This document shows positions 1 to 64,000 of a stretch of 64,000 nt of DNA, in pieces. This DNA is from Cellulomonas alba (lineage in GTDB: Bacteria; Actinomycetota; Actinomycetes; Actinomycetales; Cellulomonadaceae). The stretch covers positions 1,777,461 to 1,841,460 of the forward strand of contig NZ_JAUCGQ010000001.1 in assembly GCF_030362835.1 (NCBI RefSeq), read 5' to 3'. Made by a program: the position numbers and the translations under genes. Every line of letters starts with the position of its first letter. Position 1 is the first letter of the stretch. The notes beneath the pieces are model-generated. The model was not told the DNA's origin. It did no database searches and saw nothing but the letters and a program-made list of their open reading frames with translations.

Positions 1-45
1 CGGAACGTAGCGGTCGCCACCGACACCGACGAGCACGAATCTCAC
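1..45 (-). CDS. possible 5' end of a gene clipped by the left window edge
   Basis: A GTG at 45-43 on the minus strand opens a frame that runs to the window edge and reads VRFVLVGVGGDRYVP. It has the hydrophobic beta-strand look of a real N-terminus and lies co-directionally downstream of the DUF6458 gene. Only 15 codons are visible and there is no clear ribosome binding site, so no function can be given and it may be chance. Confidence 0.25.
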   Translation of the reverse strand, partial: MRFVLVGVGGDRYVP

Positions 46-139
46 GTTCCGGGCACGGCACCCCTGGTCGGGCGGCCCGCCCGGACGAACCACCGGCCGG
101 GCGGGGCGTGTCGTGCGCCTGCCGCCCGGCCGCTGGGGC

Positions 140-373
140 TCAGACCGCCGGCGGCGCCGGGGGCACGTCGCGACGCTCGACGTCGACGACCTCGCGGTGC
201 GTCGTGTTCGAGCGCTGCGCGTTGAGGACGAGCGCGAGGATCAGCGCGAGCACGCCCGCGCCCATGCAGATGTACCCGATCACCGTCAGGTCGACCCCGG
301 AGACGTGGTCGCTCACGGCGAACGACAGGATCGCGCCGACGACGATGAGGAAGATGCCAGCACCGATGCCCAT
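140..373 (-). CDS. DUF6458 family small membrane protein
   Basis: This 77-residue protein starts MGIGAGIFLIVVGAILSFAV, the typical opening of the actinobacterial DUF6458 family. There are two membrane segments (about residues 4-20 and 31-49) joined by a short loop, then a charged cytoplasmic tail with a basic stretch and a proline-rich end. The ATG start is supported by GAGGA six bases upstream. The function of the family is unknown. It lies downstream of and parallel to the S9 peptidase gene but is separated from it by a hairpin, so it is probably transcribed on its own. Confidence 0.8.
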   Translation of the reverse strand: MGIGAGIFLIVVGAILSFAVSDHVSGVDLTVIGYICMGAGVLALILALVLNAQRSNTTHREVVDVERRDVPPAPPAV

Positions 374-465
374 GTCGAGTCCTCACTTCCCGCCGGGCGA
401 GGGGGTCCCGGCTGTTGGTGCACCAGGCTGACCGCTCGCCCGGCGGCTCGCACGCCGAGACGGCT

Positions 466-487
466 CGATCACACTTTCGGGTGATCG
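466..487 (-). terminator. hairpin terminator after the S9 peptidase gene
   Basis: A perfect 7-bp inverted repeat (CGATCAC / GTGATCG) with an 8-nt loop lies directly after the stop codon of the peptidase gene. There is no U-tract, which is usual for terminators in high-GC actinobacteria. Confidence 0.6.
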
Positions 488-488
488 A

Positions 489-2534
489 CTATCCGAGGAC
501 TTCGGGGTACGCGATCGTCTCGTCCAGCACGTGCTCGGAGAGGAACGCCGACACGGTGCCGTACCAGACGACGGCGTGCTGCGGGCTCAGCACCCAGTGG
601 TTCTCGTCGGGGAAGAAGAGGAACCGGTGCGGGGTGCGCCCCTCGTCGTCGGCCGCGAGCCCCGACCGCGAGACGAGCTCGTACCAGAGCCGCAGCCCCT
701 CACCGATCGGCACGCGGTAGTCCTTGTCGCCGTGCACCACGAGCATCGGCGTCACGATCCGCTCGACGTGCAGGTGCGGCGAGTTCGCCCGCGCCATCTC
801 GGGCGACAGCTCGCGCTCCCAGTAGTACGCGCCGTCGGTCGTCGGGCCGAACTGGTCGAGCGCCCAGAGGCTCGCGTGCGTGACGATCGCCCGGAACCGG
901 TCCGTGTGGCCCGCGATCCAGTTGGCCATGTAGCCGCCGAACGAGCCGCCCATCGCGGCCGTGCGCGTCTCGTCGATGTCGTCGCGCGCGACGGTCGCGT
1001 CGGTGATCGCCATGAGGTCGGTGAACGGCGCGGCGCCCCACTGCCCCCAGCCCGCCTGGATCATGTCCTGGCCGTAGCCCGTCGACAGAGCCGGGTCGGG
1101 CAGCAGCACGGCGTAGCCCTGCGCGACGAGCAGCCACGGGTTCCAGCGCCACGACCAGGCGTTCCACGAGTTCAGCGGGCCACCGTGCACCCACAGGAGG
1201 AGCGGGTGCGGGCCGTCGCCGGACGGGAGGGCGAGCCACGCCCGGACGCGCCGGCCGTCCTCGACCGTCGTCTCGAGCTCGGTGAGGCGGCCCGGCAGCT
1301 CGGGCAGCGGCGCGGGAGCGCGCAGCGGCTGCGCCGCGACGGGCTCGGTCGACGTCAGGTCGATCCGCACCGGGTGGGCGGGCGCCGCGTAGGACGTGCG
1401 CATCGCGTAGCCCGTGCGGCCGTCCGGCGAGACGCGGACGTCGCTGAACGCCGCGTCGTCGCTCGTCACGCGGCGCACGTCGCCCGACTCGAGGTCGACG
1501 CGGAACACCGGCCCCCGTCCGTCGTCGTCCGCGACGACGAGGAGGCCCGACGAGTCCGGCAGCCAGCCGATCTCGGCCGGCCAGCGGTCCCAGTCGGCGC
1601 CGAGGGTGCGCGCCTCGCCGCCGGCCAGCGGCACGACGCGCAACGTCACGCGCGGCGCGCGCTCGGGGGTGGAGTGCGCCTCGTGGGCGAACGCGACCCA
1701 CGCGCCGTCGGGCGAGACGACCGGATGCCACAGGTCCGCGTCCGGGTTGTCGACCAGCACCCGCTGCTCCCCGGACGCGACGTCGATCGCGACGAGCACG
1801 GAGCGCGAGTCACCGCGAGCCTCGCGACGCGTCCAGCCCGTGACGACCGTCGCGCCGTCCGGCGAGATCGCGGACGCCTGGTCGACGAGCGCGTTGTGCT
1901 GGCCCGCGGTCAGGTCGGTGAGCTCGACGCGCGGCTCCTCGTCCCCGGCCGCGGCGGGCGCCGACGACGGCAGCCGCCCGGCGAGCAGGTGCGGGCTGTC
2001 GGGGCCGAGGTCCGAGTCCCAGTGCCGGATCGGGTAGCCGTCGTGCAGCATCGCCGCGACCTTGCGCTCCTTGCGCAGGCCGCGCAGGCGCTCGTCGTCG
2101 GCCGCGTCCTTCGCCGAGGGCAGCAGGTCGCTCGTGACGAGGACGACGTCGGCCTCGCGCGCCACGTGCACGCCGCCGACGCCGGCCTTCCGCTCGGCCA
2201 CCACGCGGGCCTCGGCGCCGTCGCGCGGCAGCAGCCAGAGCGCCGGGACCGGCTCGTCGTCGTCACCGCCGGGACGGGCCGACGTGAACAGCAGGTCGCC
2301 GTCCTGCGTGAAGGCGGCGCTCGACTCGCCCTTCGCACCGCGCGTCAGGCGCCGCGCCGGTCGCTCGCCCGCGGGGTCGACCTCCCACAGCGAGGTGACG
2401 TACCGCGTGCGCTTCTCGTCGAGCGTCGCGACGGCCGTGACCAGTCGCGTGCCGTCCGGCGAGAGCGTGAGCCCCGACATGCGGGGCAGGGCGATGTAGG
2501 AGTCGAGGCTGTGGAACGGGGTCGCATCGGTCAC
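489..2534 (-). CDS. S9 family peptidase (prolyl oligopeptidase / acylaminoacyl peptidase type)
   Basis: The 681-residue length is normal for S9 enzymes. The N-terminal two thirds form a WD40-like beta-propeller with repeated LSPDGTR-type blades (about residues 20-400). The C-terminal part is an alpha/beta-hydrolase domain. The nucleophile Ser531 lies in GGSFGGYMAN, Asp605 in HGDKDYRVP and His646 in DENHW, so the triad is complete. No signal peptide is seen, which points to a cytoplasmic oligopeptidase that trims short peptides. The GTG start is preceded by TAGGAC six bases upstream, which could be a weak RBS or the -10 box of a leaderless transcript. Confidence 0.92.
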   Translation of the reverse strand: MTDATPFHSLDSYIALPRMSGLTLSPDGTRLVTAVATLDEKRTRYVTSLWEVDPAGERPARRLTRGAKGESSAAFTQDGDLLFTSARPGGDDDEPVPALWLLPRDGAEARVVAERKAGVGGVHVAREADVVLVTSDLLPSAKDAADDERLRGLRKERKVAAMLHDGYPIRHWDSDLGPDSPHLLAGRLPSSAPAAAGDEEPRVELTDLTAGQHNALVDQASAISPDGATVVTGWTRREARGDSRSVLVAIDVASGEQRVLVDNPDADLWHPVVSPDGAWVAFAHEAHSTPERAPRVTLRVVPLAGGEARTLGADWDRWPAEIGWLPDSSGLLVVADDDGRGPVFRVDLESGDVRRVTSDDAAFSDVRVSPDGRTGYAMRTSYAAPAHPVRIDLTSTEPVAAQPLRAPAPLPELPGRLTELETTVEDGRRVRAWLALPSGDGPHPLLLWVHGGPLNSWNAWSWRWNPWLLVAQGYAVLLPDPALSTGYGQDMIQAGWGQWGAAPFTDLMAITDATVARDDIDETRTAAMGGSFGGYMANWIAGHTDRFRAIVTHASLWALDQFGPTTDGAYYWERELSPEMARANSPHLHVERIVTPMLVVHGDKDYRVPIGEGLRLWYELVSRSGLAADDEGRTPHRFLFFPDENHWVLSPQHAVVWYGTVSAFLSEHVLDETIAYPEVLG

Positions 2535-2843
2535 CGGTCCGTCCTATCACGCGCTCGCAGGCGCACCGGACGCCCGCGCGGCCCCGACCCCGCGGCCCCG
2601 GCCCCGACCGGCCGTCGACCCCGTGAGTTCCGCCGGCTTGCGCGGGTCTCGACTCACGGAAACCGACCGAACTCGCGGGTTCGAGCGGGACTCACGGGTT
2701 GGAGCGGGACGCGCGGGCTCGAGCGGGACGCGCGGGCTCGAGCGGGACGCGCGGGCTCGAGCGGGACGCGTGGGCTCGAGCGGGTCTCACGGGCTCGAAC
2801 CAGACTGACGGGCTCGGACGGGACTCGCGGGCTCGGTCGGGGC
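2535..2843. repeat. 309-bp intergenic region with nine to ten 19-bp tandem repeats
   Basis: From 2673 to 2843 the sequence is nine head-to-tail 19-bp units (consensus TCRCGGGCTCGAGCGGGAC). Three units (2711-2767) are identical and the outer ones are degenerate. A further diverged unit covers 2654-2672. The last unit stops exactly one base before the stop codon of the minus-strand CopD-CtaG gene. At the distal end CCGTGAG (2621-2627) and CTCACGG (2653-2659) form an inverted repeat. No coding role is apparent. A related array follows the E2 gene at 11040-11096. Confidence 0.85.
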
Positions 2844-4913
2844 TCACGCGCCCGGGTGCGTGCCCCGGTCGTCGGAGTCGCGCTCCGCGAGGCGAGCCAG
2901 CATCGCGTTGTACTCGTCGAGCTCGAGGTCGCCCTCGCGCGCGACCTTGCGGTCGCGTCGGCGCGCCGCGCGCTCCTCGTCCTGCGACCACGCGTAGACG
3001 ACGCCGATGGCGACCGCGAGCGTCGGGATCTCGCCGATGCCCCACGTGATCGCGCCGCCGGCCTGCTGGTCCGCGATCGCGCTCGGCCCCCACGTGCGAC
3101 CCATCAGGCCGTACCAGTCGGCGACGAGCAGCGCGTCGCCGCCCACGAGCGTCACGCCGAAGAACGCGTGGAAGGCCATCGTGGCGAACAGCAGCAGCAG
3201 GCGCTGCGGGTACGGCAGCCGCTTGGGCCCGGGATCGACCCCGACGATGCCGTTGACGAACAGGTACCCCACCAGCGTGAAGTGCACGACCATCGCGTAG
3301 TGCCCGACGCCGGTGCGCAGCGACCACTCGAACAGGCCCGAGTAGTAGAAGACGATCATCGACGCGACGAAGTTGACCGCCGCGACCACCGGGTGGGCGA
3401 GGAACTGCCCGACGCGGCTCTGCACCAGCACGAGGATCCACTCGCGCGGCCCGCGCGACGCGTCGCCGGCCAGCAGCGAGGACCGCACGGGCAGCGCGCG
3501 CAGCGCGAGCGACACCGGCCCCGCGAGCGCCAGGAAGATCGGCACGACCGCGGCGAGCACCATGTGCTGCACCATGTGCGCGCTGAACAGCACGTGCCCG
3601 TACCGGTTCGGCGCACCCGAGGTGGCCCACGCGAACAGCAGCATCCCGACGACCCACGACGCCGTCCGCGCCCACGACCACGAGTCGCCGCGCCGGCGCA
3701 GCCGCCAGACCCACCGCAGGTAGACGACGATCGCCGCCCCGGCGGCGAACGCGAGCACCAGGTCCCAGTCCCACTCGGTGAACCACCGGACGGCCACGAG
3801 CGGCGGCGGCAGCGGGTGACCCGTCAGCTGGTACGCGGGCGTCGGGTCGGGCGGCGGCACCTCGGCGACCGGCGGCGCGGTCTCGCCGAGCGCCACGGCC
3901 ACGCCGGAGACGGCGCCCATCACCGTCAGCTCCACGAGCACGAGCCGCCAGAAGAGCCCGCGCCGCGCCGGGTCCGCGACCAGTCGCGGCACCACGCGCC
4001 CGCGGTGCGCGAGGCCGATCACGCCGAGCACGCCGAAGAGCGCGACCTTCGTCAGCAGCAGCAGGCCGTACCTCGTCAGCAGGTCGTCCCAGCCGTCCAC
4101 GCGGATGACGCCGTTGACGAGCCCGGACACCGCGATGCCGACGTAGCACCAGCCCGCGATCACCGAGTAGCGCGCCACCGCCGCCGCGATGTCCGCCCCG
4201 AGCCGCCGGACCACGAGCGTCAGCGCGGCGAGCCCGCCGATCCAGACGGCGGCCGAGACGAGGTGCACGACCATCGACGACACCGCGAGCGAGTGCCCCG
4301 CGGCGCCCGCCGCGTGCCCGAGCTGCGCCTGCTGCCAGAGCGCCGCGAGCACGGGCACGGTCGCCCAGGCGGCGCCGGTCGGCGTGCTCGACACCAGCGC
4401 CAGCCCGCTGACGAGCGCGGCGACGACCACGACGAACAGCAGCGTGCGACCCAGCGGGATCTGCGTGACGAACAGCCCGAGCTGCGAGCCGAACGTGCTC
4501 GCGGTCGGTGACGTGCCGGCCACGGTCGCGTACTCGAGCACGAGGTTGACGATCGCGAGCACCGTCCACACGCCCGCGGCCCACGCCGCCACGACGAGGG
4601 ACCGCGGGTAGGCGGACCCGTCGGCGACCCCGAACCGCGCGGACGGGCGGCCCGCCCGGCGGTCGTTCGCGACCCGGCGCGGCAGCACGCCGACCGCGAG
4701 CACGAGCGCACCGAGCGTCACGGACCCGGCGAGCTCGGTGAGGGTGCTCGTCGCCGGCAGCCCCCACCGCACGACGGCGCCCGGGTCGCGCAGCACCGGT
4801 GCGAGCACGGCACCGGAGAACGCGACGCCGACGAGCGCGCAGACCGCGCCCGCGACCGCGAGCGCCGCGACCCACCAGGGCCGGGCGCTCGTGGGCGCGG
4901 GCGCGGTCGTCAC
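2844..4913 (-). CDS. CopD-CtaG fusion: copper import / cytochrome oxidase assembly membrane protein
   Basis: This 689-residue protein is almost all membrane. The N-terminal half (about residues 1-320) is a CopD-type copper resistance domain. The C-terminal half (about 360-640) is a caa3-type CtaG domain, with conserved histidines in segments such as HMVQHMVLA and HAFFGVTLVGG. Such fusions are common in actinobacteria and serve copper delivery to cytochrome c oxidase. The frame is open further upstream, but the start chosen is GTG at 4913. It overlaps the copC stop by four bases (GTGA), indicating translational coupling, and gives MTTAPAPTSARPWW followed by a membrane helix. The tail is charged and cytoplasmic. 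Confidence 0.9.
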   Translation of the reverse strand: MTTAPAPTSARPWWVAALAVAGAVCALVGVAFSGAVLAPVLRDPGAVVRWGLPATSTLTELAGSVTLGALVLAVGVLPRRVANDRRAGRPSARFGVADGSAYPRSLVVAAWAAGVWTVLAIVNLVLEYATVAGTSPTASTFGSQLGLFVTQIPLGRTLLFVVVVAALVSGLALVSSTPTGAAWATVPVLAALWQQAQLGHAAGAAGHSLAVSSMVVHLVSAAVWIGGLAALTLVVRRLGADIAAAVARYSVIAGWCYVGIAVSGLVNGVIRVDGWDDLLTRYGLLLLTKVALFGVLGVIGLAHRGRVVPRLVADPARRGLFWRLVLVELTVMGAVSGVAVALGETAPPVAEVPPPDPTPAYQLTGHPLPPPLVAVRWFTEWDWDLVLAFAAGAAIVVYLRWVWRLRRRGDSWSWARTASWVVGMLLFAWATSGAPNRYGHVLFSAHMVQHMVLAAVVPIFLALAGPVSLALRALPVRSSLLAGDASRGPREWILVLVQSRVGQFLAHPVVAAVNFVASMIVFYYSGLFEWSLRTGVGHYAMVVHFTLVGYLFVNGIVGVDPGPKRLPYPQRLLLLFATMAFHAFFGVTLVGGDALLVADWYGLMGRTWGPSAIADQQAGGAITWGIGEIPTLAVAIGVVYAWSQDEERAARRRDRKVAREGDLELDEYNAMLARLAERDSDDRGTHPGA

Positions 4914-5611
4914 TGCTCGTTGCGCCGCGAGACGAGCCAGGTCGCGAGGCCGACGCCGACCGCGACGACGAGCAGCAGGAACCCGATGAGCGCGGGCCGC
5001 ACGTGGTTGTCGCCGTCGCCCCAGGCCTTCGGGTCCGCGGTGGGCGTCGACGTGGCGGTCGGGAGCGCCGTGGCAGCGGTCGGCCGCGCCGTCGCGGTGT
5101 CGGGCACGACGGCGGCCGCGCCGACCGCGGTGAACGTGAAGGTCCCGCTGACCGGGTGCCCGTCGGCAGACGTGACGCGCCACTTGACCGTGTACCTGCC
5201 GTCGGGGCGGGAGTCGGCGAGCGCCTGCGTCACGGTGTCGTCCGCGAGGCTCGGCCGGCCGACGCTGACGCGCGTGCCGTCCGCGGCCGTGACGACGATC
5301 TCGGTGCCGAGCTCTTGGGCGGGCTCGCCGAACGTCAGGGTCACGTGGTCGGGCGCCACGGCGACCGTCGAGCCGTCGGCGGGGTCGGTGCCGACCAGCT
5401 CGTCGTGCGCCTGGGCCGACGCCGCCCCGGCGACGAGGACGCCGCCCGTGGTGAGCAGGACGGCGACGAGCGCGCCGAGCCGGCGCGCGGCGGTGCGGAG
5501 GGTCACGCCCTCCAGGATCGCCCCGCGCGCCGGGTGCTCCGGGCGGGGCGGGAAGCCCAGCGCGGTGCGGCCGGCGGACGCGGGCGCGTGGGTGGCAGGG
5601 GAGTCAGGCAA
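4910..5611 (-). CDS. copC: CopC domain copper-binding protein, secreted and membrane anchored
   Basis: A signal peptide ends at AQA-HDELVGTDPADGS, leaving the mature protein with the N-terminal copper-ligand histidine typical of CopC. The immunoglobulin-like CopC domain follows, including DGRYTVKWRVTSADGHPVSG with its conserved His. After a Thr/Ala-rich linker comes one C-terminal transmembrane helix and a short basic tail, so it is anchored outside the cell. Two starts are possible: TTG at 5611 with AAGGA nine bases upstream, or GTG at 5506, which gives a shorter, more typical signal peptide but an RBS only two bases away. It is translationally coupled to CopD-CtaG and probably hands copper to it. 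Confidence 0.88.
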   Translation of the reverse strand: MPDSPATHAPASAGRTALGFPPRPEHPARGAILEGVTLRTAARRLGALVAVLLTTGGVLVAGAASAQAHDELVGTDPADGSTVAVAPDHVTLTFGEPAQELGTEIVVTAADGTRVSVGRPSLADDTVTQALADSRPDGRYTVKWRVTSADGHPVSGTFTFTAVGAAAVVPDTATARPTAATALPTATSTPTADPKAWGDGDNHVRPALIGFLLLVVAVGVGLATWLVSRRNEQ

Positions 5612-5783
5612 GGTCGGGTTTCCTTCGTCCTGGCGCCGGCGGCCCGGGATGACGGGCAGGCTCGGCAGGGTCGGGGGTCACGGGACGCGGGCGGCCGCGA
5701 CGTGGTCACGCACGCCCGGGTGCGCCGACGACGCCGTGCCGCGCGGCCGACGACGACCCGTGCACGGGCCGGTCGGGCAGCGG

Positions 5784-6455
5784 TCAGGCGAACGCCGGCG
5801 CTGCGACCGGTGGTCCCCGCAGCGACCACGACTCGGCGCGTCGGGCGGCGGGCAGGCGTCCGGCGCGCGGCGCGACCGTGACCCGCCGCAGCGCGGGCAC
5901 CGTGACGGGCCGGAGCACCTCGACGAGCGGCCGCAGCCAGGCGGCCAACCACCACAGCGCGCGCTCCCCGCCCGCGACCAGCAGGCCGGTCACGACCGTC
6001 GCGAGCACGTGCAGCGCGAGCATGGTCCCGCCGCCGAGCACCACGTGGACCGCGGCGGGCGCGCAGCCCGCACCGGTGCCGCCGGGGACGGCCATGCCGC
6101 CCGCTCCGGCTGACAGCTCCGTGAGCCGGGCGGCGGCGCCCGCGACTCCGTGCCCCGCGTGCGGGCCCGCCGCGACCCCGGGGACGACGCACGTCATCGG
6201 CCCGACGACGCCGAGCGCGAGGTGGACGATCGCCTGGCCGGCGCCGAGCAGGCCCACCGCGAGCAGCGGGCCGAGGCGGCGACGCGTGGCGAGCACGGCG
6301 GGCGCGAACCCGAGCGCAGCGAGCGCACCGAGCAGGGTGGCCGACGGCGGCGCGCCGCCACCGAGCACGTGCGCCAGCGCACCGAGCGCCACCGTCGCCG
6401 CCGCCACGAGCGCCGCGCGCGCGGCGCGCAGCGGACCGGAGGCGGGGGACGGCAT
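5784..6455 (-). CDS. polytopic membrane protein next to the copper genes
   Basis: This alanine-rich protein of about 223 residues has five or six predicted membrane segments. A central extracytoplasmic loop contains histidines and cysteine (GPMTCVVPGVAAGPHAGHG). The C-terminus is basic and ends in a RGPP-containing tail, as in many actinobacterial membrane proteins found beside copC. I cannot name a family. Position and the His/Cys loop suggest a metal-related role, but that is inference. The start is uncertain between ATG at 6455 and a GTG two codons earlier; neither has a clear RBS. Confidence 0.7.
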   Translation of the reverse strand: MPSPASGPLRAARAALVAAATVALGALAHVLGGGAPPSATLLGALAALGFAPAVLATRRRLGPLLAVGLLGAGQAIVHLALGVVGPMTCVVPGVAAGPHAGHGVAGAAARLTELSAGAGGMAVPGGTGAGCAPAAVHVVLGGGTMLALHVLATVVTGLLVAGGERALWWLAAWLRPLVEVLRPVTVPALRRVTVAPRAGRLPAARRAESWSLRGPPVAAPAFA

Positions 6456-6637
6456 GCGCACACGGTAGCCCGCGCTCCCGGTTCACCCGCGGTGACCGGG
6501 AACACATCGAATGCGATTGGTTGTTGCGGTCAACATGCGGGACGTTGGTCCCTCTCCCGGTCGCGCGTCCCCGCCTCGCGTCCGCGCTCCACGACTGCCC
6601 TCCCCGCCGCGCCCGCGCGCCCCCCAGAGAAGGTCCG
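6456..6637. promoter_or_regulatory. divergent intergenic region between copper membrane gene and drug exporter
   Basis: No gene is seen. The region holds two weak dyads: GGTTCACC-CGC-GGTGACC (6480-6497, one mismatch) and GTTG-N7-CAAC (6520-6534), the latter in a locally AT-richer stretch. Either could be an operator for the exporter, but no regulator gene is adjacent and the assignment is tentative. Confidence 0.3.
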
Positions 6638-8509
6638 ATGTCGCAGCAGAGCACCACCCTCGACGCCCCGCCGGCCGGGTTCACGCCGCCGACGCACCGC
6701 CAGATCCTGACCATCCTCGGCGGCCTGATGCTCGGCATGTTCCTCGCCGCGCTCGACCAGACGATCGTCGCGACGAGCATCCGCACGATCGGCGACGACC
6801 TGAAGGGCCTGCCCCTGCAGGCTTGGGTCACGACGGCGTACCTGCTGACGTCGACGATCGTCACGCCGCTCTACGGCAAGCTCTCCGACATCTACGGCCG
6901 CAAGCCGTTCTACCTGCTCGCCATCTCGTTGTTCGTGTTCGGTTCGCTGCTCTCCGGGTCCGCGACCTCGATGTACGAGCTCGCGCTCTACCGCGGCATC
7001 CAGGGACTCGGCGCGGGCGGTCTGATGGCGCTGGCCATCACGATCCTCGGCGACCTCGTCGCACCCCGTGAGCGCGCGCGCTACCAGGGCTACTTCCTTG
7101 CGGTGTTCGGCATCTCGTCGGTGCTCGGGCCCGTGATCGGCGGGTTCTTCGCCGGCACCGAGACGATCCTCGGGATCGCAGGCTGGCGCTGGGTGTTCCT
7201 CATCAACGTGCCGATCGGCATCGTCGCGCTCGTCGTCGTGTCGCGTGTGCTGCACCTTCCGCCGCTCCACAAGGTCGCGCACAAGATCGACTGGCAGGGC
7301 GCCGTCGCGCTGGTCATCACGCTCGTGCCGCTGCTGATCGTCGCCGAGCAGGGGCGCGAGTGGGGCTGGACGTCCCAGAAGGCGGTCGCCGCGTACGCGA
7401 CCGGCGTCGTCGGCCTCGCGCTGTTCCTGCTGTTCGAGCGCCGCGCGGGCAAGGACGCGATCCTGCCGCTCTACCTCTTCCGCAACCGCGTCTTCTCGAT
7501 GGGCGCAGGCGCCAACACCGTGATCGGCCTCGGCATGTTCGGCGGCCTCGCGACGCTGCCGCTCTACCTGCAGATCGTCAAGGGCCAGAGCCCGACGCAG
7601 GCCGGCCTGACGCTCATCCCGTTCACGCTCGGCATCATGGCGGGCTCGGTGATCGCGGGTCAGACGACGTCGCGCACCGGGCGGTACAAGGTGTTCCCCG
7701 TCGCCGGCACGATCCTCATGGGCCTCGGCTCGCTGCTGTTCTCGCGCCTCAACGCCGACTCCGGCCTGCCGACGATCTTCGCGATCTCGGTCGTGTTCGG
7801 CCTGGGCCTGGGCTTCACGATGCAGCCGCTCGTGCTGGCGGTGCAGAACGCCGTGCCGGTGCGCGACATGGGCGTCGCGACGTCGTCCTCGCTGTTCTTC
7901 CGGCAGGTCGGCGGCACGCTCGGCACCGCGGTGTTCCTGTCGGTGCTGTTCTCGACGGTCGGCACGAACATCACGAACGCGCTCAAGCGCGCGTACGCGA
8001 CCCCGCAGTTCCAGGCTGCGCTCAACGACCCGACGCTGATCGGCGACAAGCTCAACGGCCCGATCATCGCCGGCATCAAGGCCGTGGCGAACGGGCAGAG
8101 CACCGGCGGCTTCTCGCTCGACAACTCGTCGTTCATCAACCAGATCGACGACCGCCTGGCGCACCCGTTCCAGGTCGGCTTCTCCGAGTCGGTCGACACC
8201 GTGCTGCTGCTCGCCGCGATCATCATGGTCGTCGCGATCGTGCTGGTGATCCTCATGCCCGAGCTGCCGCTCCGGTCCTTCTCGGGTCTCGAGGGTCGGA
8301 TGGCCGAGCAGGCGGGTGACGCAGCGGGTCCCGCGACGGCTGCTGCCACGGCTGCCCCGGAGGACGCGGTGCTCGAGCCCGTGGGCGCGACGGTCGAGCC
8401 GCCCGCGCAGGCGGCGACCGCCGTCACGGCAGTCGCGGGCGTGGCGTCGATCGTGGCGGACCGTGCCGCGGTCGAGCGCAGCGAGGCGGGGCCCGACGGC
8501 TCGGCCTGA
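6638..8509 (+). CDS. MFS drug exporter, DHA2 (14-TM, EmrB/QacA) family
   Basis: The 623-residue protein has fourteen membrane segments. The DHA2 signature LDQTIVATSIRTIGDDL lies in TM1 and motif A, GKLSDIYGRKP, in the loop between TM2 and TM3. Such proteins expel drugs or other hydrophobic compounds using the proton gradient. The C-terminal 80 residues are an Ala/Val-rich cytoplasmic extension. The ATG at 6638 is chosen because AGAAGG lies just upstream; the frame is open further 5' but has no RBS there. A 14-bp terminator hairpin follows, so the gene is probably monocistronic. Confidence 0.92.
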   Translation: MSQQSTTLDAPPAGFTPPTHRQILTILGGLMLGMFLAALDQTIVATSIRTIGDDLKGLPLQAWVTTAYLLTSTIVTPLYGKLSDIYGRKPFYLLAISLFVFGSLLSGSATSMYELALYRGIQGLGAGGLMALAITILGDLVAPRERARYQGYFLAVFGISSVLGPVIGGFFAGTETILGIAGWRWVFLINVPIGIVALVVVSRVLHLPPLHKVAHKIDWQGAVALVITLVPLLIVAEQGREWGWTSQKAVAAYATGVVGLALFLLFERRAGKDAILPLYLFRNRVFSMGAGANTVIGLGMFGGLATLPLYLQIVKGQSPTQAGLTLIPFTLGIMAGSVIAGQTTSRTGRYKVFPVAGTILMGLGSLLFSRLNADSGLPTIFAISVVFGLGLGFTMQPLVLAVQNAVPVRDMGVATSSSLFFRQVGGTLGTAVFLSVLFSTVGTNITNALKRAYATPQFQAALNDPTLIGDKLNGPIIAGIKAVANGQSTGGFSLDNSSFINQIDDRLAHPFQVGFSESVDTVLLLAAIIMVVAIVLVILMPELPLRSFSGLEGRMAEQAGDAAGPATAAATAAPEDAVLEPVGATVEPPAQAATAVTAVAGVASIVADRAAVERSEAGPDGSA

Positions 8510-8527
8510 CCGGCGACGACGAGCATG

Positions 8528-8560
8528 CGGAGGGCGGACCGGCACACGGTCCGCCCTCCG
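8528..8560 (+). terminator. strong terminator hairpin after the MFS gene
   Basis: A perfect 14-bp stem (CGGAGGGCGGACCG and its complement) encloses a 5-nt loop (GCACA). It lies 18 nt after the MFS stop codon and is followed by a short T-rich run (ACTGTTTCGG). Confidence 0.9.
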
Positions 8561-8696
8561 ACTGTTTCGGGCCGACGTGGAAGCGTTTCGCCCCCGTCCG
8601 CGGCCTCGCCGCCGCGGCCTAGCCTCCGGGGACCCGGACGCCCGGCGTCCCGCCCCGACCGTGCCCCGCTCGTGGGCCGATCCCCGGAGGTCGACG

Positions 8697-9266
8697 ATGA
8701 CCCTGCTGCGCACCCCCGTCGCCGCGCCCGCCCCGGCCGCACCCGAGGCACCCTCCCGCACGCAAGCACCACGGCCCGTGCCGCCCGCGGGCGCGGAGGA
8801 CGACGTCGCGTGCGAGTCCTGCCTCGACCGCCGTCAGCTGCTCGCCCGCGCGGGCGCCGCCGGTCTGGGCGTCGCCGCCGTGGGGCTGCTCGCGGCGTGC
8901 GGAGGGTCCTCCGGCGCGGACGACGACGGCGACGAGCCCCGCTCGGCAGCGCCCGCAGCCGCGGCGGCCGCCGGAGCTCTCGCCAAGGTCGCCGACATCC
9001 CGGTCGGCGGCGCGGTGAAGGCCAAGGACTCGAACGGCACGCCGATCATCGTCAGCCGGCCGCAGGCCGGCACGATCGTCGCGCTGACGGCCATCTGCCC
9101 GCACAAGGGCTGCGAGGTGAAGCCCGACGGCAAGGACCTGCTCTGCCCGTGCCATGCGTCGATCTTCACGCTCACGGGCGGCAACGTCTCCGGACCGGCC
9201 AAGACGCCGCTCGCACCGGTCGACGTGCACGTCGCCGACGGCGTCGTGGTGCTCGGCAAGGCGTGA
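8697..9266 (+). CDS. Rieske 2Fe-2S lipoprotein (copy 1)
   Basis: This 189-residue protein has a Cys-containing N-terminus, then a twin-arginine-like DRRQLLARAG segment and hydrophobic stretch ending in the lipobox LLAAC. It is therefore probably exported, possibly by Tat, and lipidated. After a low-complexity linker comes a Rieske domain. The cluster ligands are ICPHKGCEV (Cys, His, Cys) and LCPCHASIF (Cys, Cys, His). GGAGG lies six bases before the ATG. It is about two-thirds identical by eye to the next gene and likely arose by tandem duplication. The electron partner is unknown. Confidence 0.9.
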   Translation: MTLLRTPVAAPAPAAPEAPSRTQAPRPVPPAGAEDDVACESCLDRRQLLARAGAAGLGVAAVGLLAACGGSSGADDDGDEPRSAAPAAAAAAGALAKVADIPVGGAVKAKDSNGTPIIVSRPQAGTIVALTAICPHKGCEVKPDGKDLLCPCHASIFTLTGGNVSGPAKTPLAPVDVHVADGVVVLGKA

Positions 9267-9397
9267 CGACGCGGTGCGGGGCGCGGCGACCTCTCAGGCC
9301 GCGCCCAGGTGTGGCGGTGAACCTTGGCGGGGCGGAGGCCGTAAGAAGGGCTGACGGGTCTCGACCGGGGTCCGCCCACCGCCGCACGGAGGTCGCG
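9267..9397 (+). other. gap between the two Rieske genes
   Basis: No gene or clear terminator is seen in these 131 bases. The RBS of the second Rieske gene (GGAGG at 9388) lies at its end. Confidence 0.4.
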
Positions 9398-9901
9398 ATG
9401 CCCCGCCTGACGCACACCCCCCGCACCGAGGACGCCGCGCCCGAGGACGCGCACAGCTGCGCAGGCTGCCTCGACCGCCGTCAGGTCCTGCAGCGCGCGG
9501 GAGCGGTCGGCCTCGGTGCGGCCGTGGTGGGCGTGCTCGCGGCGTGCGGCTCGGGCTCGTCGGGCGGCGGCGCCGGTGGGGGCGGGCAGGCGAAGGCCGG
9601 CGCGGACGGCTCGCTCGCGCAGGTCTCGGCCGTCCCGGTCGGCGGCGCGGTCTCGGCGAAGGACGCGAACGGCAAGCCGATCATCATCGCCCAGCCCGAG
9701 GCGGGCACGATCGTCGCGATGACGGCGATCTGCACGCACATGGGCTGCACGGTCGTGCCGGACGGCAAGCAGCTCAAGTGCCCGTGCCACAGCTCGACCT
9801 ACTCGTTGACCGGCCAGAACCAGTCCGGGCCGGCGCCGCGGCCGCTCGCACCGGTCGACGTGCACGTTAGCAACGGCGAAGTGCTCGCAGGGAAGGCATG
9901 A
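9398..9901 (+). CDS. Rieske 2Fe-2S lipoprotein (copy 2)
   Basis: This 167-residue protein is a tandem paralogue of the preceding gene. It has the same HSCAGCLDRRQVLQRAG Tat-like start, lipobox VLAAC, Gly/Ser linker and Rieske ligands ICTHMGCTV and KCPCHSSTY. In the first motif Pro is replaced by Thr (CTH instead of CPH), which could shift the redox potential. GGAGG lies five bases before the ATG. Its stop overlaps the start of the next membrane-protein gene by four bases (ATGA), so the two are probably co-translated. Confidence 0.9.
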   Translation: MPRLTHTPRTEDAAPEDAHSCAGCLDRRQVLQRAGAVGLGAAVVGVLAACGSGSSGGGAGGGGQAKAGADGSLAQVSAVPVGGAVSAKDANGKPIIIAQPEAGTIVAMTAICTHMGCTVVPDGKQLKCPCHSSTYSLTGQNQSGPAPRPLAPVDVHVSNGEVLAGKA

Positions 9902-10347
9902 CGATGACCCAGACCCTTGCCCCGACGTCGACGATGCGGGGACGCCTGACGACGTGGGACACGCCCCGCACCCGCACGTCCGACCTGCTGCGCGGCGTGA
10001 CGGCCGCGGCCGTCATGCTGTCGGGCGTCATCCACCTCGACCTCTGGGCCGGCGGCATGAAGGTGCTCGACGTCGTCGGGCCCGCGTTCCTGCTCAACGC
10101 GATCGGCGGCATCGTCATCGGGCTGCTCCTGACGACGTGGCACCACTGGGTGCCGCCGTTCCTCGCGTTCGGGTTCGGCGTCTCGACGCTCACCGCGTTC
10201 CTGTGGTCGACGACCCCCGGCGGGTTCTTCGACGTGCACGAGGAGTGGTCCGGCTGGGCGATCTGGACGTGCTTCGTCGCGGAGGTCGTCGCGGTGGTGC
10301 TCGGCCTCGTCATCCTCTGGGTCGAGCGGCCGCGCGTCCGCCGCTGA
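9898..10347 (+). CDS. four-TM small membrane protein (copy 1)
   Basis: This 149-residue protein has four predicted helices. Histidine-bearing motifs, GVIHLDLWAGG in TM1 and THHWVPPF between TM2 and TM3, could bind a cofactor or quinone, though this is speculation. I do not recognise a named family. Its start overlaps the second Rieske gene by four bases (an in-frame ATG also lies two codons later), so it may be the membrane partner of the Rieske lipoproteins. A paralogue follows at 10478. Confidence 0.8.
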   Translation: MTMTQTLAPTSTMRGRLTTWDTPRTRTSDLLRGVTAAAVMLSGVIHLDLWAGGMKVLDVVGPAFLLNAIGGIVIGLLLTTWHHWVPPFLAFGFGVSTLTAFLWSTTPGGFFDVHEEWSGWAIWTCFVAEVVAVVLGLVILWVERPRVRR

Positions 10348-10477
10348 TCCGCCGTCGACTCGACGCGCGCGGCGCCGGCGCCGCTCGTCGGGCCGTGAGC
10401 GCGCCCGCGCCGCTAGCCTCGGCCCGAGGGCGCACCGTCGAGGCGCGCCAGGGTCCGGGACGGACGGTGTGGTGACC

Positions 10478-10966
10478 ATGACGGAGCCGCAGTTCCAGTG
10501 GCGTGCGGACCCGGAGCCCGAGTCCGCGGCGCAGCACGCCGAGCGCAGGTGGGGCCGTCAGTCGTGGACGGGCACGACGCACTCCGGCACCGAGCTCGCG
10601 TCGGACATCCTGCGCGCACTGACCGCGACGGGCGTGCTGCTCTCCGCGGCCGTGCACTTCCAGCTCTGGGCGACGGGGTTCCGGCTGCTCGACGTCATCG
10701 GGCCCGCCTTCCTCGTCAACGCGATCGGCGGCATCGTCATCGCGGTGCTGCTCCTGGCGTGGCGGTCGTGGGTGTCGCCGCTGCTCGCCGTGGGGTTCGG
10801 CGTCCTGACCCTCGGGGCGTTCCTCTGGTCGACGATGCCCGGCGGGCTCTTCCACGTGCACGAGCGCTGGGCGAGCGTGCCGGTCTGGCTCGCGTTCGCG
10901 TCCGAGGTCGTGGCGATCCTCGGCGGCATCGCCGTGCTCGCGGTCGAGCTCCCCGCCCGCACCTGA
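10478..10966 (+). CDS. four-TM small membrane protein (copy 2)
   Basis: This is a paralogue of the preceding protein with the same four helices and shared blocks, for example VIGPAFLVNAIGGIVI and FLWSTMPGG. The first histidine motif is AAVHFQLWATG. It adds about 20 hydrophilic residues at the N-terminus. ATG at 10478 is chosen, but in-frame GTG codons at 10469 and 10472 are possible. The 131-bp gap from copy 1 has no obvious terminator, so they may be one transcript. Function unknown; paired duplication with the Rieske genes suggests a joint role. Confidence 0.8.
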   Translation: MTEPQFQWRADPEPESAAQHAERRWGRQSWTGTTHSGTELASDILRALTATGVLLSAAVHFQLWATGFRLLDVIGPAFLVNAIGGIVIAVLLLAWRSWVSPLLAVGFGVLTLGAFLWSTMPGGLFHVHERWASVPVWLAFASEVVAILGGIAVLAVELPART

Positions 10967-11024
10967 ACACCGCCGCCGCCGACGCCGATGCCGACGCCCG
11001 CGAGACCGTGACGTCCCACCGGTC

Positions 11025-11096
11025 TCCGTGAGCCGCGACTCACGGAACCCGGCAGACCTCACGGCCTCGGACCGGCCTCACGGTCTCGCCGCGCCG
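11025..11096. repeat. 19-bp repeat array with capping hairpin downstream of the E2 gene
   Basis: Three 19-bp-period units start with TCACGG at 11040, 11059 and 11078, and the array ends two bases before the E2 stop codon. Its distal end is a hairpin, TCCGTGAG (11025-11032) with CTCACGGA (11039-11046) and a 6-nt loop, which could act as a terminator for the minus-strand operon. The first unit resembles the unit at 2654-2672, so the two arrays belong to one family. Confidence 0.75.
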
Positions 11097-11098
11097 CG

Positions 11099-12715
11099 TC
11101 AGCCCCAGACGAGAGCCTGCGCCGGGTCCGCCAGCACCGCCGCGACGTCGGCCAGCACGCGCGAGCCGAGCTCGCCGTCGACGAGCCGGTGGTCGAAGCT
11201 CAGCGCGAGCTGCGTCACGTGCCGCGGCCGGATCTTGCCCTTGTGCACCCAGGGCTGCTCGCGGATCGCGCCGAACGCGAGGATCGCGGCCTCGCCGGGG
11301 TTGAGGATCGGCGTGCCCGTGTCGATGCCGAACACGCCGACGTTGGTGATCGTGATCGTCCCGTCCGCCATGTCCGCGGGCGACGTCTTGCCGGCACGCG
11401 CCGTCCCGGTCAGCTCCGCGAGCGCGAGCGCGAGGTCGTGCAGGCCCAGCCGGTGCGCGTCCTTGAGGTTCGGCACGACCAGCCCGCGCGGCGTCGCGGC
11501 CGCGATACCGAGGTTCACGTAGTGCTTGTAGACGATCTCCTGCGCCGCGTCGTCCCACGAGGCGTTGATCTCCGGGTGGCGGCGCACCGCGATGAGCAGC
11601 GCCTTCGCGGCGATCAGCAGCGGGGTGACGCGGACGTCGGAGAACTCGCGGTCGGCGCGCAGCTTCTCGACGAGCCGCATGGTGCGCGTGACGTCGACCG
11701 TGTGGAACACCGTCACGTGCGGTGCGGTGAACGCGCTCGTGACCATCGCCTCGGCGGTCCGCTTGCGCACCGACTTGACCGGTACGCGCGTCTGACGACC
11801 GTCGGCCGAGACCGTGCCGGACGCGCGCCACGGCGAGTCGTCCGCGGAGTAGGTGGCGAGCGTGCGCCCCTCGGCCTGCGCCGAGTGGGCGAGCACGTCC
11901 TCGCGCGTGACGATGCCGCCCGGTCCCGTCGCCGCGACGGCGTCGAGGTCGACGCCGAGCTCACGAGCGAGCTTGCGCACCGGCGGCTTGGCGAGCGCGT
12001 GCGCCCTGCCGGCGCCCTGCTGGCGCGGGCGGCGTCCCGCCGCGTCGTCCGCGAGGCCGTAGCCGACGAGCACCGCCTCGCGCTCGGCCGGTGCGGCGCC
12101 GGCGGCCTTCGGGGTGCCCGCTGCGGCCCTCGGGGCGCCGGTCGAGGCGGCGCCCGCCGAGCCGGCGCCCGCAGTGGCGGTGACGACGTCCGGCGCGGCC
12201 GCCGCGACGCCCTCGGCGCCGTCCGTGCCGTCGGCCCCGTCCGTGCCGTCAGCGCCGTCCGTGCCGTCGGTGGTGGCCGTGCGGCCGCCGTCGTCCCCGC
12301 CCTCGGCGTCGCGCGCCGCTTCGATCTCGTCGGCCCCGCCGGGCTCGATGCCGGACCGGTCCGCGCCACGGCGGTGCCCGCGTGCCGGCTCGTCGGGCGA
12401 GAACACCGCGCCACCGGCCGGAGCCGCCGCGCCACCTCCGGCCGCGTCGTCGGGCGCACCCGCGCCGTCCGGGTCGGTGTCGATCTCGATGATCGGCGTC
12501 CCGACCTCGACGGTCGTGCCCGGCTGGACGAGCAGGGCGGTGACGACGCCGGCCCACGGGCTCGGCAGGTCGACGAGCGACTTGGCCGTCTCGATCTCGA
12601 CGATCGTCTGGTTCACCGCGACCGTGTCGCCGACGGCGACGTGCCACGCGACGATCTCGGCCTCGGTCAGCCCCTCGCCGGCGTCCGGGAGCGGGAACTG
12701 GTGGAAGGTCGGCAC
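11099..12715 (-). CDS. 2-oxoacid dehydrogenase E2 component (dihydrolipoamide acyltransferase)
   Basis: The 538-residue protein has an N-terminal lipoyl domain with the lipoylated Lys45 in [11 protein letters not shown] long Ala/Gly/Asp linker carrying TDGADG repeats follows (about residues 80-250). Then comes the peripheral-subunit binding domain ([14 protein letters not shown]...[11 protein letters not shown]) and a C-terminal acyltransferase domain ending with His509 and Asp513 in HRLVDG. It transfers the acyl group from E1 to CoA in the pyruvate or branched-chain dehydrogenase complex. GTG at 12715 is chosen because AGGAG lies six bases upstream. It is the last gene of E1-alpha/E1-beta/E2. 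No E3 gene is present here. Confidence 0.92.
12215..12268. repeat. 18-bp coding repeat in the E2 linker
   Basis: Three tandem 18-bp units encode TDGADG-type hexapeptides in the flexible interdomain linker of E2. Such repeats usually vary in number between strains. Confidence 0.7.
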
Positions 12716-12848
12716 GGGCTTCTCCTGATCGGCCTGAGCAGAGCCCGCCGACCACGTCCGTGTCGTCGAGGTACGCACCGACGGGTGCGCATCTGGACGC
12801 GAGGGACGCGGTCGGGCGAGCAGACGGGGTACGGGCGGGGCGTGCGGG

Positions 12849-13889
12849 TCAGTAGGCGATGGCGCGGTCGACGGCGTCGAGGACGCGGTCGAGGCTCGGC
12901 AGGTAGTCGTGCTCGATCTTGGCGACCGGGTAGGGCGCGTGGAACCCACCGACGCGCAGCACCGGTGCGTGCAGGTGGAAGAAGCACTGCTCGGTGACGC
13001 GTGCCGCGACCTCGGCGCCCGCGCCGAACGCGACCGGCGCCTCGTGCACGACGACGCACCGACCCGTCTTGCGCACCGACTCGACGACCGTGTCGACGTC
13101 GATGGGCGAGATCGAGCGCAGGTCGACCACCTCGACGCTCGTCCCCTCGGCCTCCGCGGTCGCCGCGGCCTTGAGCGCCGTCAGGACGGTCGGCCCGTAC
13201 GCCACGATCGTGACGTCGCTGCCGGCCCGCACGACGCGCGCCTTGTTGAGCCCCAGCGACGGCTCGCCGTCGAGGTCGACGTCGGCCTTCTCCCAGTAGC
13301 GGCCCTTCGGCTCGAAGAACAGCACCGGGTCGGGCGACGCGATCGCCGACTGGATCATCGTGTACGCCTCGCCGGGCGTCGACGGGCTGACGACGCGCAG
13401 GCCGGCGGTGTGCGCGAACAGCGCCTCGGGCGACTCGCTGTGGTGCTCGACCGCGCCGATCCCGCCGCCGAACGGCACGCGGATGACGACGGGCAGCGTC
13501 AGGCGCCCCTTCGACCGGTAGTGCATCTTGGCGAGCTGCGTCGTGATCTGGTCGAACGCGGGGAAGATGAACCCGTCGAACTGGATCTCGCACACGGGCC
13601 GGTAGCCGCGCATCGCGAGGCCGATGGCCGTGCCGACGATGCCCGACTCGGCGAGCGGCGTGTCGACCACCCGGTCCTCGCCGAAGTCCTTCTGCAGGCC
13701 GTCGGTCACGCGGAAGACACCGCCGAGCTTGCCGATGTCCTCGCCCATCAGCAGGACCTTGGCGTCCTGCTCGAGCGCGCGCCGCAGGCCGAGATTGATC
13801 GCCTTGGCGAACGTGATCTTCTGGCCGACGCGCGAGGGCGCAGGCGCCGCGGCGGTCGGTGCGTGGACGGCGTCCAGCGTGGTGCTCAT
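12849..13889 (-). CDS. 2-oxoacid dehydrogenase E1 component, beta subunit
   Basis: This 346-residue protein has a transketolase pyrimidine-binding domain with the family motifs [16 protein letters not shown] and [19 protein letters not shown] transketolase C-terminal domain ([12 protein letters not shown]) follows. It pairs with E1-alpha to decarboxylate the 2-oxoacid on thiamine diphosphate. The ATG at 13889 has GGGGAG six bases upstream and overlaps the E1-alpha stop by four bases. A 133-bp gap separates it from E2. Sequence alone does not settle whether pyruvate or branched-chain oxoacids are the substrate. Confidence 0.93.
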
Positions 13890-15040
13890 CGGTGGCTCCC
13901 CTCGGAGGCGGAATCCAGGAAGGACGACTCGTACGCCTCGAACCACGCGCGCTCGGCGTCGACCGTCGGGTGGGAGGTGGCGTAGACGTGCTCGAACATC
14001 GAGACGGCCTCCGGCCGGCCCATCGAGCGGACGGCGGTGCGGATGCGCTCGCCCAGCGCGTCGGCCTCGGCCGAGACCTGCGCCTCGAACTCGGGCGACA
14101 GCTCGCCAGTGGCGCGCAGGTGGGCGGCGAGCCGGTCGATCGGGTCGCGCCGGCGCCAGTACTCCTCCTCCGCGGCGGAGCGGTACCGGGTCGGGTCGTC
14201 CGACGTCGTGTGCGCGCCCATGCGGTACGTGAACGCCTCGATGAACGTCGGGCCGCCGCCGGACCGTGCGCGCTCGAGGGCCTCGGCCGTCACCGCGTAG
14301 CTCGCGAGCACGTCGTTGCCGTCGACGCGCACGGACGGGATGCCGAACCCCGTGCCGCGGTGGCTCAGCGGGACGCGCGTCTGGCGCGTCGTCGGCTCGC
14401 TGATCGCCCACTGGTTGTTCTGGCAGAAGAAGACGAGCGGCGCGTTGTTGACCGCGGCGAAGACGAGCGCCTCGCTGACGTCGCCCTGGCTGGTGGCGCC
14501 GTCGCCGAAGTAAACCGCGACGGCCGTGTCTCGCTGGGGGTCGCCCGTGCCGACACGGCCGTCGCGCTGCACGCCCATCGCATAGCCGGTCGCATGCAGG
14601 GCGTGAGATCCGATGACCAGGGTGTAGAGGTGGAACCCGTTCGCGACCGGGTCCCACCCGCCGTGGTCGACGCCGCGGAACAGGCGCAGGACCTCGGTGA
14701 GGTCCACGCCGCGCGTGTGCGCGACGCCGTGCTCGCGGTAGCTGGGGAAGACGTGGTCCTGCGCCGCGAGCGCGCGGCCCGAGCCGATCTGCGCGGCCTC
14801 CTGGCCGAGCGCCTGCGCGAACAGGGCGAGCTCGCCCTGGCGCTGCAGCGACGTCGACTCGGTGTCGAACCGGCGGACCAGGACCATGTCGCGGTACATG
14901 CCGCGCAGGTCGTCGGCCGTCAGGTGCGCGACCCGCGCGTCGTAGTCGGGATGGCTGACGCGCTCGCCCTCGGGCGTCAGCAGCTGGACGAGACCGTCGT
15001 CGGTCAGGGGACCTCCGGTCGAGGGATCCGTCGAGCTCAC
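13886..15040 (-). CDS. pdhA: 2-oxoacid dehydrogenase E1 component, alpha subunit
   Basis: This 384-residue protein binds thiamine diphosphate through GDGATSQGDVSEAL and the NN pair (CQNNQWAIS) about 30 residues later. Other conserved blocks are FPSYREHGVAHTRG and the phosphorylation-loop region YRMGAHTTSDDPTRYR. Together with the E1-beta subunit it forms the heterotetrameric E1. GTG at 15040 has AAGGAG seven bases upstream. It heads the operon, and a tandem palindromic operator lies 53-87 bases upstream. The symbol is tentative because bkdA-type enzymes look similar. Confidence 0.92.
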   Translation of the reverse strand: MSSTDPSTGGPLTDDGLVQLLTPEGERVSHPDYDARVAHLTADDLRGMYRDMVLVRRFDTESTSLQRQGELALFAQALGQEAAQIGSGRALAAQDHVFPSYREHGVAHTRGVDLTEVLRLFRGVDHGGWDPVANGFHLYTLVIGSHALHATGYAMGVQRDGRVGTGDPQRDTAVAVYFGDGATSQGDVSEALVFAAVNNAPLVFFCQNNQWAISEPTTRQTRVPLSHRGTGFGIPSVRVDGNDVLASYAVTAEALERARSGGGPTFIEAFTYRMGAHTTSDDPTRYRSAAEEEYWRRRDPIDRLAAHLRATGELSPEFEAQVSAEADALGERIRTAVRSMGRPEAVSMFEHVYATSHPTVDAERAWFEAYESSFLDSASEGSHR

Positions 15041-15092
15041 GCGCGAACTCCTTGCGTGCCGGGACTGGGGTCGTCCGGGACCCGGGGCCCCG

Positions 15093-15127
15093 AACCTACG
15101 TCAGCGTAGGCTACGCGACCGTAGGTT
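15093..15127. promoter_or_regulatory. tandem palindromic operator upstream of the E1-alpha gene
   Basis: Two adjacent 15-bp units, CTACG-TCAG-CGTAGG (15096-15110) and CTACG-CGAC-CGTAGG (15111-15125), are each palindromic. They are enclosed by AACCTACG (15093-15100) and CGTAGGTT (15120-15127), so the whole 35 bp is a larger dyad. This form is typical of TetR-type operators that bind two dimers. Several TANNNT hexamers on the minus strand fall inside it, so a bound repressor would block the promoter. No regulator gene is adjacent. Confidence 0.8.
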
Positions 15128-15276
15128 ACGAGCGCAGCACGCGAACAAGGCTCGACGGAGCGGCTTGTCGGGTTCCGACAGGGCGGACCCCCGCGGGCGC
15201 TCGGACCGTGGGACCGGCGTGCCGCCCGACGCGGACAGCCTCGGCGGGTGGGTGCGCGCCGTCCGCGGCGCTGCCG

Positions 15277-15549
15277 TCAACGACCCGGCGGCAGCTCCAG
15301 CCGGTGCCGCATCCGCGCGTTCTCCTCCAGGACGGGCCAGCGTCCGTACGCGAAGACCAGGAACATCACGAGGTTGACGATCGGCACGAGGCCGATGAGC
15401 ACCCACCAGCCGGAGTACCCGGCCTTCTGGATGACGCGGATCAGTGCGACCAGCACGACCACCCACATGAACGCGACGAGCGCGACCCAGAAGATCGCGA
15501 GGCCGGACGCGAGGAGGGAGCTGGAGTCGGAGTCGGTGGCGAGCAGCAT
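15277..15549 (-). CDS. small DUF805-like membrane protein
   Basis: The 90-residue protein has two membrane segments. The second follows the motif AGYSGWWVLIGLVPIVNLV, which resembles DUF805 and related two-TM proteins, and the tail is charged. ATG at 15549 is chosen; AGGAGG lies 13 bases upstream, a rather long spacing. It is parallel to hisC but 157 bases downstream. Function unknown. Confidence 0.7.
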   Translation of the reverse strand: MLLATDSDSSSLLASGLAIFWVALVAFMWVVVLVALIRVIQKAGYSGWWVLIGLVPIVNLVMFLVFAYGRWPVLEENARMRHRLELPPGR

Positions 15550-15705
15550 GGCGCCATCGTGGCCTCCTGGCCCCGCGGGCGCCCGCGCAAGCGGGGGAGC
15601 AAGCGGGCGCGGCAGGAACGACCGCGTCAAGATCACCCCTCGGGAGTGGGGTGCGGGGGCGCCGGCAGCGTCGCTCGACGCCGCCCGGCGACGGTGGCCG
15701 CGCGC

Positions 15706-16773
15706 TCAGCGCGGGTGGGACTCCGCGGCGACCTCGAGGAACAGGTCGGTGGCCTCGGGCTCGCCGACGCTCACCCGCACGCCGTCGCCCGCGAACGGCC
15801 GGACGATGACGCCCGCGCGCGAGCAGCGCTCGGCGAACGCCGTCGCCTGGTCGCCCAGCGGGAGCCAGACGAAGTTCGCCTGGCTGTCCGGCAGCGTCCA
15901 CCCCTGGCGGCGGAGCGCGCCGAGCAGGCGGGCACGCTCGGCGACCACGCGGTCGACCCGGGCGAGCAGCTCGTCGCGCGCGCGCAGCGAAGCGAGAGCC
16001 GCGAGCTGGGCGAGGTGCGAGACGCCGAACGGCGTCGACGCGGCCCGGATGCCCGTCGCGAGCCGCGGGCGCGCGACGGCGTACCCGACCCGGAGGCCGG
16101 CGAGGCCGTACGCCTTCGAGAACGTGCGCAGCAGTACGACGTTCGGATGCTCGGCGAACACGGCGAGCCCGTCGGGCACGTCGGGGTCCCGCACGAACTC
16201 GACGTAGGCCTCGTCGAGCACCACGAGCACGTCGCCCGGCACGGCGGCGAGGAACGCGGCGAGCTCGTCGGCGTGGACCGCGGGACCCGTCGGGTTGTTC
16301 GGCGTGCAGACGAGCACGACCCGGGTGCGCGGCGTGACCGCGGCCGCCATCGCCGCGAGGTCGAGCCGGCCGTCGGCCGCCACGGGGACCGGCACGCCGG
16401 CGGCGTGCGCGAGCGACACGGCGATCGGGTACGCCTCGAACGAGCGCCACGGGTACACGACCTCGTCGCCCGCCTCCACCACCGCGGCCAGCACGTGCGC
16501 GAGCACCGCGACCGAGCCGTTGCCCATGACGACGCCCGCCGGGTCCACGCCGAGTGAGTCGGCGACCGCGGCCGTGAGCTCGGTGGCGTACATGTCGGGG
16601 TACCGGTTCACGTCGACCGCCGCGTCCGCGATCGCCGCGACCACCGACGGCAGCGGCGGGTACGGGTTCTCGTTCGAGGACAGCTTGAACGCGGCCGCAC
16701 CGACCGGGGCGCGACCCCCGGGGACGTACGGCGGCAGGTCGGCCAGGGCGTGGCGGAGGGGGACGCGCGTCAC
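15706..16773 (-). CDS. hisC: histidinol-phosphate / aromatic aminotransferase
   Basis: This 355-residue fold-type I PLP aminotransferase carries the Schiff-base Lys220 in RTFSKAYGLAGLRVGY, with SSNENPYPP near the N-terminus, CTPNNPTG and DEAYVEF. It converts histidinol phosphate to imidazole-acetol phosphate and glutamate donor products, or transaminates aromatic amino acids; in actinobacteria both kinds are annotated hisC or pat. No other his gene is nearby, so a stand-alone aromatic aminotransferase is quite possible. The frame is open further upstream, but GTG at 16773 gives the family N-terminus. A CATGCT hexamer lies six bases before it and could be a leaderless -10. Confidence 0.85.
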   Translation of the reverse strand: MTRVPLRHALADLPPYVPGGRAPVGAAAFKLSSNENPYPPLPSVVAAIADAAVDVNRYPDMYATELTAAVADSLGVDPAGVVMGNGSVAVLAHVLAAVVEAGDEVVYPWRSFEAYPIAVSLAHAAGVPVPVAADGRLDLAAMAAAVTPRTRVVLVCTPNNPTGPAVHADELAAFLAAVPGDVLVVLDEAYVEFVRDPDVPDGLAVFAEHPNVVLLRTFSKAYGLAGLRVGYAVARPRLATGIRAASTPFGVSHLAQLAALASLRARDELLARVDRVVAERARLLGALRRQGWTLPDSQANFVWLPLGDQATAFAERCSRAGVIVRPFAGDGVRVSVGEPEATDLFLEVAAESHPR

Positions 16774-16920
16774 GCGCCCAGCATGCCATCCGCGGGAGCG
16801 CGCCCCGACGGCCCGACGTCCCGCGACCTGCGGCGTCGCCGGTGCGCGAGCCCTGCGCACGACGGTGGTCACGCGCGAGTCCGCCCCGTCCTCGGGCCGT
16901 CGGCCTGGCAGGATCGGCCC

Positions 16921-17307
16921 ATGGCATTCGTCCTGAGAGTCGTGATCAACGCGATCGCGATCTGGTTCACGACGCTGATCGTGCCCGGGCTGACCATCAA
17001 GCCCGAGGACTCGAGCGGCGGCGAGAGGGTGCTCGTCATCCTGGGCATCGCGCTCGTCTTCGGGATCGTCAACGCGATCCTCAAGCCGATCATCCACGTC
17101 GTCGCGTTCCCGCTGTACGTGCTGACGCTCGGGCTCCTGACGCTCGTGGTGAACGCCGCGCTGCTGGAGCTCACGGCGTGGATCACGTCGGGCACCCACT
17201 GGGGCCTCGAGATCAACAACTTCGGCACGGCCGTGATCGCCGCGCTGATCATCTCGGTCGTCAGCTTCGTCCTCTCGCTGCTGATCCCCGGCCCGCACCG
17301 CGACTGA
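16921..17307 (+). CDS. phage holin family (YvlD-like) membrane protein
   Basis: The 128-residue protein has four membrane segments and matches the family of chromosomal membrane proteins named after phage holin 4 (motifs VINAIAIWFTTLIVPGL, LVFGIVNAILKPI and LTLGLLTLVVNA). It is not evidence of a prophage. A CAGGAT hexamer lies six bases before the ATG with no RBS, which suggests a leaderless message. It diverges from hisC and converges with the lipase-like gene only 10 bases away. Confidence 0.85.
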   Translation: MAFVLRVVINAIAIWFTTLIVPGLTIKPEDSSGGERVLVILGIALVFGIVNAILKPIIHVVAFPLYVLTLGLLTLVVNAALLELTAWITSGTHWGLEINNFGTAVIAALIISVVSFVLSLLIPGPHRD

Positions 17308-17317
17308 CCCGCGGCGC

Positions 17318-19003
17318 TCACCGCGCCACCGGGTAGACCGGCTCGATCCGTGGCGGCCGCGGCAGGCCGGTCGCCGGGTCGGTCGCGGCCAGCGCCGGGT
17401 CGCGCGTCGCCTGGAACTGCAGCGTCGTCTGCGTGGTGCCCGGCGGGCCGAGCACCTGCGCCTGCGCCTCGTCGTACGCGCGCATCGCGGGGCTGCCCGC
17501 CAGGTCACGGTCCGCGAGCCTCGCCGTGCGGACGTACTCCCGGATCGAGTGCGCCTGCGCGACCGTCGGGTGCGCAGGCCCGCCTGTCGCGGCGAGCCGG
17601 CGCGTCACGACCGACTGCTGCCGGCCGCCCTCGTCGGGGCGCCCGTCGAGCTGGGGCACCACGTCCTCCGTGTGCCGGTAGGCCCGCACCTGCACGCCCG
17701 GCGGCACCCGTCCCGGCACGTCCGGCGAGCCGGCGGTGAGGACGGCCCGTACGTCGTAGTACCCGCCGACGGCCGCCGCGACGCTCATCGCCGTCATGCC
17801 GCCCTGGCTGTGGCCCGCGACGAGCACCCGGTCGCCGGGCTGGACGCCCGCGAGCCGCATCGCCTCGACGGTCGCGGTCGTCATGTCGTCGGCGACGCCG
17901 CCGACCTCCCGCAGGTTCGTGGTCAGGTCCGTCGGCGCGGCGCCTCCCGGGACCCAGGCCTGCGTGCCCGGCACCGCGACGACCCACCCGACCGTGCCGT
18001 CCGGGTGCTCCAGCCGTTGGACGGTGATCGTCCCGGGCGGCGTGCCGGGCCTGCCGCCGCTGCCCGGCGTGTACGTCGCGGCCACGTCGCCCAGCACGTC
18101 CGCGGTCGTCCGGGGCGGGTCGAGCTGCGGTGGGTCGACGCGCGGGACCACCACCGTCGGAGGCGCGTCGCCGAGCCGGCTCGCGAGGTCGCGGGCGGTC
18201 GCGGGCACCGGGTGGCGCAGCAGCGGGACGGCCACCCGGGAGCCGAGCGCGGCCTGCAGGAATGCGGCGGCCGCGGTGACCTCCCAGGTGCCGCGGCCGT
18301 CGGCGGCGAGCCGGTCGGGCAGCGCGGGAAGCGGACCGAGCGCGTCACCGACCGACCGGTCGAACGCGGCGAGCAGGGGGTCGTCGCCGTGACCGGATCG
18401 GCGCAGCGGCGACGTGACCCACAGGAGTCCGCGCGTGCCGGCCAGCACCGCGACGCCCGTGGCCGCGAGCGCGGCCGCACCGACGGCGACCGTCGCTGCG
18501 AGGAGCGGCGAGCTGCCGACGAGCGCCGCGTCGCGCGCGAGCTCGGCCCGCGCCATCCCGGCCACGAACGACTCGGCACCGTCGTACGACGCGACCGCGT
18601 GCCGGACGCGGACGGCGAGGTCGCGCAGCTCGTCGGCGCACACGCCCGGTCCGTGCACGCCCTGACCGGCGGCAGTGACGGCGTCGAACGCCGGGCGAGC
18701 CGCTCCGGGCTCGTGGACCAGGTGCGCACTGCACAGCGCGGCGGCGCGGCGCAGGGCGGTGGCCGCGGCATCGAGGCGGTCCGCGGCGACGCGCAGCGTG
18801 CGCGTCATGGTGTCGAGGTCGTCCAGGTCCACCGAGGTCGGCCGGCTGCCGCCGTAGACCCGGATGCCCCCGGACCAGCCCGCGCCCAGCGTCCCGGGGT
18901 CGGTGACCGGTGGCGGCAGCTCGTCGAACGACGACAGGCAGACCTCGGGTGCACGCCCCACGCCACGCAGCCACAGGGCCGGTCGGTCGGCGCTCAGAGC
19001 CAC
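17318..19003 (-). CDS. alpha/beta-hydrolase (lipase-like) with helical N-terminus, WXG100-linked
   Basis: The 561-residue protein has an N-terminal helical region (about residues 60-165) like the WXG/LXG-type domains of ESX substrates. A hydrophobic stretch follows near 170-195, and then an alpha/beta-hydrolase domain with the nucleophile elbow VAGHSQGGMTAMS. Later HTEDVVPQLDG and AHPTVAQAHSIREY supply candidate acid and His residues. It could be a surface or secreted esterase. Its GTG start overlaps the end of a WXG100-like gene by 10 bases. Export through a type VII system is inferred only from this pairing; no ESX machinery is in the window. Confidence 0.7.
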   Translation of the reverse strand: MALSADRPALWLRGVGRAPEVCLSSFDELPPPVTDPGTLGAGWSGGIRVYGGSRPTSVDLDDLDTMTRTLRVAADRLDAAATALRRAAALCSAHLVHEPGAARPAFDAVTAAGQGVHGPGVCADELRDLAVRVRHAVASYDGAESFVAGMARAELARDAALVGSSPLLAATVAVGAAALAATGVAVLAGTRGLLWVTSPLRRSGHGDDPLLAAFDRSVGDALGPLPALPDRLAADGRGTWEVTAAAAFLQAALGSRVAVPLLRHPVPATARDLASRLGDAPPTVVVPRVDPPQLDPPRTTADVLGDVAATYTPGSGGRPGTPPGTITVQRLEHPDGTVGWVVAVPGTQAWVPGGAAPTDLTTNLREVGGVADDMTTATVEAMRLAGVQPGDRVLVAGHSQGGMTAMSVAAAVGGYYDVRAVLTAGSPDVPGRVPPGVQVRAYRHTEDVVPQLDGRPDEGGRQQSVVTRRLAATGGPAHPTVAQAHSIREYVRTARLADRDLAGSPAMRAYDEAQAQVLGPPGTTQTTLQFQATRDPALAATDPATGLPRPPRIEPVYPVAR

Positions 19004-19263
19004 ACCTCACCCGCGTCGAGCGCGGAGCCGCGCCACACCGACCCGTCGACGGCGGCGTCGAGCGCCGCTGCCGCGTGGAGCGCCGCCGCGACCCGTGCCC
19101 GGGTGAGCCGCAGCCGAGCACCGACGTCGTCGAGCGCCGCGCGGTACCGCTCGGCCGCCGGCGAGCGCCACTCGACGCCGCGCGCGTCGAGCACCACACG
19201 CAGCGCCGCCTCCACGTCGTCGAGCGCCCAGCGCACGAACCCCGCCACCTCGGAACCCGCCAT
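18994..19263 (-). CDS. WXG100-like small helical protein
   Basis: The 89-residue protein is predicted all-helical, with two long helices around the turn VEWRSPAAERYRAAL, whose W-x-S mirrors the W-x-G turn of WXG100 proteins. It precedes and overlaps the lipase-like gene, an arrangement typical of type VII partner/substrate pairs. The TAGCGT hexamer six bases before the ATG, without an RBS, suggests a leaderless transcript. Family assignment is by shape rather than a strict motif. Confidence 0.65.
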   Translation of the reverse strand: MAGSEVAGFVRWALDDVEAALRVVLDARGVEWRSPAAERYRAALDDVGARLRLTRARVAAALHAAAALDAAVDGSVWRGSALDAGEVWL

Positions 19264-19385
19264 GCCGCGACGCTAGGAGCGCCCGAGCCGGCAGCGGCCG
19301 AGGTCGGGCCGCGCCGTGGGGCGCCGCTCCGGGACGCGGGCTGTGGGCGGATCGGCGCGCGTCGGCCGCCGTCGGACCCGCCGCG

Positions 19386-19973
19386 TCAGTCCCGCCGCCG
19401 CACCTCGACGCGCTCGAAGCGCGGCAGCACGACCACGAGCACCACGAGCGTCGTCAGCAGCGCGGCCGCCCGGACCCCGTCACCGGCCCGCAGGTCCGCA
19501 CCCGCGAGCGCCGCGGCACCCAGCGCGAGCACCTGCGCGCCCACCTGCACCACCGCGAACTCGCGCCCGAGGCGGCCGATCACGCGCCACTCGACGAGCG
19601 TGTCGAACCGCACCCGGGCCGCGAGCACGGCCGCCACGACCACCAGGTGCACGAGCAGCACGAGCGCCAGCAGCAGGCCGACCGGCGGGACGCCGTCGAC
19701 GAGCACGCCGACGCCGACGAGCCCGATCGGCACGGACACCATGCCCGGCGACCATGCCACGAGGATCGCCGCCCCGAGCGCGAACCCGATGCCGAGGCGT
19801 GCCGACCAGCCGACGACCGCGAACGCGAACGTCGCGAGGAGCGCCGCCGCCAGCAGGGCCGCCGCGAGGCGGACCAGCGAGCCGGGCACGCACCGGCCGA
19901 CGCCGACCACGACGTCGTCGGGCGGCTCGGCCCACAGCCAGCGCCGCACGAACGCCCGCAGCCGCCGCCTCAT
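19386..19973 (-). CDS. membrane protein, last gene of the MoxR/DUF58 operon
   Basis: The 195-residue protein starts with a basic stretch (MRRRLRAFVRRWLW) and then has five or six hydrophobic segments. No family is recognised. Its ATG overlaps the DUF58 stop by four bases (ATGA), so it is translated with that operon and probably shares its envelope-related role. Confidence 0.75.
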   Translation of the reverse strand: MRRRLRAFVRRWLWAEPPDDVVVGVGRCVPGSLVRLAAALLAAALLATFAFAVVGWSARLGIGFALGAAILVAWSPGMVSVPIGLVGVGVLVDGVPPVGLLLALVLLVHLVVVAAVLAARVRFDTLVEWRVIGRLGREFAVVQVGAQVLALGAAALAGADLRAGDGVRAAALLTTLVVLVVVLPRFERVEVRRRD

Positions 19974-21283
19974 GACGCCGCTCCCGGCCGTCGGCGCCCG
20001 CGCCGCGCGAGGCCGGCGAGCGCCACGGCGGGCGCGTCGCGCCAGTGCACGAGCTCGACGTCGTGGTCCTGGAGGCCCGCGAGCCTGTCCTCGCGCGCGA
20101 TCCGGACGAGCCGCAGCGCGAGCCGCTCGCGGTCGTCGAACCCGCGCGTCCGCAGCGTCGGCAACGCGTCGACCGCGACCACCCGGTGGCCCGACCGCCG
20201 CCACTGCACCGCGGCCTGCGCCGCGCCGTCGTCGAGGAAGGTCGAGAACACCATGACGAGCGCGCCCGACGGCAGCTGCGGCGGTCGCACGCGCGCCAGC
20301 GGCTCACCCTCGGGCTTCGTCAGCGCCAGCGCGTGCCGCACCCGGTCGAGCTGGCGGCGTCCACCGCCCGGGGTCAGCGCGCGCCGGCGCGCGCCGAGGT
20401 CGTCGAGCCCGACGCGGTCACCCATCGAGAGGTAGGCCTGCGCGACGGACGTGGCGGCCTGCCGCGCGAGGTCGAGCGACGTCGCGTCCTGCGCGCGCGG
20501 CTGCAGCGAGCCGCGCCACGTGCGCGGGTCCGGGCCGACGTCGTCGCGCGAGTCGACGATCAGCATGACGACCGCCTCGGCGAGCGCGTGCTCGCGCCGC
20601 ACGTACAGCTCGTGCAGGTCGGGCGCGCGCTTGGCGGTGACGCGCCAGTCGATCCGGCGGAGCCGGTCGCCCGGCGCGAACGGGTGGACGTCGCGCAGGC
20701 TGCCGCCCTCGCCCGGGCGGCGGGAGTCGTGCGACCCGGTGAGGCCGCGCAGGCGCGGCGGGAGCGGCAGGTCGTCGAGCGGCCGCGTCGTCGGGAGCAC
20801 CAGCGCCGCACGCGTGCGGGGCTCGCTCGGTGCCGAGATCGATCCGAGGCCGCCGCCGAGCCCCTGCGCGTCGAGCGTCGCGACCTCCTGCGGCCCGGTG
20901 CGCACGGTCACCACGCGCAACGGGAGGCTCCGATGGCCGGTCGGCGTCGCGACCAGGACCTCCGACACCTCGCGCGCGCGGCGGCGCAGGCTGACGAGCG
21001 CCGCGACCGTGCCGGGCGGACCGTCGATCCAGAGCGAGGTCTCGAGGGTGCCGGACGGCACCTCGGGGCCGGCCTCGCCGGCATCCACGAGCACCGACCC
21101 GACCGGGCGTCGCGCCCAGGCCCACGTCGCGCTGACGATCGGCGCTGCGCCGAGCACGGCGACGTCGGGGCGTCCGGTCACGGCGCCGATCAGCAGCAGC
21201 GCGCCGCCGACGTACGCGGCCGCGACGCTGACGCGCGTCCGGCCCCAGGACCGGCGCGCGGGCGGAGACGGCCGGCTCGTCAC
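19970..21283 (-). CDS. DUF58 domain protein
   Basis: This 437-residue protein has two N-terminal membrane helices (about residues 18-55), a beta-rich middle, and the DUF58 signature FAPGDRLRRIDWRVTAKR around residue 210. A von Willebrand-like C-terminal region follows. DUF58 proteins always travel with MoxR ATPases and are thought to act in envelope or metal-insertion chaperoning. GTG at 21283 overlaps the MoxR stop by four bases (GTGA) and is chosen although the frame stays open further upstream. Confidence 0.9.
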   Translation of the reverse strand: MTSRPSPPARRSWGRTRVSVAAAYVGGALLLIGAVTGRPDVAVLGAAPIVSATWAWARRPVGSVLVDAGEAGPEVPSGTLETSLWIDGPPGTVAALVSLRRRAREVSEVLVATPTGHRSLPLRVVTVRTGPQEVATLDAQGLGGGLGSISAPSEPRTRAALVLPTTRPLDDLPLPPRLRGLTGSHDSRRPGEGGSLRDVHPFAPGDRLRRIDWRVTAKRAPDLHELYVRREHALAEAVVMLIVDSRDDVGPDPRTWRGSLQPRAQDATSLDLARQAATSVAQAYLSMGDRVGLDDLGARRRALTPGGGRRQLDRVRHALALTKPEGEPLARVRPPQLPSGALVMVFSTFLDDGAAQAAVQWRRSGHRVVAVDALPTLRTRGFDDRERLALRLVRIAREDRLAGLQDHDVELVHWRDAPAVALAGLARRGRRRPGAAS

Positions 21284-22269
21284 GCCCGCCGCGCCGTCGT
21301 CGGGCCCGGGACGCGGGCCGCGACCTCCTCGACCACGCGCTGGGGCGCGAGGCCCGTCGCCCACGCCTGCGGCGTCAGCGACAGACGGTGGGCGAGCGCG
21401 GGCACGGCCACGGCCTTGACGTCCTCGGGGGTCACGAAGTCGCGCCCGCCCAGCACCGCGAGCGCGCGCGCGACCAGCACGAGCGCCTGCGAGCCACGCG
21501 GCGACGCGCCCACCTCGACGGCGTCGTGCCGCCGGGTCGCGGCCGCGAGGTCCACGCAGTACCTCAAGATGTCCGCGTCGACGGGCACCGCCTCGACGCC
21601 GGCCTGCATGGCGAGCAGCGTCTGCGCGTCGACGAGCTTGCGGACGGTCGCCCACTCGTGACGGCGCGCGAGGCGGCGCGCGAGCACGTCGACCTCGGCC
21701 TCCGCGCTCGGGTACCCGACGGCGAGCCGGACCATGAACCGGTCGAGCTGCGCCTCCGGCAGCGGGTACGTGCCCTCGTACTCGACCGGGTTCGACGTGG
21801 CGACCACGTGGAACGGCTGCTCCAGCGGGTACGTCTCGCCGTCGACCGTCACCTGGCGCTCGGCCATCGCCTCGAGCAGCGCGGACTGCGTCTTGGGCGC
21901 GGTGCGGTTGATCTCGTCGGCGAGCAGCAGCCCCGTGAAGACCGGGCCGGGCCGGAACCGGAACTCCGCCGACGCGGGGTCGAACACGCTGGAGCCCGTG
22001 ATGTCGGAGGGCAGCAGGTCGGGCGTGCACTGCACGCGGCTGAACTCGAGCCCCAGTGCCGTCGCGAGGCTCCGCGCAGCGAGCGTCTTGCCCAGGCCGG
22101 GCACGTCCTCGAACAGCACGTGCCCGCCGGCGAGGACGGCCGCGAGCGCGATCCGCAGCGGCTGCTCCATGCCGACGACCGCCGTGGCCACCTCCTCGAG
22201 CACGGCCTCGCCGCGCGCGGACACCTGCGCGACGGTCAGCGGTTCGGCGGGCGTGGCGGGCTGGGTCAT
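21280..22269 (-). CDS. MoxR-family AAA+ ATPase
   Basis: The 329-residue ATPase has Walker A in EDVPGLGKT, Walker B in LLADEINR and the MoxR-typical stretch QCTPDLLPSDITG. A C-terminal lid domain carries SPRGSQALV. MoxR proteins are chaperone-like ATPases that work with a DUF58/VWA partner, encoded next. ATG at 22269 has GGGAGG five bases upstream and overlaps the preceding gene by four bases. Confidence 0.95.
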   Translation of the reverse strand: MTQPATPAEPLTVAQVSARGEAVLEEVATAVVGMEQPLRIALAAVLAGGHVLFEDVPGLGKTLAARSLATALGLEFSRVQCTPDLLPSDITGSSVFDPASAEFRFRPGPVFTGLLLADEINRTAPKTQSALLEAMAERQVTVDGETYPLEQPFHVVATSNPVEYEGTYPLPEAQLDRFMVRLAVGYPSAEAEVDVLARRLARRHEWATVRKLVDAQTLLAMQAGVEAVPVDADILRYCVDLAAATRRHDAVEVGASPRGSQALVLVARALAVLGGRDFVTPEDVKAVAVPALAHRLSLTPQAWATGLAPQRVVEEVAARVPGPTTARRA

Positions 22270-22754
22270 GACGTCCTCCCGGGGTTGGGACCGAGGTGGT
22301 CGAGCAGGTCGACGGTGTGCCGCACGTCGGCGATCGACGGCAGGGGCGAGCGGAGGCGGGTGAGGGTCTCGTAGGCGCGGTCGCCGAGCAGCGCCCGGAT
22401 CACGGCCTCGTCGGCCGCCTCGCCGAGCGTCAGGCCGTGGCGCGCGAGCCGGCCGGCGGCGACGAGCCGGATGCGGCGCAGCACGCGCTCCCCGACGCGG
22501 CCGTCGCGCGCGACCATCGCCCACGTCAGCTCCTGCAGGTCGCCGCGCGCGCCGTCGCGGTGGTCGACGCGCAGGTGCTCGAAGTCGGGGTCCGCCGGCT
22601 GGTCGAGCCGCTGGAACAGCAGCACGGCGCCCGCGGCGACGGCACCGACCAGCAGCGCGGAGCCGACCGACACGCCGAACGCCGCGAGGACCCCCGCGAT
22701 GATCACGAACACCCCGACGGTCGCGAAGCCCACGATCCGGCGCAGCACCGTCAT
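22266..22754 (-). CDS. small two-TM protein of the MoxR operon
   Basis: This 162-residue protein has two N-terminal membrane helices (about residues 9-50). A cytoplasmic helical domain of about 100 residues follows, starting FEHLRVDHRDGARGDLQELTWAM. I do not recognise a named family. In related actinobacterial operons a DUF4350 protein sits in this slot, but this protein is too short and lacks its features. It overlaps both neighbours by four bases. Confidence 0.75.
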   Translation of the reverse strand: MTVLRRIVGFATVGVFVIIAGVLAAFGVSVGSALLVGAVAAGAVLLFQRLDQPADPDFEHLRVDHRDGARGDLQELTWAMVARDGRVGERVLRRIRLVAAGRLARHGLTLGEAADEAVIRALLGDRAYETLTRLRSPLPSIADVRHTVDLLDHLGPNPGRTS

Positions 22755-23470
22755 GCGCCGGCCCCCGGCTCGTCGCCGCGTCGGCGGTGCCCGACCCCGG
22801 CGCTCAACGTCTCGAGGTACGCGCCCGCGGCGGTCACGTCGGCCGCCGTCAGCGGGTGCTCGGAGAACCGCGCGCGCAGGTAGAGCTCGAGCAGCGAGCG
22901 CGTCGCGGCGGGATCGGCGCGCGTCTCGTCGAGCACCGCGACCGTGAACTCGGTGGGGGTCTGCGCGGGGTCGCGCGAGACGCCCGTCCGCTGCGCGGCG
23001 CGCTCGAGCGCGACCCACGCGGCGACGACGGCGTCGCCCGGCGGCACGTCCTGGCCGAGCGCGAGACGCGCGTCCTGCACACCCTCGGCCAGTGCCGGCA
23101 GGGTCGCCATCCGGTCCACGCCCGTCTCGGTGCCGGCGTCCGCCTCGTCCGCGCCGACCTGCGGGCGGTGGTCGCGGATGACGCGCGCGAGCCAGCGCGT
23201 GACCAGCACGAGCAGGATCGTCCCGACGATCGCGCCGATCACCACGTACATCGACAGGAACGGGTCGTGGCCCGACGCCGCAGGCGCCTGGGTCTGCGTC
23301 GGCAGGGGCTGCTGCGCGGGCAGCGACGGCAGGTCGAGCGCACCCGAGAACAACCCGTTGAACGGGTGCGACCGCACGTGCCACGGCCCGGCGAGCGCCG
23401 CGCCGAGCACCACGAGCACGACCAGCGACGCCACGAGCGCGGGCGTCTGACCCCGCCTGCTCGTCGTCAT
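22751..23470 (-). CDS. DUF4129 domain membrane protein, first gene of the MoxR operon
   Basis: The 239-residue protein has a signal-anchor helix (about residues 10-30), a periplasm-facing Pro/Gln-rich linker, a second helix (about 72-92) and a C-terminal DUF4129 domain. Its motif is WVALERAAQRTGVSRDPAQTP...LYLRARFSEHPLT. DUF4129 proteins head MoxR/DUF58 operons and may link them to transglutaminase-like or envelope processes. ATG at 23470 has AAGGAG four bases upstream. The frame stays open upstream across purB on the other strand but is not coding there. Confidence 0.88.
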   Translation of the reverse strand: MTTSRRGQTPALVASLVVLVVLGAALAGPWHVRSHPFNGLFSGALDLPSLPAQQPLPTQTQAPAASGHDPFLSMYVVIGAIVGTILLVLVTRWLARVIRDHRPQVGADEADAGTETGVDRMATLPALAEGVQDARLALGQDVPPGDAVVAAWVALERAAQRTGVSRDPAQTPTEFTVAVLDETRADPAATRSLLELYLRARFSEHPLTAADVTAAGAYLETLSAGVGHRRRGDEPGAGA

Positions 23471-23620
23471 GCCGCTCCTTCTCGGGGTCCGCGCGCGCCG
23501 TCGCGGCGACCCCGTGCCGGCCGCCCCCGTCGGCAACCCGGCAAGGTTAGCGAGCCGCACCGACGGCCCGGGCCGCGGACACCCGATCGGCGCAGGACCG
23601 TGCTCTGGGACAATGGCGTC

Positions 23621-25039
23621 ATGAGTCGTGTCCGCCTTGCCGACGTCACCCCGCCGATCGCTCTCGGGCCCCTCGACGGCCGCTACCGCGCCGCGGTGGC
23701 CGCTCTGGTGGACCACCTCTCGGAGGCGGCGCTCAACCGCGAGCGCGTGCACGTCGAGGTCGAGTGGCTCATCCACCTGACCGCGCACGGCGTGGTGCCC
23801 GGGGCGCCGTCGCTGACGCCCGAGGACGAGGCGTACCTGCGCGGGGTCGTCGAGACGTTCGGGCCCGACGAGGTCGCCGAGCTCGCGGAGATCGAGCGGA
23901 CCACGGTGCACGACGTGAAGGCCGTCGAGTACTTCCTCAAGCGCCGCCTCGCCGCGGCGCCCGAGGGCTCGGCGCTGCACCTCGTCGGCGAGCTCGTGCA
24001 CTTCGCGTGCACCAGCGAGGACGTCAACAACCTCTCGTACGCGCTGATGGTGCGCGGCGCCGTCCGCGACGTGTGGCTCCCCGCGGCGAGCGGCCTCGTC
24101 GACGAGGTCGCGGCGCTGGCGCACGAGCACGCCGAGGTGCCGATGCTCGCGCTCACGCACGGGCAGCCCGCGACGCCGACGACGCTCGGCAAGGAGCTCG
24201 CCGTGCTCGCGCACCGGCTGCGCCGCCAGCTCCGCCGCATCGCGTCCGACGAGTACCTGGGCAAGATCAACGGCGCGACGGGCACGTTCGGCGCGCACGT
24301 CGTGGCGGTGCCGGGCGCCGACTGGCCGGTCGTCAGCCGCACGTTCGTCGAGCACCTGGGCCTGACGTGGAACCCGCTGACCACGCAGATCGAGTCGCAC
24401 GACTGGCAGGCCGAGCTCTACGCCGACGTCGCGCGCTTCAACCGCGTGCTGCACAACCTCGCGACGGACGTCTGGACGTACATCAGCCGCGGCGTCTTCA
24501 TCCAGATCCCCGTCGCCGGCGCGACCGGCTCGTCGACCATGCCGCACAAGGTGAACCCCATCCGGTTCGAGAACGCCGAGGCGAACCTCGAGCTCTCGTG
24601 CGCGCTCCTCGACACGCTCTCGGCGACGCTCGTGACGAGCCGGCTGCAGCGCGACCTCACCGACTCGACGACGCAGCGCAACATCGGCCCCGCCTTCGGC
24701 CACAGCCTGCTCGCGATCGACAACGTGCGCCGCGGCCTGCGCGCCCTCTCGGTCGACCACGCCCTGCTGGCGCGCGAGCTCGACGAGAACTGGGAGGTGC
24801 TCGGCGAGCCCGTGCAGTCCGCGATGCGCGCCGCCTCGGTCGCCGGCGTCACCGGCATGGAGAACCCGTACGAGCGGCTCAAGGAGCTGACGCGCGGCCG
24901 GCGCCTGACGGCCGGCGACATGCGCGACTTCATCGGCGGTCTGGGCCTCCCGTCCGACGTCGAGACCCGCCTCGCGGCGCTCACGCCGGGCTCCTACACG
25001 GGCCTCGCGGCCGAGCTGGTGGCCTTCCTCGACGAGTGA
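23621..25039 (+). CDS. purB: adenylosuccinate lyase
   Basis: This 472-residue enzyme of the fumarase/aspartase superfamily carries the signature SSTMPHKVNPIRFEN (around residues 306-320) and catalytic-region motifs such as LTHGQPATPTTLGKE. It cleaves SAICAR and adenylosuccinate in purine synthesis. There is no RBS. A GACAAT hexamer lies six bases before the ATG, consistent with a leaderless message. The gene is not clustered with other pur genes and diverges from the DUF4129 operon. Confidence 0.96.
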   Translation: MSRVRLADVTPPIALGPLDGRYRAAVAALVDHLSEAALNRERVHVEVEWLIHLTAHGVVPGAPSLTPEDEAYLRGVVETFGPDEVAELAEIERTTVHDVKAVEYFLKRRLAAAPEGSALHLVGELVHFACTSEDVNNLSYALMVRGAVRDVWLPAASGLVDEVAALAHEHAEVPMLALTHGQPATPTTLGKELAVLAHRLRRQLRRIASDEYLGKINGATGTFGAHVVAVPGADWPVVSRTFVEHLGLTWNPLTTQIESHDWQAELYADVARFNRVLHNLATDVWTYISRGVFIQIPVAGATGSSTMPHKVNPIRFENAEANLELSCALLDTLSATLVTSRLQRDLTDSTTQRNIGPAFGHSLLAIDNVRRGLRALSVDHALLARELDENWEVLGEPVQSAMRAASVAGVTGMENPYERLKELTRGRRLTAGDMRDFIGGLGLPSDVETRLAALTPGSYTGLAAELVAFLDE

Positions 25040-25253
25040 GGTCACCGCGCGGTGAGAGTCCTCTCATCGCGCGATTCGTCACCCGTCCGAGTGAAGGCCG
25101 CTCCGACCTGCGACGACGCGCTCGACGCCGCCACTCCCGGCACGTGAACGCGACCTGGACATACGCCCGGGTCGTTCGGCACAATCGGCGCGACCGATCC
25201 GTCGGATTTCTTCCGGTTTCGCATCCGTTCACTCGCATCGGCAAGGACGCCTC
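25040..25253 (+). other. gap before the orphan gene at 25254
   Basis: No gene is seen. The stretch 25155-25240 is less GC-rich than its surroundings and contains short inverted motifs such as CCGATCCGTCGG. It probably holds the promoter of the following gene, but no convincing -35/-10 pair stands out. Confidence 0.4.
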
Positions 25254-26111
25254 GTGACCCTCATGCAGAAGGCGATCACGCCCACGCTGTCCAGGGCCCA
25301 CCTGACAGCGGGCCACGACCGCGTGGCGGGCTATGTCGTGCGCGCGGAGGACGTCGCGTTCGCGACCACTCCGGCGCAGCTCTTCGAGGTCCACGGCCTC
25401 GGCTACGCGGGCTCCCCCTTCAGCCCGTACGACCGCTCGATCGACGTGCTGCGCTTCGAGTCGTCGCCGCAGCTCCAGTACCGCGACGTGCCCGGCTACA
25501 TCCTCCCGCTGTGGTGGCTCCGGCACTCCCGCATCCCCCCGGGCGCCGAGCTCGTGCGCATCTTCGACGACGGGACGCAGCGCCTGCTCGCGCGCTACGG
25601 CGACGTCGGCACCGGGTGGACCGTGACGCAGCTCGGCGCCCCCCGCCCCGCGCTCGCGTCGCTGTCGCGGTGCGTCGGACCGGTCGCGAAGTGGCACAAC
25701 GCCTACCTCGAGGCGGACGTCGTGGACGGCGGCTCGACCGTCGTCCTCGCGCTGGCGAACCCGCCTCTCGCCGAGACCGGCTTCCACCAGGCCCCCTCCG
25801 GCCGGTGGTACCGCCGCGTGGCGCGCGAGGACGTGACGGAGCTCTTTGAGCTCGACCTGACGGCGCGGTGGAACGGCCTCTCGGTGCGCGTCGTCGACCA
25901 GTGGCAGGACGCGCAGCGGTACGTCGTCGCGCGCATCTCGCACCTCGGCGACGACATCGACCGCGCCGAGCGGCTCCAGCTCGACTGCCTCGAGGCGGGT
26001 GTCTACGAGGGCGTCGTCTACGCCGCGGAGCTGACGGACATCCAGACCAACCAGGTCGTGCCGCACACGTGGGCCCCCGGCCCCGCGACACGCCACACGG
26101 TGCGCACCTGA
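25254..26111 (+). CDS. hypothetical 285-residue protein
   Basis: I do not recognise this protein. It has no signal peptide or membrane segment and is rich in aromatic residues and short beta-strand patterns (GYVVRAEDVAF, YILPLWWLRHSRIPPG, GRWYRRVAREDV). It may be a single globular beta-rich domain. The GTG start has AAGGA six bases upstream. It is flanked by an AT-richer leader and followed by a 15-bp terminator hairpin, so it is a monocistronic, properly expressed gene. Codon use looks like that of its neighbours. Confidence 0.8.
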   Translation: MTLMQKAITPTLSRAHLTAGHDRVAGYVVRAEDVAFATTPAQLFEVHGLGYAGSPFSPYDRSIDVLRFESSPQLQYRDVPGYILPLWWLRHSRIPPGAELVRIFDDGTQRLLARYGDVGTGWTVTQLGAPRPALASLSRCVGPVAKWHNAYLEADVVDGGSTVVLALANPPLAETGFHQAPSGRWYRRVAREDVTELFELDLTARWNGLSVRVVDQWQDAQRYVVARISHLGDDIDRAERLQLDCLEAGVYEGVVYAAELTDIQTNQVVPHTWAPGPATRHTVRT

Positions 26112-26166
26112 GCGTGCAGCGCCTCCCGGACCGGGCCACGCCGTCGTCGTCGTGACCCCGCGGGAC

Positions 26167-26209
26167 GCGCGCCGGGCCCGGCCCTCCCCCCCGTCCGGGC
26201 CCGGCGCGC
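26167..26209 (+). terminator. strong hairpin terminator after the orphan gene
   Basis: A perfect 15-bp GC-only stem (left arm 26167-26181, right arm 26195-26209) encloses a 13-nt C-rich loop. It lies 55 nt after the stop codon. Confidence 0.8.
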
Positions 26210-26316
26210 TCCTCCCTTCGTCACGCCCGCACGCGCGTGTCGCTGCCGGCTGGGCGGGCCGCGGGCCCAGCGCCACGGGCATCGACGCGCCCGATTCCGC
26301 CCGCTACCGTGCTGAC

Positions 26317-26541
26317 GTGCCCACCTACCGTGCGGTCACGGACAAGGGCCTCGTTCTTGGCGCACCGTTCACCGCGCGGACGGACGAGGCGGCCTTCGCG
26401 ACGCTCGACACCCACCTCGAGGCCGAGCCAGTGTGGCCGTCGCGATTCGTGGGGGTCGAGGTGCTCGTCGGCGGCACCTGGCTCGACGCGGGGCTGTGGC
26501 GCGAGCTGCCGAGCCGGGTGGAGCGCGCCGCGGAGCTGTGA
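26317..26541 (+). CDS. small hypothetical protein (74 aa)
   Basis: This short acidic protein begins VPTYRAVTDKGLVLGAPF and looks like a compact alpha/beta domain without membrane segments. I do not recognise the family. GTG at 26317 is chosen because TACCGT lies exactly six bases upstream, matching a leaderless -10; longer reading of the frame has no RBS. It converges with hemA, whose stop lies 14 bases further on. Confidence 0.65.
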   Translation: MPTYRAVTDKGLVLGAPFTARTDEAAFATLDTHLEAEPVWPSRFVGVEVLVGGTWLDAGLWRELPSRVERAAEL

Positions 26542-26554
26542 GCGACCCGGCGGG

Positions 26555-27823
26555 TCAGACGAGCGTCGGCTCGGGCGCGGCCGCCGCGTCGACCACGGGC
26601 GCCTCGATCGCCGCGAGCTCGGCGAGTGCCGCGGCGTAGGCCGCGGTGTCCCCGGCCCGCGCGGCCTCGCGGGCCCGGACCGTCGGGCCGTGCAGCTGTG
26701 TGCGCGTCCGGCGCCGCAGCGACCGGGCCGCGCGCTCGTCGGCCGGCGCGGCGCCCAGCGACGCCTCCAGGGCCCCCAGCACGCGCGTCCGCTCGGCGAC
26801 GACGGCCGGGTTCCACTCGCGCACGCGGCGGTCGGCCTCGTAGTCCGCGGCGGCAGTGCGCACGAGGTCGCGGGCGCCCGCGACGGCCGCGTGCTCGGCG
26901 GGCGCCTGCTGCGCGACGGACATCAGCGTGACGAGCCGCACGCCGGGCAGGTCGCCGACGCCGGGGTCGACGTCGTGCCGCAGCGCGAGGTCGACGACCG
27001 TCAGCGGCCTGGCGTCCCCGCCGCGCGCCGCGGCGAGCGCCCCGACCTCGAGCAGTGAGCCCGCGGCGCCGCTGCACGAGACGACGAGGTCGACGCCCGC
27101 CGCCTCGGTCGCGAGGTCCGCGCCGTGCCGGATCGCGGCGACGCCGCGCGCCGACGCGAACTGGGCGGCCCGCCCGCTGGCGGAGAACACCCGGACCGAG
27201 CCGCAGCCGCGGGCCTTGAGCGCCGCGAGCGACGCACCCGCGTACGAGCCGGTGCCGACGAGGACGCACGAGACCTCGGACCAGTCGGGCAGTCCGTCCT
27301 CGGCGATGTCCAGCGCGACACCGACCACGGACCGCCCGGTCGCGCCGAGCCCCGTCGCGCCCTCGACCGACCGCGACACGCGGGAGGCCGCCTGGAACAG
27401 GGACTCGAGGCCGCCCGTCGTCGTGCCGTCCCGGCGGGCCGCCGTCAGCGCGCGGCGCACCTGGCCCGCGATCTCACGCTCGCCCACCACCATCGACTCG
27501 AGCCCGCTCGCGACGGCGAACAGGTGCGCGGCCGCGTCGGTGTCGAGCAGCGCCGGGAGATGCGCGGCGACTCGCTCGGGCGCGTAGCCGGAGCGGCCGG
27601 CGACGGCGGTCGCGGCGGCGGCGCGGGCGGCCTCGGCGTGCTGCGCGTCGTCCACCTCGAGGTACAGCTCGAACCGGTTGCACGTCGCGAGCACGACGGC
27701 ACCCCGGATCGAGGGCGAGGCCGCCACGAGCTCCCGGCCGACGGCGTGCGTGTCTGCGGAGAGACGCTCCAGCACGGTGAGGTCGAGGTCGTGGTGGCTC
27801 GCGACAAGGGACAGCAGCACCAC
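26555..27823 (-). CDS. hemA: glutamyl-tRNA reductase
   Basis: The 422-residue enzyme makes glutamate-1-semialdehyde from glutamyl-tRNA(Glu), the first step of tetrapyrrole synthesis. The catalytic Cys48 lies in LATCNRFELY. The NADPH-binding Rossmann domain (VLVGTGSYAGASLAAL) and the C-terminal dimerisation helices follow. The GTG start has no RBS; TTAAAT lies seven bases upstream. It diverges from hemE over a 46-bp intergenic region, so both haem transcripts share one control region. Confidence 0.95.
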   Translation of the reverse strand: MVLLSLVASHHDLDLTVLERLSADTHAVGRELVAASPSIRGAVVLATCNRFELYLEVDDAQHAEAARAAAATAVAGRSGYAPERVAAHLPALLDTDAAAHLFAVASGLESMVVGEREIAGQVRRALTAARRDGTTTGGLESLFQAASRVSRSVEGATGLGATGRSVVGVALDIAEDGLPDWSEVSCVLVGTGSYAGASLAALKARGCGSVRVFSASGRAAQFASARGVAAIRHGADLATEAAGVDLVVSCSGAAGSLLEVGALAAARGGDARPLTVVDLALRHDVDPGVGDLPGVRLVTLMSVAQQAPAEHAAVAGARDLVRTAAADYEADRRVREWNPAVVAERTRVLGALEASLGAAPADERAARSLRRRTRTQLHGPTVRAREAARAGDTAAYAAALAELAAIEAPVVDAAAAPEPTLV

Positions 27824-27869
27824 GGGGCCGATTTAATCACCCCAGGATTTGTCGGGCAGAATCGCCCAC
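27824..27869. promoter_or_regulatory. compact divergent promoter of hemA and hemE
   Basis: Only 46 bp separate the two starts. On the minus strand TTAAAT lies seven bases before the hemA GTG. On the plus strand CAGAAT lies seven bases before the hemE GTG. Neither gene has an RBS, so both messages are probably leaderless and the two polymerase sites must overlap. The core (GATTTAATC) is unusually AT-rich for this genome. Confidence 0.65.
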
Positions 27870-28943
27870 GTGAGCCTTCCCGACAACCATCCGCTGATCG
27901 ACGGCCGCACCACGCATTCTCCGCTGGTCGCCGCATATTCCGGGGCCCGCCCGAGCCGACGCCCGGTGTGGTTCATGCGACAGGCCGGGCGGTCGCTGCC
28001 CGAGTACCGCGAGCTGCGCGCCGACGTCCCGATGCTCGACGCGTGCCTCGACCCCGCGATGGCGTCGGAGATCACGCTGCAGCCCGTGCGGCGGCACGAC
28101 GTGGACGCCGCCATCTTCTTCTCGGACATCGTGGTGCCGCTGCGGCTCGCGGGGGTCGACGTCGAGATCAAGCCGGGCGTCGGGCCCGTCATGGGCGCGC
28201 CCGTCCGCACCGCTGACGACGTGGCGCGGCTCGGTGCGCTGACGCCCGACGCGCTGACGCCGGTCGCGGAGGGCGTCGCCCGGACGGTGGCGGCGCTGGG
28301 CGGGACACCGCTGATCGGGTTCGCCGGCGCGCCCTTCACGCTGGCCGCGTACCTCGTCGAGGGTGGGCCCTCGCGTGACCACCTCGCGGCCCGCACGCTG
28401 ATGCACGCCGACCCGGAGACCTGGGAGGCGCTCACCACCTGGGCCGCCGACGTGACCGGCCAGTTCCTGCGGGCGCAGGTGCTCGCCGGCGCGAGCGCGG
28501 CGCAGCTCTTCGACTCGTGGGCCGGCGCGCTGAGCCTCGCGGACTACGTCGACCGTGTGGCGCCGGCGAGCGCCCGCGCGCTCTCCCACGTCGCCGACCT
28601 CGGCATCCGCAAGGTCCACTTCGGCACCGGGACGAGCGAGCTCCTGGGCGCGATGCGTGACGTCGGCGCGGACGTCGTCGGCGTCGACTACCGGCTCCCG
28701 CTCGACGAGGCGAACCGCCGGCTCGGGGGCACCACGCCGCTCCAGGGCAACATCGACCCGGCTCTGCTCGCGGCGCCGTGGCCCGTGCTCGAGGCGCACG
28801 TGCGGGACGTCGTCACGCGCGGCGCGCAGGCGCCCGGCCACGTGGTCAACCTCGGCCATGGCGTGCCGCCGGAGACGAACCCCGACGTGCTGACGCGGGT
28901 CGCCCAGCTGGTCCACGACCTGCCGCTCGACGACCGGCCGTGA
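27870..28943 (+). CDS. hemE: uroporphyrinogen decarboxylase
   Basis: This 357-residue enzyme decarboxylates uroporphyrinogen III to coproporphyrinogen III. Signature 1, [16 protein letters not shown], holds the conserved substrate-binding arginines, and signature 2 is [20 protein letters not shown] at 27870 gives [18 protein letters not shown] seven codons upstream is possible but overlaps the promoter hexamer. Its stop overlaps the start of the oxidase gene by four bases (GTGA). Confidence 0.96.
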
Positions 28944-30460
28944 CGACGACGGCCGGTCCGACGCCCGCCGGGACCGTCGAGCGCTGGGACGCCGTCGTCG
29001 TCGGTGGCGGCGTGGCCGGTCTGGTCGCGGCGCGCGAGCTCGGCATCGCGGGCCTGCGGGTGCTCGTGCTCGAGGCGCGCGACGCGGCCGGCGGCGCGGT
29101 GCGCGCACACACGGTCGCCGGCATCCGGCTCGACGCCGGCGCGGAGTCCTTCGCGACGCGGGGCGGCACGGTCGCCGCGCTGGTCGACGAGCTCGGCCTC
29201 GCCGGCCGGCTCGCGGCGCCCGAGCCCAGTGGCTCGTGGGTCCACCTGCCCTCGGGCGACGGACCGCTGCCGCGCACCGGCCTGCTCGGCATCCCGTCGG
29301 AGCCCGGGGCCGACGACGTGCGGCGCACCCTCGGCGCGTTCGGCGCGTGGCGCGCACGGCTCGACCTGCTGCTGCCGGAGCGCATCGGGGCGCGTGCCAC
29401 GACCCTCGGCGACCTGGTCCGCGCGCGCATGGGCCGGCGGGTGCTGGACCGGCTGGTGCGGCCGATCGTCGGCGGCGTCCACGCAGCCGAGCCCGACGGC
29501 CTCGCGATCGACGCGGTCGCGCCCGGACTGAGCGCGGCACGCGCGGCGAGCGGCGGGTCGCTGGCCCGCGCGGTGGTGCGGCTGCGGTCCGCGGCGCCCG
29601 CGGGCTCGGCGGTGCTGGGCCTCGACGGCGGGCTGCACGTGCTGGTCGACGCGCTCACGGCGGACCTCGCGGCCCGCGGCGGCGAGCTGCGGCTGCGCAC
29701 CTCGGCGACGTCGCTGACGCAGGACCCGGGCGGCCAGGCGTACCGCGTCGAGGCGCGCGGCCGGACCGGCACCTCCGCGATCGTGACGCCCCGCGTCGTG
29801 CTCGCGACGCCGGCGGCACCCGCGCTCGCGGCGGGTCTGGCGCCCGCGCTGGCCGACGTGCGGCTCGACGACGGCGCGCTGGTCACGCTCGTCACGCTCG
29901 TGCTCGACGAGCCCGCACTGGACGGAGCGCCGCGCGGCACCGGGGTCCTGGTCGCGCGCGAGGCGCGGGACGTGCAGGCCAAGGCGCTGACGCACGCGAC
30001 CGCGAAGTGGGCGTGGACGGCTCGCGCGGCGGGGGCCGGCCGGCACGTGGTGCGGCTGTCGTACGGGCGCGCCGACGACGAGACTGCCCCGGGCGCGGCC
30101 ACGGGGGCGGCCGGCGGGGCCACGGCAGCCGACGCGACGGCCCGCACCCCGCGCGGCGGCACCGGGCCCGAGCCGGGCGACGACGCCCTGGTCGAGACGG
30201 CCCTCGCCGACGCGTCGGTGCTGCTCGGCGTCCCGCTCGACGCGCAGCGCGTCGCGGGCCACGCGATCGTCCGCTGGTCGCAGTCGCTGCCCCGACCGAG
30301 CGCCGCCCATCGGGACGCGGTCGCGTCCGTCCGGCGTGCCGTCGCCGGTCTGCCCGGCGTGGCCGTGTGCGGCGCGTGGGTCGCGGGCAACGGGCTCGCG
30401 TCGGTCGTCCCGGACGCCCGCGAGGCGGCGCGTGCACTGGCGCGTCGGAATTCGTTCTGA
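28940..30460 (+). CDS. hemY: protoporphyrinogen / coproporphyrinogen III oxidase (HemY/CgoX type)
   Basis: The 506-residue FAD enzyme opens with the dinucleotide-binding motif [18 protein letters not shown] and [16 protein letters not shown], and ends with the second FAD contact [14 protein letters not shown]. It oxidises the porphyrinogen to porphyrin; in Actinobacteria the coproporphyrin branch is usual. An Ala/Gly/Thr-rich insert of about 35 residues lies near residue 385. GTG at 28940 overlaps the hemE stop, so the two are coupled. Also named hemG or cgoX. Confidence 0.93.
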
Positions 30461-30611
30461 CAATACGTCGCGAACACGCCACGAAATGGCGCACGTCACA
30501 TTCTCCGGCGCATTTCCTGACGGCTCGTCAGAACAGTGTCGGGGGTCACATTCCTCACAGTCCACCCGCCGATTTCGACACCTGCCCGGCGGCGGAGGGA
30601 GACTGGGTGCC
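30461..30611 (+). promoter_or_regulatory. hemY-hemC spacer with direct repeat and dyad
   Basis: This 151-bp gap breaks the otherwise overlapping haem operon and is AT-richer than its surroundings. It holds a direct repeat GTCACATTC at 30495-30503 and 30545-30553, exactly 50 bp apart. Between the copies lies a dyad CTGACG-GCT-CGTCAG (30517-30531). An internal promoter or regulator site for hemC-hemL is likely. GGAGGGA lies 12 bases before the hemC ATG. Confidence 0.5.
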
Positions 30612-31619
30612 ATGCCCCAGCTCGTCCGGATCGGCACGCGCGCCAGCGCGCTCGCGCTCACGCAGACCGGCCACGTCGCCGACGACCTCGCGTCGCTCGC
30701 CGACCTGACCGTCGAGACCGTGCGCGTCCGCACCGACGGCGACCGCCTGACGGGCTCGCTCGCGTCGCTCGGCGGCACCGGCGTCTTCGTCACCGCGCTG
30801 CGCGACGCGCTGCTCGAGGGGCGCTGCGACGTGGCCGTCCACTCGCTCAAGGACCTGCCGACGGCCGACGCGCCCGGCCTGACGATCGCGGCGGTGCCGC
30901 CGCGCGAGGACCCGCGGGACGCGCTGTGCGCGCGCGACGGCCTCACGCTCGCCGGATTGCCCGCGGGTGCGCGCGTCGGCACGGGCGCGCCGCGCCGCGC
31001 CGCGCAGCTGCGCGCCGCGCGGCCGGACCTCGACGTGGTCGACATCCGCGGCAACGTCGACACCCGCCTGGGCCGCGTCGCGGGCTCGACAGCCGGGCCG
31101 GGCGACCTCGACGCCGTGGTGCTCGCGCGCGCGGGGCTCGCGCGACTCGGCCGGCTCGAAGCCGTCACGGAGGTCTTCGACGCCGACGTGCTCGCGCCCG
31201 CACCCGGGCAGGGCGCGCTGGCCGTCGAGGTGCGCTCGGACGTGGATCCCGCCGGCGAGCTCGCGCGGGCCCTGCGCGCGCTCGACCACCGGCCCACGCG
31301 GCTCGCGGTCCTCGCGGAGCGCGCGCTGCTCGCACGGCTCGAGGCGGGGTGCGCCGCTCCCGTCGGCGCGGCGGCCGCCCTCGGCGACGACGGCGTGCTG
31401 CGGCTCGAGGCGGTCGTGGTCCGGCCCGACGGCGCGGCGAGCCTGCGCCGCGAGGCGACCGCCGCGCTCACACCCGTCGCAGACGAGGACGGCCGCGCTG
31501 ACGACGACGCGGCCCGCGCATCCGACGAGGCGGCCGCCCGCGCGCTCGGAGCGGAGGTCGCGGACGAGCTGCTCGCGGCCGGCGCGGCGGAGCTCGCCGA
31601 CCTGGCGGCGAGCCGATGA
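30612..31619 (+). CDS. hemC: hydroxymethylbilane synthase (porphobilinogen deaminase)
   Basis: The 335-residue enzyme polymerises four porphobilinogens to hydroxymethylbilane. Cys247 in EAGCAAPVG holds the dipyrromethane cofactor. Conserved arginine/lysine motifs are [23 protein letters not shown] and [17 protein letters not shown] at 30612 gives the family N-terminus. It overlaps hemD by four bases. Confidence 0.96.
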
Positions 31620-32521
31620 GGGTGCCGCGCACGCCGCTGAGCCAGCCCGCCCTGACGGCGTGGGCGGATCGCGTCGCGCGCGGCGAGATCGACCCCGCGG
31701 CCAGCCCGATCGCAGGCTGGCCCGTGCTCGTGCCGCGGCCGTCCGGTGCCTCGAGCCCGGCCGTCGCCGCGCTCGCCGCGGTGGGCGCCGAGCCGCTCGT
31801 CGTGCCCCTGATCGAGACGGTGCCGCCCGACGACCCGACCGAGCTCGACGACCTGCTGCTCGCGCTCGGCTCCGGCTGGTACGGCTGGCTCGTCGTGACG
31901 AGCGCCGCGGCCGTGCCGGTGCTCGTCGACCGCGCCGCCGAGGTCGGACAGCCGCTGGCGGAGCTCGTGGCCGACGGCCGTGTGCACGTCGCCGCCGTCG
32001 GTCCGGGCACCGAGCGCGCGCTCCGTGCCGCGGGCGTGGCCGTGGACCTCGTCCCCGCCGGCGCCTCGAGCGCCGCGGCCCTGCTGGACGCGTGGCCCGC
32101 ACCCGAGCCGGAGCGTCCGACGCACGTGCTTTTCCCTCGCGGCGACCTCGCTGCGGCGACGCTCGCCGACGGCCTGCGGGCGCGCGGGTGGGACGTCGAC
32201 GACGTGGTCGCCTACCGGACGGTGCCCGCCGCGGCGCCGCCCGACGACGTCCGCACCGCCTGGTCCGACGGGACGGTGCGCGCAGCGCTCCTGACGTCCG
32301 CGAGCACCGTCCGAGCGCTCGTCGACGCGCTCGGCGCCCCGCCGCCCGGCACGCTGCTCGTCGCGATCGGCCCGAGCACCGCCCGCGAGGCCGAGCGGCT
32401 CGGGCTGCCGCTCGCTGCCGTCGCGACCGAGCAGACCATGGCCGGCCTGGTCGACGCGCTCGTCGGCGCCGCCGCCCATGCCATTCCGACCCCGCCCCCC
32501 GTCACCGAGGAGACGCCGTGA
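31616..32521 (+). CDS. hemD: uroporphyrinogen-III synthase
   Basis: This 301-residue protein matches the poorly conserved HemD family by layout: two alternating Rossmann-like lobes ([17 protein letters not shown] and [17 protein letters not shown]) and the C-terminal [15 protein letters not shown] block. It closes hydroxymethylbilane to uroporphyrinogen III. ATG overlaps the hemC stop and its own stop overlaps hemB, so the order C-D-B is tightly coupled. Confidence 0.92.
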
Positions 32522-33522
32522 CCACGCCCCCCACCGGCCGTCCCGGACGCATCCGCCCGCGTCGCCTGCGGCAGAGCCCCGCGGTCCGTCGGCTGCTCGC
32601 CGAGACGCGCGTCCACCCGGCCGAGCTCGTGCTCCCGGTCTTCGTCCGCGAGGGGCTGGCCGAGCCGCGGCCCATCCCGTCGATGCCGGGCGTCGTCCAG
32701 CACACGCGCGACTCGCTCCGCAAGGCGGTCGCCGAGGCCGCGGGCGCCGGCCTGGGCGGCGTCATGCTGTTCGCGGTCCCCGAGCACCGCGACGCGGTCG
32801 GCTCCGCGGCGACCGACCCCGACGGCATCCTCAACCTCGCCATCGCCGACGCGGTCGCGGAGGCGGGCGACGCGCTCGTCGTGCAGGCCGACCTGTGCCT
32901 CGACGAGTTCACCGACCACGGCCACTGCGGCGTGCTCGACGCGCGCGGGCGGGTCGACAACGACGCGACGCTCGTCCGGTACGCCGACATGGCTCTCGCG
33001 CAGGCCGAGGCGGGCGCCCACCTCGTCGGGCTCTCCGGGATGATGGACGGCCAGACCGGCGTGGTCCGCGACGCGCTCGACGCGGCCGGGCACCACGACA
33101 CCCTCGTCCTCGCCTACGCCGCCAAGTACGCGTCGGCGTTCTACGGGCCGTTCCGCGACGCCGTCGAGTCCGCGCTCGAGGGCGACCGCCGCACCTACCA
33201 GATGGATCCGGCCAACCGTCGTGAGGCGGCGCGCGAGGTGCTCCTCGACGTCGGGGAGGGCGCCGACGTCGTCATGGTCAAGCCCGCGCTCGCCTACCTG
33301 GACGTGCTCGCGGACGTCGCCGCGTCGTCTCCCGTGCCGGTCTCGGCCTACCAGGTCTCCGGCGAGTACGCCATGATCGAGGCCGCCGCCGCGCAGGGCT
33401 GGATCGACCGAAAGAGGGCAGTGGTCGAGTCCGTGCTCAGCATCCGTCGCGCCGGTGCCGATCATGTGCTGACGTACTTTGCGCTGGAGCTGGCCGGCTG
33501 GCTGGCGGAGGAGATCCGATGA
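32518..33522 (+). CDS. hemB: delta-aminolevulinic acid dehydratase (porphobilinogen synthase)
   Basis: The 334-residue TIM-barrel enzyme condenses two aminolevulinates to porphobilinogen. Active-site lysines lie in [16 protein letters not shown] and [11 protein letters not shown]. The metal-site region reads [17 protein letters not shown]. It has few of the zinc-binding cysteines of animal enzymes, as expected for the bacterial magnesium type. GTG at 32518 overlaps the hemD stop; GAGGAG lies five bases upstream. Confidence 0.96.
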
Positions 33523-34907
33523 CGAGCGAGGCGGGCGTGACGACGGCGTCGTGGACCGATGACGCGGAGCCGGAGGGCTCGGCCACGTCCGCGAGCGACG
33601 CAGCCTTCGACCGTGCGCGCCACGTGACACCCGGTGGGGTGAACTCACCCGTGCGGGCGTACGGCTCCGTCGGCGGCACGCCGCGGTTCCTCGCGTCGGC
33701 GCGGGGCGCGTACGTGACGGACGTCGACGGGCGCGAGTACGTCGACCTCGTCGGCTCGTGGGGCCCCGCGCTGCTCGGGCACGCGCACCCCGCGGTCGTC
33801 GACGCCGTGCAGGCCGCCGCGGCGCGCGGACTGAGCTTCGGCGCGCCGACCGAGGCCGAGATCGAGCTCGCCGCGGAGGTCCGCCACCGCGTGCCCCCGG
33901 CCGAGCAGGTCCGCCTCGTCTCGACCGGCACCGAGGCGACCATGACGGCGCTGCGCCTGGCGCGGGCGGCCACCGGCCGCGACCTCGTCGTCAAGTTCGC
34001 CGGCTGCTACCACGGGCACGTCGACGCGCTGCTGGCGTCGGCCGGCTCGGGCGTCGCGACGCTGGCGCTCCCCGACTCCGCCGGCGTCTCGAGCGCCGTC
34101 GCCGCCGAGACGATCGTTCTTCCCTACAACGATCTCGCCGCCGTCGAGGCGGCGTTCGCCGCGCAGCCCGGTCGCATCGCCGCCGTCATCACCGAGGCGT
34201 CGCCCGCCAACATGGGCGTCGTCCCGCCGCTGCCCGGCTTCAACGCCGAGCTGCGCCGCATCACGTCCGAGCACGGCGCGCTGCTGATCCAGGACGAGGT
34301 ACTGACCGGCTTCCGCGTCGGGTACTCCGGCTGGTGGGGGCTCGAGGGGCTCGCCGAGGGCTGGGCGCCCGACCTGCTGACGTTCGGCAAGGTGATCGGT
34401 GGTGGCCTGCCGGTCGCGGCCGTCGGTGGTCGGCGTGACGTGATGCGCCAGCTCGCGCCCGTCGGTCCCGTCTACCAGGCGGGCACGCTGTCCGGGAACC
34501 CCGTGGCGACGGCCGCCGGGCTCGCGACGCTGCGGCTCGCAGGCCTCGACGTCTACGCCACGATCGACGCCGCCGCCGCGCGCCTGCGCGGTGCGCTGTC
34601 CGAGTCGCTCGCCGCCGAGGGCGTCCCGCACGCCGTCCAGTGGGCCGGCAGCCTGTTCAGCACGATGTTCGGCGACGCCGCCGCCTCCGAGGGGGCCCGC
34701 GACTACGCGTCCGTGCTCGCCACCGAGTCGTGGCGGTACCGGCCGTTCTTCCACGCGCTGCTCGACGCCGGGGTGTACGCGCCGCCGTCGCCGTTCGAGG
34801 CCTGGTTCGTCTCGGCCGCGCACGACGACGCCGCGCTGTCGCGCATCGAGGAGGCCCTTCCGGCGGCGGCGCGCGCTGCCGCGAAGGCCACCGCGCCGGC
34901 GGCCTAG
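33519..34907 (+). CDS. hemL: glutamate-1-semialdehyde 2,1-aminomutase
   Basis: This 462-residue PLP enzyme converts glutamate-1-semialdehyde to 5-aminolevulinate, the step after HemA. Lys291 in [12 protein letters not shown] forms the Schiff base. The family start [13 protein letters not shown] lies after a 30-residue N-terminal extension. ATG overlaps the hemB stop. It is the last gene of the haem operon and a long hairpin follows. Confidence 0.96.
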
Positions 34908-34979
34908 ACACCCTGCCGCACCCCTCGCGCCGGGATCCGCGCGTCGGGGTGCGCCTCGGCGCGCTCACGTGTCCGGCAA

Positions 34980-35033
34980 CGAACAACGCCGCGACGAGGT
35001 GACTGTGAAGTCACGCGTCGGCGGCGTTGTTCG
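34980..35033. terminator. nested long hairpin between hemL and the TauE gene
   Basis: Left arm CGAACAACGCCGC-GACG pairs with right arm CGTCGGCGGCGTTGTTCG (one bulge). The loop holds a second stem, GTGACT-GTGA-AGTCAC. The 54-bp structure sits between convergent genes, 73 bp after hemL, and is most simply a bidirectional terminator. Its AACAA/TTGTT segment and nested shape are unusual for this genome. Confidence 0.7.
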
Positions 35034-35114
35034 ACGTCGGCGGGCGAAGTGCGGCGTGGCTCGAGAACGGGCAGGGACCTCGGGGCCCGGTGGGGTGCGT
35101 CGCCGCCTGGGCGT

Positions 35115-36050
35115 TCAGGCCGTGATGGCGGCGTTCGCGACGGGCTCGTCGGCTGAGGCGATCGCCTCGAGCTCCGCCGTCTCGGCCGCCTCCTCGCGGC
35201 GCCAGGCGCGGACCGACCACACGATCGCCGCCGCCCACACCGCCGCGACGAGCGCCAGGACGACCGCCTGCGCGGGCGTGCCGCCGAGCGCGGTGTGGTG
35301 CAGCAGCGACCGCACGTTCGTCACCACGATGAGGCCGCCGACGGCGGAGCCGAGGATGCGCGGCGGGATCACGCGCACGAGCCACGCGGCGATGGGGGCC
35401 GCGACGACGCCGCCGACGAGCAGCGCCGCGACCCACTTCCAGTCGATGCCGGCGGAGCCGAGCGACAGGAAGAAGCCGGCACTCGCGGCGATCGAGACGA
35501 GGAACTCGGAGGTGTCGATCGAGCCGATGACCTTGCGCGGCTCCATCCGTCCGGACGCCAGCAGGGCGGGCGTCCCGACAGGTCCCCAGCCGCCGCCACC
35601 GGTCGCGTCCACGAAGCCCGCGAACAGGCCGAGCGGGCCGAGGAACCGCTTGCGGAGCGGCAGGCCGACGCGGTCCTTGCGCAGCCCGAACAGCGTGAAC
35701 CGCACGAGCAGGTAGGTGCCGAGCGCCAGCAGGATCGCGGACATCACGGGAGCGGCAGCGTCGGTGGACAGCCGGGAGAGCACCGTGGCGCCGAGGAACG
35801 AGCCGATCGCGCCGGGGACGCCGACGCGCAGCACGACCTTCCAGTCGACGTTGCCGAACCGCCAGTGCGAGACGCCCGACGCGAGCGTCGTGCCGATCTC
35901 CGAGAGGTGGACCGTGGCGGACGCCGCTGCCGGGTTGGTGCCGATCGCGAGGAGCAGGGTCGAGGACGTCACGCCGTACGCCATGCCGAGGCTGCCGTCG
36001 ACCAGCTGCGCGAGCAGGCCCACGACGGCGAGCAGGACGAGCGAGGGCAC
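35115..36050 (-). CDS. TauE/SafE family sulfite/anion exporter
   Basis: The 311-residue protein has about eight membrane helices arranged as two TauE repeats (AQLVDGSLGMAYGV and FAGFVDATGGGGWGP), the typical Gly-rich half-repeat motifs. Members export sulfite, sulfoacetate or related organosulfur anions. The GTG start has TGAGG about ten bases upstream. The nearest upstream gene in the same direction encodes an Rrf2 regulator, which fits sulfur control. Confidence 0.9.
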   Translation of the reverse strand: MPSLVLLAVVGLLAQLVDGSLGMAYGVTSSTLLLAIGTNPAAASATVHLSEIGTTLASGVSHWRFGNVDWKVVLRVGVPGAIGSFLGATVLSRLSTDAAAPVMSAILLALGTYLLVRFTLFGLRKDRVGLPLRKRFLGPLGLFAGFVDATGGGGWGPVGTPALLASGRMEPRKVIGSIDTSEFLVSIAASAGFFLSLGSAGIDWKWVAALLVGGVVAAPIAAWLVRVIPPRILGSAVGGLIVVTNVRSLLHHTALGGTPAQAVVLALVAAVWAAAIVWSVRAWRREEAAETAELEAIASADEPVANAAITA

Positions 36051-36336
36051 GGGGGGACCGCCTCAGATCGGGAACGCAATTGATCGATAATCCCGACCGT
36101 CTTGGTGCATCTCAATCCCCCGCCCACATGGCGAGATGCGCGTCCGCCACGTGGGCGCCCACCGTCGGCGCGGTCTCGGCAGCGCGCCGGGGCGTCGCCC
36201 GCCCGGAGCTCGTACCACCGCCGGGCCCCAGTCGCGGTGGCCGGGGTCGTCGTCGCGCGGGGGTCGGCGGCACAGCGGCCGCGCGGGGTCGCCGCGTCGT
36301 AGAGTGGGCGGCGGCCGGTCGACCCGGCCGCGCCGG
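36051..36336 (-). promoter_or_regulatory. TauE promoter region with an inverted repeat
   Basis: No gene is seen in these 286 bp. Close to the TauE start an AT-rich island (CAATTGATCGATAA) is flanked by perfect 6-bp arms, TCGGGA (36068-36073) and TCCCGA (36091-36096). It is a candidate operator, perhaps for the Rrf2 protein encoded next. The rest is GC-rich without visible features. Confidence 0.45.
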
Positions 36337-36795
36337 CTACGGGTTCTCCCAGGCCCCTTCGGCCTCGGCCAGCGCGTGCACCCCGGCGGGCAGCTTCCCG
36401 CTGACGAGCGACGCGAGCGTCACCTCGTCGAGCACCTGCCGGACGCTCGAGCGCAGCGCGACCCACACCTCGAGCAGCGCCGCGGCCGACCCCTCGTACG
36501 CCAGGGACGGCGGCCGCTCGTCACGCACGGTCACCAGCGGGCCGTCGACCGCGCGGATGACGTCGGCGAGCGTCACCGCGTCGGCGCCGCGCGCGAGGCG
36601 GTAGCCGCCCGACCGACCGCGCACGCTGGTGACGATGCCGGCGCGGCGCAGGTCGCCGAGGATGCGCTCGAGGAAGCTCACCGGGATGCCCTGGCCGTCG
36701 GCCAGCACCTCCGCCGCGACCGGGTCGCCGTGCGGCGACGCCGCCAGCTCGGCGCACGCGCGCACCGCATAGTCCGCCTTCGCCGAGACCCGCAT
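36337..36795 (-). CDS. Rrf2 family transcriptional regulator
   Basis: This 152-residue protein starts MRVSAKADYAVRACAELA with a winged helix (LERILGDLRRAGIVTSVRGRSGGYRLA), as in Rrf2, CymR and IscR. The three clustered cysteines that bind Fe-S in IscR/NsrR are absent (only one Cys near residue 14). A cysteine-metabolism (CymR-like) or other cluster-free role is therefore more likely. It diverges from csoR and precedes TauE. Confidence 0.88.
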   Translation of the reverse strand: MRVSAKADYAVRACAELAASPHGDPVAAEVLADGQGIPVSFLERILGDLRRAGIVTSVRGRSGGYRLARGADAVTLADVIRAVDGPLVTVRDERPPSLAYEGSAAALLEVWVALRSSVRQVLDEVTLASLVSGKLPAGVHALAEAEGAWENP

Positions 36796-36826
36796 GCGCC
36801 GATTCTCGCAGCACCGGTCGTCAGGA

Positions 36827-36843
36827 ATACCCCCTAGGGGTAT
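36827..36843 (+). promoter_or_regulatory. CsoR-type operator upstream of csoR
   Basis: ATACCCCCTAGGGGTAT is the well-known near-palindromic binding site of actinobacterial CsoR repressors. It overlaps the likely -10 TATGGT (36841-36846) of csoR. The repressor encoded 32 bp downstream probably represses the operon and releases it when it binds Cu(I). Confidence 0.88.
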
Positions 36844-36874
36844 GGTGTTGCGCGGACGAACCGAGGAGGAACCT

Positions 36875-37156
36875 GTGCACGGCTACACGGACGCGAAGGA
36901 CGACTACCTCAAGCGGCTGCGCCGCATCGAGGGCCAGGTGCGCGGGATCGCGCGCATGGTCGACGAGGACACCTACTGCATCGACGTGCTGACGCAGATC
37001 GCGGCCGTCACCAAGGCGCTGCAGGCCGTGAGCATCGGCCTCGTCGAGGACCACCTCGGCCACTGCGTGGTCGACGCCGCGCGCCAGTCGCCCGAGGCCG
37101 GCGCCGCCAAGGTCCGGGAGGCGTCCGACGCGATCGCCCGCCTCGTCCGCAGCTGA
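36875..37156 (+). CDS. csoR: copper-sensing transcriptional repressor CsoR
   Basis: The 93-residue all-helical repressor has the full Cu(I) ligand set Cys35 (TYCIDVLTQ), His60 and Cys64 (EDHLGHCVVD). The family motif LKRLRRIEGQVRGIARMV lies near the start. GTG at 36875 is chosen because AGGAGG lies five bases upstream. It is the first gene of csoR-copZ-copA and probably regulates itself through the operator upstream. Confidence 0.95.
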   Translation: MHGYTDAKDDYLKRLRRIEGQVRGIARMVDEDTYCIDVLTQIAAVTKALQAVSIGLVEDHLGHCVVDAARQSPEAGAAKVREASDAIARLVRS

Positions 37157-37180
37157 CACCCACACTCCGAGGAGCAACCC

Positions 37181-37411
37181 ATGAGCACCACCACGTTCGG
37201 CGTCGACGGCATGACCTGCGGCCACTGCGTGCACCACGTGACGACGGAGCTGACCGCGATCCCCGGCGTCACCGACGTCGCGATCGACCTCGTCGTCGGC
37301 GGGTCGTCCCAGGTGACGGTGACGTCCGACGAGCCGGTCGCCGACGACGCGATCGCCGCGGCGGTCGACGAGGCGGGCTACGCGCTGACGCCGCGCCGCT
37401 CGCTGCTCTGA
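37181..37411 (+). CDS. copZ: copper chaperone (HMA domain, CopZ type)
   Basis: This 76-residue protein is a single heavy-metal-associated domain with the Cu(I) motif MTCGHC at residues 11-16. It carries copper to the P-type ATPase encoded next. GAGGAG lies six bases before the ATG. It sits 24 bp after csoR. Confidence 0.94.
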   Translation: MSTTTFGVDGMTCGHCVHHVTTELTAIPGVTDVAIDLVVGGSSQVTVTSDEPVADDAIAAAVDEAGYALTPRRSLL

Positions 37412-37475
37412 GCACACGCTCGCAGCGGCCGGCACGGCGGCGGGCCGTCGCGCCCGCGGAAGGGAAGGCACGAGC

Positions 37476-40049
37476 ATGACGAACGACCCCGGCCAGAGCC
37501 CTGCGCAGGACGCGCACGTCTCGGCGGGCGGACCCGCGGACGCGCCGGTCGCCCTGATCGACCTCGCGGTCGAGGGCATGACCTGCGCGTCGTGCGTCGC
37601 GCGCGTCGAGAAGCGGCTGAACCGCGTGCCGGGCGCGACGGCGAGCGTGAACCTCGCGCTCGAGCAGGCGCACGTCGAGCTGCGGCCCGCCGCGGACGGC
37701 GCCCCGGCCGACGACGCGACACTCGTCGCCGCCGTCCGCGCCGCGGGCTACGACGCCCACGTCCTGACGCGCCGCACGCCTCGGACCACCGGCGCGACGA
37801 CGGGCCACGACAGCAAGGCGCACATGGCCGGCACGACGGGCATGGCCGGCACGACGGGCACGACGGGCATGGCGGGCATGGACCCGATGGAGCACGCGCT
37901 CTCCGGGCACTCGATGGCCCCGGGGCACGACATGGACCCCGACGAGGACACGTCGGCCCCGACCGACGCGCGCGGCGCGGACCTGCGCCGGCGGCTCCGG
38001 GTCGCCGCCGTGCTGACGGTCCCGGTGGTCGCCGTCTCCATGATCCCTGCCCTGCAGCTCCGCGGCTGGCAGTGGGTCGTCGCGGCGCTCGCGCTGCCGG
38101 TCGCGGCGTGGGCGGCGTGGCCGTTCCACCGAGCGGCGGCGCGCGCGGCGCGACACGGCGCGTCGACGATGGACACGCTCGTCTCGATCGGCATCGTCGC
38201 GGCGACCGGGTGGTCGCTGTGGGCGCTGCTGCTGGGCGGCGCCGGAGAGCTCGGCATGACGATGACGCCGAGCCTGTGGCCGCGCGCCGCGCACGAGGGC
38301 ACGGCACCCGAGCTGTACTTCGAGGTCGCGGCGGTCGTCACCACGTTCCTGCTCGCCGGGCGGTACCTCGAGCACCGCTCACGCCGGCGCGCGGGCGACG
38401 CACTGCGCGCGTTGCTGGACCTCGGCGCGAAGGACGTCGCGGTGCTGCGCGGCGGCGTCGAGCGGCGCATCCCGGTGACGGAGCTCGCGGTCGGCGACGA
38501 GTTCGTCGTCCGGCCCGGCGAGAAGGTCGCCACCGACGGGGTCGTCGTCCGCGGCACGAGCGCGCTCGACGAGTCGCTGCTGACCGGGGAGCCCGTGCCC
38601 GTCGACGTCGGCCCCGGCGACGAGGTGACCGGCGCGACGATCAACACGTCGGGGGCGCTCGTGGTGCGCGCGACGCGGGTCGGCGACGAGACGCGGCTCG
38701 CCCAGATCGGCCGGCTCGTCGCGCAGGCGCAGACGGGCAAGGCGCCCGTCCAGCGGCTCGCCGACCGCATCTCCGCGGTGTTCGTGCCCGTCGTGCTCGT
38801 GCTCGCGCTCGGCACCTTGGCGGTGTGGCTCGCGACCGGCGCCGGCGCGCAGCAGGCGTTCACCGCGGCGGTCGCTGTGCTGATCATCGCGTGCCCCTGC
38901 GCGCTCGGGCTCGCGACGCCGACGGCGCTGCTCGTCGGGACGGGGCGGGGCGCACAGCTCGGCGTGCTCATCAAGGGGCCCGAGGTGCTCGAGCAGACGC
39001 GCACGGTCGACACCGTGGTGCTCGACAAGACGGGCACCGTGACGCAGGGCCGCATGGCGCTGGTCGACGTGCTGCCGGCGGACGGCGAGCGTGGTGACGA
39101 GGTGCTGCGCTACGCGGCGGCCGTCGAGGCGCACGCCGAGCACCCGATCGGACGGGCCATCGCGGCCGCGGCCGGATCAGACGGCGGCGCGCCGGGGCCG
39201 GGTTCGACACCCGGACTCGGCATCGGGGCCGGCGACGGCGGCGAGACGGCTCGCGGAGCCGACGGCGTCGTCATCGGCTCCGACCAGGTTCTCGACTTCC
39301 GCGCCGAGGCCGGCTCCGGCGTCGAGGGCGTCGTCCGCACGGCGCACTCCGGCCTGGGTCTCGCGCGGCGCGTGCTGGTCGGCACGGTCGGCTGGCTGGG
39401 CGCGCAGGGTGTCGCGACCGGCGCGGTCGCGGACGACGTGCGCGCGGCGGAGGCGGACGGCGCGACCGCCGTGGTCGCCGCCTGGGACGGCCGCGCGCGC
39501 GGTGTCCTCGTGCTGCGCGACCCGGTCAAGCCGTCGTCGCGCGACGCGGTCGACGAGCTGCGGGCGCTCGGGCTGCGGCCCGTGCTCCTGACGGGCGACA
39601 ACGAGGGCGCGGCACGCGCGACGGCGCGCGAGGTCTTCATCGACGACGTCGTGGCGCGCGTCCGGCCGGAGGACAAGGTGGCGACCGTCCGGCGCCTGCA
39701 GGGCGAGGGCCGGCGGGTCGCGATGGTCGGCGACGGCGTCAACGACGCCGCGGCGCTCGCGGCGGCCGACCTCGGCCTCGCGATGGGCACGGGCACCGAC
39801 GTCGCCATCGAGGCCGCCGACCTCACGCTCGTGCGCGGCGACCTGCGCTCGGCCGCGCAGGCGGTGCGGCTCTCGCGGGCGACGCTGCGCGTCATCAAGC
39901 AGAACCTGTTCTGGGCGTTCGCGTACAACGTGGCGGCGCTCCCGCTGGCCGCGCTGGGGCTGCTCAACCCGATGATCGCGGGTGCTGCGATGGCGTTCTC
40001 GTCGGTGCTCGTCGTGACGAACAGCCTGCGCCTGCGCCGCTTCTCCTGA
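37476..40049 (+). CDS. copA: Cu(I)-exporting P-type ATPase
   Basis: The 857-residue P1B-1 ATPase has an N-terminal HMA domain (MTCASC, Cys37/Cys40). A Met/His-rich linker follows (about residues 108-155, with repeated TGMAG and ending HSMAPGHDMD), then eight membrane helices. The CPC motif is at Cys473-Cys475, the phosphorylated Asp517 in DKTGT, HAEHPIGRA in the N-domain and GDGVNDAAAL. A Gly-rich insert of about 40 residues lies in the N-domain. Both inserts make it longer than the usual 740-760 residues. It expels Cu(I) from the cytoplasm. Confidence 0.95.
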   Translation: MTNDPGQSPAQDAHVSAGGPADAPVALIDLAVEGMTCASCVARVEKRLNRVPGATASVNLALEQAHVELRPAADGAPADDATLVAAVRAAGYDAHVLTRRTPRTTGATTGHDSKAHMAGTTGMAGTTGTTGMAGMDPMEHALSGHSMAPGHDMDPDEDTSAPTDARGADLRRRLRVAAVLTVPVVAVSMIPALQLRGWQWVVAALALPVAAWAAWPFHRAAARAARHGASTMDTLVSIGIVAATGWSLWALLLGGAGELGMTMTPSLWPRAAHEGTAPELYFEVAAVVTTFLLAGRYLEHRSRRRAGDALRALLDLGAKDVAVLRGGVERRIPVTELAVGDEFVVRPGEKVATDGVVVRGTSALDESLLTGEPVPVDVGPGDEVTGATINTSGALVVRATRVGDETRLAQIGRLVAQAQTGKAPVQRLADRISAVFVPVVLVLALGTLAVWLATGAGAQQAFTAAVAVLIIACPCALGLATPTALLVGTGRGAQLGVLIKGPEVLEQTRTVDTVVLDKTGTVTQGRMALVDVLPADGERGDEVLRYAAAVEAHAEHPIGRAIAAAAGSDGGAPGPGSTPGLGIGAGDGGETARGADGVVIGSDQVLDFRAEAGSGVEGVVRTAHSGLGLARRVLVGTVGWLGAQGVATGAVADDVRAAEADGATAVVAAWDGRARGVLVLRDPVKPSSRDAVDELRALGLRPVLLTGDNEGAARATAREVFIDDVVARVRPEDKVATVRRLQGEGRRVAMVGDGVNDAAALAAADLGLAMGTGTDVAIEAADLTLVRGDLRSAAQAVRLSRATLRVIKQNLFWAFAYNVAALPLAALGLLNPMIAGAAMAFSSVLVVTNSLRLRRFS

Positions 40050-40060
40050 CGCCGGCGCCG

Positions 40061-40109
40061 ACGAGCCGGTCGACCTGGTCGACACCTGCGACCGGGTCGA
40101 CCGGCTCGT
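40061..40109. terminator. bidirectional terminator between copA and the HTH gene
   Basis: A perfect 15-bp stem (40061-40075 with 40095-40109) encloses 19 nt that themselves contain GGTCG/CGACC. It lies between convergent genes. Confidence 0.85.
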
Positions 40110-40112
40110 GCG

Positions 40113-40403
40113 TCAGCCCAGCAGCGCGCGGAGCTGTTCGGTGTACGCCTCGAACGCGCGGCGGCCCGTCGGCGTCAGGGCGACGTACGTCGCGGGCACG
40201 CGGCCCTCGTGGGTCTTCGTCACCGCGACGTAGTCGGCCTCCTCGAGCTTGCGCAGGTGGGTCGACAGGTTGCCCGCCGTCATGTCGAGCAGCTTCTGCA
40301 GCCGCGGGAACGAGATGCTGTCGCCGGGCGCGAAGGGTGCGAGCGTCGCCACGACGCGCAGCCGCGCCTGGGCGTGGATCACGGGGTCGAGCTCGTCAGC
40401 CAC
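40113..40403 (-). CDS. winged-helix transcriptional regulator
   Basis: This 96-residue protein is a single winged helix of the HTH_34 (PF13601-like) type. The recognition region is LQKLLDMTAGNLSTHLRKLEEADYVAVTK and the wing is TYVALTPTGRRAFEAY. Such regulators often control an adjacent membrane protein. Its GTG start overlaps the preceding membrane-protein gene by eight bases, so the pair is one operon. The dyad at 41071-41084 is its likely target. Confidence 0.88.
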   Translation of the reverse strand: MADELDPVIHAQARLRVVATLAPFAPGDSISFPRLQKLLDMTAGNLSTHLRKLEEADYVAVTKTHEGRVPATYVALTPTGRRAFEAYTEQLRALLG

Positions 40404-41037
40404 GGCGTGCCCCCGGCTGCAGCAGGGCCTCGAGCGCGCCGGCGACGAGCATGCCGCCGCCGCCCGCGAGCGCCATCACCAGGTACGAGCCGGGCAGCCC
40501 GACGAGCGCCGCGGCGCCCGCGACCAGGCACATCCACGCACCGAGCCCGTACATGCCGGGCGAGCGCCACATCATGCCGCCGGCCAGGAACAGCAGCCCG
40601 ACGACGAGCGCGCCGGTCGCGTTCGCGACGAGCTGGACCACGTCGTCCGACGCGCCGGCGTTCGCGAGCCCGCCGATCGTCATGCCCTGCGCGGCGTAGC
40701 CCACGACCCAGGCCCCGGCGAAGAGCGCGCCCGTGCGCGGACCGCTCCCCGCGACGCCGTGCAGCCGCCGCCGCACGTGCCAGAACGTGGCGACGAGTCC
40801 CGCCAGGACGCACGCGCCGAACACGATGGCCGACGCGGGCGACACCTCGCCGTGCCGACCGGACAGCCACATGCCGCCGTAGCCGACGAGCCAGGCGAGC
40901 CCCCACACGGTGAACAGCACCGCGTTCGACGGCCGTGCGAGCGCCGCCTGCCGCCGCTGCCGCTCGATGATCGCGAGCGCCGCCGCCGGGTCGGGCGCCA
41001 GGTCGTCCCTCTCGCGGTCCGTCTCCTGCTCGTTCAT
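40396..41037 (-). CDS. six-TM membrane protein paired with the HTH regulator
   Basis: The 213-residue protein has a charged N-terminus with IIERQRRQAALARPSNAVL, then about six hydrophobic segments. No family is recognised, but the layout matches membrane proteins encoded with PF13601-type regulators. ATG at 41037 has AGGGG seven bases upstream. It may sense or respond to envelope conditions; this is inference. Confidence 0.75.
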   Translation of the reverse strand: MNEQETDRERDDLAPDPAAALAIIERQRRQAALARPSNAVLFTVWGLAWLVGYGGMWLSGRHGEVSPASAIVFGACVLAGLVATFWHVRRRLHGVAGSGPRTGALFAGAWVVGYAAQGMTIGGLANAGASDDVVQLVANATGALVVGLLFLAGGMMWRSPGMYGLGAWMCLVAGAAALVGLPGSYLVMALAGGGGMLVAGALEALLQPGARRG

Positions 41038-41070
41038 GTCGTGTCCCCTCGGAGTGCTCTGCTTTGCGTC

Positions 41071-41084
41071 ACAAACTACTTTGT
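41071..41084. promoter_or_regulatory. candidate operator ACAAA-N4-TTTGT
   Basis: ACAAA (41071-41075) and TTTGT (41080-41084) form a dyad in a strikingly AT-rich patch for this genome. It lies 34 bp upstream of the membrane-protein/HTH operon (minus strand), with an overlapping TTGTACA. Autoregulation by the HTH protein is the simplest reading. Confidence 0.55.
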
Positions 41085-41247
41085 ACAGCCTCAGGTGGCA
41101 AGAGGTCGGTCGAAAGGCACGTGCCGTCCCCGAAGCTGCGCTGCCCCGTCGGGTGTGGACGACACCAGCACCACGCCACCGGCGGCGCCCTGCCTCCGTC
41201 CACCGCACGCCCAGGTGACGTCCAGCGACCCGGCCTAGGCTCCGGCC

Positions 41248-42150
41248 ATGACGAGCCCCGCGGCGCAGCCGGACGCGCCCGACACCGGACCCGGCGACGG
41301 GCTCGCCACCGCGATGCCGGACGCCGCCGCAGGCCCGAGCGACGGGAGCGGCACCGCGACACGGTCCGCGTCGGCGCCGCCGCCGAGCGAGCGCGCGACC
41401 CGCCGCCGCCTCACGGTCGAGATCTGGATCGTGCTCGGCCTGTCGCTCGGCCAGTCGGCGGTCTACGCGGTCGTCGCGCTCGTCGCCAAGCTGACCGCCG
41501 GCAAGCCGCTCGCCTCCCAGACGGCGACCCTCAACCCGAGCGTCTCGCCGCGGCCCTACCTCGACCTCACCTACCAGCTGCTGGGCATCGGGTTCGCGCT
41601 GGTGCCCGTCGCGCTCGCGCTCTACCTGCTGTCGGCGAACGGCCGCTCGGCGTTCCGGCGCATCGGCCTCGACGTCACGCGGCCGTGGCGCGACCTCGGC
41701 ATCGGCGTGGGTCTCGCGGCGCTGATCGGCATCCCCGGGCTCGGCCTCTACGCGCTCGCGCGGGCGATCGGCATCTCGGTCCAGGTGCAGGCGTCCGCGC
41801 TCAACGCCGCGTGGTGGACCGTGCCCGTGCTGATCCTCGCGGCCGTGCAGAACGCGCTGCTCGAGGAGGTCGTCGTCGTCGGCTACCTGATGGAACGGCT
41901 GCGCGAGCTGCGCTGGAGCGCGCCCGCGGTCGTCGTCACGAGCGCCCTGCTGCGCGGCTCGTACCACCTGTACCAGGGCTTCGGGGCGTTCCTCGGCAAC
42001 GCCGTGATGGGCCTCGTCTTCGCGGAGTACTACCGCCGCAAGAGGCGCGTCATGCCCCTCGTCGTCGCGCACTCGATCATGGACATGGTCGTGTTCATCG
42101 GCTACGCGCTGATCCCGGCGCACATCCGGGAGGCCCTCCACCTCTCGTGA
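41248..42150 (+). CDS. CPBP family intramembrane metalloprotease
   Basis: The 300-residue protein has a 50-residue Pro/Ala-rich N-terminus and about seven membrane helices. The CPBP/Abi motifs are NALLEEVVVVGYL (paired glutamates), LLRGSYHLYQG (His) and VVAHSIMDM (His). The usual EExxxRG is EEVVVVG here, so the arginine is missing, although metal ligands are kept. TAGGCT lies six bases before the ATG and no RBS is visible, suggesting a leaderless message. Substrate unknown. Confidence 0.88.
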   Translation: MTSPAAQPDAPDTGPGDGLATAMPDAAAGPSDGSGTATRSASAPPPSERATRRRLTVEIWIVLGLSLGQSAVYAVVALVAKLTAGKPLASQTATLNPSVSPRPYLDLTYQLLGIGFALVPVALALYLLSANGRSAFRRIGLDVTRPWRDLGIGVGLAALIGIPGLGLYALARAIGISVQVQASALNAAWWTVPVLILAAVQNALLEEVVVVGYLMERLRELRWSAPAVVVTSALLRGSYHLYQGFGAFLGNAVMGLVFAEYYRRKRRVMPLVVAHSIMDMVVFIGYALIPAHIREALHLS

Positions 42151-42186
42151 CGGGCGCGCCGGGACCGGCGCACCCGCCCGGGGGCG

Positions 42187-42768
42187 TCATTCGCGCTGCG
42201 CGGGCTGGATCTGCTGCGCGAGGCTCCGCGTGGCAAACCCGCTGATGATCAGCACGACGCCGGCGACGAACGCGAACAGGCCGAGGATCACGATGATCAC
42301 GGTGAGGGACGTCTGCTTGTTCAGCAGCAGCAGGAGCCCGAACAGGAACGACACGAGCCCGAACGTCAGCACCCAGTACCAGCTGATGTCGCGCACCCGG
42401 TAGAGCGTCACCGATCCGATGATCCCGAGGATGCCGAGCACCAGGATCCAGATGGTGATCAGGTAGAAGACGACGCTCACGGTCGCCTCGGGCCACGCCA
42501 TGACGACGACACCGATGACGATCTCCGCCAGGCCGGTGGCGAGCCACCACATCGACCCGTCGACCTTCCGGTTGATCCACCAGTGGACGAGCGAGACGAG
42601 ACCGTCGATCACGGTGAACACGCCCCAGACCCAGGCGAGCGCGTGCACGGTGTTGATCGGGTGCGCGAGCATCAGCGCGCCCAGGATCACGAGGATCGCC
42701 CCACGCAGCACGGGCAGCCACCACACGCGGCGCAGCCCGGCGGAGAGCTCGGCGACTTCGTCGGCCAT
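42187..42768 (-). CDS. HdeD-like (DUF308) membrane protein
   Basis: This 193-residue protein has six membrane segments in three repeated pairs, with the DUF308 features RGAILVILGALMLAHP and YWVLTFGLVSFLFGLLLLL. HdeD in E. coli is linked to acid resistance, but actinobacterial members have no known function. ATG at 42768 has GGGAGG four bases upstream. It converges with the CPBP gene. Confidence 0.88.
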   Translation of the reverse strand: MADEVAELSAGLRRVWWLPVLRGAILVILGALMLAHPINTVHALAWVWGVFTVIDGLVSLVHWWINRKVDGSMWWLATGLAEIVIGVVVMAWPEATVSVVFYLITIWILVLGILGIIGSVTLYRVRDISWYWVLTFGLVSFLFGLLLLLNKQTSLTVIIVILGLFAFVAGVVLIISGFATRSLAQQIQPAQRE

Positions 42769-42976
42769 CGGACCTCCCGGCGGGACGACGCGCGGACCCG
42801 AGACCGCGGTGGACGGCGTACCCGACGTTCGCACCGTAGCGACCGGCACCGTCACGCACCGGATGAATCGCCCACGGCCGTGCGCAGCCGTCGGCGGGTG
42901 CCTGTGACGGACGCCCCGGGCGATCCCACCGCCGACTGCCAGCGTCGCCGCGGGGCCGCTGCCTAGACTCGCCCCT

Positions 42977-45631
42977 ATGTCCGCGACGCCCGCCGGTCGC
43001 GCGGCCGCCGACGGCGCGTCCGCGGGCGCCCCCACGTCCGACGAGGCGCTCACCCCCCACCGGGCGCGCGACCTCATCGCCGAGTCGGCAGGCGCGGTCG
43101 GCGTGGTCCACGCCGGGTCGCGGAGCACGGGCGCGCCACCCGCGCTGCCACGCCTGACCGGCACGCCGCCGCAGGACGCCGACGAGGGCATCACGGTCGA
43201 CGACGTCCCGGCGCTGCGCGTGCACCACCCGAGCGACCTGCTGGGCGTCGTGCTGTCGGTGGTCGGCCTGGTGCTCGTGATGGGCGTCGCGACGTTCGCG
43301 CCCAACACGACGACGGGGGTCGCGGAGGACGTGCACGGCTTCTCCGCCGTGCTGCAGCGCATCCTCTTCGTGCCGGCGCAGGTGCTCGCGGCGCTCGTGC
43401 TGCTGACGAACATCATCCTGGTCTTCGGCAACCTCGCGGTCCGGCGGCTCGGCCGGCAGGTGCTCGAGGCGCTCGCCGCGACGGCGGCCGCGGTCGCGCT
43501 CAACGAGCTCGTGCTCTGGGTCGTCAACGAGTTCGTCGGCACCGACCTGCAGCGCGGCCTGTCCGTGCACCGCGGCGGTGACTGGGTCACCACGCTGCCG
43601 CTCTACGTCGCGATCGTGTCGGGCCTGCTGACGGTCGTCGGGCCGCGCGGGCGCCGGCGCGTCGTCGCGGCGGGCTGGAACCTGCTCTGGGTCGCCGCGG
43701 GCGTCGACCTCATCACCGCGCGCGTCTCGCTGCCCGGCCTGATCGTCTCCCTGCTGATCGGGCGCCTCGTCGGCCTCGCCACTCGCTACCTGTCGGGCGT
43801 GCAGTCCGAGCGGGCGTACGGCGGGGCGCTCGTGGCGGGCGTGCGCCGGGCCGGCTTCGAGCCCGTGCGGCTGACGAGGGTCGCCGACGAGTCCACCGAC
43901 GAGGCCGCCGAGCGGCGCGGCACCCCGGCGCCCGAGCTCGGCGACGCCCCGGCGGCGCGCGCCCTGACCCGCTCGACCATGCACCGCGTGTACGAGCTCG
44001 AGACGGCCGACGGCCAAGGGCTCGACGTGGTCGTGATCGACGGCGACCGGCAGGTCGTCGGCATGCTGAGCCGCGCGTGGCGGTCGCTGCGCATGCGCGG
44101 CATCGAAGGGCGCTCGGTCGTGTCGCTGCGGCAGGCGACGGAGCGCGCGGCGCTGCTCGCGTACGCGGCGCGCGCCGCGGGCGTGCGGACGCCCAAGCTG
44201 CTCAGCGTCGCCGAGGCCGAGGACTCGATGCTGCTCGTGCAGGAGCGGCCGGGGCACGCCGTGCCGCTGGCGGACATCCCCGCCGACCGGCTCACCGACC
44301 GGGTGCTGCGCGAGATCTGGCGCCAGCTGCAGCTCGCGCACGACGCGGGCATCGCGCACCGCGCACTGACGAGCGACGTGGTGCTCGCGGAGCGCACCGA
44401 CGACGGACCGATCGTCTGGCTCACCGGGTGGGAGCAGGGCGACGTCGCGTCGTCCGAGCTCGCGCGCCGCATGGACGTGACGCAGCTCGTCGCGCTCCTC
44501 GCGCTGCGCGTCGGGGCGCAGCGCGCGCTCGAGTCGGCCGTCGCGGTGCTGCCCGACGACGACATCGCGGCGGTCGGCCCGCTGCTCCAGACGATCGCCC
44601 TGCCGCGCGAGACGCGCGAGGAGCTGCGGGCGAACAAGCAGGTGCTCGCCGAGCTGCGCACCGCGCTGGTGGCGCGCCTGCCGCAGGCCGACGTCGAGCC
44701 GCAGCAGCTGGTCCGGTTCGGCGCGCGCACCGTGATGTCGATCGTGCTGACGACCGTCGCGATCTTCGTCGTGCTGACCACGATCAACGTCGACCAGATC
44801 GCGAACGCGCTGACCACCGGCGACTGGCGGTGGATCGCGCTGGCGTTCGCGCTCGGTCTCCTGACGCTGTTCGGCGCCGGGCTCGCGGTCGTCGCGCTCT
44901 CGCCGGTGCGCGTGACGCCGTGGCACGCGACGCTCATGCAGACCGCCGCGACCTACGTCGCGCTCGCCGTCCCCGCCGGCATCGGGCCCGCGGCGCTGCA
45001 CCTGCGGATGCTCCAGCGCCGGGGCGTCAGCTCGTCGCTCTCGGCCGCGACCGCCGCGCTCGTGCAGGTGCTGCAGTTCGTGGTCACCGTGCTGCTGCTG
45101 CTCGTGCTCTCGCTCGTGTCGGGCCAGCACGAGTCGTTGCCCATCTCGCCGCTCGTGCTGCTGATCATCGGCCTCGTCGTGGCGTGCGTCGCCGCGCTGC
45201 TGCTGGTGCCGAAGGTGCGCCAGTGGGTCGCGGCGCGCGTGATGCCGATCATCGCGCAGGTGTGGCCGCGGCTCATCGAGGTCCTCGGGCAGCCGTGGCG
45301 CCTGCTGCTCGCCGTCACCGGCAACCTGCTGAACACGCTCGGCTACGTCTGCGCCTTCGCCGCGTGCATGGAGGCCCTCGGGCAGCACGCGAGCCTCGTG
45401 CAGGTCGCCCTCATCTACCTGACGGGCAACACCGCGGGCGCCATCATCCCGACCCCGGGCGGCATGGGGACCGTCGAGCTGGCCCTCGGCGGCACGCTCG
45501 CCGCCGTGACCGGCATCAACGCCGGTATCGCCGCATCGATCGCGGTGCTGTTCCGCGTGCTCACGTACTGGCTGCGGATCCCGCTCGGGTGGGTCGCGAT
45601 GCGCTACCTCCAGCGCCGCGGCGAGCTCTGA
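42977..45631 (+). CDS. flippase-like (LPG-synthase TM) protein with kinase-like middle domain
   Basis: The 884-residue protein has three parts. Residues about 88-275 hold six membrane helices. Residues about 330-560 form a cytoplasmic protein-kinase/ABC1-like domain. Residues about 580-875 are an eight-helix lysylphosphatidylglycerol-synthase-type flippase region with IPTPGGMGTVELALGG. The kinase-like core is degenerate: the catalytic loop reads AHRALTSDVVLAE instead of HxDxxxxN, and the DFG position reads LTGWE. It is therefore probably a pseudokinase. No aminoacyl-transferase domain is present. TAGACT lies seven bases before the ATG, so the message may be leaderless. Confidence 0.85.
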   Translation: MSATPAGRAAADGASAGAPTSDEALTPHRARDLIAESAGAVGVVHAGSRSTGAPPALPRLTGTPPQDADEGITVDDVPALRVHHPSDLLGVVLSVVGLVLVMGVATFAPNTTTGVAEDVHGFSAVLQRILFVPAQVLAALVLLTNIILVFGNLAVRRLGRQVLEALAATAAAVALNELVLWVVNEFVGTDLQRGLSVHRGGDWVTTLPLYVAIVSGLLTVVGPRGRRRVVAAGWNLLWVAAGVDLITARVSLPGLIVSLLIGRLVGLATRYLSGVQSERAYGGALVAGVRRAGFEPVRLTRVADESTDEAAERRGTPAPELGDAPAARALTRSTMHRVYELETADGQGLDVVVIDGDRQVVGMLSRAWRSLRMRGIEGRSVVSLRQATERAALLAYAARAAGVRTPKLLSVAEAEDSMLLVQERPGHAVPLADIPADRLTDRVLREIWRQLQLAHDAGIAHRALTSDVVLAERTDDGPIVWLTGWEQGDVASSELARRMDVTQLVALLALRVGAQRALESAVAVLPDDDIAAVGPLLQTIALPRETREELRANKQVLAELRTALVARLPQADVEPQQLVRFGARTVMSIVLTTVAIFVVLTTINVDQIANALTTGDWRWIALAFALGLLTLFGAGLAVVALSPVRVTPWHATLMQTAATYVALAVPAGIGPAALHLRMLQRRGVSSSLSAATAALVQVLQFVVTVLLLLVLSLVSGQHESLPISPLVLLIIGLVVACVAALLLVPKVRQWVAARVMPIIAQVWPRLIEVLGQPWRLLLAVTGNLLNTLGYVCAFAACMEALGQHASLVQVALIYLTGNTAGAIIPTPGGMGTVELALGGTLAAVTGINAGIAASIAVLFRVLTYWLRIPLGWVAMRYLQRRGEL

Positions 45632-45661
45632 GCGGACGTCGCCTCCCCTGGTTCCCGACGG

Positions 45662-45700
45662 CGAACCGGCCCGGTGCGGCGTGCGCACCGGGCCGGTTCG
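45662..45700. terminator. 17-bp bidirectional terminator hairpin
   Basis: A perfect 17-bp stem (left arm CGAACCGGCCCGGTGCG) with the 5-nt loop GCGTG lies between the convergent flippase-like and SHOCT genes. It is the strongest hairpin in the window. Confidence 0.93.
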
Positions 45701-45714
45701 GCCTCGTCAGCGGA

Positions 45715-46092
45715 TCAGGCGAGCGCCTTCGCCTTGAGCTGAGCGAACTCCTCCTCGGAGATCGTGCCTGCGTCGAGCAGCGCCTTGGCGTCCGCGATGT
45801 GCTCGGCGGGCGACTTGCCGGCGGCGACCGTGCGGATGTAGCTGTCGGTGTCCTGCTTGGCCTTGAGCGCGGCGCCCTGCGTCCGCTCGGCCATGCCCCG
45901 CCCGCGGGCGATCACGTACACGAGCGCGGTGAGGAACGGGAAGATGATCAGGAAGACGATCCACACCGCCTTCCACCACCCGCTGAGCGCGTGGTCCCGG
46001 AACAGGTCACCGAGGATCTGGAAGAGGATCACGAGGTAGGCGAAGAACAGGAACCACCAGATCAGCAGCTCCACCCAGTTCCAGAAAGTCAT
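45715..46092 (-). CDS. SHOCT domain membrane protein (PLDc_N-like)
   Basis: The 125-residue protein has two N-terminal membrane helices (about residues 3-28 and 38-62) like the PLDc_N domain. A short helix follows and then a C-terminal SHOCT motif, ADAKALLDAGTISEEEFAQLKAKAL. Function unknown; SHOCT often mediates oligomerisation. ATG at 46092 is chosen with AAAGG nine bases upstream; the TTG three codons earlier would sit on the RBS. Confidence 0.88.
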   Translation of the reverse strand: MTFWNWVELLIWWFLFFAYLVILFQILGDLFRDHALSGWWKAVWIVFLIIFPFLTALVYVIARGRGMAERTQGAALKAKQDTDSYIRTVAAGKSPAEHIADAKALLDAGTISEEEFAQLKAKALA

Positions 46093-46264
46093 CGAGCCCA
46101 ACCTTTCCTCGATCGGTGGCGGGCGCTCGGGCCCGGTGCAGCGAGGCTAACGGAAGAAGGCGCGAACCGGCACGCACCGGGCGTACCGGGCGCCGTGCCG
46201 TGTCGACGGACCAGCCGCCCGGCCCGCCCGACGGGAAGCCGCCCCAGCCGCGGCCCGGGAACGA

Positions 46265-46299
46265 CGATCGCCGGCCGACACGTGGTCGACCGGCGATCG
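46265..46299 (-). terminator. second terminator hairpin behind the riboswitch-controlled gene
   Basis: CGATCGCCGG (46265-46274) pairs perfectly with CCGGCGATCG (46290-46299), and inside it CGAC pairs with GTCG. It lies 51 bp after the 51-codon gene and before the SHOCT gene, isolating the cassette. Confidence 0.85.
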
Positions 46300-46327
46300 G
46301 TGAGAGGAGCGGGTTGCGCTCCCCGGG

Positions 46328-46343
46328 CGCGGCAGGTGCCGCG
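46328..46343 (-). terminator. hairpin directly after the 51-codon gene
   Basis: CGCGGC-AGGT-GCCGCG forms a 6-bp GC-only stem with a 4-nt loop, starting seven bases after the stop codon. Confidence 0.6.
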
Positions 46344-46349
46344 GGGGCG

Positions 46350-46505
46350 TCAGGCGGCCGCGTGGTCCCGCTGCGCCGGCAGGAGCTCCGTCGCGCCGCG
46401 ACGCGACGCCAGAGCTGCCCAGTCGCGGATGCGCGCGACGGGAACGGCCGGGGTGAGGGGGGAAGCGGTCTCGGACGGGTCGATTGAGAACCCACGCTGG
46501 TCCAT
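46350..46505 (-). CDS. 51-residue protein under a c-di-GMP riboswitch
   Basis: The peptide starts MDQRGFSIDPSETASPL, continues with a Pro/Val/Arg stretch and ends in Gln-Arg-Asp-His-Ala3. It has no signal peptide, membrane helix or recognised domain; net charge is near neutral and a short amphipathic helix around RIRDWAALASRR is likely. The gene is supported by an excellent RBS (AGGAAGG four bases before the ATG), by the GEMM riboswitch that ends at this RBS, and by terminator hairpins right after the stop. It is too short to be caught by many gene finders. Function unknown; it could be a small regulator, a toxin-like peptide or a secreted signal. Confidence 0.75.
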   Translation of the reverse strand: MDQRGFSIDPSETASPLTPAVPVARIRDWAALASRRGATELLPAQRDHAAA

Positions 46506-46514
46506 GTGACCTTC

Positions 46515-46608
46515 CTGTCTGTTCGGTAGCCCGGCTGACCCCGTGGGTCCCGTGGCTTTGCGTCCCCTCCTTGCGGAGGGTTTGCCGTTTCGCTGACAGG
46601 TCAGACAG
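46515..46608 (-). promoter_or_regulatory. cyclic-di-GMP-I (GEMM) riboswitch
   Basis: Read on the minus strand, the aptamer shows the GEMM-I core in order. ACGGCAAACC (46587-46578) is followed by a CCCTCC/GGAGGG stem closed by a GNRA tetraloop GCAA (46580-46565). Then come GGACGCAAAGCCACGGG (46566-46549), a GACC/GGTC P3 arm, and AGCCGGGCTACCGAA (46536-46522). Outer strands CTGTCTG (46608-46602) and CAGACAG (46521-46515) close the fold. The first G of GGCAAACC corresponds to the guanine that recognises c-di-GMP rather than cGAMP. TGACC in the 5' strand can pair with GGTCA beside the SD of the small gene, so control is probably at translation. Confidence 0.93.
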
Positions 46609-46714
46609 TAGAGCAGGGACGGATCCTGACGGAAGCCCGCGCACCACCCAAATACGGACATCGGTCCAATTCACCCTCTCGGAGCAATCCCGGGCGCGAG
46701 AGGCCCCCCGACAT
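46609..46714 (-). promoter_or_regulatory. likely promoter region of the riboswitch transcript
   Basis: No gene is seen. An AT-richer island around 46646-46675 (TTGGAC and TATTTG on the minus strand, with GGAC-CGAT-GTCC as a dyad) lies about 40-65 bp upstream of the aptamer and is the best candidate promoter. Exact boxes cannot be fixed by eye. Confidence 0.4.
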
Positions 46715-46750
46715 GACGAAGGCGCCGGTCAGAGGGCCGGCGCCTGCGTC
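46715..46750 (-). terminator. terminator hairpin after the CsbD gene
   Basis: AGGCGCCGG (46720-46728) and CCGGCGCCT (46737-46745) form a perfect 9-bp stem with an 8-nt loop, extended by GACG/CGTC across one mismatch. It lies 41 bp after the csbD-like stop. Confidence 0.85.
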
Positions 46751-46790
46751 GGGAGTCCCTAGGTCGGGACCGCCATCTTGCTGCCGAGGG

Positions 46791-46961
46791 TCACTTGAAG
46801 GCGTCCTTGACCTTCTCGCCGGCCTGCTTGAGGTCGGCCTTCGACTGGTCGACCTTGCCCTCGGCCTCGAGGCGCTCGTCGTCCGTCGCCTTGCCGGTGG
46901 CCTCCTTGGCCTTGCCCTTCGCGTTCTCAGCGGCGTTCGAGATCTTGTCGTCGAGACCCAT
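46791..46961 (-). CDS. CsbD family stress-response protein
   Basis: This 56-residue protein is highly charged and helical, with the family pattern MGLDDKISNAAENAKGKAKE and later KVDQSKADLKQAGEKVKDAFK. CsbD-like proteins are abundant general-stress proteins of unknown mechanism. AGGAGG lies five bases before the ATG and a good terminator follows. It is shorter than usual ORF cut-offs but clearly real. Confidence 0.92.
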   Translation of the reverse strand: MGLDDKISNAAENAKGKAKEATGKATDDERLEAEGKVDQSKADLKQAGEKVKDAFK

Positions 46962-47061
46962 GGCTTCCTCCTGAGGGGTGTGAGGGATTCTCGACGCTAC
47001 GCGGGGGTCTCGGGGGTCGCATCCGGACGGTTGCCCGGGGGTGGGTGAATCGCCCGATCGA

Positions 47062-48276
47062 TCAGGCCACGCCGCACGCGGTGCCGGCGCCCGCCGCCGG
47101 CTCGACGGCCGCGCGCCAGACGAAGTCGTCGTCGACCACGAGCGCGCGGTCCGGCACGAACGAGACGCCGATGATCCCCGGCGCCAGCGAGGACACCCGG
47201 ACGGTGCCGTGGTCGATGCCCGCCTCCGTCACATTCGGCCCACGGCTCACGTCGACGCTCAGGTGGATCGAGCGCGCGTCGTCCGGCACACCCGCGGCGT
47301 CGGATCGAGCCGGCCCGAGGACGGCCGTCAACGTCGTGACCGGCCCGCCGTAGACCCACCAGAACATCGCCTCGCCCTGGTCGGACCAGCTCCGCCGGAC
47401 GCCGAGACGCGTCTCGGCCGTCCAGCCCTGCGTGATCAGCCGCGCCTCGAGCAGCCGCAGCCGGGGCGACGTGAGCCACTTCTCGTCGACGCGCGTCGTC
47501 TCCTCGGTCCAGCCACCGCCGGGCGTCGGTCCGATGTACCCGAGCGCCGGGCCGCCGTTCGCGCTCGCCTGGATGCTCAGGTCGCCCTGGCACGTCGCGT
47601 CGGCGCCCGACCCGGCCTCGTGGACGGCGAGGAGCGCGAGGAGGGCGACCGTGCACGCCGCGCCGGCGAGCGACGTCGCGACCGTGCCCGGGAGCAGGGG
47701 GACCCGGTGCGCGGCGAGCCACGCCACCGCGGGGTGGCGTTCCGGCGCACGCGTCAGCCGGGCGTCGCTCGACGCCAGCGAGTCGGCGAAGGTCCGCCGG
47801 CGGGGGTGCCACAGCGGTCGCAGGTAGCCGACCAGCAGGAGCACGTCGAGGAAGTGGGCGACCTCGCGGCCCACGGTGCGGAGCAGCCCGAGCGGTCGGT
47901 CGTCGGCCTCGCGCACGATCGCGATCCCCATCGCGCGCTTGCCCGGGGTCGAGCCCGTGTACGCCTGCAGGACCAGCAGAGCGGCGACGCTCACGAACCA
48001 CCCGGCCACGGGCGCGTGCACGCGCGGCTCGTTCGCGAGGCTCACGCTCCAGGAGGTGTCGAACCGCCCTCCGAGCAGGAAGCTGACGGTCGCCACGATC
48101 CAGCCGTCCAGCAGCGCGGCCGCGACGCGCCGCCACCAGTGCGCGAAGGGTGGGCGCGCGTCAGGCCGGGGAGCGGGCTGCGCGGTCGCCGCCCCGGGGA
48201 CCGCGCCACCACCCGGCGGCAGCCGCGGCGCGTCCTGGGTCAGGATCCCCGGCTGGCGCGGCTGCTCCGTCGTCAT
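47062..48276 (-). CDS. RDD family membrane protein with extracytoplasmic domain
   Basis: The 404-residue protein has a Pro-rich N-terminus, then an RDD domain (about residues 43-170; RRVAAALLDGWIVATVSFLL, GSTPGKRAMGI). A further membrane helix near 215-232 is followed by a C-terminal beta-rich domain of about 170 residues facing outside. That combination is uncommon. CACGAT lies six bases before the ATG, so a leaderless message is possible. Function unknown. Confidence 0.85.
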   Translation of the reverse strand: MTTEQPRQPGILTQDAPRLPPGGGAVPGAATAQPAPRPDARPPFAHWWRRVAAALLDGWIVATVSFLLGGRFDTSWSVSLANEPRVHAPVAGWFVSVAALLVLQAYTGSTPGKRAMGIAIVREADDRPLGLLRTVGREVAHFLDVLLLVGYLRPLWHPRRRTFADSLASSDARLTRAPERHPAVAWLAAHRVPLLPGTVATSLAGAACTVALLALLAVHEAGSGADATCQGDLSIQASANGGPALGYIGPTPGGGWTEETTRVDEKWLTSPRLRLLEARLITQGWTAETRLGVRRSWSDQGEAMFWWVYGGPVTTLTAVLGPARSDAAGVPDDARSIHLSVDVSRGPNVTEAGIDHGTVRVSSLAPGIIGVSFVPDRALVVDDDFVWRAAVEPAAGAGTACGVA

Positions 48277-48350
48277 GCGCGGATCGTGGCAGAAGCGACG
48301 GGCGCTCGTGGCCGGTTCCGGGGACGGCTTTCACCGGGTCCGGCTGCTCG

Positions 48351-49214
48351 TCAGACGTGGTCGCGCCACGTGTGGCGCGGGTCGTACCCCAGCAGGCGGC
48401 GGGCCTTGTCGATGCCGAGCAGCGTCTCGGTGCCCGTGAGCTCGCGGCGCACGGGGACGCCGGGGAACCAGCGGGCGACGAGCTCGGCCGACGGCGTCGT
48501 CATCACCGTGTCGGGGGACGCGATGACGAACGCCTCGAACCCCGTGAGGTCGGACTCGAGGGCGAGCCGCACCGCGAGCGCGCCGTCGCGCGCGTCGATG
48601 TAGCCCCACAGGTTCCAGATGCGGCGCTGGGGGTCGTCCTCGAAGCCGGGGAACCCGAGCTCCGTGTAGTCCTCGACGTCCATGACGTTGGAGAACCGCA
48701 GCCCGATCAGCTTGAGCTGCGGGTCCCACCGCGTGAAGTGCCGCGCCATCTCCTCCTCGACCGCCTTGCCGAGCGAGTACGTGCTCTCGGGGCGGACCGC
48801 GTACTCCTCGTCGACCGGCACGTACGGCGGCGGCGTCTCGAACGGCAGGCCCAGCACCGTCTCGCTCGACGCCCACACGACGTTGCGGATGCCGAGCACC
48901 TTCGCGGCATGGAAGACGTGGTGCGTCGCGACCACGTTGTTGGCGAACGTCGCACCGCTCGGGCGCAGGCCCGGCGCCGGGATCGCCGCGAGGTGGACGA
49001 CGGCGTCGACGCCGCTGTACCGGTCGTCGATGCCCGACAGCGCCTCGACCACCTGGCCGAGGTCCGTCAGGTCGACGCGCGTGAACGCCGCGGGCTGACC
49101 CGCGGGCGGCGGCGCCTGGTCGACGTTCACCACCTCGTAGCCGTGCTCGGCGAGGTCGGTGACCACCGCCCGTCCGAGCTTGCCGCTGCCACCGGTCACC
49201 ACCACGCGCGTCAT
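48351..49214 (-). CDS. NAD-dependent epimerase/dehydratase (extended SDR)
   Basis: The 287-residue protein has the cofactor motif VVVTGGSGKLGRAVV at the start, HLAAIPAPG after strand 4, and the catalytic Tyr/Lys in STYSLGKAVEEE with ASSET upstream. The substrate is probably a nucleotide sugar or sugar acid (uronate dehydrogenase-like proteins look similar). TACGGT lies seven bases before the ATG at 49214 and no RBS is seen. The adjacent aldo/keto reductase may work on related sugars. Confidence 0.88.
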   Translation of the reverse strand: MTRVVVTGGSGKLGRAVVTDLAEHGYEVVNVDQAPPPAGQPAAFTRVDLTDLGQVVEALSGIDDRYSGVDAVVHLAAIPAPGLRPSGATFANNVVATHHVFHAAKVLGIRNVVWASSETVLGLPFETPPPYVPVDEEYAVRPESTYSLGKAVEEEMARHFTRWDPQLKLIGLRFSNVMDVEDYTELGFPGFEDDPQRRIWNLWGYIDARDGALAVRLALESDLTGFEAFVIASPDTVMTTPSAELVARWFPGVPVRRELTGTETLLGIDKARRLLGYDPRHTWRDHV

Positions 49215-49261
49215 GCGCTCGACCGTACCCGGGGTCGCGGGGCTCGGGCCGGGACGGTGGG

Positions 49262-50233
49262 TCAGTCGGCGTCGAGCCAGGTGTGCTCGGGCGGGAGCAG
49301 CTTCTCGAGGTCGCGGAACAGGTCGTCCGGAAGGTCGAGCGACGCCGCCTCGAGCGTCGACGCGATGCGGGCCGGGCTGCTCATGCCGACGATCGTCGAC
49401 GTGAACCGCGAGTCCCGCAGCGAGAACTGGAGCGCCGCGGTGCGCAGGTCCGTGCCGTACGAGGCGCACACCCGGTGCATCGCGTCGACCGCCGCCAGCA
49501 CCTCGGGCGGGGCCTCCCGGTAGCCGTACGTGCTCGGGCCGGTGCCGGGCGCCGCCGCGAGGATGCCGCCGCCGTAGACGGCCGCGTTGAGCACCGCCAT
49601 GCCGCGGGAGAGCGCGTCCTCGATGAGCGGCCCGGCGCTGCGGTCGAGGAGCGTCCAGCGGTTGTGCACGAGCATCACGTCGAACACGTCCAGCGCGACG
49701 TACCGCGCGATCTCCTGGACGCGCCCGCCCGCGATGCCGATCGCGCCGACCTGGCCGCGCTCGCGGAGCTCGACCAGCGCGTCGACCGCGCCACCCGGCT
49801 GCGTGATCTCGTCGAAGTCGAAGAACTCCGGGTCGTGCAGGTGCACGAGCGGCAGGAAGTCGAGGCCGAGGCGCTCGCGGCTCTCCGCGACGGATGCGCG
49901 CACCCGGGCGCCCGAGTAGTCGCTGCCGGACGGGTCGACCTTCGTCGCGATCGTCACGTCGTCGGGCTTGCCGTCCGCGAGGGTGAGCGCGGCACCGATG
50001 CGGCGCTCGCTCTCGCCGTCGCTGTAGCCGTTCGAGGTGTCGATGAACCGGATCGGGCTGTCGAGCGCCGCGAGGACGGTCGCGACGCCCTCGTCGGCGG
50101 GCACGTCCCGCCCGTACAGGCGCGGCATGCTGCCGAGCGGCGAGCCCCCGAGGCAGACGGCCGAGACCTGGAGATCGGTGCGCTCGAGCGAGCGGATCCA
50201 CCCGGGCGTGCCGGGCGCGAACGGGCTGGTCAT
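49262..50233 (-). CDS. aldo/keto reductase (L-fucose/D-arabinose dehydrogenase-like)
   Basis: This 323-residue TIM-barrel oxidoreductase has the AKR tetrad Asp/Tyr (FIDTSNGYSDGESERR), Lys (IATKVDPSG) and His (LVHLHDPEFF). The spacing resembles pyridoxal or L-fucose dehydrogenase types. ATG at 50233 has GAGGAGG seven bases upstream. It lies 47 bp upstream of the epimerase in the same direction, so a sugar-oxidation pair is plausible. Confidence 0.9.
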   Translation of the reverse strand: MTSPFAPGTPGWIRSLERTDLQVSAVCLGGSPLGSMPRLYGRDVPADEGVATVLAALDSPIRFIDTSNGYSDGESERRIGAALTLADGKPDDVTIATKVDPSGSDYSGARVRASVAESRERLGLDFLPLVHLHDPEFFDFDEITQPGGAVDALVELRERGQVGAIGIAGGRVQEIARYVALDVFDVMLVHNRWTLLDRSAGPLIEDALSRGMAVLNAAVYGGGILAAAPGTGPSTYGYREAPPEVLAAVDAMHRVCASYGTDLRTAALQFSLRDSRFTSTIVGMSSPARIASTLEAASLDLPDDLFRDLEKLLPPEHTWLDAD

Positions 50234-50353
50234 GGTGTGTCCTCCTCGGGGGTCGCCCCCATCTCAGCGCACGACGCGTCGCGGAGCGAGCCCGCGGGCG
50301 GGTAACGGCGCGCGTCGGCCGACGCGGTGGCGCGCCGACTGTGCGCCGAGATG

Positions 50354-50405
50354 CGTACGTCCCGCCGGGGCGCGTACCTCCAGGGACGGGGTTCGGCGGG
50401 ATGTA
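50354..50405 (-). terminator. hairpin terminator after the penicillin-binding protein gene
   Basis: GTAC-g-TCCCGCCG (50354-50366) pairs with CGGCGGGA-t-GTAC (50393-50405) with one mismatch, around a 26-nt loop. It lies 28 bp after the stop codon. Confidence 0.65.
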
Positions 50406-50432
50406 CGTGTCTGGCGAGAGATCGCGGCGGTG

Positions 50433-52421
50433 TCAGCCGTGCAGGAGGGTCAGGAAGCGCTTGAGGATCGGGCCGGCGGTCGTCGCGCCGAAGTCGCCCT
50501 CGTCGACGTAGACGCAGACCGCGAGGTCGCCCTGGATCGCCACGAGCCACGCGTGGTTCTTCGTGTCGCCCGTCGGGCCGAACTGGGCCGTGCCCGTCTT
50601 GGCGAGGACCGGGCCGCCGGGGACGTCCTGCAGGAGCGTGGCGGTGCCGTCGGTGACGACCCCGCGCATCAGCGTGCGCAGCGTGCTCGCCTCGGCGGCG
50701 GTGAGGGGCTTCGCGGGGGCGGCCGGTGCCGACGCGGCCGCGGTGCTCGTCGCGCCGGTCCCGCCCGTCGCGCCCGCCCCGCCGGCGCCGGCCACGACCG
50801 ACGCCCGGTCGACCACCGACGGGTTGACCGTGTGACCGGCGGCGACTGAGGCGACGACCGTCGCCATGCCCAGCGGCGACGCCACCACCCGACCCTGCCC
50901 GATCAGCGACGCCGCGTGGTCCGTGCCGCTCGCCTCGGCGGGGACGTCGCCCAGGAACGCGGGCAGCCCGAAGGACGGCGTCCCGGTCAGACCGAGGGAC
51001 GCCGCGGCCGCCGCGAGGTCGCCCTGCGACACCGTGTCGCGCTCGCCGATGAACGCGGTGTTGCACGAGTGCGCGAATGCGGTGGTCAGGGGGATCGAGC
51101 CGAGCTTGCTCGACGGGTAGTCCGGGGTGTTCCTGAACTCGCGGCCGGCGACCGTGACGCTCGGCGCGCACGCCATCGTGGTGCGCTTCGTCGCGCCGTC
51201 GCGCAGCATCGCGAGCGCGGTCGCGATCTTGAGCGTCGAGCCCGGGGCGTACTCGCCGAGCGTCGCGACGGACTGGCCGCTCGTCACGGGCCCGCTGGCC
51301 ACGGCGAGCACGGCGCCGGTCGAGGGGCGGATCGCGACGACCGCGCTCGCGGGCTTCACGTCCGCCAGGACGCGCTCGGCGTCCTTCTGGGTGTCGACGT
51401 CGAGCGTCGTACCCAGCGGCGTGCCGGGCTTCGGGTCGACGTGGAACAGGTCGCGTGCCGCGCTGCCGTCCTGCGCGACCGCCCGGATCGTCAGCCCCGG
51501 CGTGCCCCGGAGCTGCGCGTCGTACTGCCGCTCGAGCCCGCTGAGGCCCGTCTGGTCGCCCGCGACGATCGCGCCGTGCGAGCTCGTGACGATGTCGGCG
51601 GTCGCGTCGCCGACCGAACCGAGCACCGGCCGCGCGAACGTCCGGGTCGGCGCGAGCGGCAGCTGTCCCGGCACGGCGTTGACGCCCGCCATGCGGGCGA
51701 GCTTCGGGATGTCGAAGTCCGGGTCGCTGTCGCGCACCGTGATGGCGACCACGAACGCCTTCGACCCCGCCTTCGCGACCTGCGCGGCGTACGCGTCGGC
51801 GTCGATCCCGACGGCCTTCGCGAGCGCCTTCGCGGCCGCGGCCTGCTGCGCCGCGGCGATCCGCGTCTTGTCGATGCCGATCGCGTGCACGGGCCGCGGG
51901 GTGACGAGCGGGTTGCCGTCGCCGTCGAGGATGTCGGCACGGGTGGCGCGCTCACGCTTGTCGACCAGCTTCTCGCCGTCCGTCAGGTCCGGCGCGAGGA
52001 TCGCGGGGTTCCAGGTGACGAGCCACACCTTCTTGTCGTGCGGGTCGCGCGACAGCGATGCCTGCGTCGTGTACGTCCACGGCCGGGCGGCGCCGACGTC
52101 CCACGTGAAGGCGAGCCTGGCGGTGGCCTGGTCCTTGTCGTCGGCCGCGGCGGTGGTGGTCGCGACGACCTTCGGCGCCCACGGCGCGAGGCCGTCGTAC
52201 GCGGCGGTGCGCGCGTCCGCCGCGGCGGTGGCGTCGGTGCCGGGCGCGAAGTGGACCGCGTCGAACGTGCCGGAGCCGACGGCGGCGGCGAGCGCCTTGC
52301 CCGCTGCCTGGGGTCCAGGGGGCTGCGACCCGCACGCCGTGAGCGACGTCGCCACCAGGAGCGCCGCGAGCGCTCCGCCCGACCACCGCGCCGCGCGCCG
52401 CGCGCGTGCCACCTCTGCCAC
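50433..52421 (-). CDS. penicillin-binding lipoprotein (transpeptidase, MecA_N-type)
   Basis: The 662-residue protein has a signal sequence ending in the lipobox SLTAC, an NTF2-like MecA_N domain (about residues 35-150), a PBP dimerisation region, and a transpeptidase domain. The transpeptidase motifs are SxxK in APGSTLKI (about residue 395), SxN in AHSCNTAF (about 450) and KTG in LAKTGTAQF (about 608). It cross-links peptidoglycan and resembles the penicillin-binding lipoproteins of mycobacteria. GTG at 52421 is chosen for GGGAG six bases upstream. Confidence 0.92.
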   Translation of the reverse strand: MAEVARARRAARWSGGALAALLVATSLTACGSQPPGPQAAGKALAAAVGSGTFDAVHFAPGTDATAAADARTAAYDGLAPWAPKVVATTTAAADDKDQATARLAFTWDVGAARPWTYTTQASLSRDPHDKKVWLVTWNPAILAPDLTDGEKLVDKRERATRADILDGDGNPLVTPRPVHAIGIDKTRIAAAQQAAAAKALAKAVGIDADAYAAQVAKAGSKAFVVAITVRDSDPDFDIPKLARMAGVNAVPGQLPLAPTRTFARPVLGSVGDATADIVTSSHGAIVAGDQTGLSGLERQYDAQLRGTPGLTIRAVAQDGSAARDLFHVDPKPGTPLGTTLDVDTQKDAERVLADVKPASAVVAIRPSTGAVLAVASGPVTSGQSVATLGEYAPGSTLKIATALAMLRDGATKRTTMACAPSVTVAGREFRNTPDYPSSKLGSIPLTTAFAHSCNTAFIGERDTVSQGDLAAAAASLGLTGTPSFGLPAFLGDVPAEASGTDHAASLIGQGRVVASPLGMATVVASVAAGHTVNPSVVDRASVVAGAGGAGATGGTGATSTAAASAPAAPAKPLTAAEASTLRTLMRGVVTDGTATLLQDVPGGPVLAKTGTAQFGPTGDTKNHAWLVAIQGDLAVCVYVDEGDFGATTAGPILKRFLTLLHG

Positions 52422-52777
52422 CGACGTCTCCCCCTGCCTCGTGCCTGCCCCGTCACGTGCGGACGTCCGGTCGTCCGCGTGGGTTGCCCGGCTCAACCTG
52501 CCCGATCCGGGCGGTTCGTGTCACCACCGACGCCCGTCGGTGGACGAGCCTTCACGGGACCGACACGACCCGGGCGAGACGGGCGCGTCGTCGCCGCGAC
52601 GATAGCGACTGCCGCGTGCGAAGGGACGCGGTTCGGCGAGCGGATCTGCGCGGGACGCACCGCCGCGGCACCCTGCGCCGCCGTCCGGGCACGACGGAGC
52701 GGGCCGGGTGACCCACACCCGACCCGCTCCGTGCGACCTGCCCGGCCCTCCTCGTCAGGCGGTCGCGGCCCGCGCCG
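52422..52777 (-). other. 356-bp gap between the beta-helix and PBP genes
   Basis: No gene is seen. The part next to the beta-helix stop contains the terminator at 52695-52731; the part next to the PBP gene should hold its promoter, but no clear boxes are visible. Confidence 0.5.
52695..52731 (-). terminator. terminator hairpin after the beta-helix gene
   Basis: A 16-position stem with one C-A mismatch (CGGAGCGGGcCGGGTG and partner) closes a 5-nt loop, 47 bp after the stop codon. Confidence 0.85.
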
Positions 52778-54634
52778 TCACGGCGACGGGAAGGTGACGA
52801 GGAACGCCGGCCCCTGGAAGTCCGGCGTCACGGCGCCGCCCACGTCGTTCACCACGTGGTCGATCGTCCCCGCGTGGTTCAGCGAGATCGTCAGCACCGA
52901 GTGCAGCGTGACGCCCGGCCGGACCGGCACCTCGAAGCCGCTCGACGCGTGGAGCGTCGGGTCGACGTTCGTGTAGATGTACGCGCCCAGGCCCCAGGCC
53001 TCGTGCGTCTTCACGCCGTCGGCGACCTTGTACGCGGCGTACCCCGGCTTCGAGCCGTTCATCCACGCGGCCTGGTTCGGCGCGTCGTACGGGAGCTCGT
53101 TCTGGAAGAAGACCGTCTTCCCGCGCTCGCCGTTCCAGATGACGTTGTACTGCTGGTAGTGCTCGACGAACAGGCCGGTCGCCGTGACGTCGTTGCCGTT
53201 GACGACGACGCCGTTGCGGGCGGTGTTCACGGTCCAGCCCACGCCGGTGCCGTGGTCCGCGCGCCACGACCAGATGTCGTCGAGCACGGTGTTGTTCGTG
53301 TTGACCACGAGTGCCTGCGTCACCTTGCCGACGTGCTCGCCGCCGACGCGGAAGAACACGTCCTGCAGCGCGGTCGGGTTGGACGCGCTGCTGAGCAGGG
53401 GGTGCCGCAGCGTGCCGTCGAGCGTCGACAGGCCCGTGCCGAGCCGCAGCAGCGCGGGGCTGTTCTGCTCGCCGGCGTCGAAGATCAGGCCCGCGATGTC
53501 GATGCCCGGGACGTCGAGCGTCTGCATCGCGACGTTGCCGCGCGTCGGCGAGATCGTCGCGAGGCCGAGGCCCAGGACGACCGCGTTCGGGTGCGACACG
53601 GTGAGCGTCTTGTCGAGGCGGTAGACGCCGGGCGTGAACAGCAGGTTCTTGCCCGACATGAGCGCGCCGTTGAGGCGGCCCCAGCTGTCGCTCGGCTTCG
53701 CGACGTAGAACTTGTCGAGCGGGACCGAGCGGCCCGGCGTGTGGCCGTCCGCCCAGCTCGCGCCGCGGCTGTCCCGCTGCGCCGCCGGGACGAAGACCTG
53801 GTACTTCCCCTGGGCGTCGAGGTACAGGTACGGCCGCTCACGGGTGACGGGCGTCGTGTCGAGCGTCGTGTACGGCTGGCCGCCCGGCTGACCGAACGAG
53901 GTCGCCGGTGCTCCGACGACGCCCGAGAACACCTGGTTCCACACGCCGTTCGACCAGCCGTTGAGCGTCCCGTTCTTGACGAGGAACTGCTGCTGGCTGC
54001 CGCTGACGACGTTGCCGGAGAACGTCGAGTCGGAGATGAAGCCGCCGCTCGCGTACTGGGGGCCCCCCGAGCAGTAGTCCATGAGCGACGAGTTGCCGTT
54101 CACCGCGACGCGACGCATCGGCGCGGCCTGCGAGACGGCCCAGAACTCCGTCGCGGTCTGGCAGCCCTCGCCGCCGGCCACGTTGATCGTGAGGTTCTCG
54201 AGGGAGCGCCAGAAGTTGACGAGGGCGGTGCACCCGTCGTCGAAGCACTGGTTGAACACCTGGACCGCGCCGTTGATGACGACGTCGCCCGGGTCCTGCC
54301 CGAGGCCCGCCACCTCCGTGTAGTACCCGACCTGGAAGCGCAGCGGGTTCGCGGCCGAGCCGTACGTGCCCGGCTTGAAGAGGATCGCGTAGCGGGCGTC
54401 CCCGAACTGGCTCGGGACCTGCTGGTTCGCGATCGCGTCGACCTTCGCCTGGATCTGGTCCTGCGGCATGGAGGGGTCGAGGACGATCACGTTCGGACCG
54501 AGGTCGGCGCCGGGTGCGCCGTTCCCGGGACCGTGCGCGGAGGCCGGTCCGGTGACGGCGAGCGTCCCGGCGACGGCGAGCACGGCCACGGCAGCGACCC
54601 GTCCACGGGCATGGCGAAGCAACGAGGGAATCAC
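52778..54634 (-). CDS. secreted right-handed beta-helix protein (annotated in actinobacteria as adenylyl cyclase)
   Basis: The 618-residue protein has a signal peptide (SLLRHARGRVAAVAVLAVAG...GPASA-H). The mature chain is a pectate-lyase-like parallel beta-helix in two halves, with repeated short strands and Asn ladders (VFNQCFDDGCTALVNF, VVNTNNTVLDDIWSW, GVVVNGNDVTATGLF). Relatives are often labelled adenylyl cyclase or coagulation factor 5/8 type; the fold favours a polysaccharide-binding or -cleaving enzyme. GTG at 54634 has AAAGG eight bases upstream. It has the best promoter of the window and its own terminator, so it is likely well expressed and controlled. Confidence 0.85.
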   Translation of the reverse strand: MIPSLLRHARGRVAAVAVLAVAGTLAVTGPASAHGPGNGAPGADLGPNVIVLDPSMPQDQIQAKVDAIANQQVPSQFGDARYAILFKPGTYGSAANPLRFQVGYYTEVAGLGQDPGDVVINGAVQVFNQCFDDGCTALVNFWRSLENLTINVAGGEGCQTATEFWAVSQAAPMRRVAVNGNSSLMDYCSGGPQYASGGFISDSTFSGNVVSGSQQQFLVKNGTLNGWSNGVWNQVFSGVVGAPATSFGQPGGQPYTTLDTTPVTRERPYLYLDAQGKYQVFVPAAQRDSRGASWADGHTPGRSVPLDKFYVAKPSDSWGRLNGALMSGKNLLFTPGVYRLDKTLTVSHPNAVVLGLGLATISPTRGNVAMQTLDVPGIDIAGLIFDAGEQNSPALLRLGTGLSTLDGTLRHPLLSSASNPTALQDVFFRVGGEHVGKVTQALVVNTNNTVLDDIWSWRADHGTGVGWTVNTARNGVVVNGNDVTATGLFVEHYQQYNVIWNGERGKTVFFQNELPYDAPNQAAWMNGSKPGYAAYKVADGVKTHEAWGLGAYIYTNVDPTLHASSGFEVPVRPGVTLHSVLTISLNHAGTIDHVVNDVGGAVTPDFQGPAFLVTFPSP

Positions 54635-54743
54635 TCGGGGAACCTTTCTCCGCACGAATCCAGACGCCGGCCGACGGCGCTCCACGACCGCGGAGGGCGC
54701 CGCCGTTGGCGCCAGAAAACGGGCATTCCGCCCGGTGCCTGCC

Positions 54744-54789
54744 AACGTAGCCGCCGCCGGGCGCGTGTCAACCCTTACCGCGTTGTAAG
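54744..54789 (-). promoter_or_regulatory. consensus promoter and operator of the beta-helix gene
   Basis: On the minus strand a perfect -35 TTGACA (54771-54766) and a good -10 TACGTT (54749-54744) are 16 bp apart. Just upstream of the -35 lies the dyad CTTAC-N6-GTAAG (54774-54789). Further upstream (about 54802-54825) TATCGAAACGCTGCCA resembles part of a LacI-family operator. Carbohydrate-dependent control is a reasonable guess. Confidence 0.75.
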
Positions 54790-54867
54790 TGATGCCGACA
54801 TCGGTATCGAAACGCTGCCATGCCGATTTCGGCGGCCGCGCCACGTGGCGCCGCGCAGAATGACGGC

Positions 54868-55659
54868 GTGCCGCTCACCCTTTCGTCCGACGACGACGCC
54901 GCGCTCGTCGCCCGGCTGCGCGCCGCGGGGTGCGTCTGGGCCGAGGACGAGGCAGCCGTGCTGCGGGAGTCGGCGACGAGCGTCGCCGACCTCGACGACC
55001 TGGTCGCGAGGCGCGTGGCCGGGGAGCCGCTCGAGCTCGTCGTCGGGTGGGCCGAGCTGTGCGGGCTTCGCGTGGCGGTCACACCGGGCGTGTTCGTGCC
55101 GCGCCGGCGGAGCGAGCTGCTCGCGCTCGCGGCGGTCGCGGCCGCGCGGCCGGGAGACGTCGTGGTCGACCTCTGCTGCGGGTCCGGCGCGCTCGGGGCG
55201 GTCGTCGCCGCGCGGGTGCCCGGGGTCGAGGTGTGGGCAGTCGACGTGGAACCCGCCGCGGTGGCGTGCGCGCGGCAGAACCTCGTGGGCGTCGGCGGGC
55301 ACGCGCTGCTCGGGGACCTCGACGCGCCGTTGCCCGAACGGCTCGCCGGCCGGGTCGCGGTGATCGTCTGCAACGCGCCGTACGTGCCGACCGGCGACGT
55401 CCCGTTCCTCCCCGCCGAGGCGCGCCTGTTCGAGCCGCTCGTGACGCTCGACGGAGGCGCCGACGGGCTCGACGTGCAGCGCCGGGCCGCTGCAGTGGCG
55501 CCCCGGTGGCTCGCGCCCGGGGGGACGTTACTGATCGAGACGAGCGACCGGCAGGCGGCCGCCACGGTGGCGGCGTTCGAGGACGCGGGGCTCCGGGGCG
55601 TACGCGTGCTGGCGGACGACGAGCTCGAGGCGACCGTGGTCGTCGGCGTGCGCGGCTGA
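54868..55659 (+). CDS. putative protein N(5)-glutamine methyltransferase (PrmC-like)
   Basis: The 263-residue protein has the HemK/PrmC layout: a helical N-terminal domain with GEPLELVVGWAELCGLRV, the SAM motif VVDLCCGSGALGAVVA, and the catalytic CNAPYVP, in which NPPY is altered to NAPY. That change is usual in a second actinobacterial PrmC-like family whose substrate is uncertain, so this may not be the release-factor enzyme. GTG at 54868 has CAGAAT six bases upstream and no RBS, suggesting a leaderless transcript. It diverges from the beta-helix gene. Confidence 0.87.
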   Translation: MPLTLSSDDDAALVARLRAAGCVWAEDEAAVLRESATSVADLDDLVARRVAGEPLELVVGWAELCGLRVAVTPGVFVPRRRSELLALAAVAAARPGDVVVDLCCGSGALGAVVAARVPGVEVWAVDVEPAAVACARQNLVGVGGHALLGDLDAPLPERLAGRVAVIVCNAPYVPTGDVPFLPAEARLFEPLVTLDGGADGLDVQRRAAAVAPRWLAPGGTLLIETSDRQAAATVAAFEDAGLRGVRVLADDELEATVVVGVRG

Positions 55660-55701
55660 ACCGTCGCGTGCGGTCGCGCAGCCGGCCAGCGTGGCCGAGC
55701 G

Positions 55702-56397
55702 TCAGCCCAGCCGGCCGGCCGCGCCGCTCGTGGGTGTGAGCAGCGCCTCCGCCGCGGCGCGCGCGGTCGCGACGGCCGGAGCGTCCAGGCCGCACGCACG
55801 CAGGCACGTCGAGGCGATGGCGTGCGCGTCGGGACTCTCCTCGCCCGCCCGCCGCAGCGGGATCACGACCTCGACGAGCTGGATCAGCAACGCACCCAGG
55901 AGGTCCGCGCCGAGCGCGGCACGCACCGCCGGGGTGCCGGCCGCCGCGGCGAGCCGGCCGTACGTCTGCTGCAGCTCGAGGCGCGCCGCCCGGAACGCGT
56001 CGAAGCGCTCGCTGTCGACCTCGGGCAGCAGGTACAGCGTGCCGATGTTGTGCGGCGTCGCCGCGAGCGTGGCGACGTCCGCCTGCGCGAGCGCGTAGAG
56101 CGCGCCGGCGGGGCTCACCTCGTCCGGGACGCGCGCCTCGACCGTGCGCACGAACTCGAGGCTGGGCCGCACCGACGTCGTCAGCAGCTCGGCGAGGAGC
56201 TCGTCCTTACCCGCGAAGTGGTAATACAGCGACGCCTGCCTGATCCCGACCCGCTCGGCGATCTGGCGTGTCGAGGTCGCGGCGACCCCCTGCTCGACGA
56301 ACAACGCCGCCGCGGCGTCGAGGATCTGCTCGCGCCCGGTGCCGGCCAGCTCCGTCGGCGTCGCGCGCGGCCGGCCCGGACCCGGGCGCGCCGTCAC
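55702..56397 (-). CDS. TetR family regulator at the end of the carboxylase operon
   Basis: This 231-residue protein has an N-terminal HTH (STRQIAERVGIRQASLYYHFAGKDELL) and a helical ligand domain. Its GTG overlaps the allophanate hydrolase stop by four bases, so it is co-transcribed with the operon. It probably reports on the pathway substrate and controls the operon from a promoter beyond the right window edge. Confidence 0.92.
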   Translation of the reverse strand: MTARPGPGRPRATPTELAGTGREQILDAAAALFVEQGVAATSTRQIAERVGIRQASLYYHFAGKDELLAELLTTSVRPSLEFVRTVEARVPDEVSPAGALYALAQADVATLAATPHNIGTLYLLPEVDSERFDAFRAARLELQQTYGRLAAAAGTPAVRAALGADLLGALLIQLVEVVIPLRRAGEESPDAHAIASTCLRACGLDAPAVATARAAAEALLTPTSGAAGRLG

Positions 56398-58118
56398 CGA
56401 CGCGCCTCCACCGCCGGGGCGCCGGCCGCCAGGTACGCGCGCCAGCCACCGAACGCGGTGATGTCACGCGCACCCCGCACGGCGTACGGCTCCACGAGGA
56501 AGCCCGAGACCTCCGAGCCGTCGTCGAGCACGACGGTGCCGATCGTCATCGGCGCGCGGAGGCCGGCCACGAAGGCACCGTACCCGGCGGCCGGGAGCCG
56601 CCACACCTCGCCGACGACGGACCCGCCCGGCTCGTCGTCGTCGGGCGAGACCCGCAGCAGGCCGGGCTTCGGAGGCGTGGTGCCGAGCGCGGAGAGCCGG
56701 TAGAGCGGGGCCGTCCGCGCGTCCCGCACCCAGCTGCCACCGGCGGCGACGAGCTCGCGGTTGAGCGGCTGCCCGGCGAGGTGGGCACCGACGACGAAGA
56801 GCTCGAGCGTCACGTCGGCGGCCCTGTGCGCGAGCGCCGCCAGGACGTCGTCGCTGAACGCCGGCCCCGTGAGCATGACCCCGAAGGGGAGGCCCGCCAC
56901 GTGGCCGGCCGGCACCGCGAGCGCCGCCAGGTCCAGCAGGTTGGCGAAGTTGGTGAACCGGCCGAGCCTCGTGTTGACGGCCACGGGGTCGGCCGCGACC
57001 TCGTCGAGGGTCGGGTGCGAGGTCGTCGTGGGCGTGAGGAGCGCGAGCGTGCCCGCCAGCGCGTCGCGCGCCCGCGCCGCGAGGTGGTCGAGCCGCTCAC
57101 GATCGGCGAGGAGGTCCGCTGCCGAGGGCAGCGCACCCGCGAGCACGATGCGGGCGACGGTGGGGTCGAGGTCGCCGCCGATCTCGTCCCGGTGCGCCTC
57201 CAGGTGGGCGCCCACGGCGGCGTACCGCTCGGCCACGAACGCGCCGCCGTAGAGCAGCTCGGCGGCCTCGAGCAGCGGCTCGACGTCGACCTCGACGACC
57301 TCGAGGCCTGCGGCGGCGAACCGCTCGACCGCGGCGGCGAACGCCGCCCGCCAGCCGGGCGCGAGGTCGCCGAGCTGGTGCGGGAGCGGCACGGCGATGC
57401 GACCGCGCCCGCCGCCGGCGACCGGCGGCGCCGCGCTCGGGATGCGCGCCAGCGGGTCGAGGCCGTCCGGTCCCGCGAGCAGCTCGCTGACCCGCCGCGC
57501 GAGCCGGAGCTCGCGGGCGAACACGCTCACGCAGTCCAGGCCTCGGCAGGCGGGCACGACGCCCGTCGTCGGGAGAAGACCGCGCGTGGGCTTGACCCCG
57601 ACGATCCCGTTGAGCGCGGCCGGGACGCGCCCGGAGCCGGCGGTGTCCGTGCCGAGCGCGACGTCGACCATCCCGAGCGCGACCGCGACGGCCGACCCCG
57701 ACGACGAGCCGCCGGAGATCCGTGCGGGGTCCCACGCGTTGCGCACCGCGCCGTAGGGGCTGCGCGTGCCGACGAGGCCCGTCGCGAACTGGTCGAGGTT
57801 CGTCTTGCCCACGACCACCGCACCGAGCGCCCGGAGGCGCGCGACGACGGTGGCGTCCCGCGCGGGGCGGTAGGCGTACGTCGGTGCACCCGCCGTGGTC
57901 GGCAGGCCGGCCACGTCGATGTTGTCCTTCACCGCCGCGACGAGCCCCGCGAGCGGCAGGTCCGCCCCGCCCGCGACGCGCTCGTCGACCGCGGCGGCCT
58001 CCCGCAGGGCGTCGTCCTCGGAGCGGAGGGCGATCCAGACCTCCGGGCGCTCGGCCAAACGGATCCGCGCGTACGCCGCACGGACGCGGTCGCTCGACGC
58101 GAGGTGGGCGGCGGTCAT
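56394..58118 (-). CDS. atzF: allophanate hydrolase
   Basis: This 574-residue enzyme has an amidase-signature domain with the Ser-cisSer-Lys triad: Lys in LVAAVKDNIDVAG, Ser in RISGGSSSGSAVAVA and the nucleophile Ser in GTDTAGSGRVPAALN. A C-terminal domain of about 125 residues typical of AtzF follows (FVVGAHLAGQPLN, ARDITAFGGWRAYL). It hydrolyses allophanate to ammonia and CO2. It overlaps the carboxylase gene by four bases. Confidence 0.94.
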   Translation of the reverse strand: MTAAHLASSDRVRAAYARIRLAERPEVWIALRSEDDALREAAAVDERVAGGADLPLAGLVAAVKDNIDVAGLPTTAGAPTYAYRPARDATVVARLRALGAVVVGKTNLDQFATGLVGTRSPYGAVRNAWDPARISGGSSSGSAVAVALGMVDVALGTDTAGSGRVPAALNGIVGVKPTRGLLPTTGVVPACRGLDCVSVFARELRLARRVSELLAGPDGLDPLARIPSAAPPVAGGGRGRIAVPLPHQLGDLAPGWRAAFAAAVERFAAAGLEVVEVDVEPLLEAAELLYGGAFVAERYAAVGAHLEAHRDEIGGDLDPTVARIVLAGALPSAADLLADRERLDHLAARARDALAGTLALLTPTTTSHPTLDEVAADPVAVNTRLGRFTNFANLLDLAALAVPAGHVAGLPFGVMLTGPAFSDDVLAALAHRAADVTLELFVVGAHLAGQPLNRELVAAGGSWVRDARTAPLYRLSALGTTPPKPGLLRVSPDDDEPGGSVVGEVWRLPAAGYGAFVAGLRAPMTIGTVVLDDGSEVSGFLVEPYAVRGARDITAFGGWRAYLAAGAPAVEARR

Positions 58119-61100
58119 CGGGCCGCGCCGATCGCCGCGAGGACCTGGCCGGGTCCCACCTGCTCGCCGGGGCGCACGTAGACCTCGAGCACGACGCCGT
58201 CGTGCGGCGAGTCGACGCGCGCCTCCATCTTCATCGCCTCGACGGACAGGATGCGGTCCCCCGTCGCCACCAGGTCGCCGGGCTCGACCGCGAGCTGCCA
58301 CACCGTCGAGGTGAACGGCGCCACGACCGGCGCCGAGCCGGCCGGGAGCTCGACGTCGGCCGCGGGCGCGGCGGCGGGCTCGTGCACGCGGTCGAACTCG
58401 CCGGCGGCGCGCCACCGGTCCTTCTCGGCCGCGAACGCGGTGGCCTGCCGTTCCCGGAACTCGGCGATCGAGCCGGCGTGCGCCTCGAGGAACGCCTCGT
58501 GCTCCGCGATCGAGAACGTGCCGTCCGTCGTCTCGGGCGTGAACCGGCCCGCGTCCGTCTCGGCGCGCAGCTCGAGCAGCTCGTCGGCGCTCACGGGGTA
58601 CCACTCGATCCGGTCGAAGAACCGCAGCGACCACGGGTGCTCCGCGAACGGCCCCGAGCGGCGGAACCGGTTCCAGATCTGCGTGGTGCGCCCGACGAAC
58701 TGGTACCCGCCAGGGCCCTCCATGCCGTAGATGCAGAGGTAGGCGCCGCCGATGCCGACCGAGTTCTCCGCGGTCCACGTGCGGGCCGGGTTGTACTTCG
58801 TCGTCACGAGCCGGTGGCGCGGGTCGAGCGGCGTCGCGACGGGCGCGCCGAGGTACACGTCGCCGAGGCCGAGCACGAGGTACGACGCGTCGAAGACCGT
58901 GCGCTGCACGTCGTCGACCGTGTCGAGCCCGTTGATGCGCCGGATGAACTCGATGTTCGACGGCGTCCACGGCGCGTCGTCGCGGACGCCCGCCATGTAC
59001 CGCTCGATCGCGAGCCGCGTCGCGGGGTCGTCCCACGAGAGCGGCAGGCGCACGGTGCGCGAGGGGACGACGAGCTCGTGCGTCGGCGGCACCTCGTCCT
59101 CGAGCTCGCGCAGGAGGCGTGCCATGTCCGAGGCGCGCAGCACGCGGGCGTCGGTGTGGACCTGGAGCGACCGGATGCCGGGCGTCACGTCGAGCACGCC
59201 GGGGACCGCCTGGTCGACGAGCAGCCGCTGGAGCGCGTGGACCCGCATGCGCAGGCCGAGGTCGAGCGTCATCGGCCCGTACTCGACGAGCACGTTGTCG
59301 TCGCCGTCGCGGCGGTACGTCACCGCCGGCCGCGTGTCGTCGGCGTCGAGCCGGCCGAGCACGCCGTCGTCGCCGTCGCCGCCGGCGGACCGGACGAGGG
59401 GCGTCGCGCACGCCAGCGCGCGGGCGGCGGCGACCTCCTCGCGCACGCGCACGAACTGGACCGTGTCACCCGGCCGCAGCTGGCCGAGCTTCCACAGGTC
59501 GCCGCTCGCCACGACGGCCGGGCACACGAAGCCGCCGAGCGACGGGCCGTCCGGGCCGAGCAGGATCGGCGTGTCGCCCGTGAAGTCGATCGCCCCCACG
59601 GCGTACGGGGTGTCGTGGATGTTCGACGGGTGCAGGCCGGCCTCGCCGCCGTCGGCGCGCGCCCACGCGGGCTTCGGTCCGACGAGCCGGATGCCCGTGC
59701 GCGCCGAGTTGTGGTGCACCTCGTAGCTCGTCGCGTAGAGCTCGTCGAGGTCGGCGCGCGTGAAGAACTCCGGCGCGGCGTGCGGACCCTCGACGACCGC
59801 CACCTGCCAGGCGTGCGTGAACGCGGGCCGGCGCTCGGGCGGGGTCGGGCCGCCGAGCCGACCCATCACCTGGTCGGCCGCGAAGGCAGGGTGGGGTGCG
59901 CTCGCGTCGGGCTCTCCCGGCCGCAGCACGTCGCCGGCGACGAGGGCGCGGCCGGCGTGGCCCCCGAACGCGCCGAGCGTGAACGTCGACGCGCTGCCGA
60001 GGTACGTGGGGACGTCGAGCCCGCCGCGCACCGCGACGTACACCCGCAGGCCCGGGCCGTCGACCGCCCCGATCGCCAGCGTGCCGCCCGCCGGGACCTC
60101 GACCGGCTCCCACTGCGGCACCGCGAGCCCGTCCACGAGCACGTCGGTCGGCGCGCCGGTCACGCAGACCACGGACGCGACCGAGAACCGCAGCGTCGGG
60201 CCCGTCGCCGTGACCTCGAGGCCCGGCGCGCCGGGCGGGTTCCCGACCGCGAGGTTCGCCTCTGCGAACGACAGCGCGTCGAACGGGCCGCTCGGCGGGA
60301 CCCCGACCTGCCAGTAGCCCAGCCGGCCGGGCAGGTCCTGCACGGTGGTCAGCGCGCCGGGTGCGAGCACGTCGATGCGTGGCTGCGGGTCGTCGGTGGT
60401 GTCGAGCGTCGACGTCGAGTGCACCGCGGCGCGCAGCTCGAGCTCGTCGACGAGGGAGCGCAGCAGGCCGAGGTTGGTGACGATGCCGTCGACCTGGCTC
60501 GCGTCGAGCGCCTCGCCGAGCAGGTCGAGCGCGTCGTGGCGCGTCGGCCCCGTCGCGATGACCTTGGCGAGCATCGGGTCGTACCACGCGGACACCTCGG
60601 TCCCCGTCTCGACCCAGCCGTCCACGCGCACGTCCGTGATCGCGGGCGCGCCGTCGCCCGGGAACACGGCCCGCGTGACCAGGCCGGACGACGGGAGCGA
60701 GCCCTTCGCCGGGTCCTCGGCGTAGACGCGGGCCTCGACCGCGAAACCGCACGGGCTCGGGTCCCGCTCGAACAGCGCCGGGTCCAGCCCCGCGGCACCG
60801 TCCCGCGCGAGGGTGAGCATGAGCGCCACCAGGTCGACGCCGTAGACCTGCTCGGTGACGGGGTGCTCGACCTGCAGCCGCGTGTTCACCTCGAGGAACG
60901 ACGCCTCCTCGCGGACCGGGTCGTAGACGAACTCGACGGTGCCCGCGCTGCGGTAGCGCTCGGCCGCTGCCAGCGCCCGCGCCGACTCGTGCAGGCGCGC
61001 GCGCACGTGGTCCGGCAGCGCGGGTGCCGGCGCCTCCTCGATGACCTTCTGGTTGCGCCGCTGCAGCGAGCAGTCGCGGTCGCCGACCACGGCGACGCGG

Positions 61101-61756
61101 CCCTCCCCGTCGCCGAACAGCTGGACCTCGACATGCCGCGCCGGGCGGACGAGCCGCTCGAGGAAGACGCCGGCCGAGCCGAAGTTCGCGGCCGCGAGCG
61201 CCGCGACGGCCGCGAACGCCTCGCGCACCTCGTCCACCGTGGCGCAGGCCTTCATGCCGATGCCGCCACCGCCGCCGGTGGCCTTCACCATCACCGGGAG
61301 GCCGATCCGCTCGGCCTCCGCGACGGCCTCGTCCACGTCCCGGAGCAGCGCCGTCCCGGCGAGCATCGGCACCCCGGCGGCGCGCGCGAGCTCGCGTGCG
61401 GTGTGCTTCTCGCCGAACCGGACGATCTGCTCCGGGGTCGGCCCGACGAACGCGATGCCCGCGGCCTCGACCGCGCGGGCGAAGTCGACGTTCTCCGAGA
61501 GGAAGCCGTAGCCCGGGTGGATCGCGCCCACGCCGTGGGCGAGCGCGGCCTCCACGATCGCGTCGCCGCGGAGGTACGACTCGCGCGCGGGCGAGGGCCC
61601 GAGCCGGACCGCGACGTCCGCCTCCCGGACGTGCGGCGCGGCCCGGTCCGCGTCCGAGAACACCGCGACGGTCCGCATGCCGAGGGCGTGCGCCGTGCGC
61701 TGGATGCGGCGGGCGATCTCGCCGCGGTTCGCGACGAGGATCGTGTCGAAGCTCAT
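58115..61756 (-). CDS. urea/guanidine carboxylase (biotin-dependent)
   Basis: The 1213-residue enzyme contains, in order, a biotin carboxylase (residues 1-450; ATP loop KATGGGGGIGMKA). It then has a carboxyltransferase made of KipA-like (about 470-790) and KipI-like (about 800-1080) halves, and a biotinyl domain with the biotin Lys in EAMKMEARVDS near the end. Family members were named urea carboxylase. Those encoded with two DUF1989 proteins are reported to carboxylate guanidine instead. ATG at 61756 overlaps the preceding gene by four bases. Confidence 0.94.
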   Translation of the reverse strand: MSFDTILVANRGEIARRIQRTAHALGMRTVAVFSDADRAAPHVREADVAVRLGPSPARESYLRGDAIVEAALAHGVGAIHPGYGFLSENVDFARAVEAAGIAFVGPTPEQIVRFGEKHTARELARAAGVPMLAGTALLRDVDEAVAEAERIGLPVMVKATGGGGGIGMKACATVDEVREAFAAVAALAAANFGSAGVFLERLVRPARHVEVQLFGDGEGRVAVVGDRDCSLQRRNQKVIEEAPAPALPDHVRARLHESARALAAAERYRSAGTVEFVYDPVREEASFLEVNTRLQVEHPVTEQVYGVDLVALMLTLARDGAAGLDPALFERDPSPCGFAVEARVYAEDPAKGSLPSSGLVTRAVFPGDGAPAITDVRVDGWVETGTEVSAWYDPMLAKVIATGPTRHDALDLLGEALDASQVDGIVTNLGLLRSLVDELELRAAVHSTSTLDTTDDPQPRIDVLAPGALTTVQDLPGRLGYWQVGVPPSGPFDALSFAEANLAVGNPPGAPGLEVTATGPTLRFSVASVVCVTGAPTDVLVDGLAVPQWEPVEVPAGGTLAIGAVDGPGLRVYVAVRGGLDVPTYLGSASTFTLGAFGGHAGRALVAGDVLRPGEPDASAPHPAFAADQVMGRLGGPTPPERRPAFTHAWQVAVVEGPHAAPEFFTRADLDELYATSYEVHHNSARTGIRLVGPKPAWARADGGEAGLHPSNIHDTPYAVGAIDFTGDTPILLGPDGPSLGGFVCPAVVASGDLWKLGQLRPGDTVQFVRVREEVAAARALACATPLVRSAGGDGDDGVLGRLDADDTRPAVTYRRDGDDNVLVEYGPMTLDLGLRMRVHALQRLLVDQAVPGVLDVTPGIRSLQVHTDARVLRASDMARLLRELEDEVPPTHELVVPSRTVRLPLSWDDPATRLAIERYMAGVRDDAPWTPSNIEFIRRINGLDTVDDVQRTVFDASYLVLGLGDVYLGAPVATPLDPRHRLVTTKYNPARTWTAENSVGIGGAYLCIYGMEGPGGYQFVGRTTQIWNRFRRSGPFAEHPWSLRFFDRIEWYPVSADELLELRAETDAGRFTPETTDGTFSIAEHEAFLEAHAGSIAEFRERQATAFAAEKDRWRAAGEFDRVHEPAAAPAADVELPAGSAPVVAPFTSTVWQLAVEPGDLVATGDRILSVEAMKMEARVDSPHDGVVLEVYVRPGEQVGPGQVLAAIGAAR

Positions 61757-62475
61757 GCGTGGTCCCTCGTGACGATCATGCGCAGCGGCGTCGGGTTGAA
61801 GTCGTTGCACGGGTTGTTCATCTGCGGGCAGTTCGAGACGACGACGAGCACGTCCCGCTCGGCCCGGAAGGCGACGCGGCGCCCCGGCCCGGACATCCCG
61901 TCGACGATGCCCAGCGAGCCGTCGGCCTCGACCGGCACGTTCATGAACCAGTTGAGGTTCGAGACGAGGTCGCGCACGCCGAGCCCGTGCCGCGCCCCCT
62001 CGGTGAGGAAGTTCTCCCGGCACGCGTGCTGGTACGCGACGTGCTGGCCGTAGCGCAGCGTGTTCGACTCCTTGGAGCACGCGCCGCCGATCGTGTCCTG
62101 CCGGTCGACCTCGTTCGCGACGACGGTCGCCATCGGCCGGCCGAGGTTCGAGCGCAGCACCGTCCCCGTGCGGACGTAGACGTTGCCCTGCCACGCGACG
62201 GTGTCCGGCACCGAGTACCGCTCGGCGGTGTCGTGCGCGTCGAAGAGCAGGCAGTCGGCCGACTGGTTGCCGCCCACGTCCACGATCGTCAGCACGTCGC
62301 CTGCCCGGACGACCGCCGACCACGACGCGTTCGGCTCGACGCGCTCGTCGAGCACGATCCGGCCCGGCACGAGCGGCCCGGACCAGTCGAGCGCGGTGCC
62401 GGGCGCGAAGGTCGCGCCGACCGGGACGGTCGTCCGCGGCGGCAGCGGCCGGGGGGTCGTCGTCAGCCTGCTCAC
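61753..62475 (-). CDS. DUF1989 protein UAAP2 (carboxyguanidine deiminase subunit)
   Basis: The 240-residue DUF1989 protein shows the family blocks VRAGDVLTIVDVGGNQSADCLLFDAHD (shortened here in mature fold), CSKESNTLRYG and the zinc-site region NPCNDFNPTPL. DUF1989 pairs were called urea amidolyase-associated proteins. They are now known as the two subunits of carboxyguanidine deiminase, which makes allophanate. GTG at 62475 overlaps the partner gene by four bases. Confidence 0.9.
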   Translation of the reverse strand: MSRLTTTPRPLPPRTTVPVGATFAPGTALDWSGPLVPGRIVLDERVEPNASWSAVVRAGDVLTIVDVGGNQSADCLLFDAHDTAERYSVPDTVAWQGNVYVRTGTVLRSNLGRPMATVVANEVDRQDTIGGACSKESNTLRYGQHVAYQHACRENFLTEGARHGLGVRDLVSNLNWFMNVPVEADGSLGIVDGMSGPGRRVAFRAERDVLVVVSNCPQMNNPCNDFNPTPLRMIVTRDHA

Positions 62476-63329
62476 AGTCCCGCCGCCTCCGCGTAGTCGA
62501 TCGTGTTCAGGTAGGCGCGCCGGAGCTCGGGCGTCGCGCCGAACCGCTCGTCGCCGGGGCCCGTGGGCCGGGCGCGCCACGCGTGCACGCGCAGCGGCCC
62601 CACGGTGTACGCCGGACGCCGGTCGAGCGGGTGCGGCACGTTCGCGACCAGCACGACGAGCGGCAGCTCGGCGAGCAGCTCGATCGACGCCCCCGGGCCG
62701 GCCGAGCCCTGCCACGCCAGCCCGCCGTCCGGGTCGACGCGCACGCCCTGGAAGAAGCTCACGGACGGCGGCAGGTCCCGGCCGTCGAGCCCGTGCCTGG
62801 CGGCGGCCTTGAGCAGCAGGGCCCGCCCCGAGGGGCTGGGCCCCTCGGGACGCGCGTCGCCGTACCGCTCGAGCACCCACGCGTCGGTCGACGTGCCGCA
62901 GAACGCGTCGTGCCGCCCCGAGGTGTCCGCCACGATCGTGGCGAGCACGCGGCCGTCGCCCGACAGCAGCGGGTGGCCTGCGCCGAGGTACGCCTGCCAC
63001 GGGATCTTCCCGGTGTCGGCGACGTTGAGCCGTTCGCCCGGCTCGCGCGCGTTGAGCACCACGAGGTGCGCGCACGCCTCCCCCGTCGGGTCGTCGAACC
63101 GCAGCCGCGTGCCGCGGGCCACCAGCCGGTGCGTGTACCCGCCGGGCGCCACCGTCTCGGCCCACGTCAGCAGGGACGGGTCCACCCCCGGCGGTCCGTG
63201 CGGGCTCGTCGAGGCCGGCACGTACGGCATGTGCTCGCTCGTGCGGTCGCCCTGCGCCCGCGCGTCCGCGCGCGCGTTCGCGACGGAGTCGGTCAGGTGC
63301 TCGCCCGCGACGGACGTCGGGGTCCTCAC
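62472..63329 (-). CDS. DUF1989 protein UAAP1 (carboxyguanidine deiminase subunit)
   Basis: This 285-residue DUF1989 protein has RGTRLRFDDPTGEACAHLVV, DAFCGTSTDAWV and SFFQGVRVDPDG. It pairs with UAAP2. The first 45 residues are a variable hydrophilic extension; an internal start near MPYVPASTS (residue 34) is possible. It overlaps both neighbours by four bases (GTGA), as throughout this operon. Confidence 0.9.
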   Translation of the reverse strand: MRTPTSVAGEHLTDSVANARADARAQGDRTSEHMPYVPASTSPHGPPGVDPSLLTWAETVAPGGYTHRLVARGTRLRFDDPTGEACAHLVVLNAREPGERLNVADTGKIPWQAYLGAGHPLLSGDGRVLATIVADTSGRHDAFCGTSTDAWVLERYGDARPEGPSPSGRALLLKAAARHGLDGRDLPPSVSFFQGVRVDPDGGLAWQGSAGPGASIELLAELPLVVLVANVPHPLDRRPAYTVGPLRVHAWRARPTGPGDERFGATPELRRAYLNTIDYAEAAGL

Positions 63330-64000
63330 GCCGGCTCCACCGCCGCGGAGCCGGCCGGGACGTGCGTGGTGGGCACGTCACGGAGCTGGATGTGCCCGTG
63401 CACGCGGTGCTTGTAGACGAAGTACGCCGCACCGACCACGAGCGAGAACCCGATGAAGAGCAGCGCGCTCCACTGCAGCCACCACGAGTCGCCCGTCAGG
63501 TCGTAGATCTCCGCCCGAGGCCACAGCAGGTTGACGACCATGACCAGCTGGAACGCGACCGCCGCGACGTTGACCGGCACGCCCCACCGGCCGAGCGAGA
63601 AGAGCTTGCGCCCGTCCTCGTCGAGGCCGCCGTCGATCTGCTTGCGGATGCGCCGCACGAGCAGCGGGCCCGTCACGCCGAGGTAGGCGAGGTACAGCAT
63701 GGCGATGCAGAGGCTCGACAGGGCGGTGAAGATCGCGGCCTGGTGGATGTTCACCGCGAGCGCGAGCGCGGCGCCCACGCCGACGACGATCGACGCCGCG
63801 ACGGGCGTCCCGGTGCGCGGCGACACGGCGCCGAGCGCGCGGTGGAAGGGGAGCGCCTTCTCGCGAGCCATCGAGTAGACCATCCGCGAGCCGGAGGCCT
63901 GGACCGCGAGCGTGCACGCGAACACCGCCACGGCGACGGTGCAGAGCACCAGCCGACCCGCCACGTCACCGAGCTGCGACGTGATGACCCACGCGAGGCC
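63326..64000 (-). CDS. APC family amino acid/guanidine permease (5' end outside window)
   Basis: The visible 224 residues are the C-terminal half of an amino acid-polyamine-organocation permease, with about six helices. They include the family block QASGSRMVYSMAREKALPFHRALGAVSPRTGTP. The tail is cytoplasmic. The frame runs uninterrupted to the right edge, so the start lies beyond it. Its place at the head of the operon suggests uptake of guanidine, urea or a related compound. Confidence 0.88.
   Translation of the reverse strand, partial: GLAWVITSQLGDVAGRLVLCTVAVAVFACTLAVQASGSRMVYSMAREKALPFHRALGAVSPRTGTPVAASIVVGVGAALALAVNIHQAAIFTALSSLCIAMLYLAYLGVTGPLLVRRIRKQIDGGLDEDGRKLFSLGRWGVPVNVAAVAFQLVMVVNLLWPRAEIYDLTGDSWWLQWSALLFIGFSLVVGAAYFVYKHRVHGHIQLRDVPTTHVPAGSAAVEPA

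What the first reader, a model, noticed from the sequence alone, without database searches (positions are those of the whole stretch)
46265..46680. Isolated c-di-GMP-I riboswitch cassette controlling a 51-codon gene of unknown function
The minus-strand leader matches the GEMM-I aptamer consensus in every conserved block: GGCAAACC, a stem capped by the GNRA loop GCAA, GGACGCAAAGCCACGGG and AGCCGGGCTACCGAA, with a closing P1. It ends right at the RBS of a 51-codon ORF that is followed by two terminator hairpins, so the riboswitch appears to serve this one tiny gene. Such a short, unannotated second-messenger target in an actinobacterium is unusual. The peptide has no known domain. P1-side TGACC can pair with GGTCA beside the SD, so ligand could repress translation (inference).
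Basis: partly seen in the sequence, partly recalled or inferred. Interest (0 to 1): 0.92.

Follow-up and report, generated by a model that had tools for sequence, protein, structure and literature searches.

The report
Riboswitch-controlled tiny protein, Cellulomonas-wide
An RNA switch for the bacterial signal c-di-GMP sits directly in front of a gene for a tiny protein without a known family, conserved across the soil bacterium Cellulomonas, and the same kind of switch stands before a known master regulator of bacterial development, so the tiny protein probably belongs to that control circuit.

Summary
Window 46521-46594 (-) is a c-di-GMP-I aptamer (RF03167 61.7 bits; RF01051 69.8 bits) with canonical G20 and A47. 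A 51-codon gene starts after 15 nt. The gene is conserved: 79 of 81 Cellulomonas genomes carry the aptamer, and in 74 of 77 genomes read one is followed directly by a 38-58-aa relative. Selection is purifying: pN/pS 0.40, pN<pS in 118 of 121 pairs. R, W and A of the core are invariant in 63 of 63 proteins. It is not isolated: this genome's other aptamer precedes bldC, and in 2 of 30 whiG loci read one precedes whiG. Small protein, BldC tail and WhiG extension share [VIL]PxQR, present in 3 of 728 control proteins. Promoters of small gene and bldC are enriched for the published BldC site (45 of 101 windows; 0 of 100 shuffled sites as many). Best reading: a c-di-GMP OFF switch on a new microprotein of the BldC/WhiG circuit. 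Riboswitch and gene are shown; sign and function are inferred.

The parts
46650..46660 (-). TGTCCGTATTT box, candidate BldC operator half-site
   Evidence: 9 of 11 identical to TGTCCGAATTG, the repeat in the BldC-binding Streptomyces whiI site (PMC5859096, passages read); enriched upstream of small-protein and bldC aptamers. Inference, no binding data.
46629..46634 (-). -35-like TTCCGT, 18 nt before the -10
   Evidence: coordinates; TTCC at this place in many relatives by eye; the sigma-70 consensus scan called no promoter here
46605..46610 (-). -10-like element TACTGT (TANNNT)
   Evidence: TANNNT at -23 to -27 from GGCAAAC in 71 of 71 distinct small-protein leaders
46595..46600 (-). 5' strand of extended P1, CCUGUC
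   Evidence: pairs with GACAGG in the fold of the window leader; 83.4% of cells paired in 35 leaders, no pair with changes on both sides
46521..46594 (-). c-di-GMP-I riboswitch aptamer, G20/A47 type
   Evidence: RF03167 61.7 bits E 8.7e-14; RF01051 69.8 bits; G20 and A47 read, genus counts
46510..46519 (-). GACAGGAAGG: 3' strand of P1 overlapping the Shine-Dalgarno sequence
   Evidence: sequence; fold
46350..46505 (-). gene for the 51-aa small protein, core R-x3-W-x3-A ... LPAQR tail
   Evidence: relatives; pN/pS 0.40
46265..46324 (-). two hairpins after the stop codon, probable 3' end of the transcript
   Evidence: sequence; no U tract, not called by the terminator scan

Best explanation
This is a complete one-gene riboswitch unit. 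Transcription starts at about 46601, just before P1. The c-di-GMP-I aptamer folds. When c-di-GMP is high, the aptamer holds P1 closed and hides part of the Shine-Dalgarno sequence, so the 51-aa protein is made when c-di-GMP is low. In the same cell a second copy of the switch stands before bldC, so both proteins answer to the same signal, and BldC probably also acts at the small gene's promoter. The small protein is a microprotein: probably one short helix (R-x3-W-x3-A) and a tail, [VIL]PxQR, that it shares with the C-terminal tail of BldC and the N-terminal extension of sigma WhiG. I think it acts in the BldC/WhiG circuit by competing for, or bridging to, whatever binds that tail. Shown here: aptamer, gene, conservation, companion bldC aptamer, shared motif. 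Inferred: start site, sign of the switch, helix, BldC operator, protein function.
For: Aptamer; G20 and A47 both present in 95 of 97 distinct genus aptamers (the other two, L294 and L296, have A at 20; the pattern could see only A or G at 47). Gene: 74 of 77 genomes read, pN<pS in 118 of 121 pairs of 2-30% divergence among 40 genes, syntenic locus. Core: R, W, A, P, Q in 63 of 63 distinct proteins (P and Q were part of the selection, R, W and A were not). bldC (NCBIfam HTH_BldC over its cut-off) behind the other aptamer; of 60 further loci 59 showed an aptamer, followed by small protein 36, bldC 22, neither 1. whiG: aptamer in 2 of the 30 best-scoring of its loci. Motif: P.Q in the last 25 aa in 73 of 85 short frames behind aptamers (BldC included) against 9 of 728 control proteins; strict motif in 3 of 728, one of them WhiG. 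WhiG extensions: strict in 19 of 31, P.[QP]R in 31 of 31; the own-genome WhiG passes the NCBIfam WhiG cut-off, 345.3 over 343 bits. Streptomyces BldC also ends in IPQQR. BldC site: 45 of 101 windows, 0 of 100 shuffled sites; 20 of 39 and 16 of 24 against 32 of 491 control windows. c-di-GMP synthesis: 6 GGDEF hits.
Against: P1/SD pairing gains nothing over swapped partners (permutations as low as observed: 259 of 2000 small genes, 570 of 2000 bldC, 1884 of 2000 MGD group, 1320 of 2000 others), and P1 has no compensatory pair. Profile comparison does not make the protein a BldC relative (A2-A3 probability 4.3%, A1-A3 2.5%). whiG is behind the switch in only 2 of 30 loci. The motif was noticed after seeing the data, it is five residues long, few families share it, and a codon pattern for it is not enriched in the own genome (56 hits against 147 for the reversed pattern). 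BldC-site counts come from related sequences. No partner of the motif is known.
Confidence: 0.45

Rival explanations
1. Same riboswitch and gene, but the small protein has nothing to do with BldC or WhiG; it serves another c-di-GMP output (cell surface, biofilm) and the PxQR tail is coincidence.
For: Besides small proteins and bldC, aptamers of this family and order often precede long proteins with signal-peptide-like starts, judged by eye. No interaction data.
Against: Motif rarity in controls, its presence in three otherwise different protein families tied to one regulon, co-occurrence with bldC.
Confidence: 0.35
2. The small protein is a cut-down BldC (recognition helix plus tail) that caps BldC filaments.
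For: The MGD group reads VPPQVLARWA...LPxQ against BldC VDPKTVTRWA...IPQQ; hhalign finds exactly this gapped alignment. A degenerate BldC paralogue stands behind the same switch (L106). BldC Val23 and Trp31 lie in the head-tail interface (PMC5859096, passages).
Against: Probability only 4.3%; the window's own group aligns with BldC only in the tail.
Confidence: 0.1
3. The RNA, not the peptide, is functional (riboswitch-controlled small RNA or leader).
For: Very short frame, hairpins behind it, no gene evidently co-transcribed.
Against: pN/pS 0.40 and an invariant R, W and A in 63 proteins; SD-like AGGA, AGG or GAGG before the ATG in 68 of 71 distinct leaders.
Confidence: 0.04
4. The switch is ON with c-di-GMP, or works on transcription.
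For: No anti-P1 is visible and the SD overlap has no covariation support.
Against: Only 15 nt separate aptamer and ATG, leaving no room for a terminator, and P1 takes in part of the SD region in 26 of 35 leaders.
Confidence: 0.3

Closest known systems
c-di-GMP-I (GEMM-I) riboswitches, Rfam RF01051, with Vc1/Vc2 of Vibrio cholerae as type
   Same: Full-length model match, G20 and A47 (residues named in PMC4744006, passages read).
   Different: Target is a 38-58-aa protein with no known family; P1 overlaps the Shine-Dalgarno region.
c-di-GMP-I-GGC variant, Rfam RF03167
   Same: Best E-value in the clan.
   Different: The G at position 47 of the model consensus is A here and in all 97 distinct genus aptamers read. 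That the name stands for this base is recalled.
BldD-(c-di-GMP) control of bldC and whiG in Streptomyces (PMC4151990, passages)
   Same: The same two regulator genes are tied to c-di-GMP.
   Different: Here by an RNA switch. The BldD-like_C domain was not found in this genome; 133 of 197 genomes of the class have it, but of the order genomes that one search lists, 3 have it and 12 besides this one do not.
RsiG-(c-di-GMP)-WhiG switch (PMC8325347, abstract and passages)
   Same: c-di-GMP acts on WhiG through a small protein.
   Different: RsiG binds c-di-GMP through E(X)3S(X)2R(X)3Q(X)3D; 0 of 63 small proteins have that pattern, and their own synthesis is behind a riboswitch.

Membership tests
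c-di-GMP-I riboswitch (RF01051) | covariance-model score over the gathering cut-off (35 bits) | tested here: met
   69.8 bits, full length 1-87
c-di-GMP-I riboswitch (RF01051) | ligand-contact bases G20, A47, C92 | tested here: met
   G and A at the first two, the C of CUACCGA at the third, read by eye in the alignment; numbering onto this RNA recalled
c-di-GMP-I riboswitch (RF01051) | binds c-di-GMP | not testable with these tools
   in-line probing needed
c-di-GMP-I-GGC variant (RF03167) | G at position 47 (meaning of the name recalled; G in the model consensus) | tested here: not met
   A in the window and in all 97 distinct genus aptamers read, although the model score passes its 59-bit cut-off
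BldC-like proteins | MerR-type winged helix-turn-helix | tested here: not met
   no Pfam or NCBIfam hit, while BldC itself hits HTH_BldC; hhalign probability 2.5-4.3%
RsiG anti-sigma factors | E(X)3S(X)2R(X)3Q(X)3D motif | tested here: not met
   0 of 63 distinct small proteins; motif from PMC8325347

The most novel reading that the evidence does not exclude
In Cellulomonas, of which the window's genome appears to lack BldD, c-di-GMP riboswitches took over the control that BldD-(c-di-GMP) has in Streptomyces over bldC and sometimes whiG, and gave rise to a new family of riboswitch-controlled microproteins that tune BldC and WhiG through a shared VPxQR tail recognised by one unknown partner.
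Probability: 0.28. Interest if true: 0.87.

Novelty: new variant of a known kind. Interest (0 to 1): 0.7.

Why it matters
It would be a genus-wide second-messenger regulon in which an RNA switch, rather than a protein effector, feeds c-di-GMP into the BldC/WhiG regulators, and it supplies a concrete protein family of under 60 residues with an invariant core to test. How c-di-GMP acts in simple actinobacteria without BldD, and what BldC does in them, could be addressed with a reporter, a deletion and one pull-down. In the searched library no paper holds BldC, riboswitch and c-di-GMP together (0 papers); three hold Cellulomonas, c-di-GMP and riboswitch, none of them about this by its listing.

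Tried and rejected
Homology of the small protein to BldC: considered because of VPPQVLARWA/VDPKTVTRWA, not supported. TGACC/GGTCA expression platform: 3 of 35 leaders. Covariation support for P1-SD pairing: swap test and pair counts gave none. Flagellar role: 21 of 81 genus genomes, this one included, have no flagellin hit, yet each of the 21 has two aptamers, so motility is not the common output. Other motif-bearing proteins of the genome: 56 codon-restricted pattern hits; I scanned the 30 that came with loci plus five fetched stretches. Besides BldC and WhiG the motif lay in predicted proteins that look like a helicase, a LacI-type regulator and others by eye, far from either end, and in a calcineurin-like phosphoesterase at residue 19, inside its domain. 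The scan is incomplete and codon-limited. sucA-II hit (E 0.41, far under its cut-off): chance. PDB search with the family profile: one chance-level match, E 0.26. The small-protein tally required P.Q near the end; aptamers that failed it and were not bldC were in L090 (48-aa protein ending LPTPNRGA), L091 (long protein), L092 (whiG), L101 (bldC locus whose frame is shifted, by eye) and L320. Three of 77 genomes showed no small protein: G093 and G157, whose second aptamer I did not read, and G173, which has one aptamer hit. On re-checking I lowered the probability of the novel case from 0.30 to 0.28, because BldD-like_C is missing from much of the order anyway.

Full report
What is there. On the minus strand, from about 46660 to 46265, lies what looks like a one-gene transcription unit: a TGTCCGTATTT box (46660-46650), a -35-like TTCCGT (46634-46629), 18 nt, a -10-like TACTGT (46610-46605), then a c-di-GMP-I aptamer (46594-46521), a Shine-Dalgarno sequence (46516-46510), and a 51-codon gene (46505-46350) followed by two hairpins. 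A strict sigma-70 and terminator scan called nothing here. The aptamer is the only Rfam hit listed for the window at gathering thresholds. It scores 61.7 bits with RF03167 and 69.8 with RF01051. The RF03167 consensus has G at position 47; here that base is A, so the canonical ligand c-di-GMP is expected. G20, A47 and C92 as ligand contacts come from PMC4744006 (passages read); the numbering onto this RNA is mine, from recall.

The gene is real. tblastn found relatives in 64 of 81 genus genomes at E <= 0.1, many of them weak. RF01051 hits 79 of 81 genus genomes, mostly two per genome. I read 60 further aptamer loci: 59 gave an aptamer by my pattern, 36 followed by a small protein, 22 by bldC, one by neither. 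Over the genus loci read, 74 of 77 genomes have a 38-58-aa protein directly behind an aptamer (the test required P.Q near the C-terminus, and failures are named in Tried and rejected). In 33 of the 77 a bldC aptamer was read, and in 30 both; in most others the second aptamer was not read. In 63 distinct small proteins R, W and A of the core are invariant without having been selected for. Among 40 small genes, 121 pairs differ by 2-30%: pooled pN/pS 0.40, pN<pS in 118. The locus is syntenic: in all 20 small-protein neighbourhoods of one set (window and L064-L082) the same gene cluster, convergent in each, with LPG_synthase_TM in the window copy, lies downstream; two other small-protein loci, L084 and L090, lie elsewhere. 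A TANNNT stands 23-27 nt before GGCAAAC in 71 of 71 distinct small-gene leaders. No Pfam, NCBIfam or PHROGs family matches the window protein. A related family of 50-58 aa stands behind the same aptamer in genus g9 (MGD group; hhalign with the window's group E 1.5e-5, probability 80%).

It is not isolated. This genome's only other aptamer hit precedes bldC; that protein passes the NCBIfam HTH_BldC cut-off. In two relatives an aptamer precedes whiG, 2 of the 30 best-scoring whiG loci. The WhiG of this genome passes the NCBIfam WhiG cut-off; the one of G148 is 2.5 bits under it but passes FliA_WhiG. Elsewhere in the family and order the aptamers precede proteins with signal-peptide-like starts, extra BldC paralogues and, once, a response-regulator-like protein, all judged by eye. 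Over the order, 41 of 396 genomes and 16 of 109 genera have the aptamer. In the loci read outside the family (13 loci) I saw no small PxQ protein. The genome has six GGDEF hits, so it can probably make c-di-GMP. The BldD-like_C domain was not found in it, while 133 of 197 genomes of the class have it. In Streptomyces BldD-(c-di-GMP) represses bldC and whiG among others (PMC4151990 and PMC4255298, passages). Riboswitches here stand before the same genes, which suggests a replacement of the effector. Against this: much of the order lacks the domain too (of the order genomes that one search lists, 3 have it and 12 besides this one do not), and I tested one genome of the genus.

A shared tail. Nearly all small proteins read end in [VIL]PxQ(R) plus a few residues. 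BldC here ends in GIPQQRTGE, and Streptomyces BldC has IPQQR at the same place (6AMK, 6AMA), behind its last helix (alpha-3 is residues 51-60, PMC5859096; that the tail is 61-65 is my count). WhiG of the genus carries the motif in its N-terminal extension: strict form in 19 of 31 read, P.[QP]R in 31 of 31, the window's own genome included. Among 728 control proteins from the neighbourhoods the strict motif occurs in 3, one of them WhiG. I noticed the motif in the data before counting it, so these numbers describe rather than test. I infer a common partner.

Promoters. The published BldC repeat TGTCCGAATTG is matched in 8 or more of 11 letters in 45 of 101 windows upstream of aptamers (small gene 27 of 71, bldC 18 of 30); of 100 shuffled sites none did as well (mean 10.4, maximum 36). 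Against other intergenic windows, on an earlier and partly overlapping set: 20 of 39 and 16 of 24 versus 32 of 491. The sequences are related, so the effective number is smaller.

Mechanism. The window leader folds with CCUGUC pairing GACAGG, which takes in part of the SD. Among 35 leaders 21 keep all six pairs and 5 keep five; the helix is 83.4% paired but has no compensatory change, and own partners pair no better than swapped ones. So SD masking by ligand-held P1, an OFF switch, is the likeliest arrangement from the short spacing, but sequence comparison does not prove it. P2 is 98.1% paired with three pairs changed on both sides; the shuffle control of that call is not exceeded by the structure as a whole except weakly for the covariation score (48 of 500).

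Verdict. The riboswitch and its tiny gene are well established by sequence. The small protein is a family that the searched libraries do not hold, and its place in a c-di-GMP - BldC - WhiG circuit is the best-supported guess.

Noticed in passing
L294 and L296 (genomes G207, G210), aptamer before the small protein: Two of 97 distinct genus aptamers have A at position 20 (AGAGCAAAC). G20A is known (recalled) to shift GEMM-I towards 3',3'-cGAMP, so these two may sense another ligand or be impaired.
   Followed up: partly
L144 (G148) and L145 (G158): A c-di-GMP-I aptamer stands directly before whiG; in L092, the same locus of G148, the next genes look like rpsB-tsf-pyrH by size and order only.
   Followed up: partly
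L118 (G079): Two aptamer-bldC units in tandem about 440 bp apart.
   Followed up: no
L106 (G099): Aptamer before a degenerate BldC paralogue that keeps VTRWA and a VPTQVR tail; this genome has nine RF03167 hits.
   Followed up: no
L262, L268, L282, L293: BldC here carries a second motif-like copy near its N-terminus (QLPTQA or QIPTQA).
   Followed up: no
L107, L111, L119, L122: Aptamer before a very short frame (28-43 codons in those read) and then a cluster with repeated gene order that includes related proteins of about 130-140 aa; possible c-di-GMP-controlled surface or matrix genes, by eye.
   Followed up: no
L101 (G140): The bldC gene behind the aptamer reads in a shifted frame, so it may be broken or hold a sequencing error.
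   Followed up: no
window 46521-46594; Rfam RF03167: A47-type aptamers pass the cut-off of the GGC-variant family and the window's one wins the clan by E-value, so automatic annotation would mislabel them.
   Followed up: yes
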